The notes beneath the pieces are model-generated. The model was given only the letters and a program-made list of their open reading frames with translations, was not told the origin of the DNA and did no database searches. A program made the position numbers and the translations under genes. Shown piece by piece: positions 1 through 53,148 of a stretch of DNA of 53,148 bases. The DNA lies in NCBI RefSeq assembly GCF_002252705.1, contig NZ_NQLA01000019.1, positions 1 to 53,148 of the forward strand. Reading direction: 5' to 3'. This stretch comes from Vulcanococcus limneticus LL. GTDB lineage: Bacteria; Cyanobacteriota; Cyanobacteriia; PCC-6307; Cyanobiaceae. How positions within the stretch are numbered: position 1 is the first letter of the stretch; the number at the start of each line of letters is the position of its first letter.

Positions 1-99
1 AATTTGGCCGTAACAGGCCGATTTGCGCACATTTTACCGGCAGAAGCTGCTCAGATCCATTGCGGCGCAGAAGATCTGGTGTTTCTCAGGAGGCCCTGA

Positions 100-326
100 C
101 TACAGCCAGGCGCGAGCGCCTGTCACATACTTTGAACCAGCCCTGCCCTCAGCCCCGAGCAGCAACAGCAGCCGGCGCAGGTCATGGGTGAGTGGGGGAT
201 CACCACCGAGCTGCAACAGCCAAGCCTTGAGTGCCTTCTCCACCGCCTGCTGCAGCCAGAATCCCCATCGGTCTCCAGATCGGCCATGGCGATCCGCAGC
301 AGGTCTTCCGGCTCAGACAGCACCAT
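100..326 (-). pseudogene. Broken HEPN-domain (HepT-like) toxin gene
   Basis: The start codon at 326 overlaps the end of the broken nucleotidyltransferase gene upstream, the usual arrangement of MNT/HEPN toxin-antitoxin pairs. The first 20 or so residues (EPEDLLRIAMADLETDG) read in one frame. The diagnostic HEPN stretch (FWLQQAVEKALKAWLLQLG, then THDLRRLLLLLG) reads in another, so there is a frameshift near 263-268. The shifted frame stops at 100-102, giving about 75 residues where HEPN proteins usually have about 130, so the C-terminus is also missing. HEPN partners of this class are RNases or adenylylation targets; this copy cannot make the normal protein. Calling it HEPN rests on motif memory, but the shift itself is visible in the sequence. 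Confidence 0.65.
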
Positions 327-660
327 CGATCAACAGCCCCTCCCGGAGTGCTCGACCGATCACGTGGCTGTGCCAGTTGCGGCGTTCCTCGCACTCCAGC
401 CTGGAGTACAACAACAAGTCGAGCGACACATCCGCTCGCGCCAGCAGCCCCCAGAGCTGATTGAGCACCTCGAAGCGGTTGCGCCCCTCCAGCCAGGAGT
501 CCGGAGCCGTGATCAGCAGGTCGATGTCCGACTCAGGACCCGCTGTGCCCCTTGCCCTGGAGCCGAACAGTCATACCTCCGAACCCGGAATCACGCCATG
601 GATCACGGCCGCCATCCCCTGCAGGCGGGCATCGATCGGCAGCGCAACAGGGGTGCTCAT
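313..660 (-). pseudogene. Broken minimal nucleotidyltransferase (MNT antitoxin) gene
   Basis: From the ATG at 660 the frame encodes a small nucleotidyltransferase with the signature LFGSRARGTAGPESDIDLLI, holding the G-S and D-x-D catalytic elements of the MNT/KNTase superfamily. It is interrupted by an in-frame TGA at 571-573, one codon before that signature, where the family normally has a hydrophobic or aromatic residue. No start codon after the stop would preserve the fold. Reading through, the frame continues cleanly to a TGA at 313-315, giving about 115 codons, the normal family length. MNT proteins act as antitoxins that AMPylate the HEPN partner. Both members of this pair are damaged, so the module is probably a relic unless the assembly has errors here. 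Confidence 0.7.
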
Positions 661-829
661 GACCGCCATTCTGATGCCTCCCATTCGCCGTCGTTCAGAC
701 CACCGCCGCCGATCGGGGCATCAAGGCTCAGGATATGGACCCTACTCTCGCTGGTGCGGTCCCCAGACCCCGCCCTCGGAACCGCCCATCCGGGGTAGCG
801 TCTGACCCTGGCGACAGGCCCGCTCTGGC

Positions 830-1600
830 ATGACCTACGGCATCGGCTACTGGCTGGAGAAGGGCCTGGTGCTGGCCTCCGATTCCCGCACCAACGCCGG
901 GGTGGATTACATCTCCACCTACAGCAAGATGACGGTGTTCCAGCCCGCCCCGGATCGGCTGTTCGTGATCCTGGCGGCCGGAAGCCTCGCCACCACCCAG
1001 GCAGTGATCAACGGCATCCGCCGCGATCTCGACCGTCCCGTCGAGCTCCAGGGCGGCGCCGGCCACGACCTGCGCCACTGCGACTATCTGTTTGAAGCCG
1101 CCGCCTACGTGGGCCGCCTGAGTGTGGCGGTGCAGCAGCAGCACGAGGAGGCCCTGCGCCAGTCGGGGGCCAGCGGCAGTGCCACCTTCCTGCTGGGTGG
1201 GCAGATCGGCAACGAACCCCATGAGCTCTACCTGATCTATCCCCAGGGCAACGCGATCAAGGCCACGCCGGAAACGCCCTACCTGCAGATCGGCGAGAGC
1301 AAATACGGCAAGCCCCCGCTCGACAACATCGGCCACGCCAACCTCTCCCTGGAGGATGCGGCCCGCCTCTGCCTGATCTCCCAGGTGCTTACCCAGCGCT
1401 CCAATCTCTCCGTGGGGCCGCCGTTTGAGCTGGTGGTGATCGAGGCCGGCAACAAGGCCATCGCCCACCAGATCAAGCTGGAGGCGGGTGATCCCAGCCT
1501 CGACGCGATGATCCACACCTGGAGCCAGGCCCAACGCGAAGCGCTGCACCGCCTGCCGCGCCTCCCCTGGGAACCCGATGACAGCGGCAGCGGCCCCTGA
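830..1600 (+). CDS. Anbu-type proteasome-like peptidase
   Basis: A 256-residue member of the ancestral beta-subunit (Anbu, COG3484) family, Ntn hydrolases related to HslV and 20S proteasome beta subunits. The chain begins Met-Thr-Tyr, so Met removal would expose Thr2 as the nucleophile. Asp18 (in VLASDSRTNAGVD) and Lys33 match the conserved Asp17/Lys33 pair of proteasomal subunits. The region from GSATFLLGGQIG to NLSVGPPFELVVIE follows the family closely. Cyanobacterial anbu genes usually sit with a transglutaminase-like protein, an alpha-E protein and an ATP-grasp protein. None of these is present on either side, so this copy is separated from its usual partners at least within the window. 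The next gene begins 10 bases downstream. Confidence 0.88.
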   Translation: MTYGIGYWLEKGLVLASDSRTNAGVDYISTYSKMTVFQPAPDRLFVILAAGSLATTQAVINGIRRDLDRPVELQGGAGHDLRHCDYLFEAAAYVGRLSVAVQQQHEEALRQSGASGSATFLLGGQIGNEPHELYLIYPQGNAIKATPETPYLQIGESKYGKPPLDNIGHANLSLEDAARLCLISQVLTQRSNLSVGPPFELVVIEAGNKAIAHQIKLEAGDPSLDAMIHTWSQAQREALHRLPRLPWEPDDSGSGP

Positions 1601-1610
1601 TCCAGGCGGC

Positions 1611-2954
1611 ATGACGCTGGAGGACTCCCTGATCGCCTGGATCGGCATCCGCGGGCGCCGCTGCAGCGTGGGCGAGGCGGCGGCCAGCACCGGCCTGGCC
1701 CTGCAGGAGGTGGAGCAGGGCCTGCTGGCCCTGGTGGCGGAAGCGCCCGGCCGGCTGCAGGTGGCCGACGACGGCACCTTGCTGTTCGTGTTCCCCCCCG
1801 CCCTGCGGGCGCGGTTGCTGGCCCGTAGCGGCCGCCGGCGCCTGCAGGCCCTGCTGCAGGCTGTCCTGCGTTTCGCGGCCCGGGTGATCCGGCTCAGCTT
1901 CGGGGTGGTGCTGGTGCTCGTCACCACCCTGGTGGTGGTGTGCCTGCTGGTGCTGCTGCTCGTGCGGCTGATCGCCAGTGACGAGGGCGGTGATGTCGCC
2001 CTGGGGGTGCTGCAGGTGGTCGCCCAGGTGCCCGTAACCATCCTCGATCTGCTGGTGTCCGGCATCGGTGCCCTGGCGCGCGAGGGCTCCTCCTCCGCCA
2101 CGCGCCAGCAGCTGTGGAGCCTCCTCTGGGACCTGCCCGGCGAGGGGGGCGAGCCCGATTCGCTGGGCTTCCTCACCGCCGTGTTCTCGATCCTGTTCGG
2201 CGATGGCGATCCCAATGCCCGCCTCGAGCCGCTGCGCTGGCGTCGCATCGCCGCCTTCCTGCGCCTGCACGGTGGCGTGGTGATCGCCGAAGACCTCGCC
2301 CCCCTGCTCGTTCTGCCCGACTGCCCCTCCGATCCCGACCGTCGCCGCGACCTGGCCGATACCGCCATGTTGCCGGTGCTGCTGCGCTTCGACGGCCGCC
2401 CCGATGTGAGTGAGGAGGGCGATTTGATCTATTGCTTTCCCTCCCTCCCCGCCAGCGCCGGCGGTGAGGGCGTGCCAGCAGAGCCCCTCCCCGCTGCGCC
2501 GGTGCCGCCCCTGCGCGAGCGGGCCCATCGCTTCAGCAGGGCAGGCGTTGAGCAACGGGTGGCCTACGGCATCGGCGTGGGGGCCCTGCTGGTGCTCTCG
2601 CCGTGGCTGTTGGCGATCACGCCCGCCTGGCTGCCGCCCGTGGCCTGGCTGGCGCGCTTCGCCATCGTCTACGGCCTGTTGCTCTTGGTGGTGCCCCTGC
2701 TGCGCCTGCCGCTGCAGCGCTGGCGCAACCGGGCCATCGCGGCCCGCAATGGCCGCCGCCAGGCCTGGGCCAGGGCGGCCCGCTACGGCGGCTCCCGGCT
2801 GCAGCGGCGCCGTGCTGCTGCCCGCCGTCTCCGCGCCGCAGAGCCCCAGCGGCCCGAGCCGCGCCTGATCTACGACAGCGGCCGCGACCTGCTCGAGCAG
2901 AGCATCGACGAGCTGGCCACCGATCCAGAGCCCCCATCCAGCTCCCGCCTCTGA
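1611..2954 (+). CDS. Membrane protein of a cyanobacterial/plastid conserved family
   Basis: 447 residues. Residues 1-80 look like a soluble winged-helix-like region. A strong membrane helix follows at about 97-120. A conserved central block contains the pattern FLTAVFSILFGDGDPN, then GGVVIAEDLAPLL, then PVLLRFDGRPDVSEEGDLIY. A second hydrophobic region lies at about 325-370, and the tail is Arg-rich. From memory this block matches cyanobacterial proteins related to Arabidopsis At5g03900, a plastid protein of unclear function. I chose the ATG at 1611 because an AGGCGG element lies just upstream; an earlier ATG at 1578 would overlap anbu by 23 bases. The biochemical role is unknown. Confidence 0.75.
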   Translation: MTLEDSLIAWIGIRGRRCSVGEAAASTGLALQEVEQGLLALVAEAPGRLQVADDGTLLFVFPPALRARLLARSGRRRLQALLQAVLRFAARVIRLSFGVVLVLVTTLVVVCLLVLLLVRLIASDEGGDVALGVLQVVAQVPVTILDLLVSGIGALAREGSSSATRQQLWSLLWDLPGEGGEPDSLGFLTAVFSILFGDGDPNARLEPLRWRRIAAFLRLHGGVVIAEDLAPLLVLPDCPSDPDRRRDLADTAMLPVLLRFDGRPDVSEEGDLIYCFPSLPASAGGEGVPAEPLPAAPVPPLRERAHRFSRAGVEQRVAYGIGVGALLVLSPWLLAITPAWLPPVAWLARFAIVYGLLLLVVPLLRLPLQRWRNRAIAARNGRRQAWARAARYGGSRLQRRRAAARRLRAAEPQRPEPRLIYDSGRDLLEQSIDELATDPEPPSSSRL

Positions 2955-3055
2955 CGCGCCACCAGGGCACCCGATCGGGCGGCTGGGGACACGCGGCAGG
3001 CTTGCGCCCGCCGCAGCTGCGGGCGAGCCTGGTGCCGTGCCTCGGGCTCCGCACC

Positions 3056-3598
3056 ATGCCACCGGCTGATCCCTGGGTTCGATGCGGCGCCGCGGTGGCC
3101 GCAGCGCTGTTGGTCTGCCCGGCGGTCCCGCCGGCGGCGGCCGCGCCAGTGCCCTGCCCCGCGCCCCTGGTGGCCCAGATCGATGGCCTCTACCGCTGGC
3201 AGGTGGCCCGGCAGGACGTTCCGGGGCCCATCGATCTCTCCAGCCAGGCCGGCCGCTTCACCCCCGCCCTGGCCCGCCAGCTGCGCGCCGCCTTCCGCCT
3301 CGACCCGGTGGCCGATGGGCGCTTCGTGGATTTCGACGTGTTCAGTGGCACCCAGGTGGGCACCTTCGGCGCCCGGGTGCTGGGCTGCAAGCCCCTCCAG
3401 GGCGGTGATCTCGAGGCCCTGGTGGCCGTGCAGGCCGGCCTGCGCAACCGCCCGGCCGAGGCCCCGCAGCAGCTGCGCTACCGGATGCGGCCCGGCCCCG
3501 GCGGCACCTGGCGCATCGCGGACATCCACTACCCCGGCAACCCGGGCTTTCGTCTCTCCTCCTTCCTGGCCGATCTGTTGAAACCGCCCCGCCCGTGA
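3056..3598 (+). CDS. Secreted protein of unknown function, DUF3828-like
   Basis: 180 residues with an N-terminal signal peptide: a hydrophobic stretch at about 10-24 followed by Ala-rich cleavage sites near residue 28-30. The mature part reads as a small alpha/beta domain (LVAQIDGLYRWQVARQD ... FTPALARQLRAAFRLDP ... DVFSGTQVGTFGARVLGC ... WRIADIHYPG). This order of elements resembles DUF3828-type periplasmic proteins, but the match is from memory only. The frame is open far upstream; I placed the start at 3056 because it gives a proper signal sequence and clears the previous gene by about 100 bases. It lies in a same-strand run with the genes at 1611 and 3621. Confidence 0.65.
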   Translation: MPPADPWVRCGAAVAAALLVCPAVPPAAAAPVPCPAPLVAQIDGLYRWQVARQDVPGPIDLSSQAGRFTPALARQLRAAFRLDPVADGRFVDFDVFSGTQVGTFGARVLGCKPLQGGDLEALVAVQAGLRNRPAEAPQQLRYRMRPGPGGTWRIADIHYPGNPGFRLSSFLADLLKPPRP

Positions 3599-3620
3599 CT
3601 CCATCCGTCACCGGCCGGCG

Positions 3621-5066
3621 ATGACGCTGGTGCCCCACCTCGACACCCTGCTACGGCTCGTGCTGCCGAAGCTGCTGTTCATGACCGTGCTGAGCGCGGT
3701 GGTGGGCGGCGTGGTGGGCGCTGTGGTGGCTGGGATCGTTTCCCTGCTGCGGCGTTCACGGCCAAGGGCCGTTGGGCCCGTGTGGGGCTCCTTCCTGGGG
3801 GTGCTGCTGGTCGGCCTGTTGCCGATCGAGGCCAATCCGGCCTCCCTGATCGGCGGGCCCTACGCCGGCCTCTGGTTCCTGTCCATGGCCCTGCTGTTCG
3901 TGCCCGTGGGGGCCGTGGGCGGCGCGCTGCTCGGCATCCTCGCCATCGGTCATCCCCGCGCGCGGCTGCGTGGGCCCCGGGCTCTGGCGGCCCTCACCTT
4001 GGGCGCCTACGCGCTCAGCGCCGTGGTGCTCACGCTCACCCTCTCGCCACCGGCCATCACGATCCGCACGCCCCAGCCCGGGGGGCCCTTCCCCCTGCTG
4101 GCCGAGGTGAGCGGCCTTGAGAGCATCCCTTCCCACCTGGCCCTCAGCGGCGATGGCCGGCAGCTGGCGGTGCTCAGCGTGCGCTACGGCCGCCAGCAGG
4201 TCGACATCCTCGATCTCACGTCGCGGCAGCAGCACCGGATCCGCAACTTGCACGGCAAGCCCGAGGGTCAGCAGACCCTGCGCGAGATCCTCTCCACCCT
4301 GGCCTTCACGGTGGATGGCAAGGAGCTGGTCACCGCCGCCCTGCAGCAGGTGCAGGTGCGACCGCTGCCCGCTGGCCGGCCCCGGCTGCGCCTCGATGGC
4401 GGCTCGGTGGCCTATCCCATGGCCGCTGGCCGCCTGGTGACCCTCACCCCCAACGACGCCAGCCCCGCCCCCCGCAACCTCCAGGTGTGGGATCTCGCCA
4501 GCGGGCGACGGCTGCAGGCGATGCCCGCCGATCTCAACACCGTGGAGCGCGCCACGCTTCCGGTGGCGGTGAGCCCGGATCGCCGCCTGCTTGCCTTTCC
4601 CCTCCGGGTCGACGACGACCGGATCGAGGTGTGGGACATCCCCCAGGCCAGGCGGATCACCACCCTGGAGCTGGGGCGCCGGGCCGGCCTGCTCGCCCTG
4701 GCCTTCTCACCGGACGGCCGCCAGCTGGCCGTCGCCCTCGGCCAGGGACCACCGATCGCGATCTGGGATCTGGCCACGGCCCGCCGGATCCGCAGCCTCG
4801 ACAGGCCCCAACCGGTGCAGCAGCTCCACTGGACCACCGAGGGCCTCCTGGCCAGCAGCGACGATGGCTTCAGGGTGCTCAGCCCGCAGGACGGCCGCGT
4901 GCTGCACACGCTTCCCCCGGCTGCCGCGGCGCCTTCAGTGCCGGCCAGGCCTGTGCTGTCGCTGGGCCCCTCCGCCCTGAGCGGCGATCGCAGCACCTTC
5001 GCCGTTCCGATCCCCGGCCAGGGCATTGCGGTCTGGCGGGTGGGGCGGCCGGTGACGGCTGATTGA
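3621..5066 (+). CDS. Membrane-anchored WD40/beta-propeller protein
   Basis: 481 residues in two parts. The first 140 or so residues hold about four membrane helices (around 15-37, 52-67, 83-104 and 118-138), the first rich in Gly and Val. The rest is a beta-propeller built of repeats of the type HLALSGDGRQLAVLS, VAVSPDRRLLAFPL, IEVWDIPQARRITTLELG and ALAFSPDGRQLAVALG. The blade pattern SPDGRxLA followed by WDL is typical of WD40/YVTN repeats. Such proteins act as scaffolds; no enzyme domain is visible. It begins 22 bases after the preceding gene and probably shares its transcript. The exact blade count needs structural alignment. Confidence 0.75.
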   Translation: MTLVPHLDTLLRLVLPKLLFMTVLSAVVGGVVGAVVAGIVSLLRRSRPRAVGPVWGSFLGVLLVGLLPIEANPASLIGGPYAGLWFLSMALLFVPVGAVGGALLGILAIGHPRARLRGPRALAALTLGAYALSAVVLTLTLSPPAITIRTPQPGGPFPLLAEVSGLESIPSHLALSGDGRQLAVLSVRYGRQQVDILDLTSRQQHRIRNLHGKPEGQQTLREILSTLAFTVDGKELVTAALQQVQVRPLPAGRPRLRLDGGSVAYPMAAGRLVTLTPNDASPAPRNLQVWDLASGRRLQAMPADLNTVERATLPVAVSPDRRLLAFPLRVDDDRIEVWDIPQARRITTLELGRRAGLLALAFSPDGRQLAVALGQGPPIAIWDLATARRIRSLDRPQPVQQLHWTTEGLLASSDDGFRVLSPQDGRVLHTLPPAAAAPSVPARPVLSLGPSALSGDRSTFAVPIPGQGIAVWRVGRPVTAD

Positions 5067-5095
5067 ACCTCTGCCAGCAGTGGCGCCGCCACCCC

Positions 5096-5539
5096 TCAAG
5101 CCTGGCCCTCGATCCTGCGGCAGCGTCCCGTGCGCTTGCCCTCAGCCATCTCTGGCCCCGCATCGAGCTGCAGCGTCCACGCCGACGCGTAGTGCAGCGT
5201 GGAGAGATCAATCGCGTGACTGTCCCTCTGCAACTGGGGGCGATACATGCTGCTCTCCCAGGTGATGCGCCGCAGCGTGATCGTCACCTTGCTGTCATCG
5301 ATGATGCCGCCACCCAGCTCCGCTGGCGGTTCGCTGGTGGTGATCGTGCGCGTCACCTCGCCCGTTTTGGGGTCCAGCTCCTGCACTTGCTGCAGCCGGG
5401 GCTCGATGCGGAACAGCGTTGGCGGGTCGGAGCCGAGGCTGCAGCTCAGGCGGAAGGGCTGTGCCGTCCAGCGCCAGAGGGTGTCGCATCCGCCCAGCAG
5501 GGGAGTGAGCAGCGCCAGCGCCGTGACGCGCCAGGGCAT
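5096..5539 (-). CDS. Small lipoprotein
   Basis: 147 residues from the ATG at 5539, with a short charged N-terminus (MPWR), a hydrophobic core and the lipobox LLGGC, with the acylated Cys at residue 18. A CGGAG Shine-Dalgarno element about 8 bases upstream supports this start; an ATG at 5605 would give a 169-residue form with an unlikely extra leader. The mature protein has no recognised domain. It contains KVTITLRRITWESSMYRPQL and a tail rich in basic residues. It is convergent with the propeller gene and divergent from the dioxygenase gene at 5721. The cellular role is unknown. Confidence 0.6.
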   Translation of the reverse strand: MPWRVTALALLTPLLGGCDTLWRWTAQPFRLSCSLGSDPPTLFRIEPRLQQVQELDPKTGEVTRTITTSEPPAELGGGIIDDSKVTITLRRITWESSMYRPQLQRDSHAIDLSTLHYASAWTLQLDAGPEMAEGKRTGRCRRIEGQA

Positions 5540-5720
5540 CGGGCTCCGGGCCCTGGAGCTGGCGGGAGTGGCGACTGGCTTCGGATCAGGGGCGTGGTGG
5601 GTCATGCCCAACGGCGGATCGCGTGGGAGGGGCCTGGGCTTGGCGACGGTTTCAGGATGGCTAGCCGCTGCCCACCGCGCTATCAGCGGGTCTGCCCCGC
5701 CCCGCCGCCACCACCCCGCG

Positions 5721-6692
5721 ATGCCCGATGCCATCCTCGCCGTGAACCTGCAGGCCTTCGAGCGCGGCGATGCCGCTGCCCGGGCGGCGGTGGTGGATGG
5801 GGTGCGCCGCAGCCTGGCCACGGGCTTCGTGTATGCCCGCACCGATCTCTCGCCCGACCTGCTCGACACCGCCTACGGCCTGCTGGGCCAGTTCTTCGCC
5901 TGCGACACCGCCACCAAGGAGCGCTTCCGCGCCCCCGGCAGCGCCGGCCAGACGGGCTACACGGGCCTGCTGGTGGAAACGGCTGCCGGCAGCGCCCAGG
6001 CCGACTGGAAGGAGATGCTCAACTGGTCGGCCGCGCTGCCGCCGGACCATCCGCTGCGGCGCCGCTATCCGCTGCTCTACCCCGAGCCCCTGCTGCCGGA
6101 GGCTGTGGTGCCGGGCATCACAGCCGTGCTCGACAGCTTCCACCGCACCCTCGCCGAGCTGCAGCGCCGCTTCCTGCGGGTGGTGGCCCTGGCGATCGGC
6201 TGCGCCGACAGCTTCTTCGATGAGATCGTGCACGAGGCGCCCACCCTCAGCCGCGCCGTGCGCTACCCGCCCATGGCCCAGGCGCCGGCCGCCGGCCACC
6301 TCTGGGCCGAGGCCCATGCCGACATCAACCTGATCACCGCCCTGCCCCGGGCCACCTCCGCCGGCCTGCAGGTGCAGGTGGAGGGCACCTGGGTGGAGGC
6401 GCGGCCGCCCGAGGGCCACGTGATCCTCAACAGCGGCCTGATGCTCGAGCGCCTCAGCAACGGCGCCATCCCGGCCGGCTGGCATCGGGTGATAGCACCT
6501 GCCGGCCACAGCGGCGAGCGGCTGAGCGTGGTGCAGTTCTGCCACGCCCGCCCCTGGACGGTGCTCACCCCCGTGCCCTCCTGTTGCACAGCGGAGCGCC
6601 CACCCCGCTGGGCCGGCATCACGGCCGCCGATGCCCTGGAGGAGGTGCTCTACCGGATCAACCTGCTGGGGGCTCCGGCGCCGCGTCCCTGA
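5721..6692 (+). CDS. 2-oxoglutarate/Fe(II) dioxygenase, isopenicillin N synthase family
   Basis: 323 residues. The double-stranded beta-helix shows the iron triad His199-x-Asp201 (AEAHADINLITALP) and His255 (GWHRVIAP). Arg267-x-Ser (ERLSVVQF) would bind the 2-oxoglutarate carboxylate. The N-terminal part matches the DIOX_N layout: GFVYARTDLS, then a helical section with KERFRAPGSAGQTGY. Members of this superfamily oxidise small molecules in metabolism; the substrate cannot be told from sequence. I chose the ATG at 5721 because the upstream part of the frame runs antisense through the lipoprotein gene. It ends 6 bases before the end of the convergent cupin gene. Confidence 0.85.
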   Translation: MPDAILAVNLQAFERGDAAARAAVVDGVRRSLATGFVYARTDLSPDLLDTAYGLLGQFFACDTATKERFRAPGSAGQTGYTGLLVETAAGSAQADWKEMLNWSAALPPDHPLRRRYPLLYPEPLLPEAVVPGITAVLDSFHRTLAELQRRFLRVVALAIGCADSFFDEIVHEAPTLSRAVRYPPMAQAPAAGHLWAEAHADINLITALPRATSAGLQVQVEGTWVEARPPEGHVILNSGLMLERLSNGAIPAGWHRVIAPAGHSGERLSVVQFCHARPWTVLTPVPSCCTAERPPRWAGITAADALEEVLYRINLLGAPAPRP

Positions 6693-6698
6693 ACCAGC

Positions 6699-7259
6699 TC
6701 AGCGGGGGCAGGCCGTCGCCGCGCCAGCCGTCCCCGGGGCGGCGTGGGGGATCACGTTCTCCTGTTCATTGGCGTCGTTGCGGGCCACCAGGGCGATGGC
6801 GGGCTCCCGGCTGCTCAGGTTCACCGGCATGTGCGGCACGCCGGCGGGAATGAACAGGAAGTCGCCGGCGCGGTTGGTCACCGTCTTCTCCAGGCAGGTG
6901 CCGTAGAAGGTCTTCACCGTGCCGGTCAGCAGATAGATCGCCGATTCCGAACCCACGTGGCGGTGCGGCGCCGCCCGACCCCCAGGCGGAATCACCACCC
7001 GGTTCATCGAGAGGCCCCGGGCGCCGCTGTTGGCGCCGGAGATCCCCACGAACTGCTTCAGGCCCTGGCGGCTGGTGATGCTGCTGCGGGGCCGCACGGT
7101 CACGATTGAATCCGGCCCCGGGGTGCCGATCACCTGCACCGCGGGCGCTGCTGCGGCTCCCGGATCCGCCTGCGCCAGGGGGGGATGGGCTGAGGCCGGC
7201 CGGGCCAGCCCCGGGCCCGCCAGCGCCAGCCCCAGCAGGCAGGCTCCGATCCTTCCCAT
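6699..7259 (-). CDS. Secreted cupin-domain protein
   Basis: 186 residues with a signal peptide at about 1-24 (hydrophobic core GACLLGLALAG, Ala-rich cleavage region). The single cupin barrel carries the metal-binding motif APHRHVGSESAIYLLTG (two His and a Glu) and the second motif DFLFIPAGVPHMPVNLS with the distal His. A metal ion is therefore likely, in the periplasm or outside the cell. Secreted cupins of this type can be enzymes or storage or sensor proteins, and the substrate is unknown. The two Cys of the mature protein, one in FYGTCLEK and one in the last few residues, could form a disulfide. Convergent with the dioxygenase gene. Confidence 0.75.
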   Translation of the reverse strand: MGRIGACLLGLALAGPGLARPASAHPPLAQADPGAAAAPAVQVIGTPGPDSIVTVRPRSSITSRQGLKQFVGISGANSGARGLSMNRVVIPPGGRAAPHRHVGSESAIYLLTGTVKTFYGTCLEKTVTNRAGDFLFIPAGVPHMPVNLSSREPAIALVARNDANEQENVIPHAAPGTAGAATACPR

Positions 7260-7330
7260 CGCCTCGATCTCCGGCCGACTGATCTCCGGAGGTTTAGCGC
7301 TTCTGCCGATGCCGTGCTAATCGCTCCGGC

Positions 7331-7708
7331 TCAGAGCTGGCGCTTGTCGAGGGCGTCGGCCAGGCGGGTCACGGCGGAGGCCAGCTGGGCCTGGGGGTCG
7401 GGCCCTGCCACGGCCTTCTCGGAGCGCCGCAGGGCCTCGATCGCACGCACGATCAGGAACACCACGAAGGCGATCACCACAAAGTTGATCAGGGCCACCA
7501 GCACGGCCCCGGCGGGCCACTCGGCGATGGCGGCCACGTTGGCGGCCTTGAGGGCCGGCTGCAGCAGGGCGCCCATCACCAGGCTCACCACGGCATCCAC
7601 CACCTTGCCGAAGGCGCCGCCAATGACCACGGCCACCGCCAGGTCAACCACGTTGCCCTTGTTGATGAAGTCCTTGAAATCAACGAGGAATGAACGGCTG
7701 CGTGACAT
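7331..7708 (-). CDS. mscL: Large-conductance mechanosensitive channel
   Basis: 125 residues, a normal MscL length. The N-terminal helix reads SFLVDFKDFINKGNVVDLAVAVV. It leads into the pore-lining TM1 (DLAVAVVIGGAFGKVVDAVV), which carries the family signature around GNVVDLAVAVVIGGAFGK. TM2 is LVALINFVVIAFVVFLIVRA, and a charged C-terminal bundle helix follows. It forms a homopentameric inner-membrane pore that opens under hypo-osmotic shock. A weak GC hairpin flanking AAAA (7749-7765) lies upstream. A second mechanosensitive channel gene (MscS family) is at 40380. Confidence 0.95.
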   Translation of the reverse strand: MSRSRSFLVDFKDFINKGNVVDLAVAVVIGGAFGKVVDAVVSLVMGALLQPALKAANVAAIAEWPAGAVLVALINFVVIAFVVFLIVRAIEALRRSEKAVAGPDPQAQLASAVTRLADALDKRQL

Positions 7709-7771
7709 GACGAGCGAGGCCTACCAGGTGGAGGAACGCCCTCAGGTTTACCCCAAAAGGGGGGTGTTGTC

Positions 7772-7870
7772 TCAGGTCTGGCGGGCCATCGATGCCCAGA
7801 GCCAGGCCGCCAGAGTGGAGACGGCGGCCCCGAAGGCGAGAAAGGCGATCAGCAGGTCGGTGCGTTCCAT
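7772..7870 (-). CDS. Tiny single-helix membrane protein
   Basis: A 32-residue frame starting at the ATG at 7870. It consists almost entirely of one hydrophobic helix (LLIAFLAFGAAVSTLAAWLW) with an acidic start (MERTD) and a basic tail (ARQT). Size and composition resemble small subunits of thylakoid complexes or small accessory membrane peptides, but it matches no named one that I recognise. It lies on the same strand as mscL and the 70-residue gene upstream. It has little room for chance conservation, so confidence is limited. Confidence 0.45.
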   Translation of the reverse strand: MERTDLLIAFLAFGAAVSTLAAWLWASMARQT

Positions 7871-7908
7871 GGCGTCATCCTGGCTCGGCCGGGGGCCGCG
7901 CGGCTGGC

Positions 7909-8121
7909 TCAGCCATCGGGCTGCTCGATCGCCGGTGGCGTCGTGGTGATCCCCTGCTGCTGCATCACCCAGGTGGTGGCGGCCCTCTGGGTGTGCCAGG
8001 CCTGCAGCAGTTGCTTCGCCAGATCGCGCAGCTGGCTGGCGTCAGCCGTGGCGTCGATCACGCGGTTAAAGCGTTCGATTTCGAACTGCTGGCCCACGCT
8101 CAGCTCGATCTTGCACTCCAC
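7909..8121 (-). CDS. Small conserved protein with NblA-like N-terminus
   Basis: 70 residues: an N-terminal segment IELSVGQQFEIERFNRVID, then a helix LRDLAKQLLQAWHTQRAATT ending in VMQQQ and a Pro/Thr-rich tail. The start resembles the NblA pattern (LSLEQQF, then an aromatic or Leu four residues on), and total length matches NblA, the adaptor that targets phycobilisomes for Clp-dependent degradation. The second half does not obviously match, so this could be a divergent relative or an unrelated picocyanobacterial small protein. ClpS and ClpP genes lie 8-12 kb away but not adjacent. No membrane segment. Confidence 0.6.
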   Translation of the reverse strand: MECKIELSVGQQFEIERFNRVIDATADASQLRDLAKQLLQAWHTQRAATTWVMQQQGITTTPPAIEQPDG

Positions 8122-8268
8122 AGGGCGACTCCCAAAGGTGGCCGCAAGGTATGAACAGCCGCGTTGAGAAGAGGTAGCGACAGCAACAGAGTGCGAACCC
8201 TGTCAGGGATCGGTGGTGTCAGCAGACCCTGCGATCACGCAGTCAATCAGCTAGTCGAATAGCAGTGA

Positions 8269-8445
8269 TCAGCGCGACTGATTGGAATCCGAACGGGCGG
8301 AGCCTGCCTGGCCGTTGTCGTTCAGATCCTGGAGCAACAGCAGCAGGGCGACCCCCATCAGGGCCAGGGCGGTGCCGCTGTTCTCCTGGCCGGCATGCCC
8401 CAGGGTGCGCGCTGCAGACAGATGCTCGGACCAGGTGAAGCGCAT
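8269..8445 (-). CDS. Possible 58-residue membrane protein
   Basis: The frame from the ATG at 8445 gives 58 residues: a polar start (MRFTWSEHLSAARTLGH), one hydrophobic segment (GTALALMGVALLLLLQ) and a polar tail rich in Asn, Asp and Ser. I do not recognise a family. The composition (single helix flanked by charged ends) is plausible for a small membrane protein, but the frame is short enough to occur by chance. It lies on the same strand as the neighbouring small genes. Confidence 0.4.
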   Translation of the reverse strand: MRFTWSEHLSAARTLGHAGQENSGTALALMGVALLLLLQDLNDNGQAGSARSDSNQSR

Positions 8446-8907
8446 GCCGCTACTTGAGCTCCTCTGTTCCTAGCAACAGTGGCCGGCTGGCGCGCCGCTG
8501 GCGGCCCGTTGCGGCCGGTTGCGTTACAAATGGTCACAGGGTGGAATCGGTTCTGCGGGCGGCCGCTGAGCCCCCCTGGTCCACCCCTCTGCCGCAGGAA
8601 TCGCCTGTGTTTTGCAGGTGGTCGCCGATCGCTCCTGTTGCTGGATCTGTAGGGGAGGGATCTCGCGGCAGCTCAGCACCACGCCCCCGGCGCTGGATGG
8701 CCCGATAGCTGTTCGCAGACTGCAATGCAACGGGCCCTCCGCCGCAGTGCGAACCGCTCCACGGCGTGAAGCACTCAACGGCGCGTGCATCGAAGACCGC
8801 CTGAATGCCGGCGCGCCACCGGCTCGGGCCGGCCGGCCAGGGTGCGCACCAGGCATCAGGGCTGGGCTCGACCTTGCGGCCGCTGCTGCGCGAGCGGCCC
8901 CGGAGCA
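8446..8907. other. Gene-poor interval
   Basis: About 460 bases without a convincing gene. Two overlapping minus-strand frames cross it (8534-8914 and 8524-8964), but both are rich in Arg, Pro and Gly, have no recognisable domain and look like GC-rich shadows. GC-rich inverted and direct repeats (near 8478-8522) are visible but do not form a clear terminator. The interval ends at the SOS-box promoter. Confidence 0.5.
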
Positions 8908-8936
8908 TTGACACGCTCCCATGCCAGGGCTAGTAC
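8908..8936 (+). promoter_or_regulatory. Sigma70-type promoter overlapping the LexA box
   Basis: A perfect -35 hexamer TTGACA (8908-8913) is followed after exactly 17 bases by TAGTAC (8931-8936), a reasonable -10 element. Transcription would start near 8943 and give a leader of about 20 bases before the ATG at 8963. The -10 element lies inside the LexA-type palindrome, so a bound repressor would block the polymerase. Confidence 0.6.
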
Positions 8937-8945
8937 AGGTGTACT
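8932..8945. promoter_or_regulatory. LexA (SOS) box
   Basis: AGTACAGGTGTACT fits the cyanobacterial LexA consensus RGTACNNNDGTWCB at every position and is a 6-bp perfect inverted repeat around GG. It overlaps the -10 element of the promoter at 8908-8936 and lies 17 bases upstream of the ATG at 8963. This predicts repression in normal growth and induction after DNA damage. The consensus is from published work on Anabaena LexA as I remember it. Confidence 0.7.
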
Positions 8946-8962
8946 TAGCTCTCGGAAGGTCC

Positions 8963-9250
8963 ATGGCTGCCTGTGCCTCCGTGTCGCGCGTCGTCGCCGC
9001 CTGTTCTCCCTACGCCGTGTTCCGCGCCAGTGAGCTGGCCCGAACCTGCGCCTGGGCCGCGCCGCCCTGCACGCCTCCGTTCGCGCCGCCCTCCACGCCG
9101 CCCTCCACGCCGCCGCCTGCCGCTGGCCCGCCTGTGGTCGCACCGCCGCAAGCCCCGCGGCCCTACCGGCCGCGCCACCGCCGGGGTGCCGCCGCCGTGA
9201 TCCAGGGCGAGCTGTTCGCCCTGCCGCCGCGCCTGGCCCAGGGCAGCTAG
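8963..9250 (+). CDS. Small Pro-rich protein, predicted SOS-induced
   Basis: 95 residues from the ATG at 8963, preceded by a Shine-Dalgarno-like GGAAGG (8954-8959), a sigma70 promoter and a LexA box. The protein has an N-terminal Ala/Cys-rich part (VVAACSPYAVFRASELART). The middle is proline-rich, encoded by a short tandem repeat (PPSTPPSTPPP), and is followed by an Arg-rich patch. It ends AAVIQGELFALPPRL. No domain is recognised and there is no clear membrane helix. SOS-induced small proteins in other bacteria often inhibit cell division (SulA, YneA, SidA), and these are not homologous to each other, so such a role is possible but only inferred. recQ converges from the other side, ending 15 bases away. 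An antisense frame exists but lacks these signals. Confidence 0.6.
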   Translation: MAACASVSRVVAACSPYAVFRASELARTCAWAAPPCTPPFAPPSTPPSTPPPAAGPPVVAPPQAPRPYRPRHRRGAAAVIQGELFALPPRLAQGS

Positions 9251-9265
9251 GCGCCCAGCCTGCCC

Positions 9266-11170
9266 CTACTGCCCACCCAGCAGCTCCAGCAGGGCTTCGC
9301 CGTAGCGCTCCAGCTTGGCGGCGCCGATGCCTCCCACTTCCCCCAGCTCCGCCAGGGAGCCGGGGCGGCGGGCGGCCAGCTCCAGCAGGGTGCGGTCGTG
9401 GAATACCACGTAGGGGGGCACCGCCTGCTGGCGGGCCTGCTCCGTTCGCCACGCCTTGAGGGCCGCCACCAGCTCCGGATCCGCCTCGCCCCACTCCGCG
9501 CTGGCGCCGGGTCCCTGGGCGCCGCCACTGCGGGAGCTGGAGCGGCGCCGCTCCTGGCGCGGTGGCGGCAGCGGCAGCTCCACACTGCGCTCGCCCCGCA
9601 GCACCGCCCGCACCTCCGCCTCCGGGCCCCACTGCAGACCGCCGCGCCCCTCTGGCACCGGCTCCAGCAGCCCCATGCCCGTCATCTGGCGAATCAGCGA
9701 CTTCCACTGCTCCTTGTCGAGTTCGCCGCCAATGCCGTACACGCTCAACTCCTGGTGTCCCTGGGCGCGGATCTTCTCGGTGTTGGCCCCCAGCAGCACG
9801 TCCACCAGATGGGCGGCGCCGAAGCGATGGCCCGTGCGCCACACCGCCGAGAGCAGCTTCTGGGCCGGCACCGTCACATCGGTGCGGGCCCGGGGCTCGA
9901 GGCAGCCGTCGCAGTTGCCGCAGGGCTCCGGCAACGCCTCGCCGAAGTGGGAGAGCAGCACCTGACGGCGGCACCCTGTGGCGTCGGTGAAGCTGATCAG
10001 GGCATCGAGCTTGCCGTGCTCGATCCGCTTCTGGGCCAGGGGCGCGTCCGAGTCGTCGATGAAGCGGCGCAGCTGGGGCACATCGCCCGGGCCGTGCACC
10101 ATCCAGGCCACCGCCGGCAGGCCGTCGCGGCCGGCCCGGCCGGTTTCCTGGTAGTAGGCCTCCAGGCTCTTGGGGAGGTCCACGTGGGCCACGAAGCGCA
10201 CATCCGGCTTGTCGATGCCCATGCCGAAGGCGATCGTGGCCACCACCACCACGCCTGACTCGCTGCGGAAGCGTTCCAGGGCGCGGCTGCGCTCGGCGGC
10301 GCCCAGGCCCGCGTGATAAGCCACCGCATCGAAGCCGGCGCCGCGCAGGTCGGCCGCCAGCTTGTCCACCCGGCTGCGGGAGCGGGCATACACGATGCCG
10401 GAATCCTGGCGATGGTCGTCCAGAAAGCGCAGCAGTTGCGTCCTGGGCTCCTGCTTGTCGCGCAGCAGGTAGCGAATGTTGGGCCGATCGAAGCTGGCCA
10501 GGAACACCTGGCCCTCCTGCAGCTGCAGGCGCTCCACGATCTCGGTGCGCGTGCGCGGATCGGCGGTGGCGGTGAGCGCCAGCCGCGGCACTGCCGGGAA
10601 GCGCTCCGCCAGCACCCCCAGCTGGATGTACTCGGGCCGGAAGTCGTGCCCCCACTGCGACACGCAGTGGGCCTCATCGATGGCGAACAGGCTCAGGGGT
10701 TCCGGCCCCGGCAGGGCCGCCAGCCGCTCCAGCAGATCCCCCGCCAGCAGCCGCTCGGGCGACACGTACAGCAGTTGCAGCTTGCCGGCGTTGAGCTGGC
10801 GCCACAGGGTCTGGGCCTCCTCCGGCTCCAGGGCGGAGTGCAGGGCTCCAGCCGCCACCCCTGCCTGGCGCAGCGCGGCCACCTGGTCCTGCATCAGGGC
10901 GATCAGGGGCGACACCACCACCGCCAGCCCCGGCCGGCACAGGGCCGGCACCTGGTAGCAGAGCGACTTACCACCGCCGGTGGGCATCAGCACCAGCCCC
11001 GAGCCGCCGCCGATCACGTGGCGCACGATCGCCTCCTGGGGGCCCCGGAAGGCGTCGTAGCCAAACACCTGGCGCAGCACCTGATGGGGCTCGGCGAGGG
11101 TGGCCGGGGTGGCGGCGGCGCCGGCTCCGGAGCTGGTCAAGGCGCTGGATCTGCCATCGGGATCTCCCAC
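9266..11170 (-). CDS. recQ: ATP-dependent DNA helicase RecQ
   Basis: About 634 residues if the GTG at 11170 is used (a TTG at 11140 would give 624). The helicase core shows Walker A (LMPTGGGKSLCYQ), the DEAH box in LFAIDEAHCVSQWGHDF, and the C-terminal motifs SGIVYARSR and AFGMGIDKPDVRFVAH and YYQETGRAGRDG. The RQC region has a zinc-binding set of Cys (GCRRQVLLSHFG ... CGNCDGC). A complete HRDC domain ends the protein (VPPYVVFHDRTLLELAARRP). RecQ is a 3'-5' helicase in recombinational repair and fork restart. The open frame continues far upstream with no sense; no ATG precedes the conserved region, so a non-ATG start is needed. It is divergent from the permease gene and convergent with the SOS-box gene. 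Confidence 0.93.
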   Translation of the reverse strand: MGDPDGRSSALTSSGAGAAATPATLAEPHQVLRQVFGYDAFRGPQEAIVRHVIGGGSGLVLMPTGGGKSLCYQVPALCRPGLAVVVSPLIALMQDQVAALRQAGVAAGALHSALEPEEAQTLWRQLNAGKLQLLYVSPERLLAGDLLERLAALPGPEPLSLFAIDEAHCVSQWGHDFRPEYIQLGVLAERFPAVPRLALTATADPRTRTEIVERLQLQEGQVFLASFDRPNIRYLLRDKQEPRTQLLRFLDDHRQDSGIVYARSRSRVDKLAADLRGAGFDAVAYHAGLGAAERSRALERFRSESGVVVVATIAFGMGIDKPDVRFVAHVDLPKSLEAYYQETGRAGRDGLPAVAWMVHGPGDVPQLRRFIDDSDAPLAQKRIEHGKLDALISFTDATGCRRQVLLSHFGEALPEPCGNCDGCLEPRARTDVTVPAQKLLSAVWRTGHRFGAAHLVDVLLGANTEKIRAQGHQELSVYGIGGELDKEQWKSLIRQMTGMGLLEPVPEGRGGLQWGPEAEVRAVLRGERSVELPLPPPRQERRRSSSRSGGAQGPGASAEWGEADPELVAALKAWRTEQARQQAVPPYVVFHDRTLLELAARRPGSLAELGEVGGIGAAKLERYGEALLELLGGQ

Positions 11171-11194
11171 AATGGCCGCATCCAGTCCGGCGTG

Positions 11195-12154
11195 ATGCAA
11201 GGCCCTTCCCCCTCGTCCGCCAGGCCAGCATTCCCCACGGATGGCGCGGCGGCCCGTCGCCGCAGCGCCACCGCCTGGGGGTTCCTCGCCCCCGCCCTGC
11301 TGCTGATCGGCCTCTCGGTGCTGATCCCCGCGGCCATGGCCCTGGTGATGAGCTTCACCCGCAGCGGCCTGGATGTGGGCGAACCGCTCCAGTGGGTGGG
11401 CCTGGCCAACATCCGCCGGCTGCTGGCCGATCCGATGTTCTTCAAGGTGCTCGGCACCACGCTCCTTTATCTGGTGGGCGTGGTGCCGCCGGTGGTGCTG
11501 GGCTCCCTGGTGCTGGCGGTGCTGGTGAACCGGCAGCTGCCGGGGATCCACTGGTTCCGGGCCGCCTTCTACACGCCGGTGCTGGTGTCGATCGTGGTGG
11601 CGGCGATCGCCTTCCGCTGGCTCTACGCCGAGACCGGCCTGATCAACGGCTGGCTCAGCGCCCTGGCCCGTGACGGCTGGCTGGCGGGCCTGCTGGGGGG
11701 CTCCTTCCAGCCCATCGGCTTCCTCACCAACCCCGCCCTGGCCCTGCCCTCGGTGATGCTCGTGACCCTCTGGAAGGGCCTCGGCTACTACATGGTGATC
11801 TTCGTGGCGGGCCTGCAGGGCATCCCCCAGGACCTCTACGAGGCGGCCGAGCTGGACGGCAGCGAGGGCTGGCGTAAGCACTGCGACATCACTCTGCCGC
11901 TGCTGCGGCCCTACATCACCCTGGTGGCCGTGATCTCCGCCATCGCCGCCACCAAGGTGTTCGAGGAGGTGTACCTGATGACCCAGGGCGGGCCGGCCGA
12001 GTCCACCAAGACCCTCGTGTACTACGTGTACGACCAGGCCTTTGCCGAGCTGGAGATCAGCTACGCCTGCACCGTGGGCCTGGCCCTGTTCGTGATCGTG
12101 CTGCTGCTCAGCCTGGTGCGCTTCGCCTTCGCCGGCGACAAGGGCTTCACCTGA
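11195..12154 (+). CDS. ABC sugar transporter permease, MalF/UgpA type
   Basis: 319 residues with about six membrane helices. The first follows a soluble 30-residue N-terminus. The cytoplasmic EAA loop (EAAELDGSEGWRKHCDITLPLL) that docks the ATPase lies at about residues 224-245, and the tail motif MTQGGPAESTKTLVYYVYD is typical of binding-protein-dependent carbohydrate permeases of the MalF branch. The usual partners (MalG-type permease, binding protein, ATPase) are not adjacent. It therefore either works with components encoded elsewhere or shares the ATPase of the importer at 46.7-50.7 kb; that is speculation. A GTG directly before the ATG at 11195 is an alternative start. The gap to recQ is about 24 bases. 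Confidence 0.88.
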   Translation: MQGPSPSSARPAFPTDGAAARRRSATAWGFLAPALLLIGLSVLIPAAMALVMSFTRSGLDVGEPLQWVGLANIRRLLADPMFFKVLGTTLLYLVGVVPPVVLGSLVLAVLVNRQLPGIHWFRAAFYTPVLVSIVVAAIAFRWLYAETGLINGWLSALARDGWLAGLLGGSFQPIGFLTNPALALPSVMLVTLWKGLGYYMVIFVAGLQGIPQDLYEAAELDGSEGWRKHCDITLPLLRPYITLVAVISAIAATKVFEEVYLMTQGGPAESTKTLVYYVYDQAFAELEISYACTVGLALFVIVLLLSLVRFAFAGDKGFT

Positions 12155-12220
12155 GCCCCGAGGGCCCAGTGGTCCGCGGCCGCCATCGTCCCTAGGGTCA
12201 GCGCGCGCGTGAACCCGGCC

Positions 12221-13187
12221 ATGGCTTGCTCCGGCGGCAGACGCCCCAGCGGCCTCAACGAGCGCCAGTGGCTCGGGGTGTTCAGCCTGGTCCTGGGCCT
12301 GGTGCTGTTCGGACTGATCGTGGCGCGCGGCAAGCAGGCCGAGGCCGAGGGCGACCAGAGCTTCCGCAACGACGCCCTGCTGGTGCTCGTGTCGCCCCTG
12401 GTGTTCTCCGCAGCCGGGGTGGCCCTGCTGCGCTCCGGCAGATCTGGCGCGCCCCGCGCCGTGCGCCCTGGTGCCAGCCCGGCCTGGGCCGCCCAGCGCC
12501 CGCGTGATTCCCAGCTTCCCAAGAGCCTCGATCAGGCCGCCACGGCCGCCCGCCGCGCCGATGCCAGCCTCAGCGTCGCTGCCGACTAGCTCCCGGGCCA
12601 GGAGGCCCGCCGCCAGGGCCAGCTCAAGATGGAGGCCTCCCTCAGCGGCCAGGCCGGCAGCGTGCAGGGAGTGGTGGCGGCGGCACGGGTTTCCCAGCAG
12701 CGCTCGGAGCAGTTGGCGGCCGAGCTGGCGGGCCGCCAGGCCGAACTTCGGGCGGCCCTGGAGGCCCTGCAGCACAGCCAGGCCTCGGAGCTGGACCAGG
12801 CCCGGTCCGCTGTGGCCCAGGCCCCGGGCGCCGCCCAGGCCAGCGGCGCCCAGCTGGAGCAGCTCGCCGCCAGCCTTGAGGGCCAGGCGGTGCTGCTGCG
12901 GGGCCAGCTCGATCAACTGGAGGCCCAGCAGGCCGGCGCGAAGGTCGCCACGGAAACCTGGAGCCTGCCCACCCAGGAGGGCGACCCAATTCCTGCGCTG
13001 CTACCGCGAGGCCTGCGAACAGATCGGCGTGCTGCCGGGTAGTTCCTGGCAGGAGGTGCGGGCGGTGTGGCGCCGCAACCTGCTGCAGTGGTATCCGGAC
13101 CAGGACGGTGATACCGACCTCTGGGGGCGCCGCAATGCGGCCTACCTGCTGCTGGCGGCCTGGTACGAGTTCCACGGGGCCAGCTGA
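12221..13187 (+). pseudogene. Decayed membrane/coiled-coil/J-like protein gene
   Basis: Three segments line up with the intact paralog at 14810. Segment 1 (12221-12586) encodes two membrane helices (WLGVFSLVLGLVLFGLIVAR ... VLVSPLVFSAAGVALLRSG) and ends at an in-frame TAG (12587-12589). Segment 2 continues in the same frame with a long coiled coil (QRSEQLAAELAGRQAELRAA). Segment 3 is in another frame and carries the J-like C-terminus (CYREACEQIGVLPGSSWQEV ... WRRNLLQWYPDQDG), so a frameshift lies around 12950-12990. The J-domain tripeptide HPD has become YPD here. The stop plus the frameshift point to a genuine pseudogene unless both are sequencing errors. Confidence 0.7.
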
Positions 13188-13274
13188 GCGCCAGGGGTGG
13201 TCTTGGGCTTCAGCTGCGGCCACCCGGCGGGGATGCGAAACTGGCCGATTGGTCCGCAGTGCCGGCTGGATCTG

Positions 13275-14582
13275 GTGAGCACGATCTCCCCTGCCTTCAT
13301 CCCTGCGGCTGAGGCCGGCCCCGCCATCGGCATCGTGGGCGGCGGCCAGCTGGCCTGGATGCTCGCCGAGGCCGCCCGCGCCCGCGGCGCCGCCCTGCAC
13401 GTGCAGACCCCCGCTGACCACGACCCGGCCGTACGGCTGGCCAGCAGCGTGGTGAGCGCCGGCATCCGCGATGCCGCCGGCACCCGGGAGCTGGCGCGGC
13501 GCTGCAGCGCCATCAGCTTCGAGAATGAGTGGGTGGATCTGGAGGCCCTGGCGCCCCTGGCCGCCGACGGCGTGCAGTTCGTGCCCAGCCTGGAGGCCCT
13601 GCGGCCGCTGGTGTGCAAGCGCAGCCAGCGGGAGCTGCTCGATCGCCTGCACCTGCCTTCCCCCCGCTGGCTGCCGCTGGACCAGCTGCTGCAGTCGCCG
13701 GAGCAGGCCCCCGAGACCGACCAGAGCAGGATCGCGGCCGAGAACTCCGGCGACGGGGCCCTGGCCGGCGCCGCGGCGGATTCCGCGGCTGGGGCCTCCG
13801 ACCGGGTCTGGGCCTTGCCGTCAGGCTGGGCCTTTCCCGTGGTGGCAAAGGCGGCCACCGGTGGCTACGACGGCAAGGGCACCCAGGTGTTGCGCTGCGC
13901 CGAGGAGCTCGAGGACCTGCTGCAGCGCGTCCAGCCCCAGGACTGGATCCTGGAGGAGTTCGTGGCCTTCGAGCAGGAGCTGGCCCTGGTGGCCGGCCGC
14001 GATCGCGTCGGGGCGGTGGTGTGGTTCCCCCTGGCCAAGACCCACCAGCACCAGCAGGTGTGCGACTGGGTGCTGGTGCCGGCCCAGGCCAGCCACGCCT
14101 TGGAGCAGGCCGCCCGCAACATCGCCGCCTCCCTGCTCACCGCCCTCGATTACGTGGGTGTGCTCTCGATCGAGTTCTTCTACGGGCCGGCGGGGTTGCA
14201 GGTGAACGAGCTGGCGCCCCGCACCCACAACTCCGGCCACTACTCGATCGAGGCCTGCAGCCTCAGCCAGTTCGCGCTGCAGCTGCAGTTGGTGTCTGGC
14301 CAGACGGCCCTGCAGCCGGAGCTGAGTGCCGCCGGCGCCCTGATGGTGAACCTGCTGGGTTACCAGGACAGTGACGACAGCGACTACCTGCCCCAGCGCC
14401 AGGCCCTGGCAGCCCTGCCCCAGGCCCACCTCCACTGGTACGGCAAGCGCGGCTCGTCCCTGGGGCGCAAGCTCGGCCACCTGACCCTGCTGCTGCACGA
14501 GCGCCGCGGGCCCGAGCGGGAGCAGGAAGCGATGGCCCGGCTGGCCGATGTGCGGGCGATCTGGCCGCTTCCACCCTCCTGA
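13275..14582 (+). CDS. purK: 5-(carboxyamino)imidazole ribonucleotide synthase
   Basis: 435 residues from the GTG at 13275 (an ATG at 13233 or GTG at 13197 are possible earlier starts). ATP-grasp enzyme of purine synthesis that carboxylates AIR using ATP and bicarbonate. Diagnostic features: IGIVGGGQLAWMLAEAA near the N-terminus, KAATGGYDGKGTQVL in the ATP-binding lid, EEFVAFEQELALVAGR, and the strongly conserved NELAPRTHNSGHYSIEAC followed by NLLG. Between the first domain and the ATP-grasp lid there is an Ala/Ser/Glu-rich insertion (about residues 145-180) not expected in the family and probably a surface loop. The partner purE is not in the window. The gene sits between two J-like paralogs. 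Confidence 0.92.
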   Translation: MSTISPAFIPAAEAGPAIGIVGGGQLAWMLAEAARARGAALHVQTPADHDPAVRLASSVVSAGIRDAAGTRELARRCSAISFENEWVDLEALAPLAADGVQFVPSLEALRPLVCKRSQRELLDRLHLPSPRWLPLDQLLQSPEQAPETDQSRIAAENSGDGALAGAAADSAAGASDRVWALPSGWAFPVVAKAATGGYDGKGTQVLRCAEELEDLLQRVQPQDWILEEFVAFEQELALVAGRDRVGAVVWFPLAKTHQHQQVCDWVLVPAQASHALEQAARNIAASLLTALDYVGVLSIEFFYGPAGLQVNELAPRTHNSGHYSIEACSLSQFALQLQLVSGQTALQPELSAAGALMVNLLGYQDSDDSDYLPQRQALAALPQAHLHWYGKRGSSLGRKLGHLTLLLHERRGPEREQEAMARLADVRAIWPLPPS

Positions 14583-14809
14583 GGGCTTAGGCTGATCCCG
14601 GACTGCTGTGTTGGTGACTGCCTTCTACAGTTTTCTGATCTGACTCCCTTTTCGACTTGGGGTGTCTGTCGCGACGGCAACGTAAACCGGCCCTGTAGCC
14701 GGAAACGGAACCCCGCTCTGACGCCCCTTCTGGTTTATCCAGGTCGGAATCTGGGGCAGAACGGCACGGTGGTCCACCCCTTTCTGGCTCGCGCTGCTCG
14801 CCGCCCTCC

Positions 14810-15388
14810 ATGCAGAGCCGCCCGCCCCGTTCCCAGGCCGGCCGGCGACTGCGGGCCGTCCGCAATGGCATGGTCAGCCTGGCTCTCGGTGCCCTGCTGG
14901 CCCTGGCCCTGCTCCTCCACTCCGAGCAGGCCCGCCGCCAGGGTGACCTGCTACTGGCCCGCGACAGCCTGCGCATGCTGTGGTCCCCGGCGGTGTTCGC
15001 GGGGGTGGGGCTTGTGTTTCTGCTGCGCAGCATCGGCCCGCCGTACCGGCTGTCCGGGTCCGGACCCCGGCGGTACCAGGCGGAAAGTCCCTCCGAGCTC
15101 CACTCCGCTCCAGCCCGATCCAGCGCGGCAGCGGCAGGGAAGCCCCCGGTATCCCCGGTGGCCGCGCCAGCGCCCCACGCCGCCGCCGCGCCCGCCGCAG
15201 GGGACCGCTACGTGCAGGCGTGCCAGGAGCTGGGGGTCAGCCCCGGCGCCGACTGGGTTGTGATCCGGGCCACCTGGCGGCGGCAGCTGCACCACTGGCA
15301 TCCCGACAACGGCGGCGAACCGGAGCAGTGGATCCGCAAGAAGGCCGCGTATGCCCTGCTCGAGGCCTGGGAGCAGTTCCGCGCCTGA
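14810..15388 (+). CDS. Membrane-anchored J-domain-like protein
   Basis: 192 residues. Two hydrophobic segments lie near the N-terminus (SLALGALLALALLLHS and SPAVFAGVGLVFLLRS), followed by an Ala/Pro-rich linker at about 85-130. The C-terminal block of about 60 residues runs ACQELGVSPGADWVVIRATW then RRQLHHWHPDNGG then KKAAYALLEAW. This reproduces the helix II-HPD-helix III layout of J domains, with the HPD tripeptide intact, although the spacing is unusual. J domains stimulate DnaK ATPase, so it may recruit Hsp70 to a membrane. It is the intact paralog of the pseudogene at 12221 but lacks that gene's coiled coil. A leader of about 227 bases separates it from purK. Confidence 0.65.
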   Translation: MQSRPPRSQAGRRLRAVRNGMVSLALGALLALALLLHSEQARRQGDLLLARDSLRMLWSPAVFAGVGLVFLLRSIGPPYRLSGSGPRRYQAESPSELHSAPARSSAAAAGKPPVSPVAAPAPHAAAAPAAGDRYVQACQELGVSPGADWVVIRATWRRQLHHWHPDNGGEPEQWIRKKAAYALLEAWEQFRA

Positions 15389-15403
15389 ACCTGCAGGGCC
15401 GAT

Positions 15404-15685
15404 CTAGGTCGTCGCCAGGCAGATCTCGATCAGCCCCTGCAGCCCTGCCTGCTCCAGCGCCGTGACCACGAACACTTCCTGGGCGCTGGAGCCGCGCCGG
15501 GCCAGTACTTTCCAGCCCCCCGTGATCGGCGTGGACACCCGCAGCCGCAGCTCCGGCGCCCGGCCCCGCACCCGGCTGATCACAGCCGGTGTGACCGTGT
15601 CGATGGCGCGGTTCTCGGCGAGGCGGCGCAGCACAGGGATCAGGCCCTCCAGGTAGGTGCTGTGGGTGATCACCAGCCGCCCCAT
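15404..15685 (-). CDS. DUF2103 family protein
   Basis: 93 residues from the ATG at 15685 (a TTG at 15712 would add nine). The sequence MGRLVITHSTYLEGLIPVLR, then TVTPAVISRVRGRAPELRLR and GGWKVLARRGSSAQEVFVVT, follows the DUF2103 family, small cyanobacterial and archaeal proteins predicted to bind metal. There is no membrane segment. Function is unknown. It is convergent with the J-like gene (16 bases between stop codons) and divergent from the gene at 15757. Confidence 0.8.
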   Translation of the reverse strand: MGRLVITHSTYLEGLIPVLRRLAENRAIDTVTPAVISRVRGRAPELRLRVSTPITGGWKVLARRGSSAQEVFVVTALEQAGLQGLIEICLATT

Positions 15686-15756
15686 CGCCACTCCCGGATC
15701 TGTGACGTCCAATCCTAGGAAGTTCTGCTAAGAATCATGTCCCTCTGGCCCGCCCC

Positions 15757-16083
15757 ATGGCCGTGGACCCGCCAGCTCCTCCAGACGCTGGGACCCAGTC
15801 GGACGGCGGCAGTGTGCCCTCCCGCCAGGTTCTGACCCGTGAACTCAGCGAAGCCCTCGGTGTTCCCGCTGCCGTGGTGAGCGTGAGGCCGGAGAGCCGC
15901 GGGCGGGTTCGGGGCCTGGCGGTGAGCTCCGGCCGCATCCTCAGCTTCGTGCGCGAGGCCCAGGGGCAGGGGCTGCGCACCCGCGAGCTGTTCGTCCTGG
16001 TGCGGCGCACCGTGGGCGCTCGGCTGACGCCGGAGCCAGAAGCCAGGCCAGCGTCAGGTCCAGGTTCGCTGGATGGGGATTGA
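15757..16083 (+). CDS. Conserved hypothetical protein
   Basis: 108 residues. A central region with an alternating beta/alpha pattern (LTRELSEALGVPAAVVSVRP ... GRVRGLAVSSGRILSFVREA ... TRELFVLVRRTV) is flanked by Pro/Ala/Gly-rich ends. No catalytic motif, signal peptide or membrane helix is visible. The real gene is favoured over shadows by the start codon position, the divergent arrangement with DUF2103 and the tight convergent fit with clpS (10 bases). Function unknown. Confidence 0.6.
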   Translation: MAVDPPAPPDAGTQSDGGSVPSRQVLTRELSEALGVPAAVVSVRPESRGRVRGLAVSSGRILSFVREAQGQGLRTRELFVLVRRTVGARLTPEPEARPASGPGSLDGD

Positions 16084-16092
16084 TCGCGCGGC

Positions 16093-16404
16093 CTAGCCCC
16101 GCTCCAGCGGCGCCATGGTGAGGCCCTCGGCCCCCAGTTGCTGGTGGTAGAGCTCCGCCTGCTCCAGCGGACCGCTCCACACCTCGGCGGAGCCGCTGCC
16201 GTCGATGCGGTGGGCCAGTTCCCAGGCCCGATCGGGCGTCATCGCCGGGATGATGCGCACCAGGCACTCCACCACGTGCTGGAAGGTGTTGATGTCATCG
16301 TCGAGGACGATCACGCGCCCATTCGGATAGGGCTGGCGCAGGCCCTGCCGATCGAGCACCTGCTGGGGGCTGGACAGGGTGGCGGAGGGGCGGACCGCAG
16401 CCAT
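16093..16404 (-). CDS. clpS: ATP-dependent Clp protease adaptor ClpS
   Basis: 103 residues with the ClpS fold signatures: VIVLDDDINTFQHVVECLVR near the start of the core, then MTPDRAWELAHRIDGSGSAE and VWSGPLEQAELYHQQLG and the C-terminal MAPLE. ClpS binds the N-domain of ClpC/ClpA chaperones and delivers N-degron substrates. The pocket residues around DDDINTF are present. Cyanobacteria may have two ClpS forms and I cannot say which this is. It is divergent from petN with about 85 bases between starts, an arrangement I recall from other picocyanobacteria. Confidence 0.88.
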   Translation of the reverse strand: MAAVRPSATLSSPQQVLDRQGLRQPYPNGRVIVLDDDINTFQHVVECLVRIIPAMTPDRAWELAHRIDGSGSAEVWSGPLEQAELYHQQLGAEGLTMAPLERG

Positions 16405-16489
16405 GGCGGAAGGGGCGAAAGCGAACGGGTGATCGGGCGCTCGACTGAGGTTAGAGGTCTACAGTGCGCCTGCACGACCGATTCGCCCC

Positions 16490-16591
16490 ATGTTGATCAC
16501 GCTGGGATGGGCCTCTCTGGCCGCTCTGTTCAGCTTCTCGATCGCCATGGTGGTGTGGGGCCGCAACGGCGACGGCTCCGTCAACTTCTGA
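16490..16591 (+). CDS. petN: Cytochrome b6f complex subunit PetN
   Basis: A 33-residue protein, too short for routine gene finding. It is one membrane helix ([20 protein letters not shown]) followed by the highly conserved WGRNG segment and a short tail (DGSVNF). The pattern LGW followed by a Ser/Ala-rich helix and MVVWGRNG is diagnostic for PetN, the smallest subunit of the thylakoid cytochrome b6f complex, needed for its assembly and stability. It lies 12 bases upstream of the next small gene, so the two may be cotranscribed. Confidence 0.93.
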
Positions 16592-16603
16592 GCTGCCTGG
16601 CCC

Positions 16604-16753
16604 TTGGTTGACCTGCCCCTTCCGGCCACCAACCTGCTCGCCATCGTCGCCACCGTGCTTCTGGTGTTCGTGAGCGGTGGCGTGCTCTATCTCTCCACCG
16701 TTGAATGGCGCGACCGGCGGCGGCGTCAGGCGGCCGGGTCCTCCAAGCGGTGA
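16604..16753 (+). CDS. 49-residue single-helix membrane protein
   Basis: Starting at a TTG at 16604 the frame gives 49 residues: an N-terminal DLPLPATN, one strong membrane helix (LLAIVATVLLVFVSGGVLYL) and a highly basic tail (EWRDRRRRQ). The layout suggests an N-out, C-cytoplasmic thylakoid or plasma-membrane peptide. Its stop overlaps the GTG start of cofH by four bases (GTGA), so translation is probably coupled. No named family is recognised. Being packed between petN and cofH, it might be an accessory of a photosynthetic complex, which is inference only. Confidence 0.6.
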   Translation: MVDLPLPATNLLAIVATVLLVFVSGGVLYLSTVEWRDRRRRQAAGSSKR

Positions 16754-18087
16754 GCGGCCGGCCCGCAGCCCTGGCGGACTGGTCCTGGAGTCTTGCTGCA
16801 GACCTACTGGTCCCCCCTCCCGAACCGGGAACGCTGACTGCGGAGGTCTGCGCTGCTGCGCCCGACGGCGATCCAGAGGCTGGCCTGCAGAGCCTGGTGG
16901 AACGTCTGGATCACCTGCTGGATCCCCGTCGTGCCCAACCTGCCGGACCCTCCCAGGCAGCTCCGCTGGCCCTGGAGCTGCTCACCTGGCAGGCCCAGGC
17001 CTGTCCGTCCAGCGCCAACGATGGGCCCACCAGCGATGCCGGAGCAGAGCCCCCCGCCGTGGCCAGCCTGCGTCGGCTAGCCGACCGGAGACGCCAGGCC
17101 CTGGCCGGTGAGACGGTCACCTACGTGGTGAATCGCAACCTCAACTTCACCAACCACTGCCAGAAGCACTGCGGCTTCTGTGCCTTTCGCCGCGACGCCG
17201 GCGAACCGGGAGCCTTCTGGCACTCCCTGGAGCTGCTCCAGGAGCGCGCCCGCCAGGCCCAGGCCGTCGGCGCCACAGAGCTCTGCCTGCAGGGCGGTCT
17301 CAATCCCGAGGCACGGCTCGACGGCAGCGCCCTTGCCTACTACAGCCGGCTGCTGGAGGCCTGCCTGGAGGCCGCCCCTGGCCTCCACCTGCATGCCTTC
17401 TCCCCCCAGGAGCTGCTGTTCATCGCCGAGCAGGACGGCCTGCCGCTGCGGCAGGTGATCGCCGCGCTGCGGGCCGCTGGGCTGGGGTCGGTGCCGGGTA
17501 CCGCCGCCGAGGTGCTGAGTGAACGGGTGCGGCAGCGGCTCTGCCCCGAAAAACTCAGCGCCCGGGCCTGGTGCGCCGTGGTGCTCGAGTTGCACCGGGA
17601 GGGCCTGGCCAGCACCGCCACCCTGATGGCAGGTCACATTGAGCAGCCGGCCGACCTGGCGGCCCATCTGCTCACCCTGGTGGCCCTGCAACAGCACGCC
17701 TGGCAGCATTCCCGCCGTGGCTTCTCCGAGTTCGTGCTGCTTCCCTTTGTCGGAGCCCATGCCCCGGCGCCGCTGCGGCAGCGGGTGGGGCGCGACCAAC
17801 CCGACCTCCAGTCCATGCTCAGGCTCACGGCCCAGGCGCGCCTGCTGCTGGGGCGCTGGTTTGTGAACCACCAGCCCAGCTGGGTGAAGCTCACCCTCGC
17901 CGGCGCCCGTGAGGCCCTGCGTTGGGGCTGCAACGACCTCGGCGGCACCCTGATGGAGGAATCGATCACCAGCATGGCTGGAGCCCTGGGGGGCACCGCC
18001 CAGACCCCGGAGCAACTGGAGGCCGCCGCGCTTCAGCTCGGCCGGCCGGTGCGCCGGCGCACCACCCTCTACGGAGCCCCGGCGTGA
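16750..18087 (+). CDS. cofH: FO synthase subunit 2, radical SAM (CofH)
   Basis: 445 residues from the GTG at 16750. The radical-SAM cluster Cys are Cys137, Cys141 and Cys144 in NHCQKHCGFCAFRR. Further family blocks are ELCLQGGLNPEARLDG, LHLHAFSPQEL, GLGSVPGTAAEVLSERVRQR and the C-terminal LGGTLMEESITSMAG. With CofG it makes the deazaflavin FO, the chromophore of F420 and of some photolyases. CofG is not in the window. An Ala/Pro/Ser-rich insertion at about residues 60-103 lies between the N-terminal helices and the barrel. Its start overlaps the upstream stop and its stop overlaps the next GTG, both as GTGA. Confidence 0.9.
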   Translation: MSGRPAALADWSWSLAADLLVPPPEPGTLTAEVCAAAPDGDPEAGLQSLVERLDHLLDPRRAQPAGPSQAAPLALELLTWQAQACPSSANDGPTSDAGAEPPAVASLRRLADRRRQALAGETVTYVVNRNLNFTNHCQKHCGFCAFRRDAGEPGAFWHSLELLQERARQAQAVGATELCLQGGLNPEARLDGSALAYYSRLLEACLEAAPGLHLHAFSPQELLFIAEQDGLPLRQVIAALRAAGLGSVPGTAAEVLSERVRQRLCPEKLSARAWCAVVLELHREGLASTATLMAGHIEQPADLAAHLLTLVALQQHAWQHSRRGFSEFVLLPFVGAHAPAPLRQRVGRDQPDLQSMLRLTAQARLLLGRWFVNHQPSWVKLTLAGAREALRWGCNDLGGTLMEESITSMAGALGGTAQTPEQLEAAALQLGRPVRRRTTLYGAPA

Positions 18088-19493
18088 GCCTTGCCCTGCC
18101 CAGGCCCCTCAGCCCCCAGCTGCGCTCCGCCCTGCTGCGGCTGCCCCTGCCCGCCACCTGCCTGGCCCTGGCCCTGTTGCTGGTGCTGCCCCTGATCGGT
18201 CTGCGCCGTCAGCCCCGCAGCAACGCCGCCGGGCTGCAGCGTCTGTTGGGGTCGGCCGCCCTGCTGCAGAGCTTTGGAACCGCCAGCGGCCAGCCCGCAC
18301 CGGAGCTGTGGAGCCAGCGCCTGGGCCCGGCGCGGGCCCAGCAGCTCTGGCAGCGTCAGCCGCGGCTGTGGTGGCAGTTCTGGGGCGCCCATGCCGATGC
18401 GGGCGCCTATCTGGTGCTCCCGGCCGAGCTGGTGGCGCCCCGCCCCAGTTCGCCCCTGCCGGCCCAGGCCGTGCGTCTCGACGACCTGGTGGTGGTGGCC
18501 CCCGATCCCCTGGCCCTGCAGTTGCTGCAGCAACAGTTGCGGGTGCGGCAGCGGGCGCCCCACGGGCTGGAGCAGCGCTGCATTGCCCTGCTGGGCCAGC
18601 GCGAGGCGGTGCTCTGGAACGGGGCGGCCCTGGGCCAGATGCTCGGGCCCCTGGCCCCCCTGGCCCTGGCGCTGCAGCAGGGCTGTCTCGGCCTCGACAG
18701 CCGCGGCGCCTCCCTGCTCTGGCAGGGGGAGGCCAGCGCCACCGCGGGCTTGCTCAGCGCCGCGCCCCCCGTGCCCACCCCTGGCCCGCACCGAGCGCTG
18801 GCGGCCCCGGTGGTGCTGGAGCTGGAGGGCCGTCGCCTGGGGCTGATCAGCCAGGGCCTGCTCGCCAGCCAGCTGCTGCGCGAGCCCCTGGCCCAGCGCT
18901 ACGGCCTCGGGCCAGCCCAGCTGCCGCTGCTGCAGCGCACCCCCTTCCGCCTGCGGCTGCGGCAGCAGCCCACGGGCCCGTTCCAGGCGGGCCTGGAGCT
19001 GGAGCTGGCCGTCGGCCCCGACCGAGGCCCCTGGCTGGAGGTGCTGGCCCGCACCCGCAAGGCCCTGCTCGATCAGGGTCTGCTGGAGCAGGAGTCCGGG
19101 GCGTCAGGTCAGCAGCTGCAGCGGCCGGGCCCAGGCTCCAGCCTGCCGGTGAGCACCTGGGAGCGGGAGGACGGCACGGTGGTGGGCGGCTGGCGCTGGA
19201 GCCTCCCCCGCGGCGGGTCCGCCCAGCTCCCCCGGCTGCTGTTCTCGCTCGGACCGGCCCCTGCCCTGACGGCCGGATCGGCTGGCGAGGCCGGAATGGG
19301 CAGCTCAGCCGATCTGCGGCTGAGGCTCAGGCCCGCCGCCCTGGCGCGGCTGGGACTGCTGCCCGAATCCTTGCCCACGCTGGTGCGGCGGGCGTCCCAG
19401 GTGGAGCTGCTGGGCCTCAGTGCCCCTGCCGATCGGCGGGGCTCCCAGGACCCGCAGCTGGGTCTGGCGGGCCGCCTGGAACTGGGCCCCTGA
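18084..19493 (+). CDS. DUF3352-like membrane-anchored protein of unknown function
   Basis: 469 residues from the GTG at 18084, which overlaps the cofH stop. One membrane helix at about 22-42 (PATCLALALLLVLPLIGL) anchors a large domain. This domain has repeats of the type LDDLVVVAPDPLALQLLQQQL, LLGQREAVLWNGAALGQML and VVLELEGRRLGLISQGLL. It is extremely rich in Leu, Ala, Gln and Gly and has Gln-rich stretches. The general plan (one helix, then a long soluble domain without catalytic residues) recalls DUF3352-type proteins of cyanobacteria; that is a weak match from memory. Coupling to cofH may reflect an operon rather than shared function. Confidence 0.6.
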   Translation: MSLALPRPLSPQLRSALLRLPLPATCLALALLLVLPLIGLRRQPRSNAAGLQRLLGSAALLQSFGTASGQPAPELWSQRLGPARAQQLWQRQPRLWWQFWGAHADAGAYLVLPAELVAPRPSSPLPAQAVRLDDLVVVAPDPLALQLLQQQLRVRQRAPHGLEQRCIALLGQREAVLWNGAALGQMLGPLAPLALALQQGCLGLDSRGASLLWQGEASATAGLLSAAPPVPTPGPHRALAAPVVLELEGRRLGLISQGLLASQLLREPLAQRYGLGPAQLPLLQRTPFRLRLRQQPTGPFQAGLELELAVGPDRGPWLEVLARTRKALLDQGLLEQESGASGQQLQRPGPGSSLPVSTWEREDGTVVGGWRWSLPRGGSAQLPRLLFSLGPAPALTAGSAGEAGMGSSADLRLRLRPAALARLGLLPESLPTLVRRASQVELLGLSAPADRRGSQDPQLGLAGRLELGP

Positions 19494-19529
19494 GCCTGGC
19501 GATTCGCGGCTCTCGCCACAGCCCGTAGG

Positions 19530-20273
19530 TCAGCTGGCCTGGGCGGGGGTGTCGCTGGCCGGCGCCGGTTGGGGAGCGGCTGCTTCGGTGGCAGGCGAGG
19601 GGGCGTTGGCGGCGTCCTCCTGGCGCTGGCGGCGGCGACGCTCGGCCGCCAGGGTTTCCTCCATCAGCTCCACCGCCTGGGCCAGCTTTTCCAGGTTGGC
19701 GGCGTAGAGGGCCAGGTCCTTGTCGACCCGCTCCTTGAGCAGGCCCATCGCCTCCCCGATCCTGTGGGCCGCCTCCCGCAGGGCCTGGGGCTCGAGCCCA
19801 TCGGCGCCCTGGGTCCGCTGCAGCACGCTGAGCAGGCCAACGGCCACCAGGCGGGAGTAGTGGAAGTCGCTGCGCTGCACCTGGCCCAGAAGCTCGGCGA
19901 TCGGGCCTGGGGCACCCTCGCCCCGGTTGGACAGCCAGCCGCTCACCTCTTCCAGGCTGTGGTGGCCCACGGCTTCGATCGCCTGGTCGGCCTGGCGGCG
20001 CAGGTCGCCCGCATCGAAGCCGTTGGCGCCGCAGAGGGCCTTGAACAGGGGGTCCTTCTGCTCGTCCGGGCGGTACCCGCGCGAGAGGCTGTCGAACACC
20101 TGGGTGAGTCCCACGGCGAACAGGCCATCGGGGCGGAAGCCCTTCTGGTGGCTGAGCAGGTGCAGCTCCACCAGCAGCTCATCCACCAGTCGGCGGTAGA
20201 GCGGCGCAATCACATGGGGAAAGGCCTGGTGGAAGGCGCGCTTGCTGTCGGCGACGGTGAGACAGGCGCCCAC
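19530..20273 (-). CDS. thf1: Thylakoid formation protein Thf1/Psb29
   Basis: 247 residues from the GTG at 20273. The family start is recognisable ([40 protein letters not shown]), followed by [16 protein letters not shown] and [17 protein letters not shown]. The C-terminus has a long charged coiled coil ([20 protein letters not shown]) and an Ala/Pro-rich tail. Thf1 supports photosystem II turnover and regulates FtsH protease abundance in thylakoids. Its proximity to clpP and ftsH (start 3 kb away) fits that role. It is divergent from clpP with about 100 bases between. Confidence 0.93.
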
Positions 20274-20375
20274 GCTGAGGGATTCAAGGGTCCTGGGACC
20301 TTAGCGCTGCAGCCGCTGGCGCCGCTCGCGCAGCGGCCGGGCTCAGTAGGATCCAACCCAGCCGCTGTCCTGTCT

Positions 20376-20971
<596 letters not shown>

Positions 20972-20972
<1 letters not shown>

Positions 20973-21142
20973 TGGGTCGCGGCAAGCCGGACGCCCGTCC
21001 CGGCGGCAAGGGCCTGCCCCCCAGCCAGCGCCCCTCCAAGGTCTGCCCCGTGTGCGGCAGGCCTTTCGCGTGGCGCAAGAAGTGGAAGGCCGTGTGGGAG
21101 CAGGTGACCTACTGCTCCGATCGCTGTCGCCAGCAACGCTGA
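20972..21142 (+). CDS. DUF2256 zinc-ribbon-like small protein
   Basis: 56 residues. It has a basic, Gly/Pro-rich start, then the paired metal-binding motifs [14 protein letters not shown] (Cys25, Cys28) and YCSDRC near the C-terminus, which together could bind one zinc. This is the DUF2256 family, often found as a tiny gene in marine bacteria and cyanobacteria. It overlaps the clpP stop by one base, then ends right before a strong hairpin, so the transcript is likely clpP-DUF2256. Function unknown. Confidence 0.88.
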
Positions 21143-21175
21143 AGCCCCCTGGATCCACGCAGGATCCAGGGGGCT
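21143..21175 (+). terminator. Terminator hairpin after clpP-DUF2256
   Basis: A perfect 14-bp inverted repeat (arms 21143-21156 and 21162-21175) with a 5-base loop begins one base after the DUF2256 stop. The run of Ts after it is poor, so it may act as a transcript-end stabilising hairpin or a weak intrinsic terminator. It also lies downstream of ftsH (stop at 21219) on the other strand and could serve both genes. Confidence 0.75.
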
Positions 21176-21218
21176 CGTCAGTAAGCGGCCGCAGGGGGGC
21201 GGCTGGAAACCCCAGGCC

Positions 21219-23177
<1,959 letters not shown>

Positions 23178-23215
23178 GGCGGGGACGGAATCCTGAGGGA
23201 TGTTTAACAAGTGTA

Positions 23216-23243
23216 AAGCTCCCGTCTGCTGGGGCGGGAGCTT
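23216..23243 (-). terminator. Inverted repeat in the ftsH leader / end of DUF1830 transcript
   Basis: A 9-bp perfect stem (AAGCTCCCG with CGGGAGCTT) around a 10-base loop, 39 bases upstream of the ftsH start and 88 bases after the DUF1830 stop, both genes on the minus strand. On that strand it is followed by TTACACTTG rather than a long U run. It could terminate the DUF1830 transcript or act as a 5'-leader structure of ftsH. Confidence 0.55.
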
Positions 23244-23330
23244 CGAGCCCACGTGTTCTCTCCCATTCTGGGCCGTCTAAGGGGGAGCGGTTCGGCAAGC
23301 GAAGCGCCCTTGAGGCACCGCCGTGCTGGC

Positions 23331-23732
23331 TCAGCCGGCGTGCAGCCAGCGGGCCGGCTCCAGTGAACGGCAGCCAGCGGGCTCGGGGGCCAGACCGAGA
23401 CCGCCTGATTCGCCGCCCCGCCCCGCCGTGGATCTGGCGGTCCCCTCCGTCCTGGCGTCGGGCTCCTGGGCAGCCTCAGGCTCTGGATCGAGTTCCTGCT
23501 CCTCCCCGAGTTCAGCCGCGTTGAGGCTTTCCAACAGCTCAGCTCCCCCGAGGCCGTGGGTCCAGATCTGCACAACCGTTTCCCGCGGTGCCAGGAAACT
23601 CAGCAGCTCAAACGGGAACACCACCCGCTCGAGGAAGAACTCCTCGGGGCCGAGGCAACGCACGATCACCATGCGATCAGTGCCATTGCGGTAGCCGCAG
23701 GAGAGCAGGCCCAAGGTTCGATACCTCAACAT
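23331..23732 (-). CDS. DUF1830 family protein
   Basis: 133 residues. The first 70 form the DUF1830 domain: CGYRNGTDRMVIVRCLGPEE then FFLERVVFPFELLSFLAP and a strand with VVQIWTHGL. This domain occurs almost only in cyanobacteria. The second half is low complexity, rich in Glu, Pro, Ala and Gly, and probably disordered. No catalytic residues or membrane segments are evident. It lies just upstream of ftsH on the same strand. Confidence 0.8.
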   Translation of the reverse strand: MLRYRTLGLLSCGYRNGTDRMVIVRCLGPEEFFLERVVFPFELLSFLAPRETVVQIWTHGLGGAELLESLNAAELGEEQELDPEPEAAQEPDARTEGTARSTAGRGGESGGLGLAPEPAGCRSLEPARWLHAG

Positions 23733-23855
23733 CTCGACCTATCAAGCCACCGCCGCCCGAGTGGATTGGTGGCTTTCGACACGGATTGACGTTCTTAAGG
23801 GTTTCTTCCTGGATCGGGCCTTGGCAGCGCCGCCCCCCAGGGACCCATCGGCTGC

Positions 23856-25085
23856 TCAGAGGCTGCGCAGGGCAGCGATCGGATCCAGCCGGGCGGCCCG
23901 GCGTGCCGGCAGCACCCCGAAAATCAGGCCGATCGAGCCCGAGAGCCCCACGGTGATGAGCACGCTGTCGGCGCCGATGGCGGCCGGCAGGGGGGAGAAG
24001 CGGGCCACCGCCGTGATCGCTGAGAGGCCCAGGGCACTGCCGATCAGACCCCCCAGGCTGGCCAGCACCAGCGACTCCACCAGAAACTGGGCCAGCACGT
24101 CGCTGCTGCGGGCACCCACGGCCTTGCGCAGGCCGATCTCCTCGGTGCGCTCACTCACCGACACCAACATGATGTTCATGATGCCGATCCCGCCCACCAG
24201 CAGGGAGATGGCGCCGATGGCCGCGAGCATCAGGGTCAGGCCCCCGGTGATCGTGCCCACGATCGAGAGGGCGTCCTTCTGGGAACGAACGGCGAAGTCG
24301 TCGTCCCGCAGGATGCGGTGCCGCTGGCGCAGCAGGTTGGTGATCTGGAACTTGGCGGCCCCGGTGCTGGCCTCATCGCGGGCCTCCACGCTGATGAAGC
24401 TGAGGCTCACCCCGTAGGTGGGATCGCGGCCGCTCAGCTTGCTCACCATCGTGGTGAGGGGGATGTAGGCGATCTCGTCCTGGTTGGAGCCGAAGACGGC
24501 CCCCTTGGGCCGCAGCACGCCGATCACCTCGAAACCCTGGTCGCGGATGCGCAGGTTGCGGCCCAGGATCGAGCCCACCGGCTGCAGCTTGCTGGCCAGG
24601 TCCGGGCCCACCACCACCACATTGCGGGCCGAGTCCATGTCGCGCTGGTTGAAGAAGCGGCCCTGGGCCACCTCGAAGCGCCGCACCGTCAGGAAGTCGG
24701 GCGTGATGCCCGACACCGAGCTGCTCTGACTGCGGGATCCAGCCTGAACCACCGCGTTGATCGTGATCTGGGGTGCCACCCGCCGCACGCTCGGCACCTG
24801 CTCGGCGATGGCCTCGGCGTCCTGCAGCACCAGGGTCTTGGGGGAGTCGATGCCCTGGCGGCGGGTGTCGTTGTTGCCCGGCACCACGAACAGCACGTTG
24901 GCGCCGAGGGTGTTGAGCTGCCCCTCCGCCAGGTTCTGGGCCCCCTTGCCCACCCCCACCAGGGTGATCACCGAGGCGTTGCCGATCACGATGCCGAGCA
25001 TCGTCAGCAGGCTGCGCAGCCGGTTGGTGCGCAGCGTGTGCAGGGCCATCCCCACGGTTTCACGCAGGGGCAGCTTGGCGGCCAT
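23856..25085 (-). CDS. ABC transporter permease, MacB/FtsX type
   Basis: 409 residues. One N-terminal membrane helix (RSLLTMLGIVIGNASVITLV) is followed by a large periplasmic MacB_PCD domain (about 45-245). The FtsX domain has three more helices (LMLAAIGAISLLVGGIGIMNIM, then SLVLASLGGLIGSALGL, then LITVGLSGSIGLIFGVLPAR). The conserved ERTEEIGLRKAVGAR loop is the coupling element for the ATPase. Such permeases export peptides, lipids or small molecules by a mechanotransmission mechanism. No ATPase or membrane-fusion partner is adjacent, although these often form operons (MacAB, DevBCA), so they must be elsewhere. The substrate is unknown. Confidence 0.88.
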   Translation of the reverse strand: MAAKLPLRETVGMALHTLRTNRLRSLLTMLGIVIGNASVITLVGVGKGAQNLAEGQLNTLGANVLFVVPGNNDTRRQGIDSPKTLVLQDAEAIAEQVPSVRRVAPQITINAVVQAGSRSQSSSVSGITPDFLTVRRFEVAQGRFFNQRDMDSARNVVVVGPDLASKLQPVGSILGRNLRIRDQGFEVIGVLRPKGAVFGSNQDEIAYIPLTTMVSKLSGRDPTYGVSLSFISVEARDEASTGAAKFQITNLLRQRHRILRDDDFAVRSQKDALSIVGTITGGLTLMLAAIGAISLLVGGIGIMNIMLVSVSERTEEIGLRKAVGARSSDVLAQFLVESLVLASLGGLIGSALGLSAITAVARFSPLPAAIGADSVLITVGLSGSIGLIFGVLPARRAARLDPIAALRSL

Positions 25086-25140
25086 GGTGGTGCGGCTCCG
25101 CTCGATCAGAGGTTGGCTGGGTGATCCTGGCGGATCTGCA

Positions 25141-26925
25141 TCAGCCCAGCGAGCCGGCGGAGGCCACGGTGTGATTGCGGGCGCCGCGGTGCACCACCCC
25201 CTCCCGCAGCTCCAAGGTCACCATCTCGCCGAGGCGGAGCTCGGTGGTGGCGTTGGCCACCCCCACGATCACCGGCACGCCCAGGCGTTCGGCGATGGTG
25301 GCCGCGTGGCTGCCTGAACCCTCGGCCTCGGCGATCACACCCTTGGCCCGGCGGATCGCGTCGAGGTAGTCGGCGTCGGTGTCGCGCACCACCAGGATCT
25401 CACCACTCTCGAGGCCGTCGGCCTCGGCGGCCGTGGTGGCCAGCCGCACCCGGCCGCTCACCGAGCCGTTGCCGATGCCCAGGCCCCGGCCCAGCACGGC
25501 ACTCACGATGCCCACCTTCACCAGATCGGTGGAGCCGCTCACTCCGGCCAGGGTGCCGGCGGTCTGCACCACCAGGTCGCCCTCGCTCAGCACGCCCAGG
25601 TCCTGGGCTACGCCCATGGCGATCGTGAAGGTGCTGGTGGCGGAGTGCTCCTGGTGCACCAGCAGGGTGTTCACGCCCCAGACCAGCTGCAGACGCCGGG
25701 CCACATCCACCTCGCTGGTGATCGCCAGGATTGGGGTGGAGGGACGGAACTTGCTGACGTTGCGAGCCGTGGCGCCGCTCTTGGTGAGGGTGAGGATCGC
25801 CGAGGCCTCCAGCTGGCGGGCGATGGCGCTCACGGCCTGGCTGATGGCGTTGGGGATGGTGGAGGCCAGATGGGTTTCCACCGAGCGGCGCGGGTAGTCG
25901 CGCTCGATGCGGCGGGCGATCTGGCTCATGGTGGCCACCGCCTCCACCGGGAAGTCGCCCACGGCGCTCTCGTTGGAGAGCATCACGGCGTCGGTGCCAT
26001 CAAGGATGGCGTTGGCCACGTCGCTCACCTCGGCACGGGTGGGACGGGGGCAGCTCACCATCGAATCCAGCATCTGGGTGGCAGTGATCACCGGAATGCC
26101 CAGGTTGTTGGCCTTGCGGATCAGTTCCTTCTGGAGAAGTGGAACCTCCTCAGCTGGCATTTCCACGCCGAGGTCGCCACGGGCCACCATCACGCCGTCG
26201 CAGAGGGGCAGGATCGCGTCGATCTGATCGATGGCCTCGAACTTCTCGATCTTGGCCACCACCGGCGTGTTGTAGCCGTGGCTGCGGATCAGCTCCTTGA
26301 TCTCCTGCATGTCGGAGGGGTTGCGCACGAAGCTGAGCGCCACCCAGTCCACCCCGTGCTGCAGCCCGAAGGCCAGGTCGGTGCGGTCCTTGTCGGTGAG
26401 GGCCCGGATCGAGAGCTGCACGTCAGGGAAGTTGACCCCCTTGTTGTTGGAGAGCACCCCGCCCACCGTCACGGAGCAGTACAGGGTCTGCTGGGCGATG
26501 TCGACCCGCTCGACCACCATCTCCACCCGGCCGTCATCCAGCAGGATGCGGCTGCCGGGCAGCACCTCATCGGCCAGCTTGTCGTAGGTGACGGTGGCGA
26601 TCTCCTGGTTGCACTCCACGCTCCGTGAGGTGAGCGTGAAGGCATCGCCCTTGGCCAGGGTGATCGGGCCGTCCTTGAAGCGGCCCAGGCGGATCTTGGG
26701 GCCCTGCAGGTCCTGCAGGATGCCCACATCGATGCCCAGTTCGTGGCCCACCTGGCGGATCGTGGCAATGCGGGCGGCGTGCTCGCTGTGGTCGCCGTGG
26801 GAGAAGTTGAGACGGAAGGTGGTGGCGCCGGCCTCGATCAGGTCGCGCAGCTTCTCGGGAGATTCCGTGGCAGGGCCGATGGTGGCCACGATCTTGGTGC
26901 GACGCGTGAGATCGGGCAGGGCCAT
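25141..26925 (-). CDS. pyk: Pyruvate kinase with C-terminal phosphohistidine-type domain
   Basis: 594 residues, longer than the 470-residue bacterial minimum. The barrel has RRTKIVATIGPATESPEKLR, LRDLIEAGATTFRLNFSHGD, VVAKIEKFEAIDQID, ARGDLGVEMPAEEVPLLQKE and AVMLSNESAVGDFP. An allosteric C-domain follows. The final 100 or so residues (from GLGIGNGSVSGRVRLA through AEGSGSHAATIAERLGVPVI) form a domain like the mobile PEP-utilising domain of PPDK. In related enzymes this ends with a transfer His; here SHAA lies at the expected place. This fused form is known in cyanobacteria and Gram-positives. It converts PEP and ADP to pyruvate and ATP. Divergent from the MazG-like gene. Confidence 0.95.
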   Translation of the reverse strand: MALPDLTRRTKIVATIGPATESPEKLRDLIEAGATTFRLNFSHGDHSEHAARIATIRQVGHELGIDVGILQDLQGPKIRLGRFKDGPITLAKGDAFTLTSRSVECNQEIATVTYDKLADEVLPGSRILLDDGRVEMVVERVDIAQQTLYCSVTVGGVLSNNKGVNFPDVQLSIRALTDKDRTDLAFGLQHGVDWVALSFVRNPSDMQEIKELIRSHGYNTPVVAKIEKFEAIDQIDAILPLCDGVMVARGDLGVEMPAEEVPLLQKELIRKANNLGIPVITATQMLDSMVSCPRPTRAEVSDVANAILDGTDAVMLSNESAVGDFPVEAVATMSQIARRIERDYPRRSVETHLASTIPNAISQAVSAIARQLEASAILTLTKSGATARNVSKFRPSTPILAITSEVDVARRLQLVWGVNTLLVHQEHSATSTFTIAMGVAQDLGVLSEGDLVVQTAGTLAGVSGSTDLVKVGIVSAVLGRGLGIGNGSVSGRVRLATTAAEADGLESGEILVVRDTDADYLDAIRRAKGVIAEAEGSGSHAATIAERLGVPVIVGVANATTELRLGEMVTLELREGVVHRGARNHTVASAGSLG

Positions 26926-26985
26926 TCGGCGGGGCCAAAGTTGGGGCCGACCCTACCATCGGGGCCCACCAACCCTGTTGTCCCA

Positions 26986-27315
26986 ATGGATTTGAACACC
27001 TATCAGCAGGGAGCTCGCCGCACAGCCAAGTACCCGGATGTGGGCAGCAATCCCATCTATCCAACCCTGGGGCTCTGCGGCGAGTCCGGTGAAGTGGCCG
27101 ACAAGGTGAAGAAGGTGCTGCGCGACAGCGGCGGTGTGTTCTCGCCGGAGGTGCGGGAAGCCCTGAAGCTGGAGCTGGGCGATGTGCTCTGGTACGTGGC
27201 CCAGCTGGCCAGCGAGCTCGGCTTCGAGCTGGAGGAGATCGGCGCGGCCAATCTGGCCAAACTCGCCAGCCGCGCCGCCCGTAACGTGATCGCAGGCAGT
27301 GGCGATCAGCGATGA
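26986..27315 (+). CDS. MazG-like nucleotide pyrophosphohydrolase
   Basis: 109 residues covering one all-alpha NTP-PPase (MazG) domain. It shows the metal-binding pattern LGLCGESGEVADKVKK (two Glu), then LKLELGDVLWYVAQLASELG with Glu and Asp, the EExxE...ExxD arrangement of the superfamily. Such enzymes hydrolyse non-canonical or excess NTPs to NMP and PPi. The length matches single-domain MazG-like proteins, which also occur in cyanophages, but nothing here suggests phage origin. Its stop overlaps the start of the next gene (ATGA). Confidence 0.88.
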   Translation: MDLNTYQQGARRTAKYPDVGSNPIYPTLGLCGESGEVADKVKKVLRDSGGVFSPEVREALKLELGDVLWYVAQLASELGFELEEIGAANLAKLASRAARNVIAGSGDQR

Positions 27316-27929
27316 GAGGGGCAGTGCCGGGGGCAGCGGAGTGGTCGTCGTGGTTGCGCCGGTGGCCCTGGCCCTCCCCCGGGCGTCAGCGGCTTGCACG
27401 GCGCCTCGTCTGGGGCTTGCCCACGCTGCGTCTGTCCCGCGCCCTGCTGTCTGCGCTGCTCCCCCTGGTGCTCGCGCTGGTGTTCGGCGGCGGCTCCCTG
27501 CTGGCAGGCGCCGCGCCCGCCTGGGCGGCCACCCTGGTGGTGAGTGAGGTGAGCCTGGAGCCCTGCCCCTCCGAGGACGTGGGGGCCCAGCCCCAGCTGC
27601 GACGCCCCAGCGGGGCCAGTTGCTATGCCCTGCGTGGGGTGGTGACCAACCCGGGCAAGAAGCCCGTGGTCGACACCGATGTGTTCGCCCAGATCCTCGA
27701 TGCCAGCGGTGAGCCGGTGCTGCAGAACCGCTCCCGGGTGGGATCGATCGGCGATGTGCCCCCCGGCCGCTCCCCGTTTGCCCTGCGGCTGGCGGTGCCG
27801 GCCGGTACCCCGGGGCCTTTCACCTTCTCCAACGTCAAGGCCCGCGGCTTCAATGCACCGGTGCGCACCCGGGCCGGGCTGGACGATGAACTCCTGCCCC
27901 TGGAGCTGGATGTGGCGGGCTTGAATTAG
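27312..27929 (+). CDS. Secreted protein of unknown function
   Basis: 205 residues. A long Arg/Trp-rich leader (1-43) precedes the hydrophobic core LLSALLPLVLALVFGGGSLL and a cleavage region around APAWAA. The mature domain of about 130 residues looks like an all-beta extracytoplasmic fold (ATLVVSEVSLEPCPSED ... SCYALRGVVTNPGKKPVVDT ... VFAQILDASGEPVLQNRSRV), similar in style to FxLYD-type domains. The two Cys could form a disulfide. The start overlaps the MazG-like gene by four bases; a later start nearer the hydrophobic core is possible. Confidence 0.65.
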   Translation: MRGAVPGAAEWSSWLRRWPWPSPGRQRLARRLVWGLPTLRLSRALLSALLPLVLALVFGGGSLLAGAAPAWAATLVVSEVSLEPCPSEDVGAQPQLRRPSGASCYALRGVVTNPGKKPVVDTDVFAQILDASGEPVLQNRSRVGSIGDVPPGRSPFALRLAVPAGTPGPFTFSNVKARGFNAPVRTRAGLDDELLPLELDVAGLN

Positions 27930-27953
27930 TCCAGCAGCCCCCACGCCGGGTTT

Positions 27954-28145
27954 TCAGCGGCCGACGCGGATGCCTCGAATCGAGTCCATCAGTCCGAGCC
28001 CATTGAGCAGCCAGATGACCACCGCTACAACGACGACGATATTGAGGATTCGTTTGATCTTGCTATCCATCGGGATGTAGCTGTTGACCAGCCACAACAG
28101 CACGCCCACGACGATGAGCGTAACGATCAGTGAAATGAGATCCAT
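27954..28145 (-). CDS. Thivi_2564-family small membrane protein
   Basis: 63 residues with two hydrophobic helices (LISLIVTLIVVGVLLWLV and ILNIVVVVAVVIWLLNGLGL) joined by the charged loop NSYIPMDSKIKRI. The layout and the loop are those of the Thivi_2564 family of small membrane proteins, found widely and patchily in bacteria. The stretch uses more A/T-rich codons (ATT, AAT, ATA-like choices) than its neighbours, which suggests transfer. About 235 bases upstream to the YggT gene hold no gene. Function unknown. Confidence 0.8.
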   Translation of the reverse strand: MDLISLIVTLIVVGVLLWLVNSYIPMDSKIKRILNIVVVVAVVIWLLNGLGLMDSIRGIRVGR

Positions 28146-28380
28146 TTACCAGGTCACAGCTGCCACCCGGCATTCTGATTCGTCCATGCAGAGCCGGGCC
28201 ATGCACCCAGGACAAAGCTCGGCAATCAGGTGCCGTTTGACTGTGGGCGTGATGCCAGGACCCAGGTAGATGCCCGTCTTGACTGTCGCTTACCTGACAA
28301 AACTGCGCGTTTCTGATGGTGAGAGCGGCAACCAGGCCAGCCTGCCTGCCACCTCACCGCGCACCATGGGGTCAGCGCCC

Positions 28381-28668
28381 TCAGTAGCCGCTGGCCAGGA
28401 TGCTGATGCTCGCCGCACCCAGGAGCTGCTGGCCGAGGCTGAGGGCGAGGAAGGCCACGATGGCCGAGAGGTCCAGGCCGCCGATGGGCGGAATCAGGCC
28501 GCGGAAGGCATTCAGGTAGGGATCGGTGATGGAGCTCACGGTGGCGAGCACCGGGTTGCCCCAGTCCAGGTTGGGGAACCAGCTCAGCAGCACCCGCACC
28601 AGCAGGATCAACGAATAGATCTCCAGGGTGCGGCCCAGCACGTTCAGGAGCAGGCTCACGGCTTCCAT
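28381..28668 (-). CDS. YggT/Ycf19 family membrane protein
   Basis: 95 residues with two predicted membrane helices (LLLNVLGRTLEIYSLILLVR and LSAIVAFLALSLGQQLLG) and the family motif VLLSWFPNLDWGNPVL followed by ITDPYLNAFRGLIPP. The plastid relative Ycf19 and bacterial YggT proteins are linked to cytochrome assembly, nucleoid or cell-division patterning in different systems, so the role here is open. It lies downstream of scpB on the same strand, 53 bases after its stop. Confidence 0.88.
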   Translation of the reverse strand: MEAVSLLLNVLGRTLEIYSLILLVRVLLSWFPNLDWGNPVLATVSSITDPYLNAFRGLIPPIGGLDLSAIVAFLALSLGQQLLGAASISILASGY

Positions 28669-28721
28669 GGGCTGATCGATGGCGATGGTGGAATTGCTCC
28701 GAACTCTATGCAGCGCCGTTC

Positions 28722-29366
28722 CTAGGCGGCCTGGTCCCAGGCGTCTGCCGGGTGTCCAGCCTCGGCGAGGGGAGCCTCATCCCCAGCGGATCCGGGCTCC
28801 GGAGCGGCCCCGGCTTCGCTCTGGTCCTGCCGCTGCGGCCCCGGCACGGGGCGCGGACCCCGCCGGGCCGTCTGCAGGGCGTCGTTGCTGACGGCGAAGG
28901 TGCGGTGGAATTTCTCGCTCAGGCTGAGCCAGAAGGAACGGCCCTCGCTCTGGCGCTTGCGCTCGATGAAGTCCTGGGCCAGCAGCTCCTTGATGTGGTC
29001 GTAGGCGCCGGAGCCGCGCAGCTCCACCAACTCCGACTGGAGCACCCGCTTCTTGAGGGCGATCGTGGCCAGGGTGCGCAGGGCGGCGGTGGAAAGGTCC
29101 ACCGGCAGCAGGTTCTGCACCAGATCTCCCAGGCCGTCGCGCAGCTGCAGGCTGTAGCGCTGGCCCTCCTGGCGGATCTCCAGGGCCGTGTCGCGGTGCG
29201 CGTAGTCGGCCATCAGGGTGATCAGCCCCAGCTCGGCGGCATCGCGCTCCACGCCGGCGATCTCGGCCAGTTCACCCAGGGAGAGGGGCCGGCCCTTGAG
29301 GTAGAGGATCGCCTCCATCCGGGCCGGCAGCGAGAGCCGCTCCAGGCTGGGATCGTCGCTGGGCAT
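28722..29366 (-). CDS. scpB: Segregation and condensation protein B
   Basis: 214 residues from the ATG at 29366. ScpB has two winged-helix domains; visible here are LPARMEAILYLKGRPLSLGE, LAEIAGV, YSLQLRDGLGDLVQNLL and LVELRGSGAYDHIKELLAQD. The C-terminal 35 residues are low complexity. ScpB binds ScpA and SMC to form the condensin that organises and segregates the chromosome. scpA is not in the window. The start lies 31 bases from the ilvA stop; an earlier in-frame start at 29405 would overlap ilvA. Confidence 0.92.
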   Translation of the reverse strand: MPSDDPSLERLSLPARMEAILYLKGRPLSLGELAEIAGVERDAAELGLITLMADYAHRDTALEIRQEGQRYSLQLRDGLGDLVQNLLPVDLSTAALRTLATIALKKRVLQSELVELRGSGAYDHIKELLAQDFIERKRQSEGRSFWLSLSEKFHRTFAVSNDALQTARRGPRPVPGPQRQDQSEAGAAPEPGSAGDEAPLAEAGHPADAWDQAA

Positions 29367-29397
29367 GGCCTCGCTCCAGCTCGGGGGTGGTGAAACG

Positions 29398-31065
29398 CTA
29401 CCCAACGGCTGCGGTGCCGGCCACCAGCGCCTGCAGGGGCTCCTCCAGCTCGCCCAGGAACAGGCGGTAGGCCGGGTTGTCGGTCTCGTTCACATAGGCG
29501 TAGTCGAGGCCGTCGAGGAAGCCCTGCCAGGCCTCCAGCTCCGCCGGCGCCACCTGCACCCCCACCACGATCCGCCCCACGTCGGCGCCGTGGTTGCGGT
29601 AGTGGAAGATGCTGATGTTCCAGTCGGGGTGCAGGCTGGTCACGAAGGCCATCAGGGCCCCGGGCCGCTCCGGGAACACGAAGCGATAGAGCAGCTCGCG
29701 GCCCTTGCCGGCCGCTGCCCCGGCGCCGGCGGGCAGCCGGCCCCCCACCATGTGGCGCAGGTGCAGCTTGGCCAGCTCGTTGTGGCTGAGGTCGAGGCAG
29801 GGGAAGCCTGCGGCCCCCAATGTGGCGATCAGGCTGCGGGTGTCGCTGGGGCCCTGGGTCTGCACCCCCACGAAGATGTGGGCCCGGCGCGGGTCGGCCA
29901 GCCGGTAGCTGAACTCGGTGAGGCTGCGCTGGCCCAGCAGGCCGCAAAAGCGCCGCAGGCTGCCGGGCTGTTCGGGGATCTCCACCGCCAGCATCGCCTC
30001 GCGCTCCTCGCCCAGCTCGGCCCGTTCAGCCACGAAGCGCAGCCGATCGAAATTCATGTTGGCCCCGCAGGCCACCGCCACCAGGTTGCGGCCCTTGAGA
30101 CCCCGCCGCGCCACATCCGCCTTCATGCCCGCCACGGCCAGGGCGCCGGCGGGCTCCAGGATCGAGCGGGTGTCCTCGAACACATCCTTGATGGCGGCGC
30201 AGATCTCGTCGGTGTCCACCGTCACCATGGCGTCGATGGTCTGGCGGGCCAGGGCGAAGGTGGTGGCGCCCACTTCGCGCACGGCCACGCCGTCGGCGAA
30301 CAGGCCCACCTGCTCCAGGCGCACCCGCTTGCCCGCCGCCAGCGAGCGGGTCATGGCGTCGGCATCCACCGGCTCGACGCCGATGATCTCCACCTGGGGC
30401 CAGAGCGCCTTGACGTAGGCCGCGATGCCGGCAATCAGGCCGCCGCCACCCACCGCGATATAGATGGCATCCGGTGGTTCGGAGCACTGGCGCAGGATCT
30501 CCAGGCCGATGGTGCCCTGGCCTGCGATCACGTCCGGATCGTCGAAGGGGTGGATGAAGGTGAGCCCCCGCTGCTCGGCCAGGCGATAGGCCTCGGCGCA
30601 GGCGGCGTCGTAGTTGTCGCCGTGGAGCACCACCTCGGCGCCGCGGGCGGCCACGGCCCGCACCTTCATCTCCGGCGTGGTGACCGGCATCACGATCACG
30701 GCCCGGGTGCCCAGTTTCTGGGCCCCCAGGGCGACGCCCTGGGCGTGGTTGCCGGCGCTGGCGGCGATCACGCCCCGCTCCAGCTCGGCCGGTGAGAGGC
30801 CCGCCATCTTGTTGTAGGCGCCCCGCAGCTTGAAGCTGAACACCGGCTGCAGGTCCTCCCGCTTGAGCTGCACCGTGTTGCCCAGGCGGCGCGAGAGGTT
30901 GGGGGCCGGATCCAGGGGCGACTCGATCGCCACGTCGTAGACCCGTGCCCGCAGGATCCGCCGCAGCATGTCGGCGCCGGGATCCGGTTCGGCCGCGCCG
31001 GTGGGCTGGCCAGCCCCTTGGGGACTGGACTGGTCCGTCACCGGCTGCTGATCGCCGCTCCCCAT
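29398..31065 (-). CDS. ilvA: Threonine ammonia-lyase, biosynthetic
   Basis: 555 residues from the ATG at 31065. The PLP lysine is Lys79 in VFSFKLRGAYNKM; the phosphate-binding loop is AVGGGGLIAGIA, and ASAGNHAQGVALGAQ is another family block. The C-terminal third contains two ACT-like regulatory domains (AVEIPEQPGSLRRFCGLLG and YRFVFPERPGALMAFVTSLH) for isoleucine and valine control. It deaminates threonine to 2-oxobutanoate, the first step to isoleucine. The first 30 residues are low complexity and probably disordered. It is divergent from dxs, about 120 bases apart. Confidence 0.95.
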   Translation of the reverse strand: MGSGDQQPVTDQSSPQGAGQPTGAAEPDPGADMLRRILRARVYDVAIESPLDPAPNLSRRLGNTVQLKREDLQPVFSFKLRGAYNKMAGLSPAELERGVIAASAGNHAQGVALGAQKLGTRAVIVMPVTTPEMKVRAVAARGAEVVLHGDNYDAACAEAYRLAEQRGLTFIHPFDDPDVIAGQGTIGLEILRQCSEPPDAIYIAVGGGGLIAGIAAYVKALWPQVEIIGVEPVDADAMTRSLAAGKRVRLEQVGLFADGVAVREVGATTFALARQTIDAMVTVDTDEICAAIKDVFEDTRSILEPAGALAVAGMKADVARRGLKGRNLVAVACGANMNFDRLRFVAERAELGEEREAMLAVEIPEQPGSLRRFCGLLGQRSLTEFSYRLADPRRAHIFVGVQTQGPSDTRSLIATLGAAGFPCLDLSHNELAKLHLRHMVGGRLPAGAGAAAGKGRELLYRFVFPERPGALMAFVTSLHPDWNISIFHYRNHGADVGRIVVGVQVAPAELEAWQGFLDGLDYAYVNETDNPAYRLFLGELEEPLQALVAGTAAVG

Positions 31066-31186
31066 CCGAATCTCCCCTGCCGTCGCGCCGATGGGACCAG
31101 TGTGCCAAGCGCTTGACGGAGCATGGCGCCGGGCGCCAGCTCCCGGGCTGCAGCGCGTAGATTGAACCCCAATGAAGGCGTGGGGC

Positions 31187-33097
31187 ATGCATCTCAGCGA
31201 GCTGAATCATCCGAATCAGCTGCATGGCCTGAGCACCGCCGAGCTCGAGGGCATCGCCCGGCAGATCCGCGAGCGCCACCTGGAGGTGGTGAGCACCAGC
31301 GGCGGCCACCTGGGCCCCGGCCTGGGCGTCGTGGAGCTGACCCTGGCCCTGTACCAGACCCTCGACCTCGACCGGGACCGGGTCGTGTGGGACGTGGGAC
31401 ACCAGGCCTATCCCCACAAGCTGGTGACTGGCCGCTACAACAGCTTCGACAGCCTGCGCCAGCAGGGTGGGGTCGCCGGTTACCTCAAGCGCTGTGAGAG
31501 CCGCTTCGACCACTTCGGCGCCGGCCACGCCTCCACCTCGATCTCGGCGGCCCTGGGCATGGCCCTGGCCCGGGACCAGCGCGGCGAGCACTTCAAATGC
31601 GTGGCGGTGATCGGCGATGGCGCCCTCACCGGCGGCATGGCCCTGGAGGCGATCAACCACGCCGGCCACCTGCCCAAGACCAACCTGCTGGTGGTGCTGA
31701 ACGACAACGACATGTCGATCAGTCCACCGGTGGGGGCCCTCTCGACCCACCTCAACCGCATGCGGCACAGCAAGCCGCTGCAGTTCCTGCAGGACAACGC
31801 CGAGGAGGCGATCAAGCACCTGCCCTTCCTGCACGGCGAGCTGCCCAGTGAGCTCAAGACCCTCAAAGAGAGCATGAAGCGCCTGGCGGTGCCCAAGCTG
31901 GGCGCCGTGTTCGAGGAGCTGGGCTTCACCTACATCGGACCGGTGGATGGCCACAACATCGCCGAGATGGTGCGCACCTTCGAGCAGGCCCACGGCACGC
32001 CGGGGCCGGTGCTGGTGCATGTGGCCACCACCAAGGGCAAGGGCTACGCCTATGCCGAGGAAGACCAGGTGGGCTACCACGCCCAGAGCGCCTTCGACCT
32101 GGCCACCGGCAAGGCCTACCCCTCCAGCAAGCCCAAGCCCCCCAGCTATTCCAAGGTCTTCGGCCAGACCCTGGTGACCATCTGCGAGCAGGACCCCCGC
32201 GTGGTGGGCATCACCGCCGCCATGGCCACTGGCACCGGCCTGGACCTGTTGGAGAAGGCCCGCCCCCATCAGTATTTCGATGTGGGTATTGCCGAGCAGC
32301 ACGCCGTGACCATGGCGGCCGGCATGGCCTGCGAGGGGCTGCGGCCCGTTGTGGCGATCTACAGCACCTTCCTGCAGCGTGCCTTCGACCAGCTGATCCA
32401 CGACGTGGGCATCCAGAACCTGCCCGTGACGTTCGTGATGGATCGGGCCGGCATCGTGGGGGCCGATGGCCCCACCCACCAGGGCCAGTACGACATCAGC
32501 TATTTCCGTGCCATCCCCAACTTCACGGTGATGGCCCCCAAGGACGAGGCGGAGCTGCAGCGCATGCTGGTGACCTCGATCCACCACAGCGGCCCCTGCG
32601 CCCTGCGCATCCCGCGCGGTGAGGGTGAGGGCGTTCCGCTCATTGAGGAGGGCTGGGAACCCCTGGAGATTGGCCGAGGTGAGCTGCTCACCGACGGCGA
32701 TGACCTGCTGATCGTGGCCTACGGCGCCATGGTGGCCCCGGCCATGGCCACCGCCGGCCTGCTGCAGGAGCAGGGGGTGCGCGCCGCCGTCGTCAATGCC
32801 CGCTTCCTGCGACCCCTGGATGAGGCCCTGATCGGCCCGCTGGCCCAGCGCATCGGCCGGGTGGTGACGATGGAGGAGGGTGCCCTGGCCGGTGGCTTCG
32901 GCGCCGCCGTGGTGGAAGCCCTCAACGACCACGACGTGCTGGTGCCGGTGTTCCGCATCGGCATCCCCGACGTGCTGGTGGACCACGCCAGCCCTGACCA
33001 GAGCAAACAGGCCCTGGGGCTGACACCACCGCAGATGGCGGATCGAATCCTGCAGCGTTTCGGCTCGGCCCTGCAGCGCCGTCCGGTCGGCGTCTGA
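31187..33097 (+). CDS. dxs: 1-deoxy-D-xylulose-5-phosphate synthase
   Basis: 636 residues from the ATG at 31187; an ATG at 31172 would add five. I chose the internal one because MHLSEL matches the start in related genomes as I recall. Features: [20 protein letters not shown], the thiamine diphosphate motif [34 protein letters not shown], and the pyrimidine-domain stretch [20 protein letters not shown]. It condenses pyruvate and glyceraldehyde-3-phosphate, the entry and often rate-limiting step of the MEP isoprenoid pathway that feeds carotenoids and chlorophyll phytol. The next gene encodes a prenyl-reductase-like flavoprotein. Confidence 0.96.
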
Positions 33098-33135
33098 GGC
33101 CGCCCGCAGCTGCCCTGCTCCCTCAGCGCTGCGAC

Positions 33136-34353
33136 GTGCTGATCGCCGGCTGTGGCCCCGCTGGGGCCGAGCTGGCGCGGCTACTGGCCCGCCGCGGCGT
33201 GGATGTGCTTGTGGTGGAGGCCCTGCCGGACCTGGCGCGGGCGGCCTTCAGCAGTGCGGCGCTTCCCCTGGCTGCCCTGGAGCGGTTTGAGATCCCCGCA
33301 GAGGTGGTGGCGCACCGCTGGACCGGCTGGCGTTTACTGGGGCCTGGGCCGGCCGATCGCCACTGGCGGGCCAGCGATGGTCGCCCCCTGGGGGCCGTGC
33401 TGGATTTCGCGGCCCTGCGCCGCTGGCTGGCGGGCCAGGCCCAGGGCTTCGGGGCCCAGATCGCCCTGGGCTGGCGCGCCCTGGCGGTGCAGCAGCCGGG
33501 TGGGATGGTCCGGACCCGTCTGCGGGGGCCCGGGGGCGAGGAGTGCTGGCTCACAAGCCGCTGGGTGGTGGATGCCACAGGTCAGCAGCGGGGGCTGCTG
33601 GGGGATCCGCCGGCCAGCTGCTCCGATCCCCTGGTGAGCGGGCTGGGCGCCGAGTGGCTGCTGGAGATTCCCCTGGAGCGCTGGCGCCCATGGAGCGATC
33701 AGCTCACCTTCCTGATGGGCAGTGACTGGATGCCCCAGGGCTATGGCTGGGTGTTTCCGATGCAGCCCGGCCAGCTCAAGCTGGGGGTCTGTCGCCTCAA
33801 TGACGACGCTGGCGCGACTGCGGGACCGCCGCTGGCTGGACGGCGCCAGCAGCCGCCCCTGGGGCCCTGGCTGGAGGCCACCCTGGCCCGCACGGGCCTG
33901 GCCGGGGCGAGGGTGCTGGACCGCCACGGCGGCCTGATCCGCAGCACGGTGCGGCGCCGCGAGCCCCACCAGCGGGGTCAGCTGATCGGTCTGGGCGATG
34001 CGGTGAGCACCGCCAACCTGCTGGGGGGCGAGGGCATCCGCCATGCGATGGCCAGTGCCCGGGTGCTCGCCTCCGTGCTGCTGCAGGCCCTGAATGGCGA
34101 GCCGGAGCGGCTGAGGACCTATCCGGGCCGGCTGCGGCGGGAGCTGGGCTGGCGCTGGGGCCTCAGTGGTCGGCTGGCGCGGCGCACCTGGCTCGGCCTG
34201 GAGGGGCCGCGGGCGGACCGGCGCCTGGAGCGGTTGCTGATGGGGCTGGAGCAGCAGCACAGCGCCGAGGATCTTTCGGCCCTGTTGTTCGACTACCGCT
34301 TTGAGCGCTACGGCTTGCGCGCCCTGCCCTACCTGCTGGGCTGGCGTCGCTGA
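33136..34353 (+). CDS. FAD-dependent oxidoreductase, geranylgeranyl reductase family
   Basis: 405 residues from the GTG at 33136. The N-terminus has the Rossmann FAD motif VLIAGCGPAGAELARLLARR and the acidic end of the second strand (DVLVVEA). The central part has WVVDATGQQRGLLGD; the third FAD-binding block is GQLIGLGDAVSTANLLGGEG followed by HAMASARVLA. This is the layout of ChlP/GGR and lycopene-cyclase relatives that act on isoprenoid chains. It is not the main chlP by sequence memory, so the substrate is uncertain. Context after dxs (39 bases) fits isoprenoid metabolism. No ATG lies between the dxs stop and the FAD motif, so GTG is the only sensible start. Confidence 0.75.
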   Translation: MLIAGCGPAGAELARLLARRGVDVLVVEALPDLARAAFSSAALPLAALERFEIPAEVVAHRWTGWRLLGPGPADRHWRASDGRPLGAVLDFAALRRWLAGQAQGFGAQIALGWRALAVQQPGGMVRTRLRGPGGEECWLTSRWVVDATGQQRGLLGDPPASCSDPLVSGLGAEWLLEIPLERWRPWSDQLTFLMGSDWMPQGYGWVFPMQPGQLKLGVCRLNDDAGATAGPPLAGRRQQPPLGPWLEATLARTGLAGARVLDRHGGLIRSTVRRREPHQRGQLIGLGDAVSTANLLGGEGIRHAMASARVLASVLLQALNGEPERLRTYPGRLRRELGWRWGLSGRLARRTWLGLEGPRADRRLERLLMGLEQQHSAEDLSALLFDYRFERYGLRALPYLLGWRR

Positions 34354-34383
34354 CGCTCAGCATCACAAGGAACGCACGAAAAA

Positions 34384-34406
34384 GGCGGGGGTGCAGAACC
34401 CCCGCC
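34384..34406 (-). terminator. Intrinsic terminator of psaK
   Basis: On the minus strand the stem GGCGGGGGT...ACCCCCGCC is followed immediately by five Ts (34379-34383 on the forward strand read AAAAA). This is a canonical Rho-independent terminator about 25 bases after the psaK stop. It also lies just downstream of the convergent gene ending at 34353. Confidence 0.88.
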
Positions 34407-34430
34407 CGAGCGCTATGGCGTCGCTGCTGC

Positions 34431-34688
34431 TCAGAGCACGCCGCGGGAGGCCAGGCCCAGGATGGTGCCGATGCCCAGGATGTGGCCCAGGCTGGTGGTG
34501 GCCAGCAGGGAGGCGTGGCTGAGGCCGCCGAAGAAGGCGTCGTTGGGGAGCTTGGCGCCGACGTTGGGCTGTTGGATCGTGGCTTTGCCGACGGCGATGG
34601 CGATCACGTTCGAGATGATCATCACCAGGCCCACCTTCGGGGACCAGGTGACCGCAGCGGGAGCGATAGCCAGCAGGGTGGGGAGCAT
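34431..34688 (-). CDS. psaK: Photosystem I reaction center subunit PsaK
   Basis: 85 residues from the ATG at 34688, the standard size. Two membrane helices are joined by a loop: PKVGLVMIISNVIAIAVGKA with KATIQQPNVGAKLP, then ASLLATTSLGHILGIGTILG. The motif SHASLLATTSLGHILG is typical of PsaK, the peripheral photosystem I subunit that binds chlorophyll and interacts with antenna. It lies 56 bases after the ligand-gated channel gene on the same strand and has its own terminator. Confidence 0.93.
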   Translation of the reverse strand: MLPTLLAIAPAAVTWSPKVGLVMIISNVIAIAVGKATIQQPNVGAKLPNDAFFGGLSHASLLATTSLGHILGIGTILGLASRGVL

Positions 34689-34744
34689 CGGATTCAAGGC
34701 GACGCCCCATCTTCTGGGCATCGGTCACCGGCTACCCCGCCCGC

Positions 34745-35890
34745 TTAAGACTTGTTCATCGCCTCCCGGCGCAGGGCCGCGACCACGCCCTGCTGCTTCA
34801 ACCGGCTGATGGCGTGATCAATGCGGGCTTCAGTGGCCCGATCCAGCTGGGGTGACAGCACGAAGGCCTGGGATTCGCTTTGCTGGTTGCGAAGCACCAG
34901 CTCAAACTGGCGGTTGCCGGAGTGCCGCAGCAGATACTCCAGCTGTTGGTCGTCGGCCAGCACGGCATCGGCCCGGTCGTCGGCCAGCAGCTGCAGGGCC
35001 TGCTCCACCCGCGGCAACGGCACGACCGTGATCGGCTCGGCCATGCCGGTGGCATTGAGTCGCTCCAGGGTGGCGCTGCTTACGCTGCCCGGGCGAGCCG
35101 CGACGCGCTGGCCGGCCAGCTCCTGGAGGCTGCGGATCGGTCGGACGCCGCTAGCCCGCGGCTCCTGCACCACGTTGATCGTGATGTAGCTCACCAGCAG
35201 CGAGGCGGTGACGATGCGAACCAGGTAGCTCACGATCACCAGCCCGTGGCCGCGGGTGGTGCTGGCGATGGTGTTGGTGCCGGGGCCGGTGGCCAGGATC
35301 TGGAACACCTTGGCGAAGCCGCGCCGTTGGCCCTGGCCATCCCGCAGGCGCTGCGGGCCCTCCACCACCCACAGCAGCCCGCTCACCAGGCCGATCGCCA
35401 CCAGGTAGCCGCCGAGCAGACGCAGCAGATCGGGTGCCAGCAGCGAGCGCAGCACGGCCTGGCCCAGCTCCAGCCGGTCGCGTTTCACCAGCACCGCCAG
35501 CCCCATCTCCTGGAAGGGCAGGCTGAAGCGGTAGCGGCCGATCCGCTCCGGCGTCACGTTCAGGCAGCCCACGCCCACATCCACCTCGCCGGCGGCGGCC
35601 GCCGCCAGCAGGCTTCTGGCGCTGTCGCGGGGCTCAAAGATGAAGGGCAGGCTCTCTTCGATGGCCAGGCGGTTCCAGAGTTCCACCGCGCTGCCGCTCC
35701 AGCGGTTGCCCCTGTGGTCGGAGCAGGGGGCGGAGCCGCTCAGGACGCCCACCCGCAGCACCGGCGGTGGAGCGGCGGCACCAGGCTGGCCGGCGAGCGG
35801 CACGATCAGCAGCAGCCATGCCAGCAGCAGCACCGCCAGCGCCAGCGCGGCCTGGAGAACGCCCCTGCGCTGGGGCTGATGGCGGCTCAT
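34745..35890 (-). CDS. GluR0-like ligand-gated ion channel
   Basis: 381 residues. After an N-terminal membrane helix (about 10-30), a periplasmic binding-protein fold begins (LRVGVLSGSAPCSD; LLAAAAAGEVDVGVGCLNVTPERIGR, a clear SBP_bac_3 block). Halfway through the fold a pore unit is inserted: helix LLRLLGGYLVAIGLVSGLLW, a re-entrant loop (GFAKVFQILATGPGTNT) and helix LVIVSYLVRIVTASLLVSYI. The binding domain then resumes (RSLQELAGQRVAARPGSVSS) to the end. This is the GluR0 topology of prokaryotic ionotropic glutamate receptors. Where GluR0 has the potassium filter TVGYGD, this protein has ATGPGT, so selectivity may differ. Related proteins occur in marine picocyanobacteria. It overlaps the DUF3593 gene by four bases. 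Confidence 0.8.
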   Translation of the reverse strand: MSRHQPQRRGVLQAALALAVLLLAWLLLIVPLAGQPGAAAPPPVLRVGVLSGSAPCSDHRGNRWSGSAVELWNRLAIEESLPFIFEPRDSARSLLAAAAAGEVDVGVGCLNVTPERIGRYRFSLPFQEMGLAVLVKRDRLELGQAVLRSLLAPDLLRLLGGYLVAIGLVSGLLWVVEGPQRLRDGQGQRRGFAKVFQILATGPGTNTIASTTRGHGLVIVSYLVRIVTASLLVSYITINVVQEPRASGVRPIRSLQELAGQRVAARPGSVSSATLERLNATGMAEPITVVPLPRVEQALQLLADDRADAVLADDQQLEYLLRHSGNRQFELVLRNQQSESQAFVLSPQLDRATEARIDHAISRLKQQGVVAALRREAMNKS

Positions 35891-36204
35891 CGCCCCGACT
35901 TGCCGCCCTGGCTGAAGCCGGCGAGCACCAGCAGGTTGCTCAGGGTCAGCAGCGACTCGGCGGCCCCGTGCAGGTGATCCACATCGGCTAGCTGGCGGCC
36001 GTAGTTGACCTGGGCCAGCACCGCGGCCACGATCGTGGCCGCCACGAACACCAGCGTCATGGCGAAACCCAAGAGCGCGAGCGGCGGGAAGCGGTGGCTG
36101 CGCCAGCCCCACCACAGGAAGGCCAGATAGGGCACCAGGGAGAGCACGAACAGGGGGGCCGGATCGAAACCGGCCAGCCCGTCGAGGAAGGCGCCGGCGC
36201 TCAT
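35887..36204 (-). CDS. DUF3593 membrane protein
   Basis: 105 residues with three hydrophobic segments (PAPLFVLSLVPYLAFLWWGW, PPLALLGFAMTLVFVAATIV and LLTLSNLLVLAG). The motif VNYGRQLADVDHLHGAAESL between the last two is characteristic of DUF3593, a family restricted to cyanobacteria and plastid-bearing eukaryotes. Its stop overlaps the start of the channel gene and its start overlaps the DUF2499 stop (both ATGA), so the three are one transcript and translationally coupled. Function unknown. Confidence 0.85.
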   Translation of the reverse strand: MSAGAFLDGLAGFDPAPLFVLSLVPYLAFLWWGWRSHRFPPLALLGFAMTLVFVAATIVAAVLAQVNYGRQLADVDHLHGAAESLLTLSNLLVLAGFSQGGKSGR

Positions 36205-36539
36205 GCGGACGGGAGGTCCTGGACTGGCGGCGCGTCGTGGCGGGGGCTGCGGCTCTGGCGCCAGATCACGAAGGCCACTGCCGCCAGGGCGATGTTGCCG
36301 AGCAGGGTGGTGCCGGCCTGGAGCACCACCAGCCCCCGCAGCCCGTCAGGGTTGTCGAACAGGTGCCAGGTGCAGGCGCACATGGCGCTCACCAGGGCCG
36401 GCAGCATCGCCAGGGCCACCCAGCTCCAGATCCGTTCGCCGCGGCGCTGGCCCCAGCGCTGCACCAGCAGCATCGCCAGGGCCCACTCGAGTACCGAGGT
36501 GACGTGGATCCACCAGGTGGGCAGGGAGAGGGCGTGCAT
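36201..36539 (-). CDS. DUF2499 (Ycf49-like) membrane protein
   Basis: 112 residues. Family features are MHALSLPTWWIHVTSVLEWA at the N-terminus, then WVALAMLPALVSAMCACTWH and LFDNPDGLRGLVVLQAGTTL. About three membrane helices are predicted and a Pro/Arg-rich tail is cytoplasmic. The Ycf49-like family is conserved in cyanobacteria and red-lineage plastids and has no clear role. It forms a coupled set with DUF3593 and the ligand-gated channel. Upstream lies a 180-base intergenic stretch shared with the divergent gene at 36722. Confidence 0.88.
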   Translation of the reverse strand: MHALSLPTWWIHVTSVLEWALAMLLVQRWGQRRGERIWSWVALAMLPALVSAMCACTWHLFDNPDGLRGLVVLQAGTTLLGNIALAAVAFVIWRQSRSPRHDAPPVQDLPSA

Positions 36540-36721
36540 CGGCTCAGAGCATGTGGCCCAGAGCGTTGGGCTCAGACCGTGCGGCAGGGCCTGAACCCCA
36601 ACGCGATGGCGCTCAATGTAGGCAGCGCGGGCCCGGGGGCGGGCGCTGAGTCCTCCGGCACGGTCGCCGTGGGCAGGGTCCCATGCCGCCAGTACAACGA
36701 TGGGGTCCGGGTAGGACCGCC

Positions 36722-37354
36722 ATGACCGGCATCGCCCAGCTGATCCACGCCGCCTTCAGCTTCCAGCCGGGGGATTTCCAGCGGCTGGAGACCGTGGCGC
36801 CCGGCACCGCCATGGCGGTGTGGGTGGCGGTGCTGGCGGGCCTCTCCCAGGGGGTGGGCGAGGCCTTCGTGCTGTTCGTGAACCGGGTGAGGCCCCAGCG
36901 TTTCGTCCTCAGCCTGCTGGTGGAGGCGCTGCTGTTTGGCTGCGGCTTCCTGGCGTGGGCACTGAGCACCTGGCTGGCCGCGAGGCTGCTGTTCGGTGTG
37001 GCCGTGCCGCTGGCGGCGGTGGTGCGGGCCCTCGGCCTGGCCCACACCCCCCAGCTGCTGGCCTTCCTCGGCGCCCTCCCTTACCTGGGGGTGCCCTGGC
37101 TCACCCTGCTCTCCCTCTGGACCGCCGTGCTGTTCGTGCTGGGGCTGGTGACCGCCACTGGCCTCTCGGCCTGGGGGGCCTTCTGGTGCCTGCTGAGCGG
37201 CTGGTTGGCCATGCACGCCCTGCAGCGCAGCGCCGGCCAGCCGGTGATGGCCCTGGGTCGCCGCCTGCAGGACTGGGCCGCCGGCGTGACGATCGTCAGC
37301 GACGGCGCGCGGCTGCAGGAGCTGCTGCGGGCCGGACCCCGCGGCCGCCGCTGA
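36722..37354 (+). CDS. Membrane protein, Yip1-like
   Basis: 210 residues, strongly hydrophobic, with about four to five helices: AMAVWVAVLAGLSQGVGEAF, LSLLVEALLFGCGFLAWALS, LLFGVAVPLAAVVRALGLAH, FLGALPYLGVPWLTLLSLWT and VLFVLGLVTATGLSAWGAFW. The overall plan resembles Yip1-type proteins, in which Pro-containing helices span the bilayer. The C-terminus is a short soluble helix (GVTIVSDGARLQELLRA). Function unknown. I chose the ATG at 36722 over an upstream one at 36683. It precedes the 963-residue gene by 44 bases on the same strand. Confidence 0.75.
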   Translation: MTGIAQLIHAAFSFQPGDFQRLETVAPGTAMAVWVAVLAGLSQGVGEAFVLFVNRVRPQRFVLSLLVEALLFGCGFLAWALSTWLAARLLFGVAVPLAAVVRALGLAHTPQLLAFLGALPYLGVPWLTLLSLWTAVLFVLGLVTATGLSAWGAFWCLLSGWLAMHALQRSAGQPVMALGRRLQDWAAGVTIVSDGARLQELLRAGPRGRR

Positions 37355-37398
37355 CGTGCTCTCCTCCGCCACGCCCCCCCACCTGAGATCCGTCTGCC

Positions 37399-40290
37399 GT
37401 GCGCCGTCCGTCCATCTCGCCACGCCAACGTCTCTGGCTGCTCCTGGTCCTGGTGGGACTGGTGCTGGTGCCGGGCACCGGGGCGTTGCTGCACCTGGCC
37501 TACGCCGGCCTGCGCCGCTCCTTCGGGCTGGCCCTGGACCTGGGCCTGATCGCCCTGCTGCTGGTGCTGATCGCCCTCTTCTTCGCGCCGCTGGAAGCCC
37601 TGGGCTGGTGGGCCGGCTGGGAGGGTGATCAACCTCTCGAGACCGGCACCCCGGCCGGGTCGCTGGCGGCCCCCGTGGCTCGCGATCGGCCCCTCAGCCG
37701 CTTCGTGGTGTATCTCGATGGCATCGGCCAGGCTTCCGGCGATGCCCTGCCGGAAGGGGAGGACTTCCTGCGGCGTCTGGCGCTGCGTCTGCCGGATGAC
37801 ATCGCCATCCTGCGGGGTCTGATGCCCTATTCGGTGCGCAACGTGCCGCTCACCGAGGGCAGCTGGCTGGCGGGCTTCTGGCGCTGGGTCGATCGCCTGC
37901 GGCTGCGCGATCCCCGTGCCCTGCTCGGCGCCCTGATCAACCTGCGCAACGTCACGGTGGTGGCGGTGTCGGCCGACCAGCGCTACGGCCCCATCTACAA
38001 CCAGGGCATGGCCCAGGTGATCGCCGACAGCCTGCTGGCCCACGGTTACCCCCTGGAGAGCGGCATTCCCGTGACCCTGCTGGGCTTCAGCGGAGGCGGC
38101 CAGATCGCCCTGGGGGCGCTGCCCCACCTGCGTCGCAGCCTGCGGGCCCCGATCGAGGTGATCTCCCTGGGCGGGGTGTTCGCGGGCAACACCCACATCC
38201 TGGAGGCCGAGCACCTCTATCACCTGCTGGGGGATCGGGATCCGGTGGCCCGGCTGGGGCCGCTGCTGTTCCCGCGGCGCTGGCGCTGGCAGGTGCTCAG
38301 CTACTGGAACCGGGCCCGCCGGCGGGGCAAGGTGACGATCCGCTCTATGGGGCCGGTGGGCCATGCCCTGCCGGGCGGCCTGATGGATGCCGCCTTCCTG
38401 CTGCCCGATGGCCGCAGCGCCATGGACCAGACCGTGGACCAGGTGGCGGCGATCCTCCTGGATCGGGACCCCGCCACTGCCCTGCCGGAGCAGGCCCCGA
38501 GCAACGTCGATCGCTTCCGGGCCAACGGCTGGCACCACCTCGACGTGGGCCGTGACTCCGCTCCCCCACCGGCTCCCGGTTTCCGGCCCCTGGCGGGCTG
38601 GATCGGCCGGCTGCGGCTGCCGGAGCCGGAGCAGCGGGACGGCGGCCGGGTGGGCTTCGAGGTGTTCGCGGCCCCGGAGCCCTGGCGCCACCTGGTGAGC
38701 CGCACCTGCCAGCTGGAGTGGCAGGACCCGCGCCTGGGAGCGGTGGTGCAGGACGTGAACCTCAGCCCCGAGGCCCGCTGGAGCGCCGGTCAGGGACTGG
38801 TGCACCCGCTGCGGCTGGACCACTGGCGCCGCGTCTCGCCGCTGGAATCCCTGGCTGGCAGCCGCCCCGACGACGACGTGCTGGTGCGGCTGCCCGAGCC
38901 GGTGGAGGTGCTGGAGGACGGCCGGCTGCTGCGGATCGAGGCCGAGCCGGTGCAGACCACGGGCCTGGCCCTGGCCCTGGTGCAGTTCCGCCAGCCCCTG
39001 GGTGGAGACCTCTGGAGCGCCGCCAGCTACGAGCCGCAGCGTGCTGCCTTCCGCGACCTGGCGGACCTGCGGCTGCGGCTGCCCATGCCGATCGCCAACG
39101 GCGAGGGGATCCTGCCGGCCACCGCCGAGGGCATCGAGCGCTCCGCGCTGAATGCCGAGGGTTGGCTGGTGAGCGGGGTGCCCGATGGGGCCGGGGCGTT
39201 CGTGGTGCAGTCCCTGGTCCCGCGCCGCCTGCGCCGCCTACTGCCGGATCGGGTCGTGACGGGCCGACAGGCGGCCCGGCGCCTGCTCAAGCGGGAGCTT
39301 TGGGATGCCCTGGAGCCGGGGACGGCCTTCAGCGCCCTGGTGTCGCTGCAGCCCCTGGCGGCGGCCTCCTTGGCGGCCCCAGCGCCGGGCCCAGCGCTGG
39401 CCTCAGCAGCGACCCCCACCCTGCCGTCGGGCTGGCAGCTCGGCGAGCGGCTGCTGGTGGTGCATGTGTTCGGCGGTATCGGCGGCGAGCAGCGGGAGCA
39501 GGCGCTGCAGCACGGCCCCTGTGTGGGCCACTTCGCCTACGGCATCGCCGAGGTGGTGGCGGAGCCCCTGGCGGGTGAGCCGGCGATCCAGCTGGCCTAC
39601 CGCCAGGTGTACGCCCACAACCCCGATGGCCTGATCGCCGGCCGCCACGACGACTGGCGCTACCTCGGCGATCGCCAGTGGGGCTGGCTCGGCACCCGCC
39701 CCGTGGCCGACATCCTGCTGCGCTACCCGCCCTTCACCGGCTCCTACCGCATCGGCGACCACAGCCGTTCCCCCCTCGATGGCTTCGATCACCAGCTCAC
39801 GGCGATGATGGCCCGCTATCGGGTGGGCGATGGCACCGGCGCCACCTTCGTGGGTCCGGCCAACAACTGCGCCCAGGATTCCAACCAGGCCCTGTTTGCC
39901 GCCATCCGCGCGCTGCAGCAGGAGATCGCCCACCAGGATCCGGCGGCCCTGCGGGCCTGGGAGCAGGCCGATCGGGAGCAGGCCGAGCGGCTGCGGGCGC
40001 TGCTGCGGCTGGAGCGGCGTCTGCGCCACCAGCTGCTGCCCTTCGCCGGATTGCGGCCGGATTGGCAGCGCAATGCCGCAGTGCTGGGCAGCAGCCTGGA
40101 GGATCGCCCGCTCGACAACCTGCTGCGGGGCCTCGGCAGCTGGCGCATGCTGCTGCCGCGCCTGGCCAGTGAAACGGTGGTGTGGACCTTCCTGGAGGCC
40201 GGCGCCAGCGCCCTCATCCTGCGCAGCAACCAGTGCGGCGGCGAGCATCCCCAGATCGAGCCGGTGGCGCCGATCACCCTGCCGCTCTGA
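37399..40290 (+). CDS. Large membrane-anchored hydrolase-like fusion protein
   Basis: 963 residues from a GTG. Two membrane helices lie at about 12-32 and 42-65. The next 300 residues look like an alpha/beta hydrolase: a strand LSRFVVYLDGIGQ, then a nucleophile elbow GFSGGG with Ser near residue 231, followed by IEVISLGGVFAGNTH. A long middle region (about 400-670) has no recognised fold. The C-terminal 250 residues form a conserved-looking block (LLVVHVFGGIGG ... HNPDGLIAGRHDDWRYLG ... TFVGPANNCAQDSNQALFAA), with Cys near 824. From memory some cyanobacterial homologs are annotated as predicted Abi (CAAX) proteases, but I do not see the EExxR/HxxxB motifs of that family. Function unknown. Confidence 0.75.
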   Translation: MRRPSISPRQRLWLLLVLVGLVLVPGTGALLHLAYAGLRRSFGLALDLGLIALLLVLIALFFAPLEALGWWAGWEGDQPLETGTPAGSLAAPVARDRPLSRFVVYLDGIGQASGDALPEGEDFLRRLALRLPDDIAILRGLMPYSVRNVPLTEGSWLAGFWRWVDRLRLRDPRALLGALINLRNVTVVAVSADQRYGPIYNQGMAQVIADSLLAHGYPLESGIPVTLLGFSGGGQIALGALPHLRRSLRAPIEVISLGGVFAGNTHILEAEHLYHLLGDRDPVARLGPLLFPRRWRWQVLSYWNRARRRGKVTIRSMGPVGHALPGGLMDAAFLLPDGRSAMDQTVDQVAAILLDRDPATALPEQAPSNVDRFRANGWHHLDVGRDSAPPPAPGFRPLAGWIGRLRLPEPEQRDGGRVGFEVFAAPEPWRHLVSRTCQLEWQDPRLGAVVQDVNLSPEARWSAGQGLVHPLRLDHWRRVSPLESLAGSRPDDDVLVRLPEPVEVLEDGRLLRIEAEPVQTTGLALALVQFRQPLGGDLWSAASYEPQRAAFRDLADLRLRLPMPIANGEGILPATAEGIERSALNAEGWLVSGVPDGAGAFVVQSLVPRRLRRLLPDRVVTGRQAARRLLKRELWDALEPGTAFSALVSLQPLAAASLAAPAPGPALASAATPTLPSGWQLGERLLVVHVFGGIGGEQREQALQHGPCVGHFAYGIAEVVAEPLAGEPAIQLAYRQVYAHNPDGLIAGRHDDWRYLGDRQWGWLGTRPVADILLRYPPFTGSYRIGDHSRSPLDGFDHQLTAMMARYRVGDGTGATFVGPANNCAQDSNQALFAAIRALQQEIAHQDPAALRAWEQADREQAERLRALLRLERRLRHQLLPFAGLRPDWQRNAAVLGSSLEDRPLDNLLRGLGSWRMLLPRLASETVVWTFLEAGASALILRSNQCGGEHPQIEPVAPITLPL

Positions 40291-40379
40291 GGGGTCCTGA
40301 GGCACGGTGGCCCCGCCAGGGCCGGCGATGGCGGCAGCGTCGCGGCACCAGAGTGCCCTCACGATCATTCGTTTCGCCG

Positions 40380-42071
40380 ATGCGCAGGCCCTGGTACCTG
40401 CCCCTTCTGCTGGCCCTGAGCTGCCTGCTGCTGCCAGCGGCCTGGGCCAGCGACCCGGCGTCGGCTCCCACGGCCCCGCCGGACCCGGCGGAACGCCTCG
40501 CCGGCAGTTACGACGTGGCACCGGTGCGGATCCTGGGAATTCCGGCCATCAGCGTGGCCTCGCCGGTGGTGGGCCCCGGTGAGGGCAGTCCCGATGCCCG
40601 GCGGCGGGCATCGGTGATCGAGGGCAACCTGAGCCTGCTCTACAGGCCCCAAACCCTCTGCAGCGGCGGCGAGGCCGTGGCCGAGGCGGTGCTGGAGACC
40701 CTGGTGCTGGGGGGGCCGGACCGGCTCTGCACGGGGGATCCCTGGAACGTGCTCGGCACGCCCCAGGACCTCAGGGTGGTCGTTACGCAGTCGGCCCCTG
40801 GACCGCCGGTGCTGGAGGCGCGCCTCAAGGGGCGCCCTGAAGCGCTGCCGCTGCTCACCGTGACGGCCGCGGATGCCCGGCTGCATGGTCAGACGCCGAC
40901 GGCCCTGGCCGGCCGCTGGCGCCAGCTGCTGCAGCGGCGCTTGCGCCACGCCCGGCTGACCATGCAGCCCGATCAGCTGGCGATACGGCTCCAGGCCACG
41001 CTGGCGGCGGAGCTGTTCCTGGCCCTGTCAATGGGCCTCAGTTTCTGGGGCTGGTCGCACCTGCGGGCCCGGCTGCGGGCACGGCAGCAGAGCGCCCAGA
41101 CGGCCGCCGATCTGCAGGGGCTGCGGCCCCAGCTGCTGATGCTGCTGGGCCGGCTGCTGTTCCTGGCGGTGCTGGTGCAGCTGGTGATGATGCTGGCCCT
41201 CGGGGTGACGGCCATCCCAGGCCAGATCCCCCTGGGCATGGCCCTGTTGATGCAGCCCATCGCCGTGTTGTTCAAGCTGCTGCTGCTGGGCCTGGTGGCC
41301 TTCCTGCTGCGGCTCCTGGCCGCCTTCGTGCTGCGTCAGTGGGTGAGCAGCCTGCGCGTGCCGTTCGAGGAGCGGGCCCGACGCGACCAGCGCTACCGCA
41401 ACCTGGTGCAGGCCAGCCAGCGCCTGATCGACCTGGGCTGCATCGCCATGCTGGTGATCCTGGTGCTGGCCGACATACCCGGCATCAGCGAGCTCTCCTT
41501 CAACGCCGTGCTGGCCGGTGGTGCCCTGTTGGGCGGCCTGGCGATCGCCTTCCAGGGCCTGCTGCGGGATTTCGTGGCGGGTCTGGTGGTGCTCGTCGAC
41601 GACCACTACGCCGTGGGCGACTGGGTGGAGATCGACGGGCTGGAGGGGGATGTGGTGGACGTGGGGCTGCTGGTGACCGTGCTGCGGGCAGCGGACCAAC
41701 GGGTGGTGGTGGTGCAGAACAGCAGCTGTCAGCACCTGGTGAACCACACCAAGATCCGCTCCGGTATCGATGTGGTGCTGCCCCTGGCGGTCACCAACGC
41801 GGACCTGCCGGGCGCCCTGGCGCTGATTCGCGCTGAGCTGGAGCTGTTCGCCAGTGATCCGCTCTGGAGCCTCGAACAGATGGCTCCACCGCAGCTGCGG
41901 GGTGTCAACGGCGTGGGGCCGCTCGGCATTCAGGTGAGCGTGATGCTCACCACCCGCACCGGTCGGCAGTGGGCTTGCCAGCGCGAGCTGCTGGCCCGTT
42001 TGGTCACGCGGCTGCAGCGGGAGGGCATCGCCCTGGCCGGAGCCTCTGCGGCGGTGCTGCCGGCCCCATGA
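40380..42071 (+). CDS. MscS-family mechanosensitive ion channel
   Basis: 563 residues. A signal peptide (1-22, LLLALSCLLLPAAWA) precedes a periplasmic domain of about 180 residues. Several membrane helices follow (about 203-222, 250-315 and 348-400). The pore helix region reads FNAVLAGGALLGGLAIAFQG then LLRDFVAGLVVLVDDHYAVG, and the beta domain DWVEIDGLEGDVVDVGLLVT with VVVQNSSCQHLVNHTK. These are the core MscS elements; the Gly/Ala packing of TM3 is conserved. The periplasmic extension makes it MscK- or YnaI-like rather than minimal. It would release solutes under tension. It begins 90 bases after the 963-residue gene. Confidence 0.88.
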   Translation: MRRPWYLPLLLALSCLLLPAAWASDPASAPTAPPDPAERLAGSYDVAPVRILGIPAISVASPVVGPGEGSPDARRRASVIEGNLSLLYRPQTLCSGGEAVAEAVLETLVLGGPDRLCTGDPWNVLGTPQDLRVVVTQSAPGPPVLEARLKGRPEALPLLTVTAADARLHGQTPTALAGRWRQLLQRRLRHARLTMQPDQLAIRLQATLAAELFLALSMGLSFWGWSHLRARLRARQQSAQTAADLQGLRPQLLMLLGRLLFLAVLVQLVMMLALGVTAIPGQIPLGMALLMQPIAVLFKLLLLGLVAFLLRLLAAFVLRQWVSSLRVPFEERARRDQRYRNLVQASQRLIDLGCIAMLVILVLADIPGISELSFNAVLAGGALLGGLAIAFQGLLRDFVAGLVVLVDDHYAVGDWVEIDGLEGDVVDVGLLVTVLRAADQRVVVVQNSSCQHLVNHTKIRSGIDVVLPLAVTNADLPGALALIRAELELFASDPLWSLEQMAPPQLRGVNGVGPLGIQVSVMLTTRTGRQWACQRELLARLVTRLQREGIALAGASAAVLPAP

Positions 42072-42142
42072 CGCGGTGCCGCTGCTGATCTGAGCTAGTA
42101 CGGAACCAACGATCAACGCTGCCTTCACAGGCTCCTGGGGCC

Positions 42143-42928
42143 ATGCTCACCACCCACCGCCCCTCGCTTCCCCCACCCGCAGGCCGTAGTGGCCCGATCC
42201 GGCCGGGCAGGGGGGCAGCAGGAGTCCGGCTTGCAGGCTGGATCGTCCCCGGGTTGCTGGCCCTCCCCGCCCAGGCCGGTCCGCCCGTGCCCACGGGCCC
42301 GCCCCAGGCTCAAGCGGCCCCGATCGTGCTGGGCTCGGTGCCGCCGCATCCAAGCCCCGACAGGCCCCTGGAGGCGGCCCTGCGGCAGGTCCTCTATCCG
42401 GTGCGGGTGGACGATGGCCAAGGCCATGGCCCCGATCCTGGTTCGGCTGAATGGCGGCAGGCCCAGGGCCGCCTGATCGAGCGTTCCTGCCTCGCAGCTC
42501 GTCAGCCCGGCCAGGAGACGCGCTACGCCTACAACCGCGTCGACCTCAACGGGGATGGCCGCCCGGAAGTCGTGGCGACGCTCCTGGGCCCGCTGGACTG
42601 CGGCACCGGCGGCTGTCCGCTGCTGATCTTCCGCGAGCGCCAGGGGGATCTCGAGCTGGTGAGCCGCATGACCCTGTTCCGGGATCCCCTGATCGTGGGC
42701 GAGGGGCGCCACCATGGCTGGCGCGACCTGATCAGCCGCGTGCGGCTGGATGCCGCCCACGGCTACTACGCCCTGCTGCCCTTCGACGGCCGCCGCTATC
42801 CCAGCAACCCCAGCGTTCCCCCCGCCCGGCCGCTGACCCGTTCGGTCCGCGGCAGCGCCTACCTGGCCTGGTCGGACGATCCGGCCACGCGACACCCCCT
42901 GCCCTGCGCCGCCCCGCAGCAGCCGTAG
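42143..42928 (+). CDS. Secreted protein with an EF-hand-like calcium motif
   Basis: 261 residues. A hydrophobic segment at about 29-45 (VRLAGWIVPGLLALPAQA) after a basic start serves as a signal sequence. The mature part contains YAYNRVDLNGDGRPEVVATL, a D-x-N-x-D-x-R calcium-loop pattern as in EF-hands and FG-GAP or dockerin loops. A CGTGGCPLLIFRERQGDLEL element with two Cys follows. The pattern resembles periplasmic proteins that carry a DxNxDG loop plus a repeated beta domain. No catalytic motif is visible. The start is uncertain by several residues. Confidence 0.65.
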   Translation: MLTTHRPSLPPPAGRSGPIRPGRGAAGVRLAGWIVPGLLALPAQAGPPVPTGPPQAQAAPIVLGSVPPHPSPDRPLEAALRQVLYPVRVDDGQGHGPDPGSAEWRQAQGRLIERSCLAARQPGQETRYAYNRVDLNGDGRPEVVATLLGPLDCGTGGCPLLIFRERQGDLELVSRMTLFRDPLIVGEGRHHGWRDLISRVRLDAAHGYYALLPFDGRRYPSNPSVPPARPLTRSVRGSAYLAWSDDPATRHPLPCAAPQQP

Positions 42929-42953
42929 GCTCGGCCGGTGCGGCATCGACGCT

Positions 42954-44027
42954 TTGGCAGGGGTTGGGGACCTCCGGGACGACGGGCCTCAACCCGTGCT
43001 GCTCTGCGGCTACTACGGCGAGCACAACCTGGGCGATGACGCCCTGCTCACGGCCCTGCTCCACCAGCTGCCGCCCCAGCTCACCCCGCTGGTGACCGCC
43101 CATGACCAGGCGGAGGTGCGCGAGCGCTTCGGCGTTGCCACGGTGGATCGCCGCAGCCCCCGGGCCGTGCTGGCGGCCCTGGCCGGCTGCGGGGCCCTGG
43201 TCTTGGGCGGCGGCAGCCTGCTGCAGGACGCCACCAGCTTCCTCAGCCTCGTCTACTACGCGGCCCTGATCGCCGCGGCCCGGTTGCAGGGCAAGCCCGT
43301 GCTGCTCTGGGGCCAGGGGCTGGGCCCCCTGAAGCGACGCCGCAGTCGCGCCCTTGTTCGGGCCCTGCTGCCCCTGGCCCAGGGGATCACCTGGCGGGAT
43401 CCAGAGTCGGCGCAGCTGGCGGTGGGCCTGGGGCGGCGGGCGCCGGTGGGGAGTGATCCGGTCTGGTCACTGGAACCCCAGCACTGGCTGGGGGAGGGCG
43501 GGCCGATCGTGGTGTGCTGGCGGCCTACGCCCCTGCTGAATGGCGCGGCCTGGCGGCCCTACCTGCAGGCCCTGGAGCAGCTGGCGGAGCTGGGGCAGCG
43601 CGAGGTGCTCTGGCTGCCGTTCCACCGCGAGCAGGACACCGGCCTCTACTCCCGCCTGCTGGCAGAGGGTCTGGTGGGCGAGGGGCTGGCCCGCCGCAGC
43701 CGCCAGGTGGAGGCACACCAGCCCAGCGAGGCCATGGCGGTGTTCGGCAGCGCCGGCCTGGTGCTGGCCATGCGCCTGCACGCCCTGATCCTGGCGGCCC
43801 TCTCGGGGGCGCCGGTGGCGGCCCTGAGCTATGACCCCAAGGTGCGCGCCGCCGCCACCGGCTTCGGTGCCCCCTGCTGCGACCTGGCCGAAGCTGAGCC
43901 CAGCGCCGAGGCGTTGGCGGCCAGTTGGGCCAGCAGCCTCGATCAGCCCATCGGCCCCGCTGCGATCGCCGCCCAGCGGGCCGCCACGGCGGTGCACCGC
44001 GACCTGCTCACCCTGCTTCTGGATTGA
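42954..44027 (+). CDS. csaB: Polysaccharide pyruvyl transferase CsaB
   Basis: 357 residues from a TTG at 42954. The family start is visible (LLCGYYGEHNLGDDALLTAL), as are ALVLGGGSLLQDATS, LLWGQGLGPLKRR, GITWRDPESAQLAVGLG and the C-terminal LVLAMRLHALILAALSGAPV. CsaB transfers pyruvate from PEP to surface polysaccharide, creating anchors for S-layer-type proteins. The next gene starts two bases after its stop, so they are likely cotranscribed. A downstream start is possible because the first 12 residues are not conserved. Confidence 0.9.
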   Translation: MAGVGDLRDDGPQPVLLCGYYGEHNLGDDALLTALLHQLPPQLTPLVTAHDQAEVRERFGVATVDRRSPRAVLAALAGCGALVLGGGSLLQDATSFLSLVYYAALIAAARLQGKPVLLWGQGLGPLKRRRSRALVRALLPLAQGITWRDPESAQLAVGLGRRAPVGSDPVWSLEPQHWLGEGGPIVVCWRPTPLLNGAAWRPYLQALEQLAELGQREVLWLPFHREQDTGLYSRLLAEGLVGEGLARRSRQVEAHQPSEAMAVFGSAGLVLAMRLHALILAALSGAPVAALSYDPKVRAAATGFGAPCCDLAEAEPSAEALAASWASSLDQPIGPAAIAAQRAATAVHRDLLTLLLD

Positions 44028-44029
44028 CC

Positions 44030-45055
44030 ATGCGCGCCATCGGCTACCAGCAGTCGCGGTCCGTGCAGGATCCGCTCTGCCTGCTCGCCATCGAGCTGCC
44101 TGACCCCACGCCTGGGCCCCGCGATCTGCTGGTGCGGGTGGAGGCGATTGCCGTGAACCCGGTCGATGCCAAGGTGCGGCGCCGCGATACACCCGCCTCT
44201 GGCACGTGGAAGGTGCTGGGCTGGGATGCGGCCGGCACGGTGGAGGCCGTGGGCCCGGCGGTGCAGGGCTTCCAGGTGGGCGATCGCGTCTGGTATGCCG
44301 GTGCCCTGGACCGGCCGGGCTGCAACGCCGAGCTGCAGCTGGTGGATGAACGGCTGGTGGCGCGGCGTCCGGCCTCGCTGACGGCGGCCGAGGCGGCGGC
44401 CCTGCCGCTCACGGCGATCACGGCCTGGGAACTGCTGTTCGATCGCCTGCGGCTCGCCCAGGGACCCGAGGCCCACCGGGGCGAGTCCCTGCTGGTTGTG
44501 GGGGCCGCCGGCGGCGTGGGTTCGATCCTGGTGCAGCTGGCCCGCCGGCTCACCGGCCTCACCCTGGTGGGCACGGCGTCGCGGCCCGAGAGCAAGGCCT
44601 GGCTGCGGGAGCTCGGCTGCGACCACGTGATCGACCACCACCAGGGCCTGGCCCCCCAGCTCCAGGCCCTGGACATCGCGGCGGTAGAGCGGGTCATCAG
44701 CCTCACCCACACCGATCAGCACTTCCCCCAGCTGGTGGAGGTGCTGGCCCCCCAGGGCGCCCTGGCCCTGATCGACGATCCGGCCCCCGAGGCCCTCAAT
44801 GTGCTGGCGCTCAAGCGCAAGAGCCTCTCCCTGCACTGGGAGTTGATGTTCACCCGCTCGCTGTTCCATACCGCCGATATGGCCGAGCAGGGAGCCCTGC
44901 TGGCTCGCGTGGCCGCGCTGGTGGATGCCGGTCAGATCCGGAGCACCGCGAACCAGCAGCTCGGAGCGATCACCGCCGACAACCTGCGCCGCGCTCACCT
45001 CCTGATGGAGAGCCACACCAGCGTGGGCAAGGTGGTCCTGGCCGGCTGGGAGTGA
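44030..45055 (+). CDS. Zinc-free medium-chain dehydrogenase/quinone oxidoreductase
   Basis: 341 residues of the MDR superfamily. N-terminal GroES-like domain: VRVEAIAVNPVDAKVRRRDT and VLGWDAAGTVEAVGP. Nucleotide-binding domain: LLVVGAAGGVGSILVQLARR and LTLVGTASRPESKAWLRELG. The usual zinc-binding Cys/His set is absent, so it should be a zinc-independent NADPH-dependent quinone or enone reductase of the ZADH1-like type. The tail NLRRAHLLMESHTSVGKVVL is characteristic of this subgroup. The substrate is unknown. It follows csaB with a two-base gap. Confidence 0.88.
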   Translation: MRAIGYQQSRSVQDPLCLLAIELPDPTPGPRDLLVRVEAIAVNPVDAKVRRRDTPASGTWKVLGWDAAGTVEAVGPAVQGFQVGDRVWYAGALDRPGCNAELQLVDERLVARRPASLTAAEAAALPLTAITAWELLFDRLRLAQGPEAHRGESLLVVGAAGGVGSILVQLARRLTGLTLVGTASRPESKAWLRELGCDHVIDHHQGLAPQLQALDIAAVERVISLTHTDQHFPQLVEVLAPQGALALIDDPAPEALNVLALKRKSLSLHWELMFTRSLFHTADMAEQGALLARVAALVDAGQIRSTANQQLGAITADNLRRAHLLMESHTSVGKVVLAGWE

Positions 45056-45167
45056 GGCTGGTCGCCGTCCGGCACCTCCAGACGCCCTGGCGCCGTTGAT
45101 GTGGGTCTATGGATCCTGCTGTCGCTTCGCCCTGGGCGGTGCTATCAGGTGTGGAGGCTGGCTCCCC

Positions 45168-45779
45168 ATGACCCTCTCCACCCAGAGTCTGGTGCTGCCG
45201 GTGCGGCAGTACTACGTCCAGACCGACAGCCAACTGCCGGGCCAGGCCCTGCGCATGTGTTTCTCCTCCACCTGCGCCATGGCGGTGAAATACCTGCAGC
45301 CCAAGGCGCTGCTCGGCCCCAATGCCGACGACGCGTACCTGCGCACCGTGCAGCGCTACGGCGACACAACATCCCCAGAGGCGCAGATCGCCGCCTGCGC
45401 CGATTTCGGCGTGGTCGCCAGCTTCCGCACCGATGGCACCCAGGACCAGCTGCTGGAGGAACTGGAGGGGGGCTTTCCGGCGGCGACCGGCTTTCTGCAC
45501 CACGGCCCCTCCTCGGCCCCGCGGGGTGGTGGCCACTGGATCCTGGCGGTGGGCTACAAGCCGGGTTTCGGCGTGTTCAACGATCCCTACGGCGAACTCG
45601 ACAACCGCAACGGCGGCTACCTGCAGGTGGGTAGCGGCGGCCGGGCCGTGGCCTACAGCTGGCGCCACTGGCTGCCGCGCTGGCAGGTGGAGGGTCCGGC
45701 GGCTGGCTGGTGGATGCGCTTCCGCCCGGCCCCGTCCGGGGCACCCCCAGCTCAGCCGAGCGATGCCCGGCTCGCCTGA
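45168..45779 (+). CDS. C39-like cysteine peptidase family protein
   Basis: 203 residues from the ATG at 45168. The papain-like C39_2 pattern is visible: catalytic Cys31 in QALRMCFSSTCAMAVKYLQP, the His in GGHWILAVGYKPG, and the Asn/Asp in VFNDPYGELDN. No signal peptide or membrane helix is seen, unlike bacteriocin exporters with N-terminal C39 domains, so this is a soluble protein. The insertion RYGDTTSPEAQIAACADFGV fits the helix that positions substrate. The substrate is unknown. An ATG at 45096 would add 24 residues. Its 3' end overlaps the convergent peroxiredoxin gene by 28 bases. Confidence 0.75.
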   Translation: MTLSTQSLVLPVRQYYVQTDSQLPGQALRMCFSSTCAMAVKYLQPKALLGPNADDAYLRTVQRYGDTTSPEAQIAACADFGVVASFRTDGTQDQLLEELEGGFPAATGFLHHGPSSAPRGGGHWILAVGYKPGFGVFNDPYGELDNRNGGYLQVGSGGRAVAYSWRHWLPRWQVEGPAAGWWMRFRPAPSGAPPAQPSDARLA

Positions 45780-46324
45780 AGCCGCTCCAGCTCAGTGAGC
45801 ACCTCCTGGCTGTGGCCCGTGGGCCGCACCGCCACCCAGCGGGCCCGCAGCACCCCCTCCGGATCGATCAGAAAGGTGTGGCGCTGGGAAAAGGGGGCGA
45901 TCCAGGAGCCGTAGCGCTGGCTCACAGTGCCCCCTGGATCAGAGAGGAGGGGGAAGGCGAGATCCTCGCTGCCGCAGAAGGAGGCGTGGGAGTCCGGGTC
46001 ATCGGCGCTGATGCCGACCACGGTGGCGCCGCGGCGCCGGAAGGCCGCCAGATCCTTCTGGAAGCCCCGGGCCTCCAGGGTGCAGCCCCCTGTGAAGTCG
46101 CGCGGATAGAAATAGAGCACCAGCCACTGACCGGCGAAGTCGCCCAGGGCGCGATGGGCCTGGCGCACGGCGCTGCCCTCGGGCACCACGCCGTCGAGGT
46201 CGAAGGCCGGGGCGGGGTGATCGATCTCGGGCAGGACCCCACCAAGGGCAAGGGCCTGCGGCGCGAACGCCAGCAGGCCCAGGGATGCCAGGGTGAGGCC
46301 GCCGAGGAACTGGCGGCGCTGCAT
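45752..46324 (-). CDS. Tat-exported peroxiredoxin, PrxQ/BCP type
   Basis: 190 residues. The start MQRRQFLGG is a twin-arginine motif (RRxFL) followed by a hydrophobic core and AQALA cleavage region, so the enzyme is probably exported folded. The peroxidatic Cys is Cys81 in YPRDFTGGCTLEARGF. PrxQ proteins normally carry the resolving Cys five residues later; here that position is Arg86. The only other Cys is Cys117 (SHASFCGSEDLAFPLLSD). It would reduce peroxides in the lumen or periplasm, perhaps as a 1-Cys type or with Cys117 as resolver. rpmB lies 48 bases upstream of its start. Confidence 0.88.
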   Translation of the reverse strand: MQRRQFLGGLTLASLGLLAFAPQALALGGVLPEIDHPAPAFDLDGVVPEGSAVRQAHRALGDFAGQWLVLYFYPRDFTGGCTLEARGFQKDLAAFRRRGATVVGISADDPDSHASFCGSEDLAFPLLSDPGGTVSQRYGSWIAPFSQRHTFLIDPEGVLRARWVAVRPTGHSQEVLTELERLQASRASLG

Positions 46325-46372
46325 GGTGATACGTCTGAGAGCTCTGGAGCCGGAGACGACGGAACCGTTGGC

Positions 46373-46609
46373 TCAGATCTTGGCGAGGTTGATGCCCAGC
46401 TCCTTGGCATAGGCACCCAGACCCTTCTTCTGGATGGTCTTGAGGGCGCGGGTGGAGACGCGCAGCTTGATGAAACGGTTGCCCTCGGCCCACCAGAGGC
46501 GACGCTCCTGCAGGTTCACCTGCTGCAGCTTCTTGGTGCGCACGTGGGAGTGGCTGACGGCCATGCCGTTGTTGGCGCGCTTGCCGGTGAGTTGGCAGAC
46601 CCGGGACAT
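46373..46609 (-). CDS. rpmB: Ribosomal protein L28
   Basis: 78 residues from the ATG at 46609. The family pattern is complete: [39 protein letters not shown] and [20 protein letters not shown]28 is a large-subunit protein. Like some cyanobacterial forms it keeps a single N-terminal Cys (CQLTG) rather than a full zinc set. The 120 bases upstream contain no gene; a -10-like TACGAT lies about 70 bases before the start, but no strong -35 is seen. Confidence 0.96.
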
Positions 46610-46731
46610 GACCTTCAACCGAAGAAAAACATTGCAGGCCGTGGCCTACTGGGGGATCGTATCAAACAGGAGATCACCACCGGCTGAACGCCAATCGTGC
46701 GCCATTCGAACGCCGGGGATCACCCAGGGGC

Positions 46732-47763
46732 TCACAGCGGCCCCAAGCGGCAGCGCTCCCCTGAGCTGGCATCGAACCACAGCTCCCGATCGACCCGCCA
46801 GCTCACCTCGAGCGGCTCCTCAAGGGTCTGGTCCGCACCACAGAGCAGCTTGAGCGGGCCCCGGCTGCTCTCCAGCCACAGGAGTTGCTGGGCCCCCAGC
46901 CACTCGCGCTGCCGCAGCTGCACCGGCAGCCCTCCCTGGCTCACCAGCTGCAGGTGCTCGGGTCGCAGGGCGAGCTGGCGACCCGCCTCAGCCGCCAGCA
47001 GATTGATGGCGGGACGCCCCAGGAAGCTCGCCACAAAGAGGTTGGCGGGATCGTGGTAGAGCGCGTGGGGGGTGCCGAGTTGCTGCAGACGCCCCTGGTG
47101 CAGCACCGCGATGCGATCGGCCAGCCCGAGGGCCTCCTGCTGGTCGTGGGTGACGTAGATGGCCGGATGGCCGCTGCCCCGCAGCAGCTGCCTCAGCTCC
47201 GGCCGCAGGGCATCGCGCAGCTGGGCATCGAGGTTGCTCATCGGTTCATCCAGCAGCATCAGCTGCGGCTGGCGCAGCAGGGCCCTGGCCAGGGCCACCC
47301 GCTGCCGTTGCCCGCCCGAGAGCTGGGCCGGCCTGCGCAGCTCGAGCCCCTGCAGCTGCAGCAGGTCGATCACCGCCGCGATGCGATCGCGCCGCTGGGC
47401 CGCCGGCATACCCCGCACCTCCAGCCCCAGCTCCAGGTTTCCCACCACCGTGAGGTGGGGGTAGAGGGCGTAGCTCTGGAACACCATCGCCACTTGGCGG
47501 GCCCCCGCTGGCTCCGCCGTGATCTCCCGCCCGTTGAGCAGGATGCGGCCGCTGCTCACCGGGTCGAGGCCCGCCAGCAGCCGCAGGGTGGTGGTCTTGC
47601 CGCAGCCGCTGGGACCCAGCAGGGCCAGCACCTCCCCCGGGGCGACCTGCAGGCTCAGGTCCTCCAGCAGCGCCCGCCCAGCCTGGTGACGGCACAGCCG
47701 CTGCAGCTCCAGCCCGCTCATCGCCGCGTCCGCCTCACCAGCCTGGGGCCGCCGCGTCTCCAT
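46732..47763 (-). CDS. Sugar/osmolyte ABC importer, ATP-binding protein (MalK/GgtA type)
   Basis: 343 residues from the ATG at 47763, preceded by AGGGG. Walker A GPSGCGKTTTLRLLAGLDPV, Q-loop FQSYALYPHLTVVGN, signature LSGGQRQRVALARAL, Walker B LMLLDEPMSNLDA and the H-loop YVTHDQQEALGLADRIAVL are all intact. The C-terminal 100 residues form a TOBE/OB regulatory region as in MalK, UgpC and GgtA. The start codon lies one base after the stop of the upstream permease, so translation is coupled. In marine Synechococcus a similar set imports glucosylglycerol or related compatible solutes (ggtABCD); the substrate here is not proved. Confidence 0.9.
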   Translation of the reverse strand: METRRPQAGEADAAMSGLELQRLCRHQAGRALLEDLSLQVAPGEVLALLGPSGCGKTTTLRLLAGLDPVSSGRILLNGREITAEPAGARQVAMVFQSYALYPHLTVVGNLELGLEVRGMPAAQRRDRIAAVIDLLQLQGLELRRPAQLSGGQRQRVALARALLRQPQLMLLDEPMSNLDAQLRDALRPELRQLLRGSGHPAIYVTHDQQEALGLADRIAVLHQGRLQQLGTPHALYHDPANLFVASFLGRPAINLLAAEAGRQLALRPEHLQLVSQGGLPVQLRQREWLGAQQLLWLESSRGPLKLLCGADQTLEEPLEVSWRVDRELWFDASSGERCRLGPL

Positions 47764-47764
47764 C

Positions 47765-48589
47765 TCATCCCCTCACGGAGCCCTGGGTGAGGCCGCTCAC
47801 GATCTGGCGCTGGAACAGCAGAACAAGGGCCAGCAAAGGCAGGCTGCCCAGCACCGTGGCGGCGGCGTAGGCCCCGTAGGGCACGGCATACACCGAGGAG
47901 CCGGCGATCCGGGCCATGGCGGTGGGCAGGGTGAGCAGCTCGGCCCTGCTGATCCAGGTGAGGGCGATCGGGTACTCGTTCCAGCTGAACAGGAACACGA
48001 GGATCGCGGTGCTGGCGATGGCCGGTGCCAGCAGCGGCAGCAGCACCCGCCGCAGGCGCTGCCCCAGGTTCAGCCCCTCCAGCCGCGCCGCATCCTCCAG
48101 GTCGGGCGGCAGATCGGCCAGGGCCGCCCGCAGCAGCAGCACCGCCAGCGGCAGGGACAGGCCCGCGTAGGGCACCGCCAGGGCCAGCAGCTGGTTGCCC
48201 CAGCCCAGGGCACGGGCCAGCTCCAGCAGGGCCAGAAACAGGAGTACATAGGGGAACTTCGCCGCCGCCAGCAACAGCAGGGTGATCAGTCGCTGCAGCC
48301 GCAACCCCTGCTGCTGCAGGCCGTAGGCCGCCGGGATGGCCAGGGCCAGGGTGAGTCCCGTGCTGGCGCCACCCACCAGGGCGCTGTTGAGCAGGTAGCG
48401 CCAGAACGGCGGTTGGCCCAGCAGCACCTGCCGGTAGTTGGCCAGGGTCCAGCCACTCAGCCAGGCCGCCGGTGTTGGGGCTACAAGGGCTTCCGGCGTG
48501 CGCAGGGAGGTGAGCAGCTGCCACAACAGGGGCAGCAGGCTCCACAGCAGGGCCCCCAGCAGCAGCAGGGGGTGGGGAGGGCGTCTCAT
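47765..48589 (-). CDS. Sugar/osmolyte ABC importer permease, MalG/GgtD type
   Basis: 274 residues with six predicted helices and the EAA-like cytoplasmic loop ( LEDAARLEGLNLGQRLRRVL then LPLLAPAIASTAILVFLFSW ). The stretch FSWNEYPIALTWISRAELLT is diagnostic of the MalG branch. It overlaps the other permease by four bases (ATGA) and leads into the ATPase gene. It forms the membrane channel with the MalF-type partner. Confidence 0.88.
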   Translation of the reverse strand: MRRPPHPLLLLGALLWSLLPLLWQLLTSLRTPEALVAPTPAAWLSGWTLANYRQVLLGQPPFWRYLLNSALVGGASTGLTLALAIPAAYGLQQQGLRLQRLITLLLLAAAKFPYVLLFLALLELARALGWGNQLLALAVPYAGLSLPLAVLLLRAALADLPPDLEDAARLEGLNLGQRLRRVLLPLLAPAIASTAILVFLFSWNEYPIALTWISRAELLTLPTAMARIAGSSVYAVPYGAYAAATVLGSLPLLALVLLFQRQIVSGLTQGSVRG

Positions 48590-49443
48590 CGCAGCGTCCC
48601 CTGCCAGCCGCGCCGGAGCAGCAGCAGCCCTGAGGTCAGCAGCAGCACCAGCAGGAACATACCCAGCATCACCGTGGCGCTATAGCCGAAATCGAGAAAC
48701 CGCATGCCGTTGAGGTAGGCATAGAGCCCCAGGCTCTCGGTGCTGCTGGCCGGCCCACCCCCGGTGAGCACCTGAATCAGATCAAACACCCCCAGGGCCT
48801 GGGCCAGGCGGAATAGGGCGGCGAGCAGCAGGTAGGGGGCCAGCAGCGGCAGGGTGAGGCGCCACAGCCGCTGGAGCGGGCCGGCACCCTCCAGCAGGAG
48901 GGCCTCCTCCAGCTCGGGCGGGATCGTCTGCAGCCCCGCCAGCAACAGCAGGGCCACAAAGGGCGTGCTCTTCCATACATCCGCCAGCACCGTGAACAGC
49001 CAGGTGGTGGCGGGGGTGGAGAGGAAGCCGTAGGGGCTGCCGCCCAAGCCCTGGATCAGGCGGTTGAGTGGGCCATAGGGATCGTTGAGCAACCAGCGCC
49101 AGCCCAGGGCCATCACCGTGGTGGGCAGGGCCCAGGGGAGCAGCACGGCCGCCCGCACTGCCCCGCGCTGCCGCAGCGGCTGGTGCAGCAGCAGGGCCAG
49201 CGCCAGCCCAAGCAGCAGCTCCAGGCTGAGGGACACGCCGGCGAAGCGCAGGGTCTGCAGCGTGTCCTGCCAGAAGCGCCCGTCACTCAGCAGCCGCTGC
49301 CAGTTGGCTCCGCCATTGGCCAGCGGCACCAGCCCCGTGAGCACCGAGGCGGCATGGCCGCTCAGCCAGGCGTAGCGCAGCAGGGGCCAGAGGAACACCA
49401 CCCCCACCAGCAGGAGAGCCGGCGCCAGCAGCAGCAGGCTCAT
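48586..49443 (-). CDS. Sugar/osmolyte ABC importer permease, MalF/GgtC type
   Basis: 285 residues with about six helices (LLLLAPALLLVGVVFLWPLL ... LSLELLLGLALALLLHQPLR ... AVLLPWALPTTVMALGWRWL). The coupling loop is LEEALLLEGAGPLQRLWRLT, a slightly degenerate EAA motif, and FDLIQVLTGGGPASSTESLG matches the MalF-branch tail. The gene overlaps both neighbours by four bases as ATGA. It lacks the extended periplasmic loop of E. coli MalF. Confidence 0.88.
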   Translation of the reverse strand: MSLLLLAPALLLVGVVFLWPLLRYAWLSGHAASVLTGLVPLANGGANWQRLLSDGRFWQDTLQTLRFAGVSLSLELLLGLALALLLHQPLRQRGAVRAAVLLPWALPTTVMALGWRWLLNDPYGPLNRLIQGLGGSPYGFLSTPATTWLFTVLADVWKSTPFVALLLLAGLQTIPPELEEALLLEGAGPLQRLWRLTLPLLAPYLLLAALFRLAQALGVFDLIQVLTGGGPASSTESLGLYAYLNGMRFLDFGYSATVMLGMFLLVLLLTSGLLLLRRGWQGTLR

Positions 49444-50735
49444 GGCGTCTCCCCCGCCGCCTGCAGGATCAGGGCGCTCTGGCGCTGGGCGCGTGCCATG
49501 GCCAGAGCCGCCGGCTGGTCGTCGCTCAGCAGGGCCGAGAGCTGGCGCTGCAGGGCATCGCTCAGCTGGGCGTAGACGGGCGTGAGCGGTCGCAGTTCGG
49601 CGTGCAGCAGGCCCTGGCGCAGCGCGGGCAGGAGGGGCAGGGCGGCCTCCAGGCTCGGGTCCTCCAGCAGCGATGTCCAGACCGGGGTGTAGCCGTAGCG
49701 GATCGCCAGCTGCCGGCCCACCGCCTCGCTGGTGAACCAGCGCAGCACCTCCGCCGCCTCGCGAGGGTGGCGGGAGCCCTTCAGCAGGGAGAAGCCCCAG
49801 CTGCCCTGGGTGGCGGCGGCCTGCTCGCCGGGAACCGCCACCAAGGGCGCCACCCCCACCCGGCCGGCCACGGCACTGCCGGGCCTGGTCAGTTCCCGCC
49901 AGGCGTAGGGCCAGTTGCGCATGAAGGCGGCCTCCCCCGCGCCGAAGATCTGCAGCGCTTCCGCCTCCGACACCGTGGCCACGGCCCGGGGGGTGATGCC
50001 CTGCCGCACCAGGCCGCTGAGCCAGTTGGCGGCGGCGATCGCCTCGGGTGACTGCAGCGCCGGTTGGGGGGCCTGGCCCGCGTCGTGCTGCAGCCACTGC
50101 CCGCCGAAGCCCCGCAGCACCTCCAGAAATACGCAGCTGAGCCCCTCGTACTGGCGCCCCTGCCACACGTAGCCCCAGCTCACCGCGCCACGCCGCTGCA
50201 GTCCGCGGGCGATTGTCTCCAGCTCAGTGGTGGTTCGCGGTGGCGCCGCCATCAGATCGGTGCGCCAGTACAGCAGGCCCATGTCGGCGAGCAGGGGCAG
50301 CCGCCAGAGATGGCCTGCGAAGGCGTTGCCCGCCTGGGCACCTGGGGCCATGCCGGCCAGGGCCTGATCCCCCAGCAGGGGTTCCAGGGGCTCCAGCCAC
50401 CCGGCCGCCGCATACTTCGGCGTCCAGGTCACATCCATCAGCAGCAGGTCGTAGGGGGCATCCCCGAGCAGCAGGCTGCTGATGGCCAGGTCCGAGAGGG
50501 CCTCGGTGTCGAGGGGGCCACGGCTCACCGCGATCTGAACGCTGCGGTGGTCGCGGTTGAACTGCTGCACCAGCTCCGCCGTGGCATCGGCGAAGGGGGC
50601 TGGCATCAGCACCCCCACGGTCACACGGCGGGCTCGGGCCAGGGCCAGGCCACCGGCGAGGGCCAGCCAGAAGGCGAGTACGACGGCGATCAGCCGTCGC
50701 GCCGGGTTCGGCAGGGGTGGAAACCAGCCCGTCAA
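49440..50735 (-). CDS. Sugar/osmolyte-binding protein of ABC importer (GgtB type)
   Basis: 431 residues from a TTG at 50735. A signal sequence (RLIAVVLAFWLALAGGLALA) precedes a solute-binding fold of the SBP_bac_1 cluster: VTVGVLMPAPFADATAELVQ, FNRDHRSVQIAVSRGP, PYDLLLMDVTWTPKYAAAG, and the C-terminal HPREAAEVLRWFTSEAVGRQ. There is no lipobox Cys, so it may be soluble or anchored by the uncleaved helix. The gene starts five bases after the htpG stop on the same strand and overlaps the permease by four bases. The start codon choice is forced: the nearby ATG at 50740 runs into a stop at once. Confidence 0.88.
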   Translation of the reverse strand: MTGWFPPLPNPARRLIAVVLAFWLALAGGLALARARRVTVGVLMPAPFADATAELVQQFNRDHRSVQIAVSRGPLDTEALSDLAISSLLLGDAPYDLLLMDVTWTPKYAAAGWLEPLEPLLGDQALAGMAPGAQAGNAFAGHLWRLPLLADMGLLYWRTDLMAAPPRTTTELETIARGLQRRGAVSWGYVWQGRQYEGLSCVFLEVLRGFGGQWLQHDAGQAPQPALQSPEAIAAANWLSGLVRQGITPRAVATVSEAEALQIFGAGEAAFMRNWPYAWRELTRPGSAVAGRVGVAPLVAVPGEQAAATQGSWGFSLLKGSRHPREAAEVLRWFTSEAVGRQLAIRYGYTPVWTSLLEDPSLEAALPLLPALRQGLLHAELRPLTPVYAQLSDALQRQLSALLSDDQPAALAMARAQRQSALILQAAGETP

Positions 50736-50739
50736 GCCA

Positions 50740-52662
50740 TCAGAGGCCGCGCTCCATCAGCTTGCCCATCAGATCGCAGCTGCGCTGCTGGAAGCCGGCC
50801 AGCTGGTTGGGCTCCAGGCCGCCCACCGCGAGGCGCGCCGTCTCATAGAGGTGACGGCTCAGGTCATCCGCCAGCTGCTGGCTGGGGGAGCTGGCGCCGG
50901 CGCCGGTGATCACGGACCCGGCGGACAGCTTGAGCAGGCCCTCCACGAGCTTGTGCCGGCGGTTCACCAGCAGCACGTGGTGGTCGGGCAGGCCGGGCAG
51001 GCGCTGCTCCATCAGGGCGCCCATGTCGTTGAGGCGGCGCATCTGCTCCGGCAGCAGGATCAGGGCGGCCGGGGCGTTGTCGCCCTTGAGGGCCTGCACC
51101 TGGATCGTCACCTTGTCGTTGGCCAGGGCGCCCTTGAACAGGTCCCGCAGTTTTTCGGAGCTGTCCTTGCCGTCGGCGTCTGCCAGTTCGCTCTCCTGCT
51201 CCTGCAGGGAGTCGTCGAGCTCGGCGTCCACCCGCTGGAACTTCAGCTCGCTGTGGCGGTATTCGAGCCAGGGGATGAACTGGGTGTCGATGAAGGTGTC
51301 GGCCAGCAGCACTTCGGCGCCCTGGCTCTTCCACAGGGCCAGGGCGCCGGCCTGGCCGGCCTCATCGGTGCAGTAGAGGACCCGCGTGTCGGCGGCGGCA
51401 TCCAGGCGGCTGCGGTAGCCCGCCAGGGTGGTGTAGGCCCTGCCGGCCTCGCCGGGGATCGGGTCGGGGTTGGCCAGCTCCGCCTCGCCACCTTCCTGGG
51501 CGGCGGCGGTGGTGCCGAACAGCACCAGATCGGCCACCTGATCAGCGAATTTCTCATCCTCCATGGCTCCGATCTTGATGAAGGGCGCCAGGGATTCCCA
51601 GATCTCGGCGTAGCGCTTCGGATCGTCTCGGTGCAGCTGCTTCAGCCGATCACCCACCTTCTTGGCCACGAAGCCGCCGATCGACCGCACGCGCCGATCG
51701 GTCTGCAGGGCCGAGCGGCTCACATTCAGGGGGATGTCAGGCGAATCGATCACGCCGCGCAGGGGCAGCAGGTAGCGGGGCACCACCTCCTTGATCGAAT
51801 CCGACACGAACACGTTGTTGCAGTAGAGCCTGATCTCGCCCTTCTCCCAGTCGGCGCGGCCAGTGGATTTGGGGAAGAACAGGATGCCCTGCAGGTTGTA
51901 GGGGTAGTCGGTGTTGAGGTGCACCCAGAGCAACGGGTCACCCTGGAAGGGATAGAGGTAGCGGTAGAGCTCGATGTAGTCGTTGTCGGTGAGGTCGCGC
52001 GGGCTCTTACGCCAGGGGGCCTCGCGCCTGTTCACCGTTTCACCTTCCAGCTGCACTTCCACTGGCAGGAAGTCGCAGTAGGTGGTGATCAGGGTGCGGA
52101 TACGGGAGGGCTCGATGTATTCGAGCTCCTCCTCCATCAGGTGCAGGATCACATCGGTGCCGGGCTCGCTGCGCTCGGCGCCCTCGAGGCTGAAGTTGGG
52201 GGAGCCATCGCAACTCCAGCGCACGGCCTCGGAGCCCTCGCGGGCGGAGCGGCTCACCAGCTCCACCTGCTTGGCCACCATGAAGCTGGAGTAGAAGCCC
52301 AGGCCGAAGTGGCCGATGATGGCGTCGCTCTCCTGCTTGTATTTCTCCAGGAAGTCTTCGGCGCTGGAGAAGGCCACCTGGTTGATGTAGCGCTTCACCT
52401 CATCGGCGCTCATGCCGATGCCGTTGTCGGAGATGGTGAGGGTCTTGGCCTCGCGGTCGATGCGGATCTGGATCCTGCCTTCAGGGCCCTCCGTGCAGTC
52501 GCCGGCCATGGCGGCCATGCGCCGCTTGCTGATGGCATCGACGCCATTGCTCACCAATTCCCGCAGGAACACCTCGTGGCCGGAATAAACGGCCTTCTTG
52601 ATGATCGGGAAGATGTTCTCGGTGTGGATCTGAATCTGGCCCTGTTCTTCCAGCACCGCCAT
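50740..52662 (-). CDS. htpG: Hsp90-family chaperone HtpG
   Basis: 640 residues. The GHKL ATPase motifs are FLRELVSNGVDAISKRRMAA (Asn and Asp of motif N), ISDNGIGMSADEVKRY and IIGHFGLGFYSSFMVAKQVE. The middle domain carries the catalytic Arg region (YCNNVFVSDSIKEVVPRYLL then GVIDSPDIPLNVSRSALQTD). The C-terminal dimerisation domain ends in a polar tail. In cyanobacteria HtpG supports stress tolerance and phycobilisome assembly. It is directly followed by the ABC importer genes, so the five may form one transcript. Confidence 0.95.
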   Translation of the reverse strand: MAVLEEQGQIQIHTENIFPIIKKAVYSGHEVFLRELVSNGVDAISKRRMAAMAGDCTEGPEGRIQIRIDREAKTLTISDNGIGMSADEVKRYINQVAFSSAEDFLEKYKQESDAIIGHFGLGFYSSFMVAKQVELVSRSAREGSEAVRWSCDGSPNFSLEGAERSEPGTDVILHLMEEELEYIEPSRIRTLITTYCDFLPVEVQLEGETVNRREAPWRKSPRDLTDNDYIELYRYLYPFQGDPLLWVHLNTDYPYNLQGILFFPKSTGRADWEKGEIRLYCNNVFVSDSIKEVVPRYLLPLRGVIDSPDIPLNVSRSALQTDRRVRSIGGFVAKKVGDRLKQLHRDDPKRYAEIWESLAPFIKIGAMEDEKFADQVADLVLFGTTAAAQEGGEAELANPDPIPGEAGRAYTTLAGYRSRLDAAADTRVLYCTDEAGQAGALALWKSQGAEVLLADTFIDTQFIPWLEYRHSELKFQRVDAELDDSLQEQESELADADGKDSSEKLRDLFKGALANDKVTIQVQALKGDNAPAALILLPEQMRRLNDMGALMEQRLPGLPDHHVLLVNRRHKLVEGLLKLSAGSVITGAGASSPSQQLADDLSRHLYETARLAVGGLEPNQLAGFQQRSCDLMGKLMERGL

Positions 52663-52786
52663 GGCAGCCCTCGCGTGGTCTGGTGCGACCGTAGGGGCCG
52701 CCGGCCGCCGGTCTCAACGGCGGCGAGGGAGGGGTCCCCGAACAGGCCGGGCCCGAGGCCACCACGTCTGAGGCAGGCCTGGGCCC

Positions 52787-53044
52787 ATGCGGCCTCCCGC
52801 TGCGCTCGCTCGCGAGAGCCTGCTCGTTGGGCTGCTGGCGCTTCTGGCCGTCTGGGTGAGCCAGCACAGCCGCTCGATTGTCTTGGACAACCAGGTCCTG
52901 ATGAGCCCCAGCCTGGGGGTGTTCGCCCTGCTGGAATTCGGCTGGCTGGGGCTGCCGGTGGGGATCGCCCACCCCTCTGCACCGCGTTGCCGTGGGGCCA
53001 ACGATGGCGGCTGCAACCAAATGGGCCCGAGTGAGGTGCGCTAA
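52787..53044 (+). CDS. Possible small membrane protein
   Basis: The frame from the ATG at 52787 gives 85 residues. The first half has two hydrophobic segments (LLVGLLALLAVWVSQHSRSI and LGVFALLEFGWLGLPVGIAH), typical of a small two-helix membrane protein; the tail (SAPRCRGANDGGC) is unlike the rest and may reflect a frameshift or an artefact. No family is recognised. It is divergent from htpG with 124 bases between starts. Confidence 0.4.
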   Translation: MRPPAALARESLLVGLLALLAVWVSQHSRSIVLDNQVLMSPSLGVFALLEFGWLGLPVGIAHPSAPRCRGANDGGCNQMGPSEVR

Positions 53045-53148
53045 CCGCCGGCCCTGCAGGGGCTTGGCAGGGGGTGGAGCATGGGTGTGAGGTGCCTGCG
53101 CAGGCGCCGCAGGCTGCGCCGCTCGGCGTTCTGCACCTGGTTTTTGTT
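53041..53148 (-). CDS. C-terminal fragment of a possible gene running off the window
   Basis: On the minus strand the last 108 bases are open in one frame and end in TAG at 53041-53043. They encode 35 residues rich in Arg and Leu (NQVQNAERRSLRRLRRHLTP and onward). The basic, helical look suggests a real C-terminus, but without the rest of the gene this cannot be decided. It overlaps the stop of the possible gene ending at 53044. Confidence 0.25.
   Translation of the reverse strand, partial: NKNQVQNAERRSLRRLRRHLTPMLHPLPSPCRAGG

Follow-up and report, generated by a model that had tools for sequence, protein, structure and literature searches.

A GluR0-like receptor gene next to psaK

The window analysed here is the whole stretch of 53,148 nucleotides from contig NZ_NQLA01000019.1 of Vulcanococcus limneticus LL. 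It carries a gene for a GluR0-like receptor in a row of four genes, all of them on the minus strand. The features of the locus are as follows, with residue numbers referring to the receptor.

36201..36539, minus strand: DUF2499 gene, overlapping the DUF3593 gene by 4 bases
35887..36204, minus strand: DUF3593 gene, overlapping the receptor start by 4 bases
34745..35890, minus strand: GluR0-like receptor gene, 381 aa, ATG at 35890 and stop ending at 34745 (Pfam, AlphaFold2, Foldseek)
35795..35866, minus strand: N-terminal hydrophobic helix, residues 9-32 (AlphaFold2); probable signal peptide, judging from the sequence
35477..35758, minus strand: first part (S1) of the ligand-binding domain, covering residues 45-138 (Pfam, AlphaFold2)
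35723..35725, minus strand: Cys56, member of a Cys pair (clade alignment)
35564..35566, minus strand: Cys109, partner of Cys56 (59/59 clade rows)
35360..35434, minus strand: M1 helix, residues 153-177, with the conserved E177 at its end (full-length and pore-only models)
35288..35329, minus strand: pore helix, residues 188-201 (full-length and pore-only models)
35279..35287, minus strand: G202-P203-G204 loop at the filter position (codons, ortholog alignment)
35156..35257, minus strand: M2 helix, residues 212-245 (full-length and pore-only models)
35216..35218, minus strand: R225, basic residue in the M2 hinge column (clade alignment)
34766..35143, minus strand: second part (S2) of the ligand-binding domain, covering residues 250-375 (Pfam, AlphaFold2)
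34431..34721, minus strand: psaK (photosystem I), starting 23 bases downstream of the receptor stop

A sequence-only reading of this DNA had attributed to the protein the topology of GluR0, that is, a binding fold split by a two-helix pore and a re-entrant loop, and the searches and models bear this out. Pfam recognized one domain, SBP_bac_3, at residues 45-375 (E 1.7e-12), together with a weak match to Lig_chan-Glu_bd below the cutoff. The top PDB sequence match, the Nostoc glutamate-receptor homologue 2pyy, aligned as two separate segments, residues 63-150 and residues 247-373, as a GluR0-type split would give. In the full-length AlphaFold2 model, computed from 57 sequences (48 of the receptor clade described below and 9 GYG relatives), M1, the pore helix, the GPG loop and M2 are located between the periplasmic lobes, with a mean pLDDT of 90. 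The top Foldseek match to the whole model was the AMPA receptor GluA1/2 (374 columns, E 4.4e-17). When the binding domain was compared using VIA, the GluR0 core 1ii5 (Z 27.7, rmsd 2.2 Å, 219 residues) tied with glutamine-binding protein (Z 27.8). Thus, a family-3 binding domain is interrupted by two transmembrane helices and a P-loop, which is the architecture of prokaryotic GluR0-like iGluRs. Neither a fused output domain (Pfam scan) nor the M4 that follows S2 in eukaryotic iGluRs was found in the receptor; the model's final helix (369-379) is part of S2, and residue 381 is the last of the protein.

The pore was also predicted alone, a check that the earlier reading had proposed, with 48 clade sequences and zero GYG relatives as input. 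The same helix-P-loop-helix arrangement was retained (top pLDDT 79.3, the five models spanning 57.6-79.3), and all 50 Foldseek matches listed, the best 50 of 381, were structures of the K+-channel fold, with weak E values of 0.19 and above and zero matches at E 0.001. Using VIA, TRPV was on top, followed by SthK, MloK1, Kv, KcsA and NaK chains, with Z scores of at most 9.7, a value in the range where, according to the tool, likeness may mean only a common arrangement.

The DUF2499-DUF3593-psaK order stands with or without the receptor

The 4-base overlaps of the receptor with DUF3593 and of DUF3593 with DUF2499 were verified. From this coupling the sequence-only reading had derived the idea that the three proteins form a single three-part membrane system, and the order DUF2499-DUF3593-receptor is retained in 21 of 48 named orthologs. 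However, DUF3593 was present in 95/95 near-complete genomes (136/151 of all those searched), versus 71/400 family genomes with a member of the receptor clade (listed matches at E <= 1.2e-70), and neither DUF3593 nor psaK was found in the flanks of 26 of the 48 orthologs, several of which sit close to the end of a contig or on a short one. We sampled 30 DUF3593 loci, namely those of the best-scoring 30 among the 136 genomes with a match. DUF2499 adjoined DUF3593 in 30/30 of them and psaK was in the flank in 29/30, but in 23/30 DUF3593 was followed by psaK with no receptor in between, the receptor occupying this place in 6/30, the window locus counted. A three-part system is therefore extremely improbable.

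Since the DUF2499-DUF3593-psaK order stands whether the receptor is there or not, the receptor gene has either been gained by this neighbourhood of photosynthesis genes or lost by it. Where present, it may be expressed together with its neighbours, but it has no fixed association with the DUF proteins. Within genus g68, the receptor was found in genomes G150 and G169, while G091 has no clade match and no receptor at the site. In other genomes, for example G029, G135, G157 and G175, the receptor lies elsewhere and DUF3593 still adjoins psaK. No shared functional theme was apparent beside the non-syntenic copies in a scan of ten ORFs taken from seven of their 26 loci; six of the ten gave families, namely Thy1, thioredoxin, DUF389, ThiC, RelA/SpoT and glycosyltransferase. 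As a separate observation, conservation of the DUF2499-DUF3593-psaK order across Cyanobiaceae hints at a link with photosystem I for both DUF families.

The receptor belongs to a conserved clade of picocyanobacteria

A scan of GTDB genomes returned 59 relatives, 48 of which were close orthologs (L031-L078), all with cyanobacterial titles: Cyanobium, Synechococcus, Synechococcaceae, Vulcanococcus, Aphanothece, one Microcystis elabens record and MAGs. These 48 are the named orthologs; the clade alignment, with further genomes added, contains 59 distinct rows. In a quick tree calculated after removal of the filter and R225 columns, the clade (29 rows) was recovered with an SH-aLRT of 99. Nei-Gojobori omega values of 0.08-0.32 in 17 close pairs point to purifying selection on the receptor clade, and rule out chance or decay. 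Mean identity over 1128 pairs was 0.62 for the pore helix plus filter, 0.61 for M2, 0.59 for S1, 0.55 for M1 and 0.49 for S2, so that conservation of the pore loop and M2 exceeds that of S1 by a small margin and that of S2 by a clear one. E177 at the end of M1 is Glu in 58 and Asp in 1 of the 59 clade rows.

Broken copies were L077 (Synechococcus sp. 1G10) and L172 (G167), both with a frame break, in two genomes that may be one and the same; the copy of G347, outside the 71, looks fragmented. Besides G167, an in-frame stop was flagged in seven clade matches (L160-L165, L176), which were inspected by tblastn. In six of them the alignment stops at residue 370 with no internal stop, and in L162 only 8 columns separate the stop from the alignment end. 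These flagged stops are read as natural ends of the genes and not as breaks, as far as the alignments tell.

Two further possibilities were discarded. A phage origin was rejected, as none of 43 pattern matches in viral contigs was confirmed as a relative. A heteromer with a second receptor of the same genome (G000) was likewise rejected, since by eye its four other SBP_bac_3 matches are not split receptors; its three Ion_trans_2 matches are other channel types, also by eye.

A conserved GPG loop occupies the place of the potassium filter

The GPG codons are indeed at 35279-35287, where the sequence-only reading had put them, and the motif is close to fixed: it was found in 46 of the 48 named orthologs (the frame-broken L077 counted), the exceptions being L072 with GSG and L074 with GEG. 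Among the 59 distinct clade rows, 54 had GPG, 4 GEG and 1 GSG, and the TVGYG-type K+ filter, on which membership of Group 1 of prokaryotic iGluRs is based, appeared in 0/59. The GSG and GEG rows are nested inside the clade on the quick tree. Retention to this degree is not due to chance. The loop that follows the pore helix has the uncharged form T-G-P-G-(T/S/G)-N, and the pore helix plus loop of the window protein (188-211) contains no acidic residue, while some orthologs have Asp or Glu right after the filter or within the pore helix (e.g. L034, L037, L059, L062).

The register of this loop relative to GYG depends on the alignment. A large alignment pairs T201 with the Thr of the filter, which is T in 36/36 GYG rows, and G-P-G with V-G-Y. 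When 16 smaller MAFFT alignments were made, the Pro was one column ahead of the GYG Tyr in 12/16 and on the Tyr in 4/16, the latter all coming from runs with GxGYKM rows. A profile comparison of clade and GYG pores by hhalign gave confident pairing over M1 and its end only and, when forced, brought GPG onto GYG via a one-residue gap. The statement that GPG replaces GYG thus holds for the place, a conserved loop at the filter after the pore helix, and not for the exact residues, for which two registers were obtained.

Could the pore still be K+-selective, with GPG preserving the carbonyl ladder of GYG? The backbone angles of Pro could fit the Tyr position, and both the forced hhalign comparison and the four alignments mentioned put the Pro directly on the Tyr. 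In the other 12/16, however, it falls on the first Gly of GYG, where Pro is unable to take the backbone angle needed. Moreover, the pore helix extends to T201 in the full-length and pore-only models, and no K+ motif is common to the degenerate filters of related paralogs. We consider retained K+ selectivity quite improbable. The absence of GYG from all clade rows argues instead for an altered or lost K+ selectivity, as had been predicted.

The GEG filters (L166, L167, L169 and L074, of which L074 nests within the GPG clade on the tree) resemble the filter of NaK, which is acidic.

An invariant arginine at the M2 hinge

Non-GYG filters of several kinds are found among GluR0-like paralogs. In Cyanobiaceae, they include G[TS]G.YKM, GPSPLD, NDGID, STDHT, SSGLYKM and GGADN forms, and a QADEM form occurs in other cyanobacteria. 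For the comparison of the hinge column, 36 GYG, 12 QADEM and 4 GGAD rows were set apart from 25 other degenerate-filter rows; L155 and L080 (IGYDD, Ser) were omitted from the 25, and the pore-less L023, L024 and L030 were in no group. The column of R225, which we take to be that of KcsA G99 (ungapped offset), holds Arg in 59/59 clade rows and only S, G, T or A in the 52 GYG, QADEM and GGAD rows. The 25 other degenerate rows have R in 19, H in 4, A in 1 (L028) and an unread X in 1 (L145). All 16 alternative alignments agree in pairing R225 with the column that holds small residues in GYG rows. Counterparts of KcsA 100, 103 and 107 (ungapped offset) lie on the conserved face of M2, at whose edge R225 is found (about -70 degrees).

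We also considered whether the hinge Arg is a strict partner of filter loss, and rejected this. Because the QADEM (12) and GGAD (4) rows and L155 lost GYG without having the Arg, it marks a set of paralogs and is not a requirement for giving up GYG. Two steps accounted for the hinge change on the quick tree (L024 left out), one of them probably being L028, whose Arg seems to be shifted. The Arg-bearing STDHT rows branch on the GYG side of this tree, where branches are long and warnings were given. In the NDGID/NTGIA-type paralogs L130, L131, L135 and L143, His replaces the hinge Arg.

A positive residue at this place raises the possibility of an anion channel, in which four hinge Arg would give the cavity a strong positive charge and offset the cation-favouring pore-helix ends, so that chloride or nitrate would pass. 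In edited kainate receptors, a pore-loop Arg lets some chloride through, for which we found no mention in passages of PMC13426457. The invariance of R225 where GYG relatives have small residues, the lack of acidic residues in 188-211 of the window protein and the presence of R or H in 23/25 other degenerate-filter rows are all consistent with anion permeation. However, R225 lies at the margin of the conserved side of M2, some orthologs bear Asp or Glu close behind the filter or within the pore helix, the GEG rows pair an acidic filter with the retained Arg, and QADEM, GGAD and L155 combine loss of GYG with a small hinge residue. Taken together, an anion channel seems rather improbable to us.

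A cysteine pair in the binding lobe

Residues known to bind amino acids are retained in the clade, with R116 of S1 in 59/59 rows and position 313 of S2 being Asp in 56 and Glu in 3 of 59. C56 and C109 were both present in 57/57 clade rows reaching both columns (2/59 are gapped at C56) and in 19/25 of the other degenerate-filter rows. No row reaching both columns had a single Cys of the pair, and five STDHT rows had neither. This all-or-none occurrence suggests a Cys56-Cys109 disulfide. The C56 column is F, Y or L in GYG rows, and Phe in 48/52 of the GYG, QADEM and GGAD rows; the Phe replaced by C56 is probably a ligand-stacking residue. The Cys pair alters the ligand pocket, and the ligand may differ from glutamate. 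Neither R225 nor the Cys pair had been mentioned in the sequence-only reading.

Relation to known channels

The receptor resembles eukaryotic iGluRs (AMPA, NMDA, plant GLR) in that an AMPA receptor is the best Foldseek match to its whole model, and eukaryotic iGluR filters are also without GYG, as in the receptor clade. Unlike them, the 381-aa receptor has no amino-terminal domain and no M4. With NaK and KcsA it shares the pore-domain fold matched by the pore-only model (KcsA in Foldseek and VIA, NaK in VIA), whereas its filter sequence and hinge residue are different and, by comparison with GluR0, its topology would be inverted by the flanking periplasmic lobes.

According to the available text of PMC13099474, GluR0 of Synechocystis (slr1257) works as a K+ channel with a Gly-Tyr-Gly filter, is located in the plasma membrane with both termini outside, and complements K+-uptake-deficient E. 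coli. The receptor clade is like GluR0 and Group 1 in its split family-3 lobe, M1-P-M2 arrangement, Arg and Asp ligand residues and ligand-binding domain close to 1ii5, but differs in having GPG at the filter, where GluR0 has GYG, and in its hinge Arg and Cys pair. Prokaryotic iGluRs with non-K+ P regions are already known: in the available part of Ger et al. 2010 (PMC2950845), Group 2 comprises proteins whose P regions are unrecognisable as K+ filters, with 10 records given in Table 2 by product and accession only. Compared with this description, the receptor resembles Group 2 in its GluR topology and a P region unlike K+ filters, Group 2 being defined by an absence rather than by any common motif. 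Perhaps the QADEM clade represents this Group 2 type; it differs from the GPG clade in having no hinge Arg and in pairing clearly with GYG pores (profile E 2.6e-29). New here, as a variant among prokaryotic iGluRs, is a GPG clade of picocyanobacteria with a hinge Arg and a Cys pair, on none of which our searches of open-licence PMC papers found published work; we know of no electrophysiology for this clade.

Proposed function

We favour the explanation, to which we give an even chance, that the gene product is one subunit of a channel in the GluR0 lineage, gated by ligand and not K+-selective. The signal peptide would export the subunit, and the two-lobed periplasmic domain would bind an alpha-amino acid and then close. 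By descent from GluR0-like channels, lobe closure is expected to pull M1 and M2 and thereby open an inverted, tetrameric P-loop pore. With TVGYG replaced by the uncharged T-G-P-G-(T/S/G)-N loop, this pore would lack K+ selectivity, and the change from a small M2 hinge residue to the invariant Arg would bring four Arg to the hinge, close to the loop, provided that the receptor is a tetramer like its relatives. Against this explanation, confident profile pairing with GYG pores is limited to M1 and its end, and the fold scores of the pore alone are weak.

The same divergence of the pore loop and M2 from GYG relatives, beyond what profiles align confidently, would also be expected if the pore did not conduct and the protein were a membrane amino-acid sensor or scaffold; the buried Arg could then block cations. 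Nevertheless, a dead pore would not need a loop and M2 conserved above S1 and S2, no fused output domain showed up in the Pfam scan, and the sampled non-syntenic copies have no signalling neighbour in common. A non-conducting protein is thus unlikely.

Returning to the favoured ligand-gated channel, we speculate that it is one product of a picocyanobacterial radiation in which the K+ filter was lost early and the hinge Arg (His in some) acquired, together with the disulfide in most branches. The filter loops would then have diversified (GPG, GEG, GSG, G[TS]G.YKM, STDHT and others) into ligand-gated pores of new selectivity, anions included, and an anion-preferring pore would be a first for the iGluR fold; this scenario is a long shot. 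Neuroscience has yet to explain how iGluRs departed from the K+-selective state. The bacterial paralogs show the replacement of the filter within one family, in sister genes with differing loops whose selectivity can be measured one by one, and the linked hinge Arg and Cys pair are specific targets for mutation. If the proposal is true, amino-acid-gated ion fluxes, of a sign that is not predicted, would be added to freshwater phototrophs.

Some individual paralogs deserve mention. A QADEM-like stretch, two residues shorter, stands for TVGYGD in L192-L195, L197, L201-L206 and L208. L155, a receptor-like protein of Cyanobiaceae on a long branch, has the loop SVATSGKPARRKS and is without GYG, hinge Arg and Cys pair. 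Three degenerate paralogs, L012, L028 and L152 (GSGIYKM, SSGLYKM and STDHT, respectively), are found in one Cyanobiaceae genome (G005), and LBMAG epi.bin1 carries two GPG receptors, L066 and L069, which are 81% identical.
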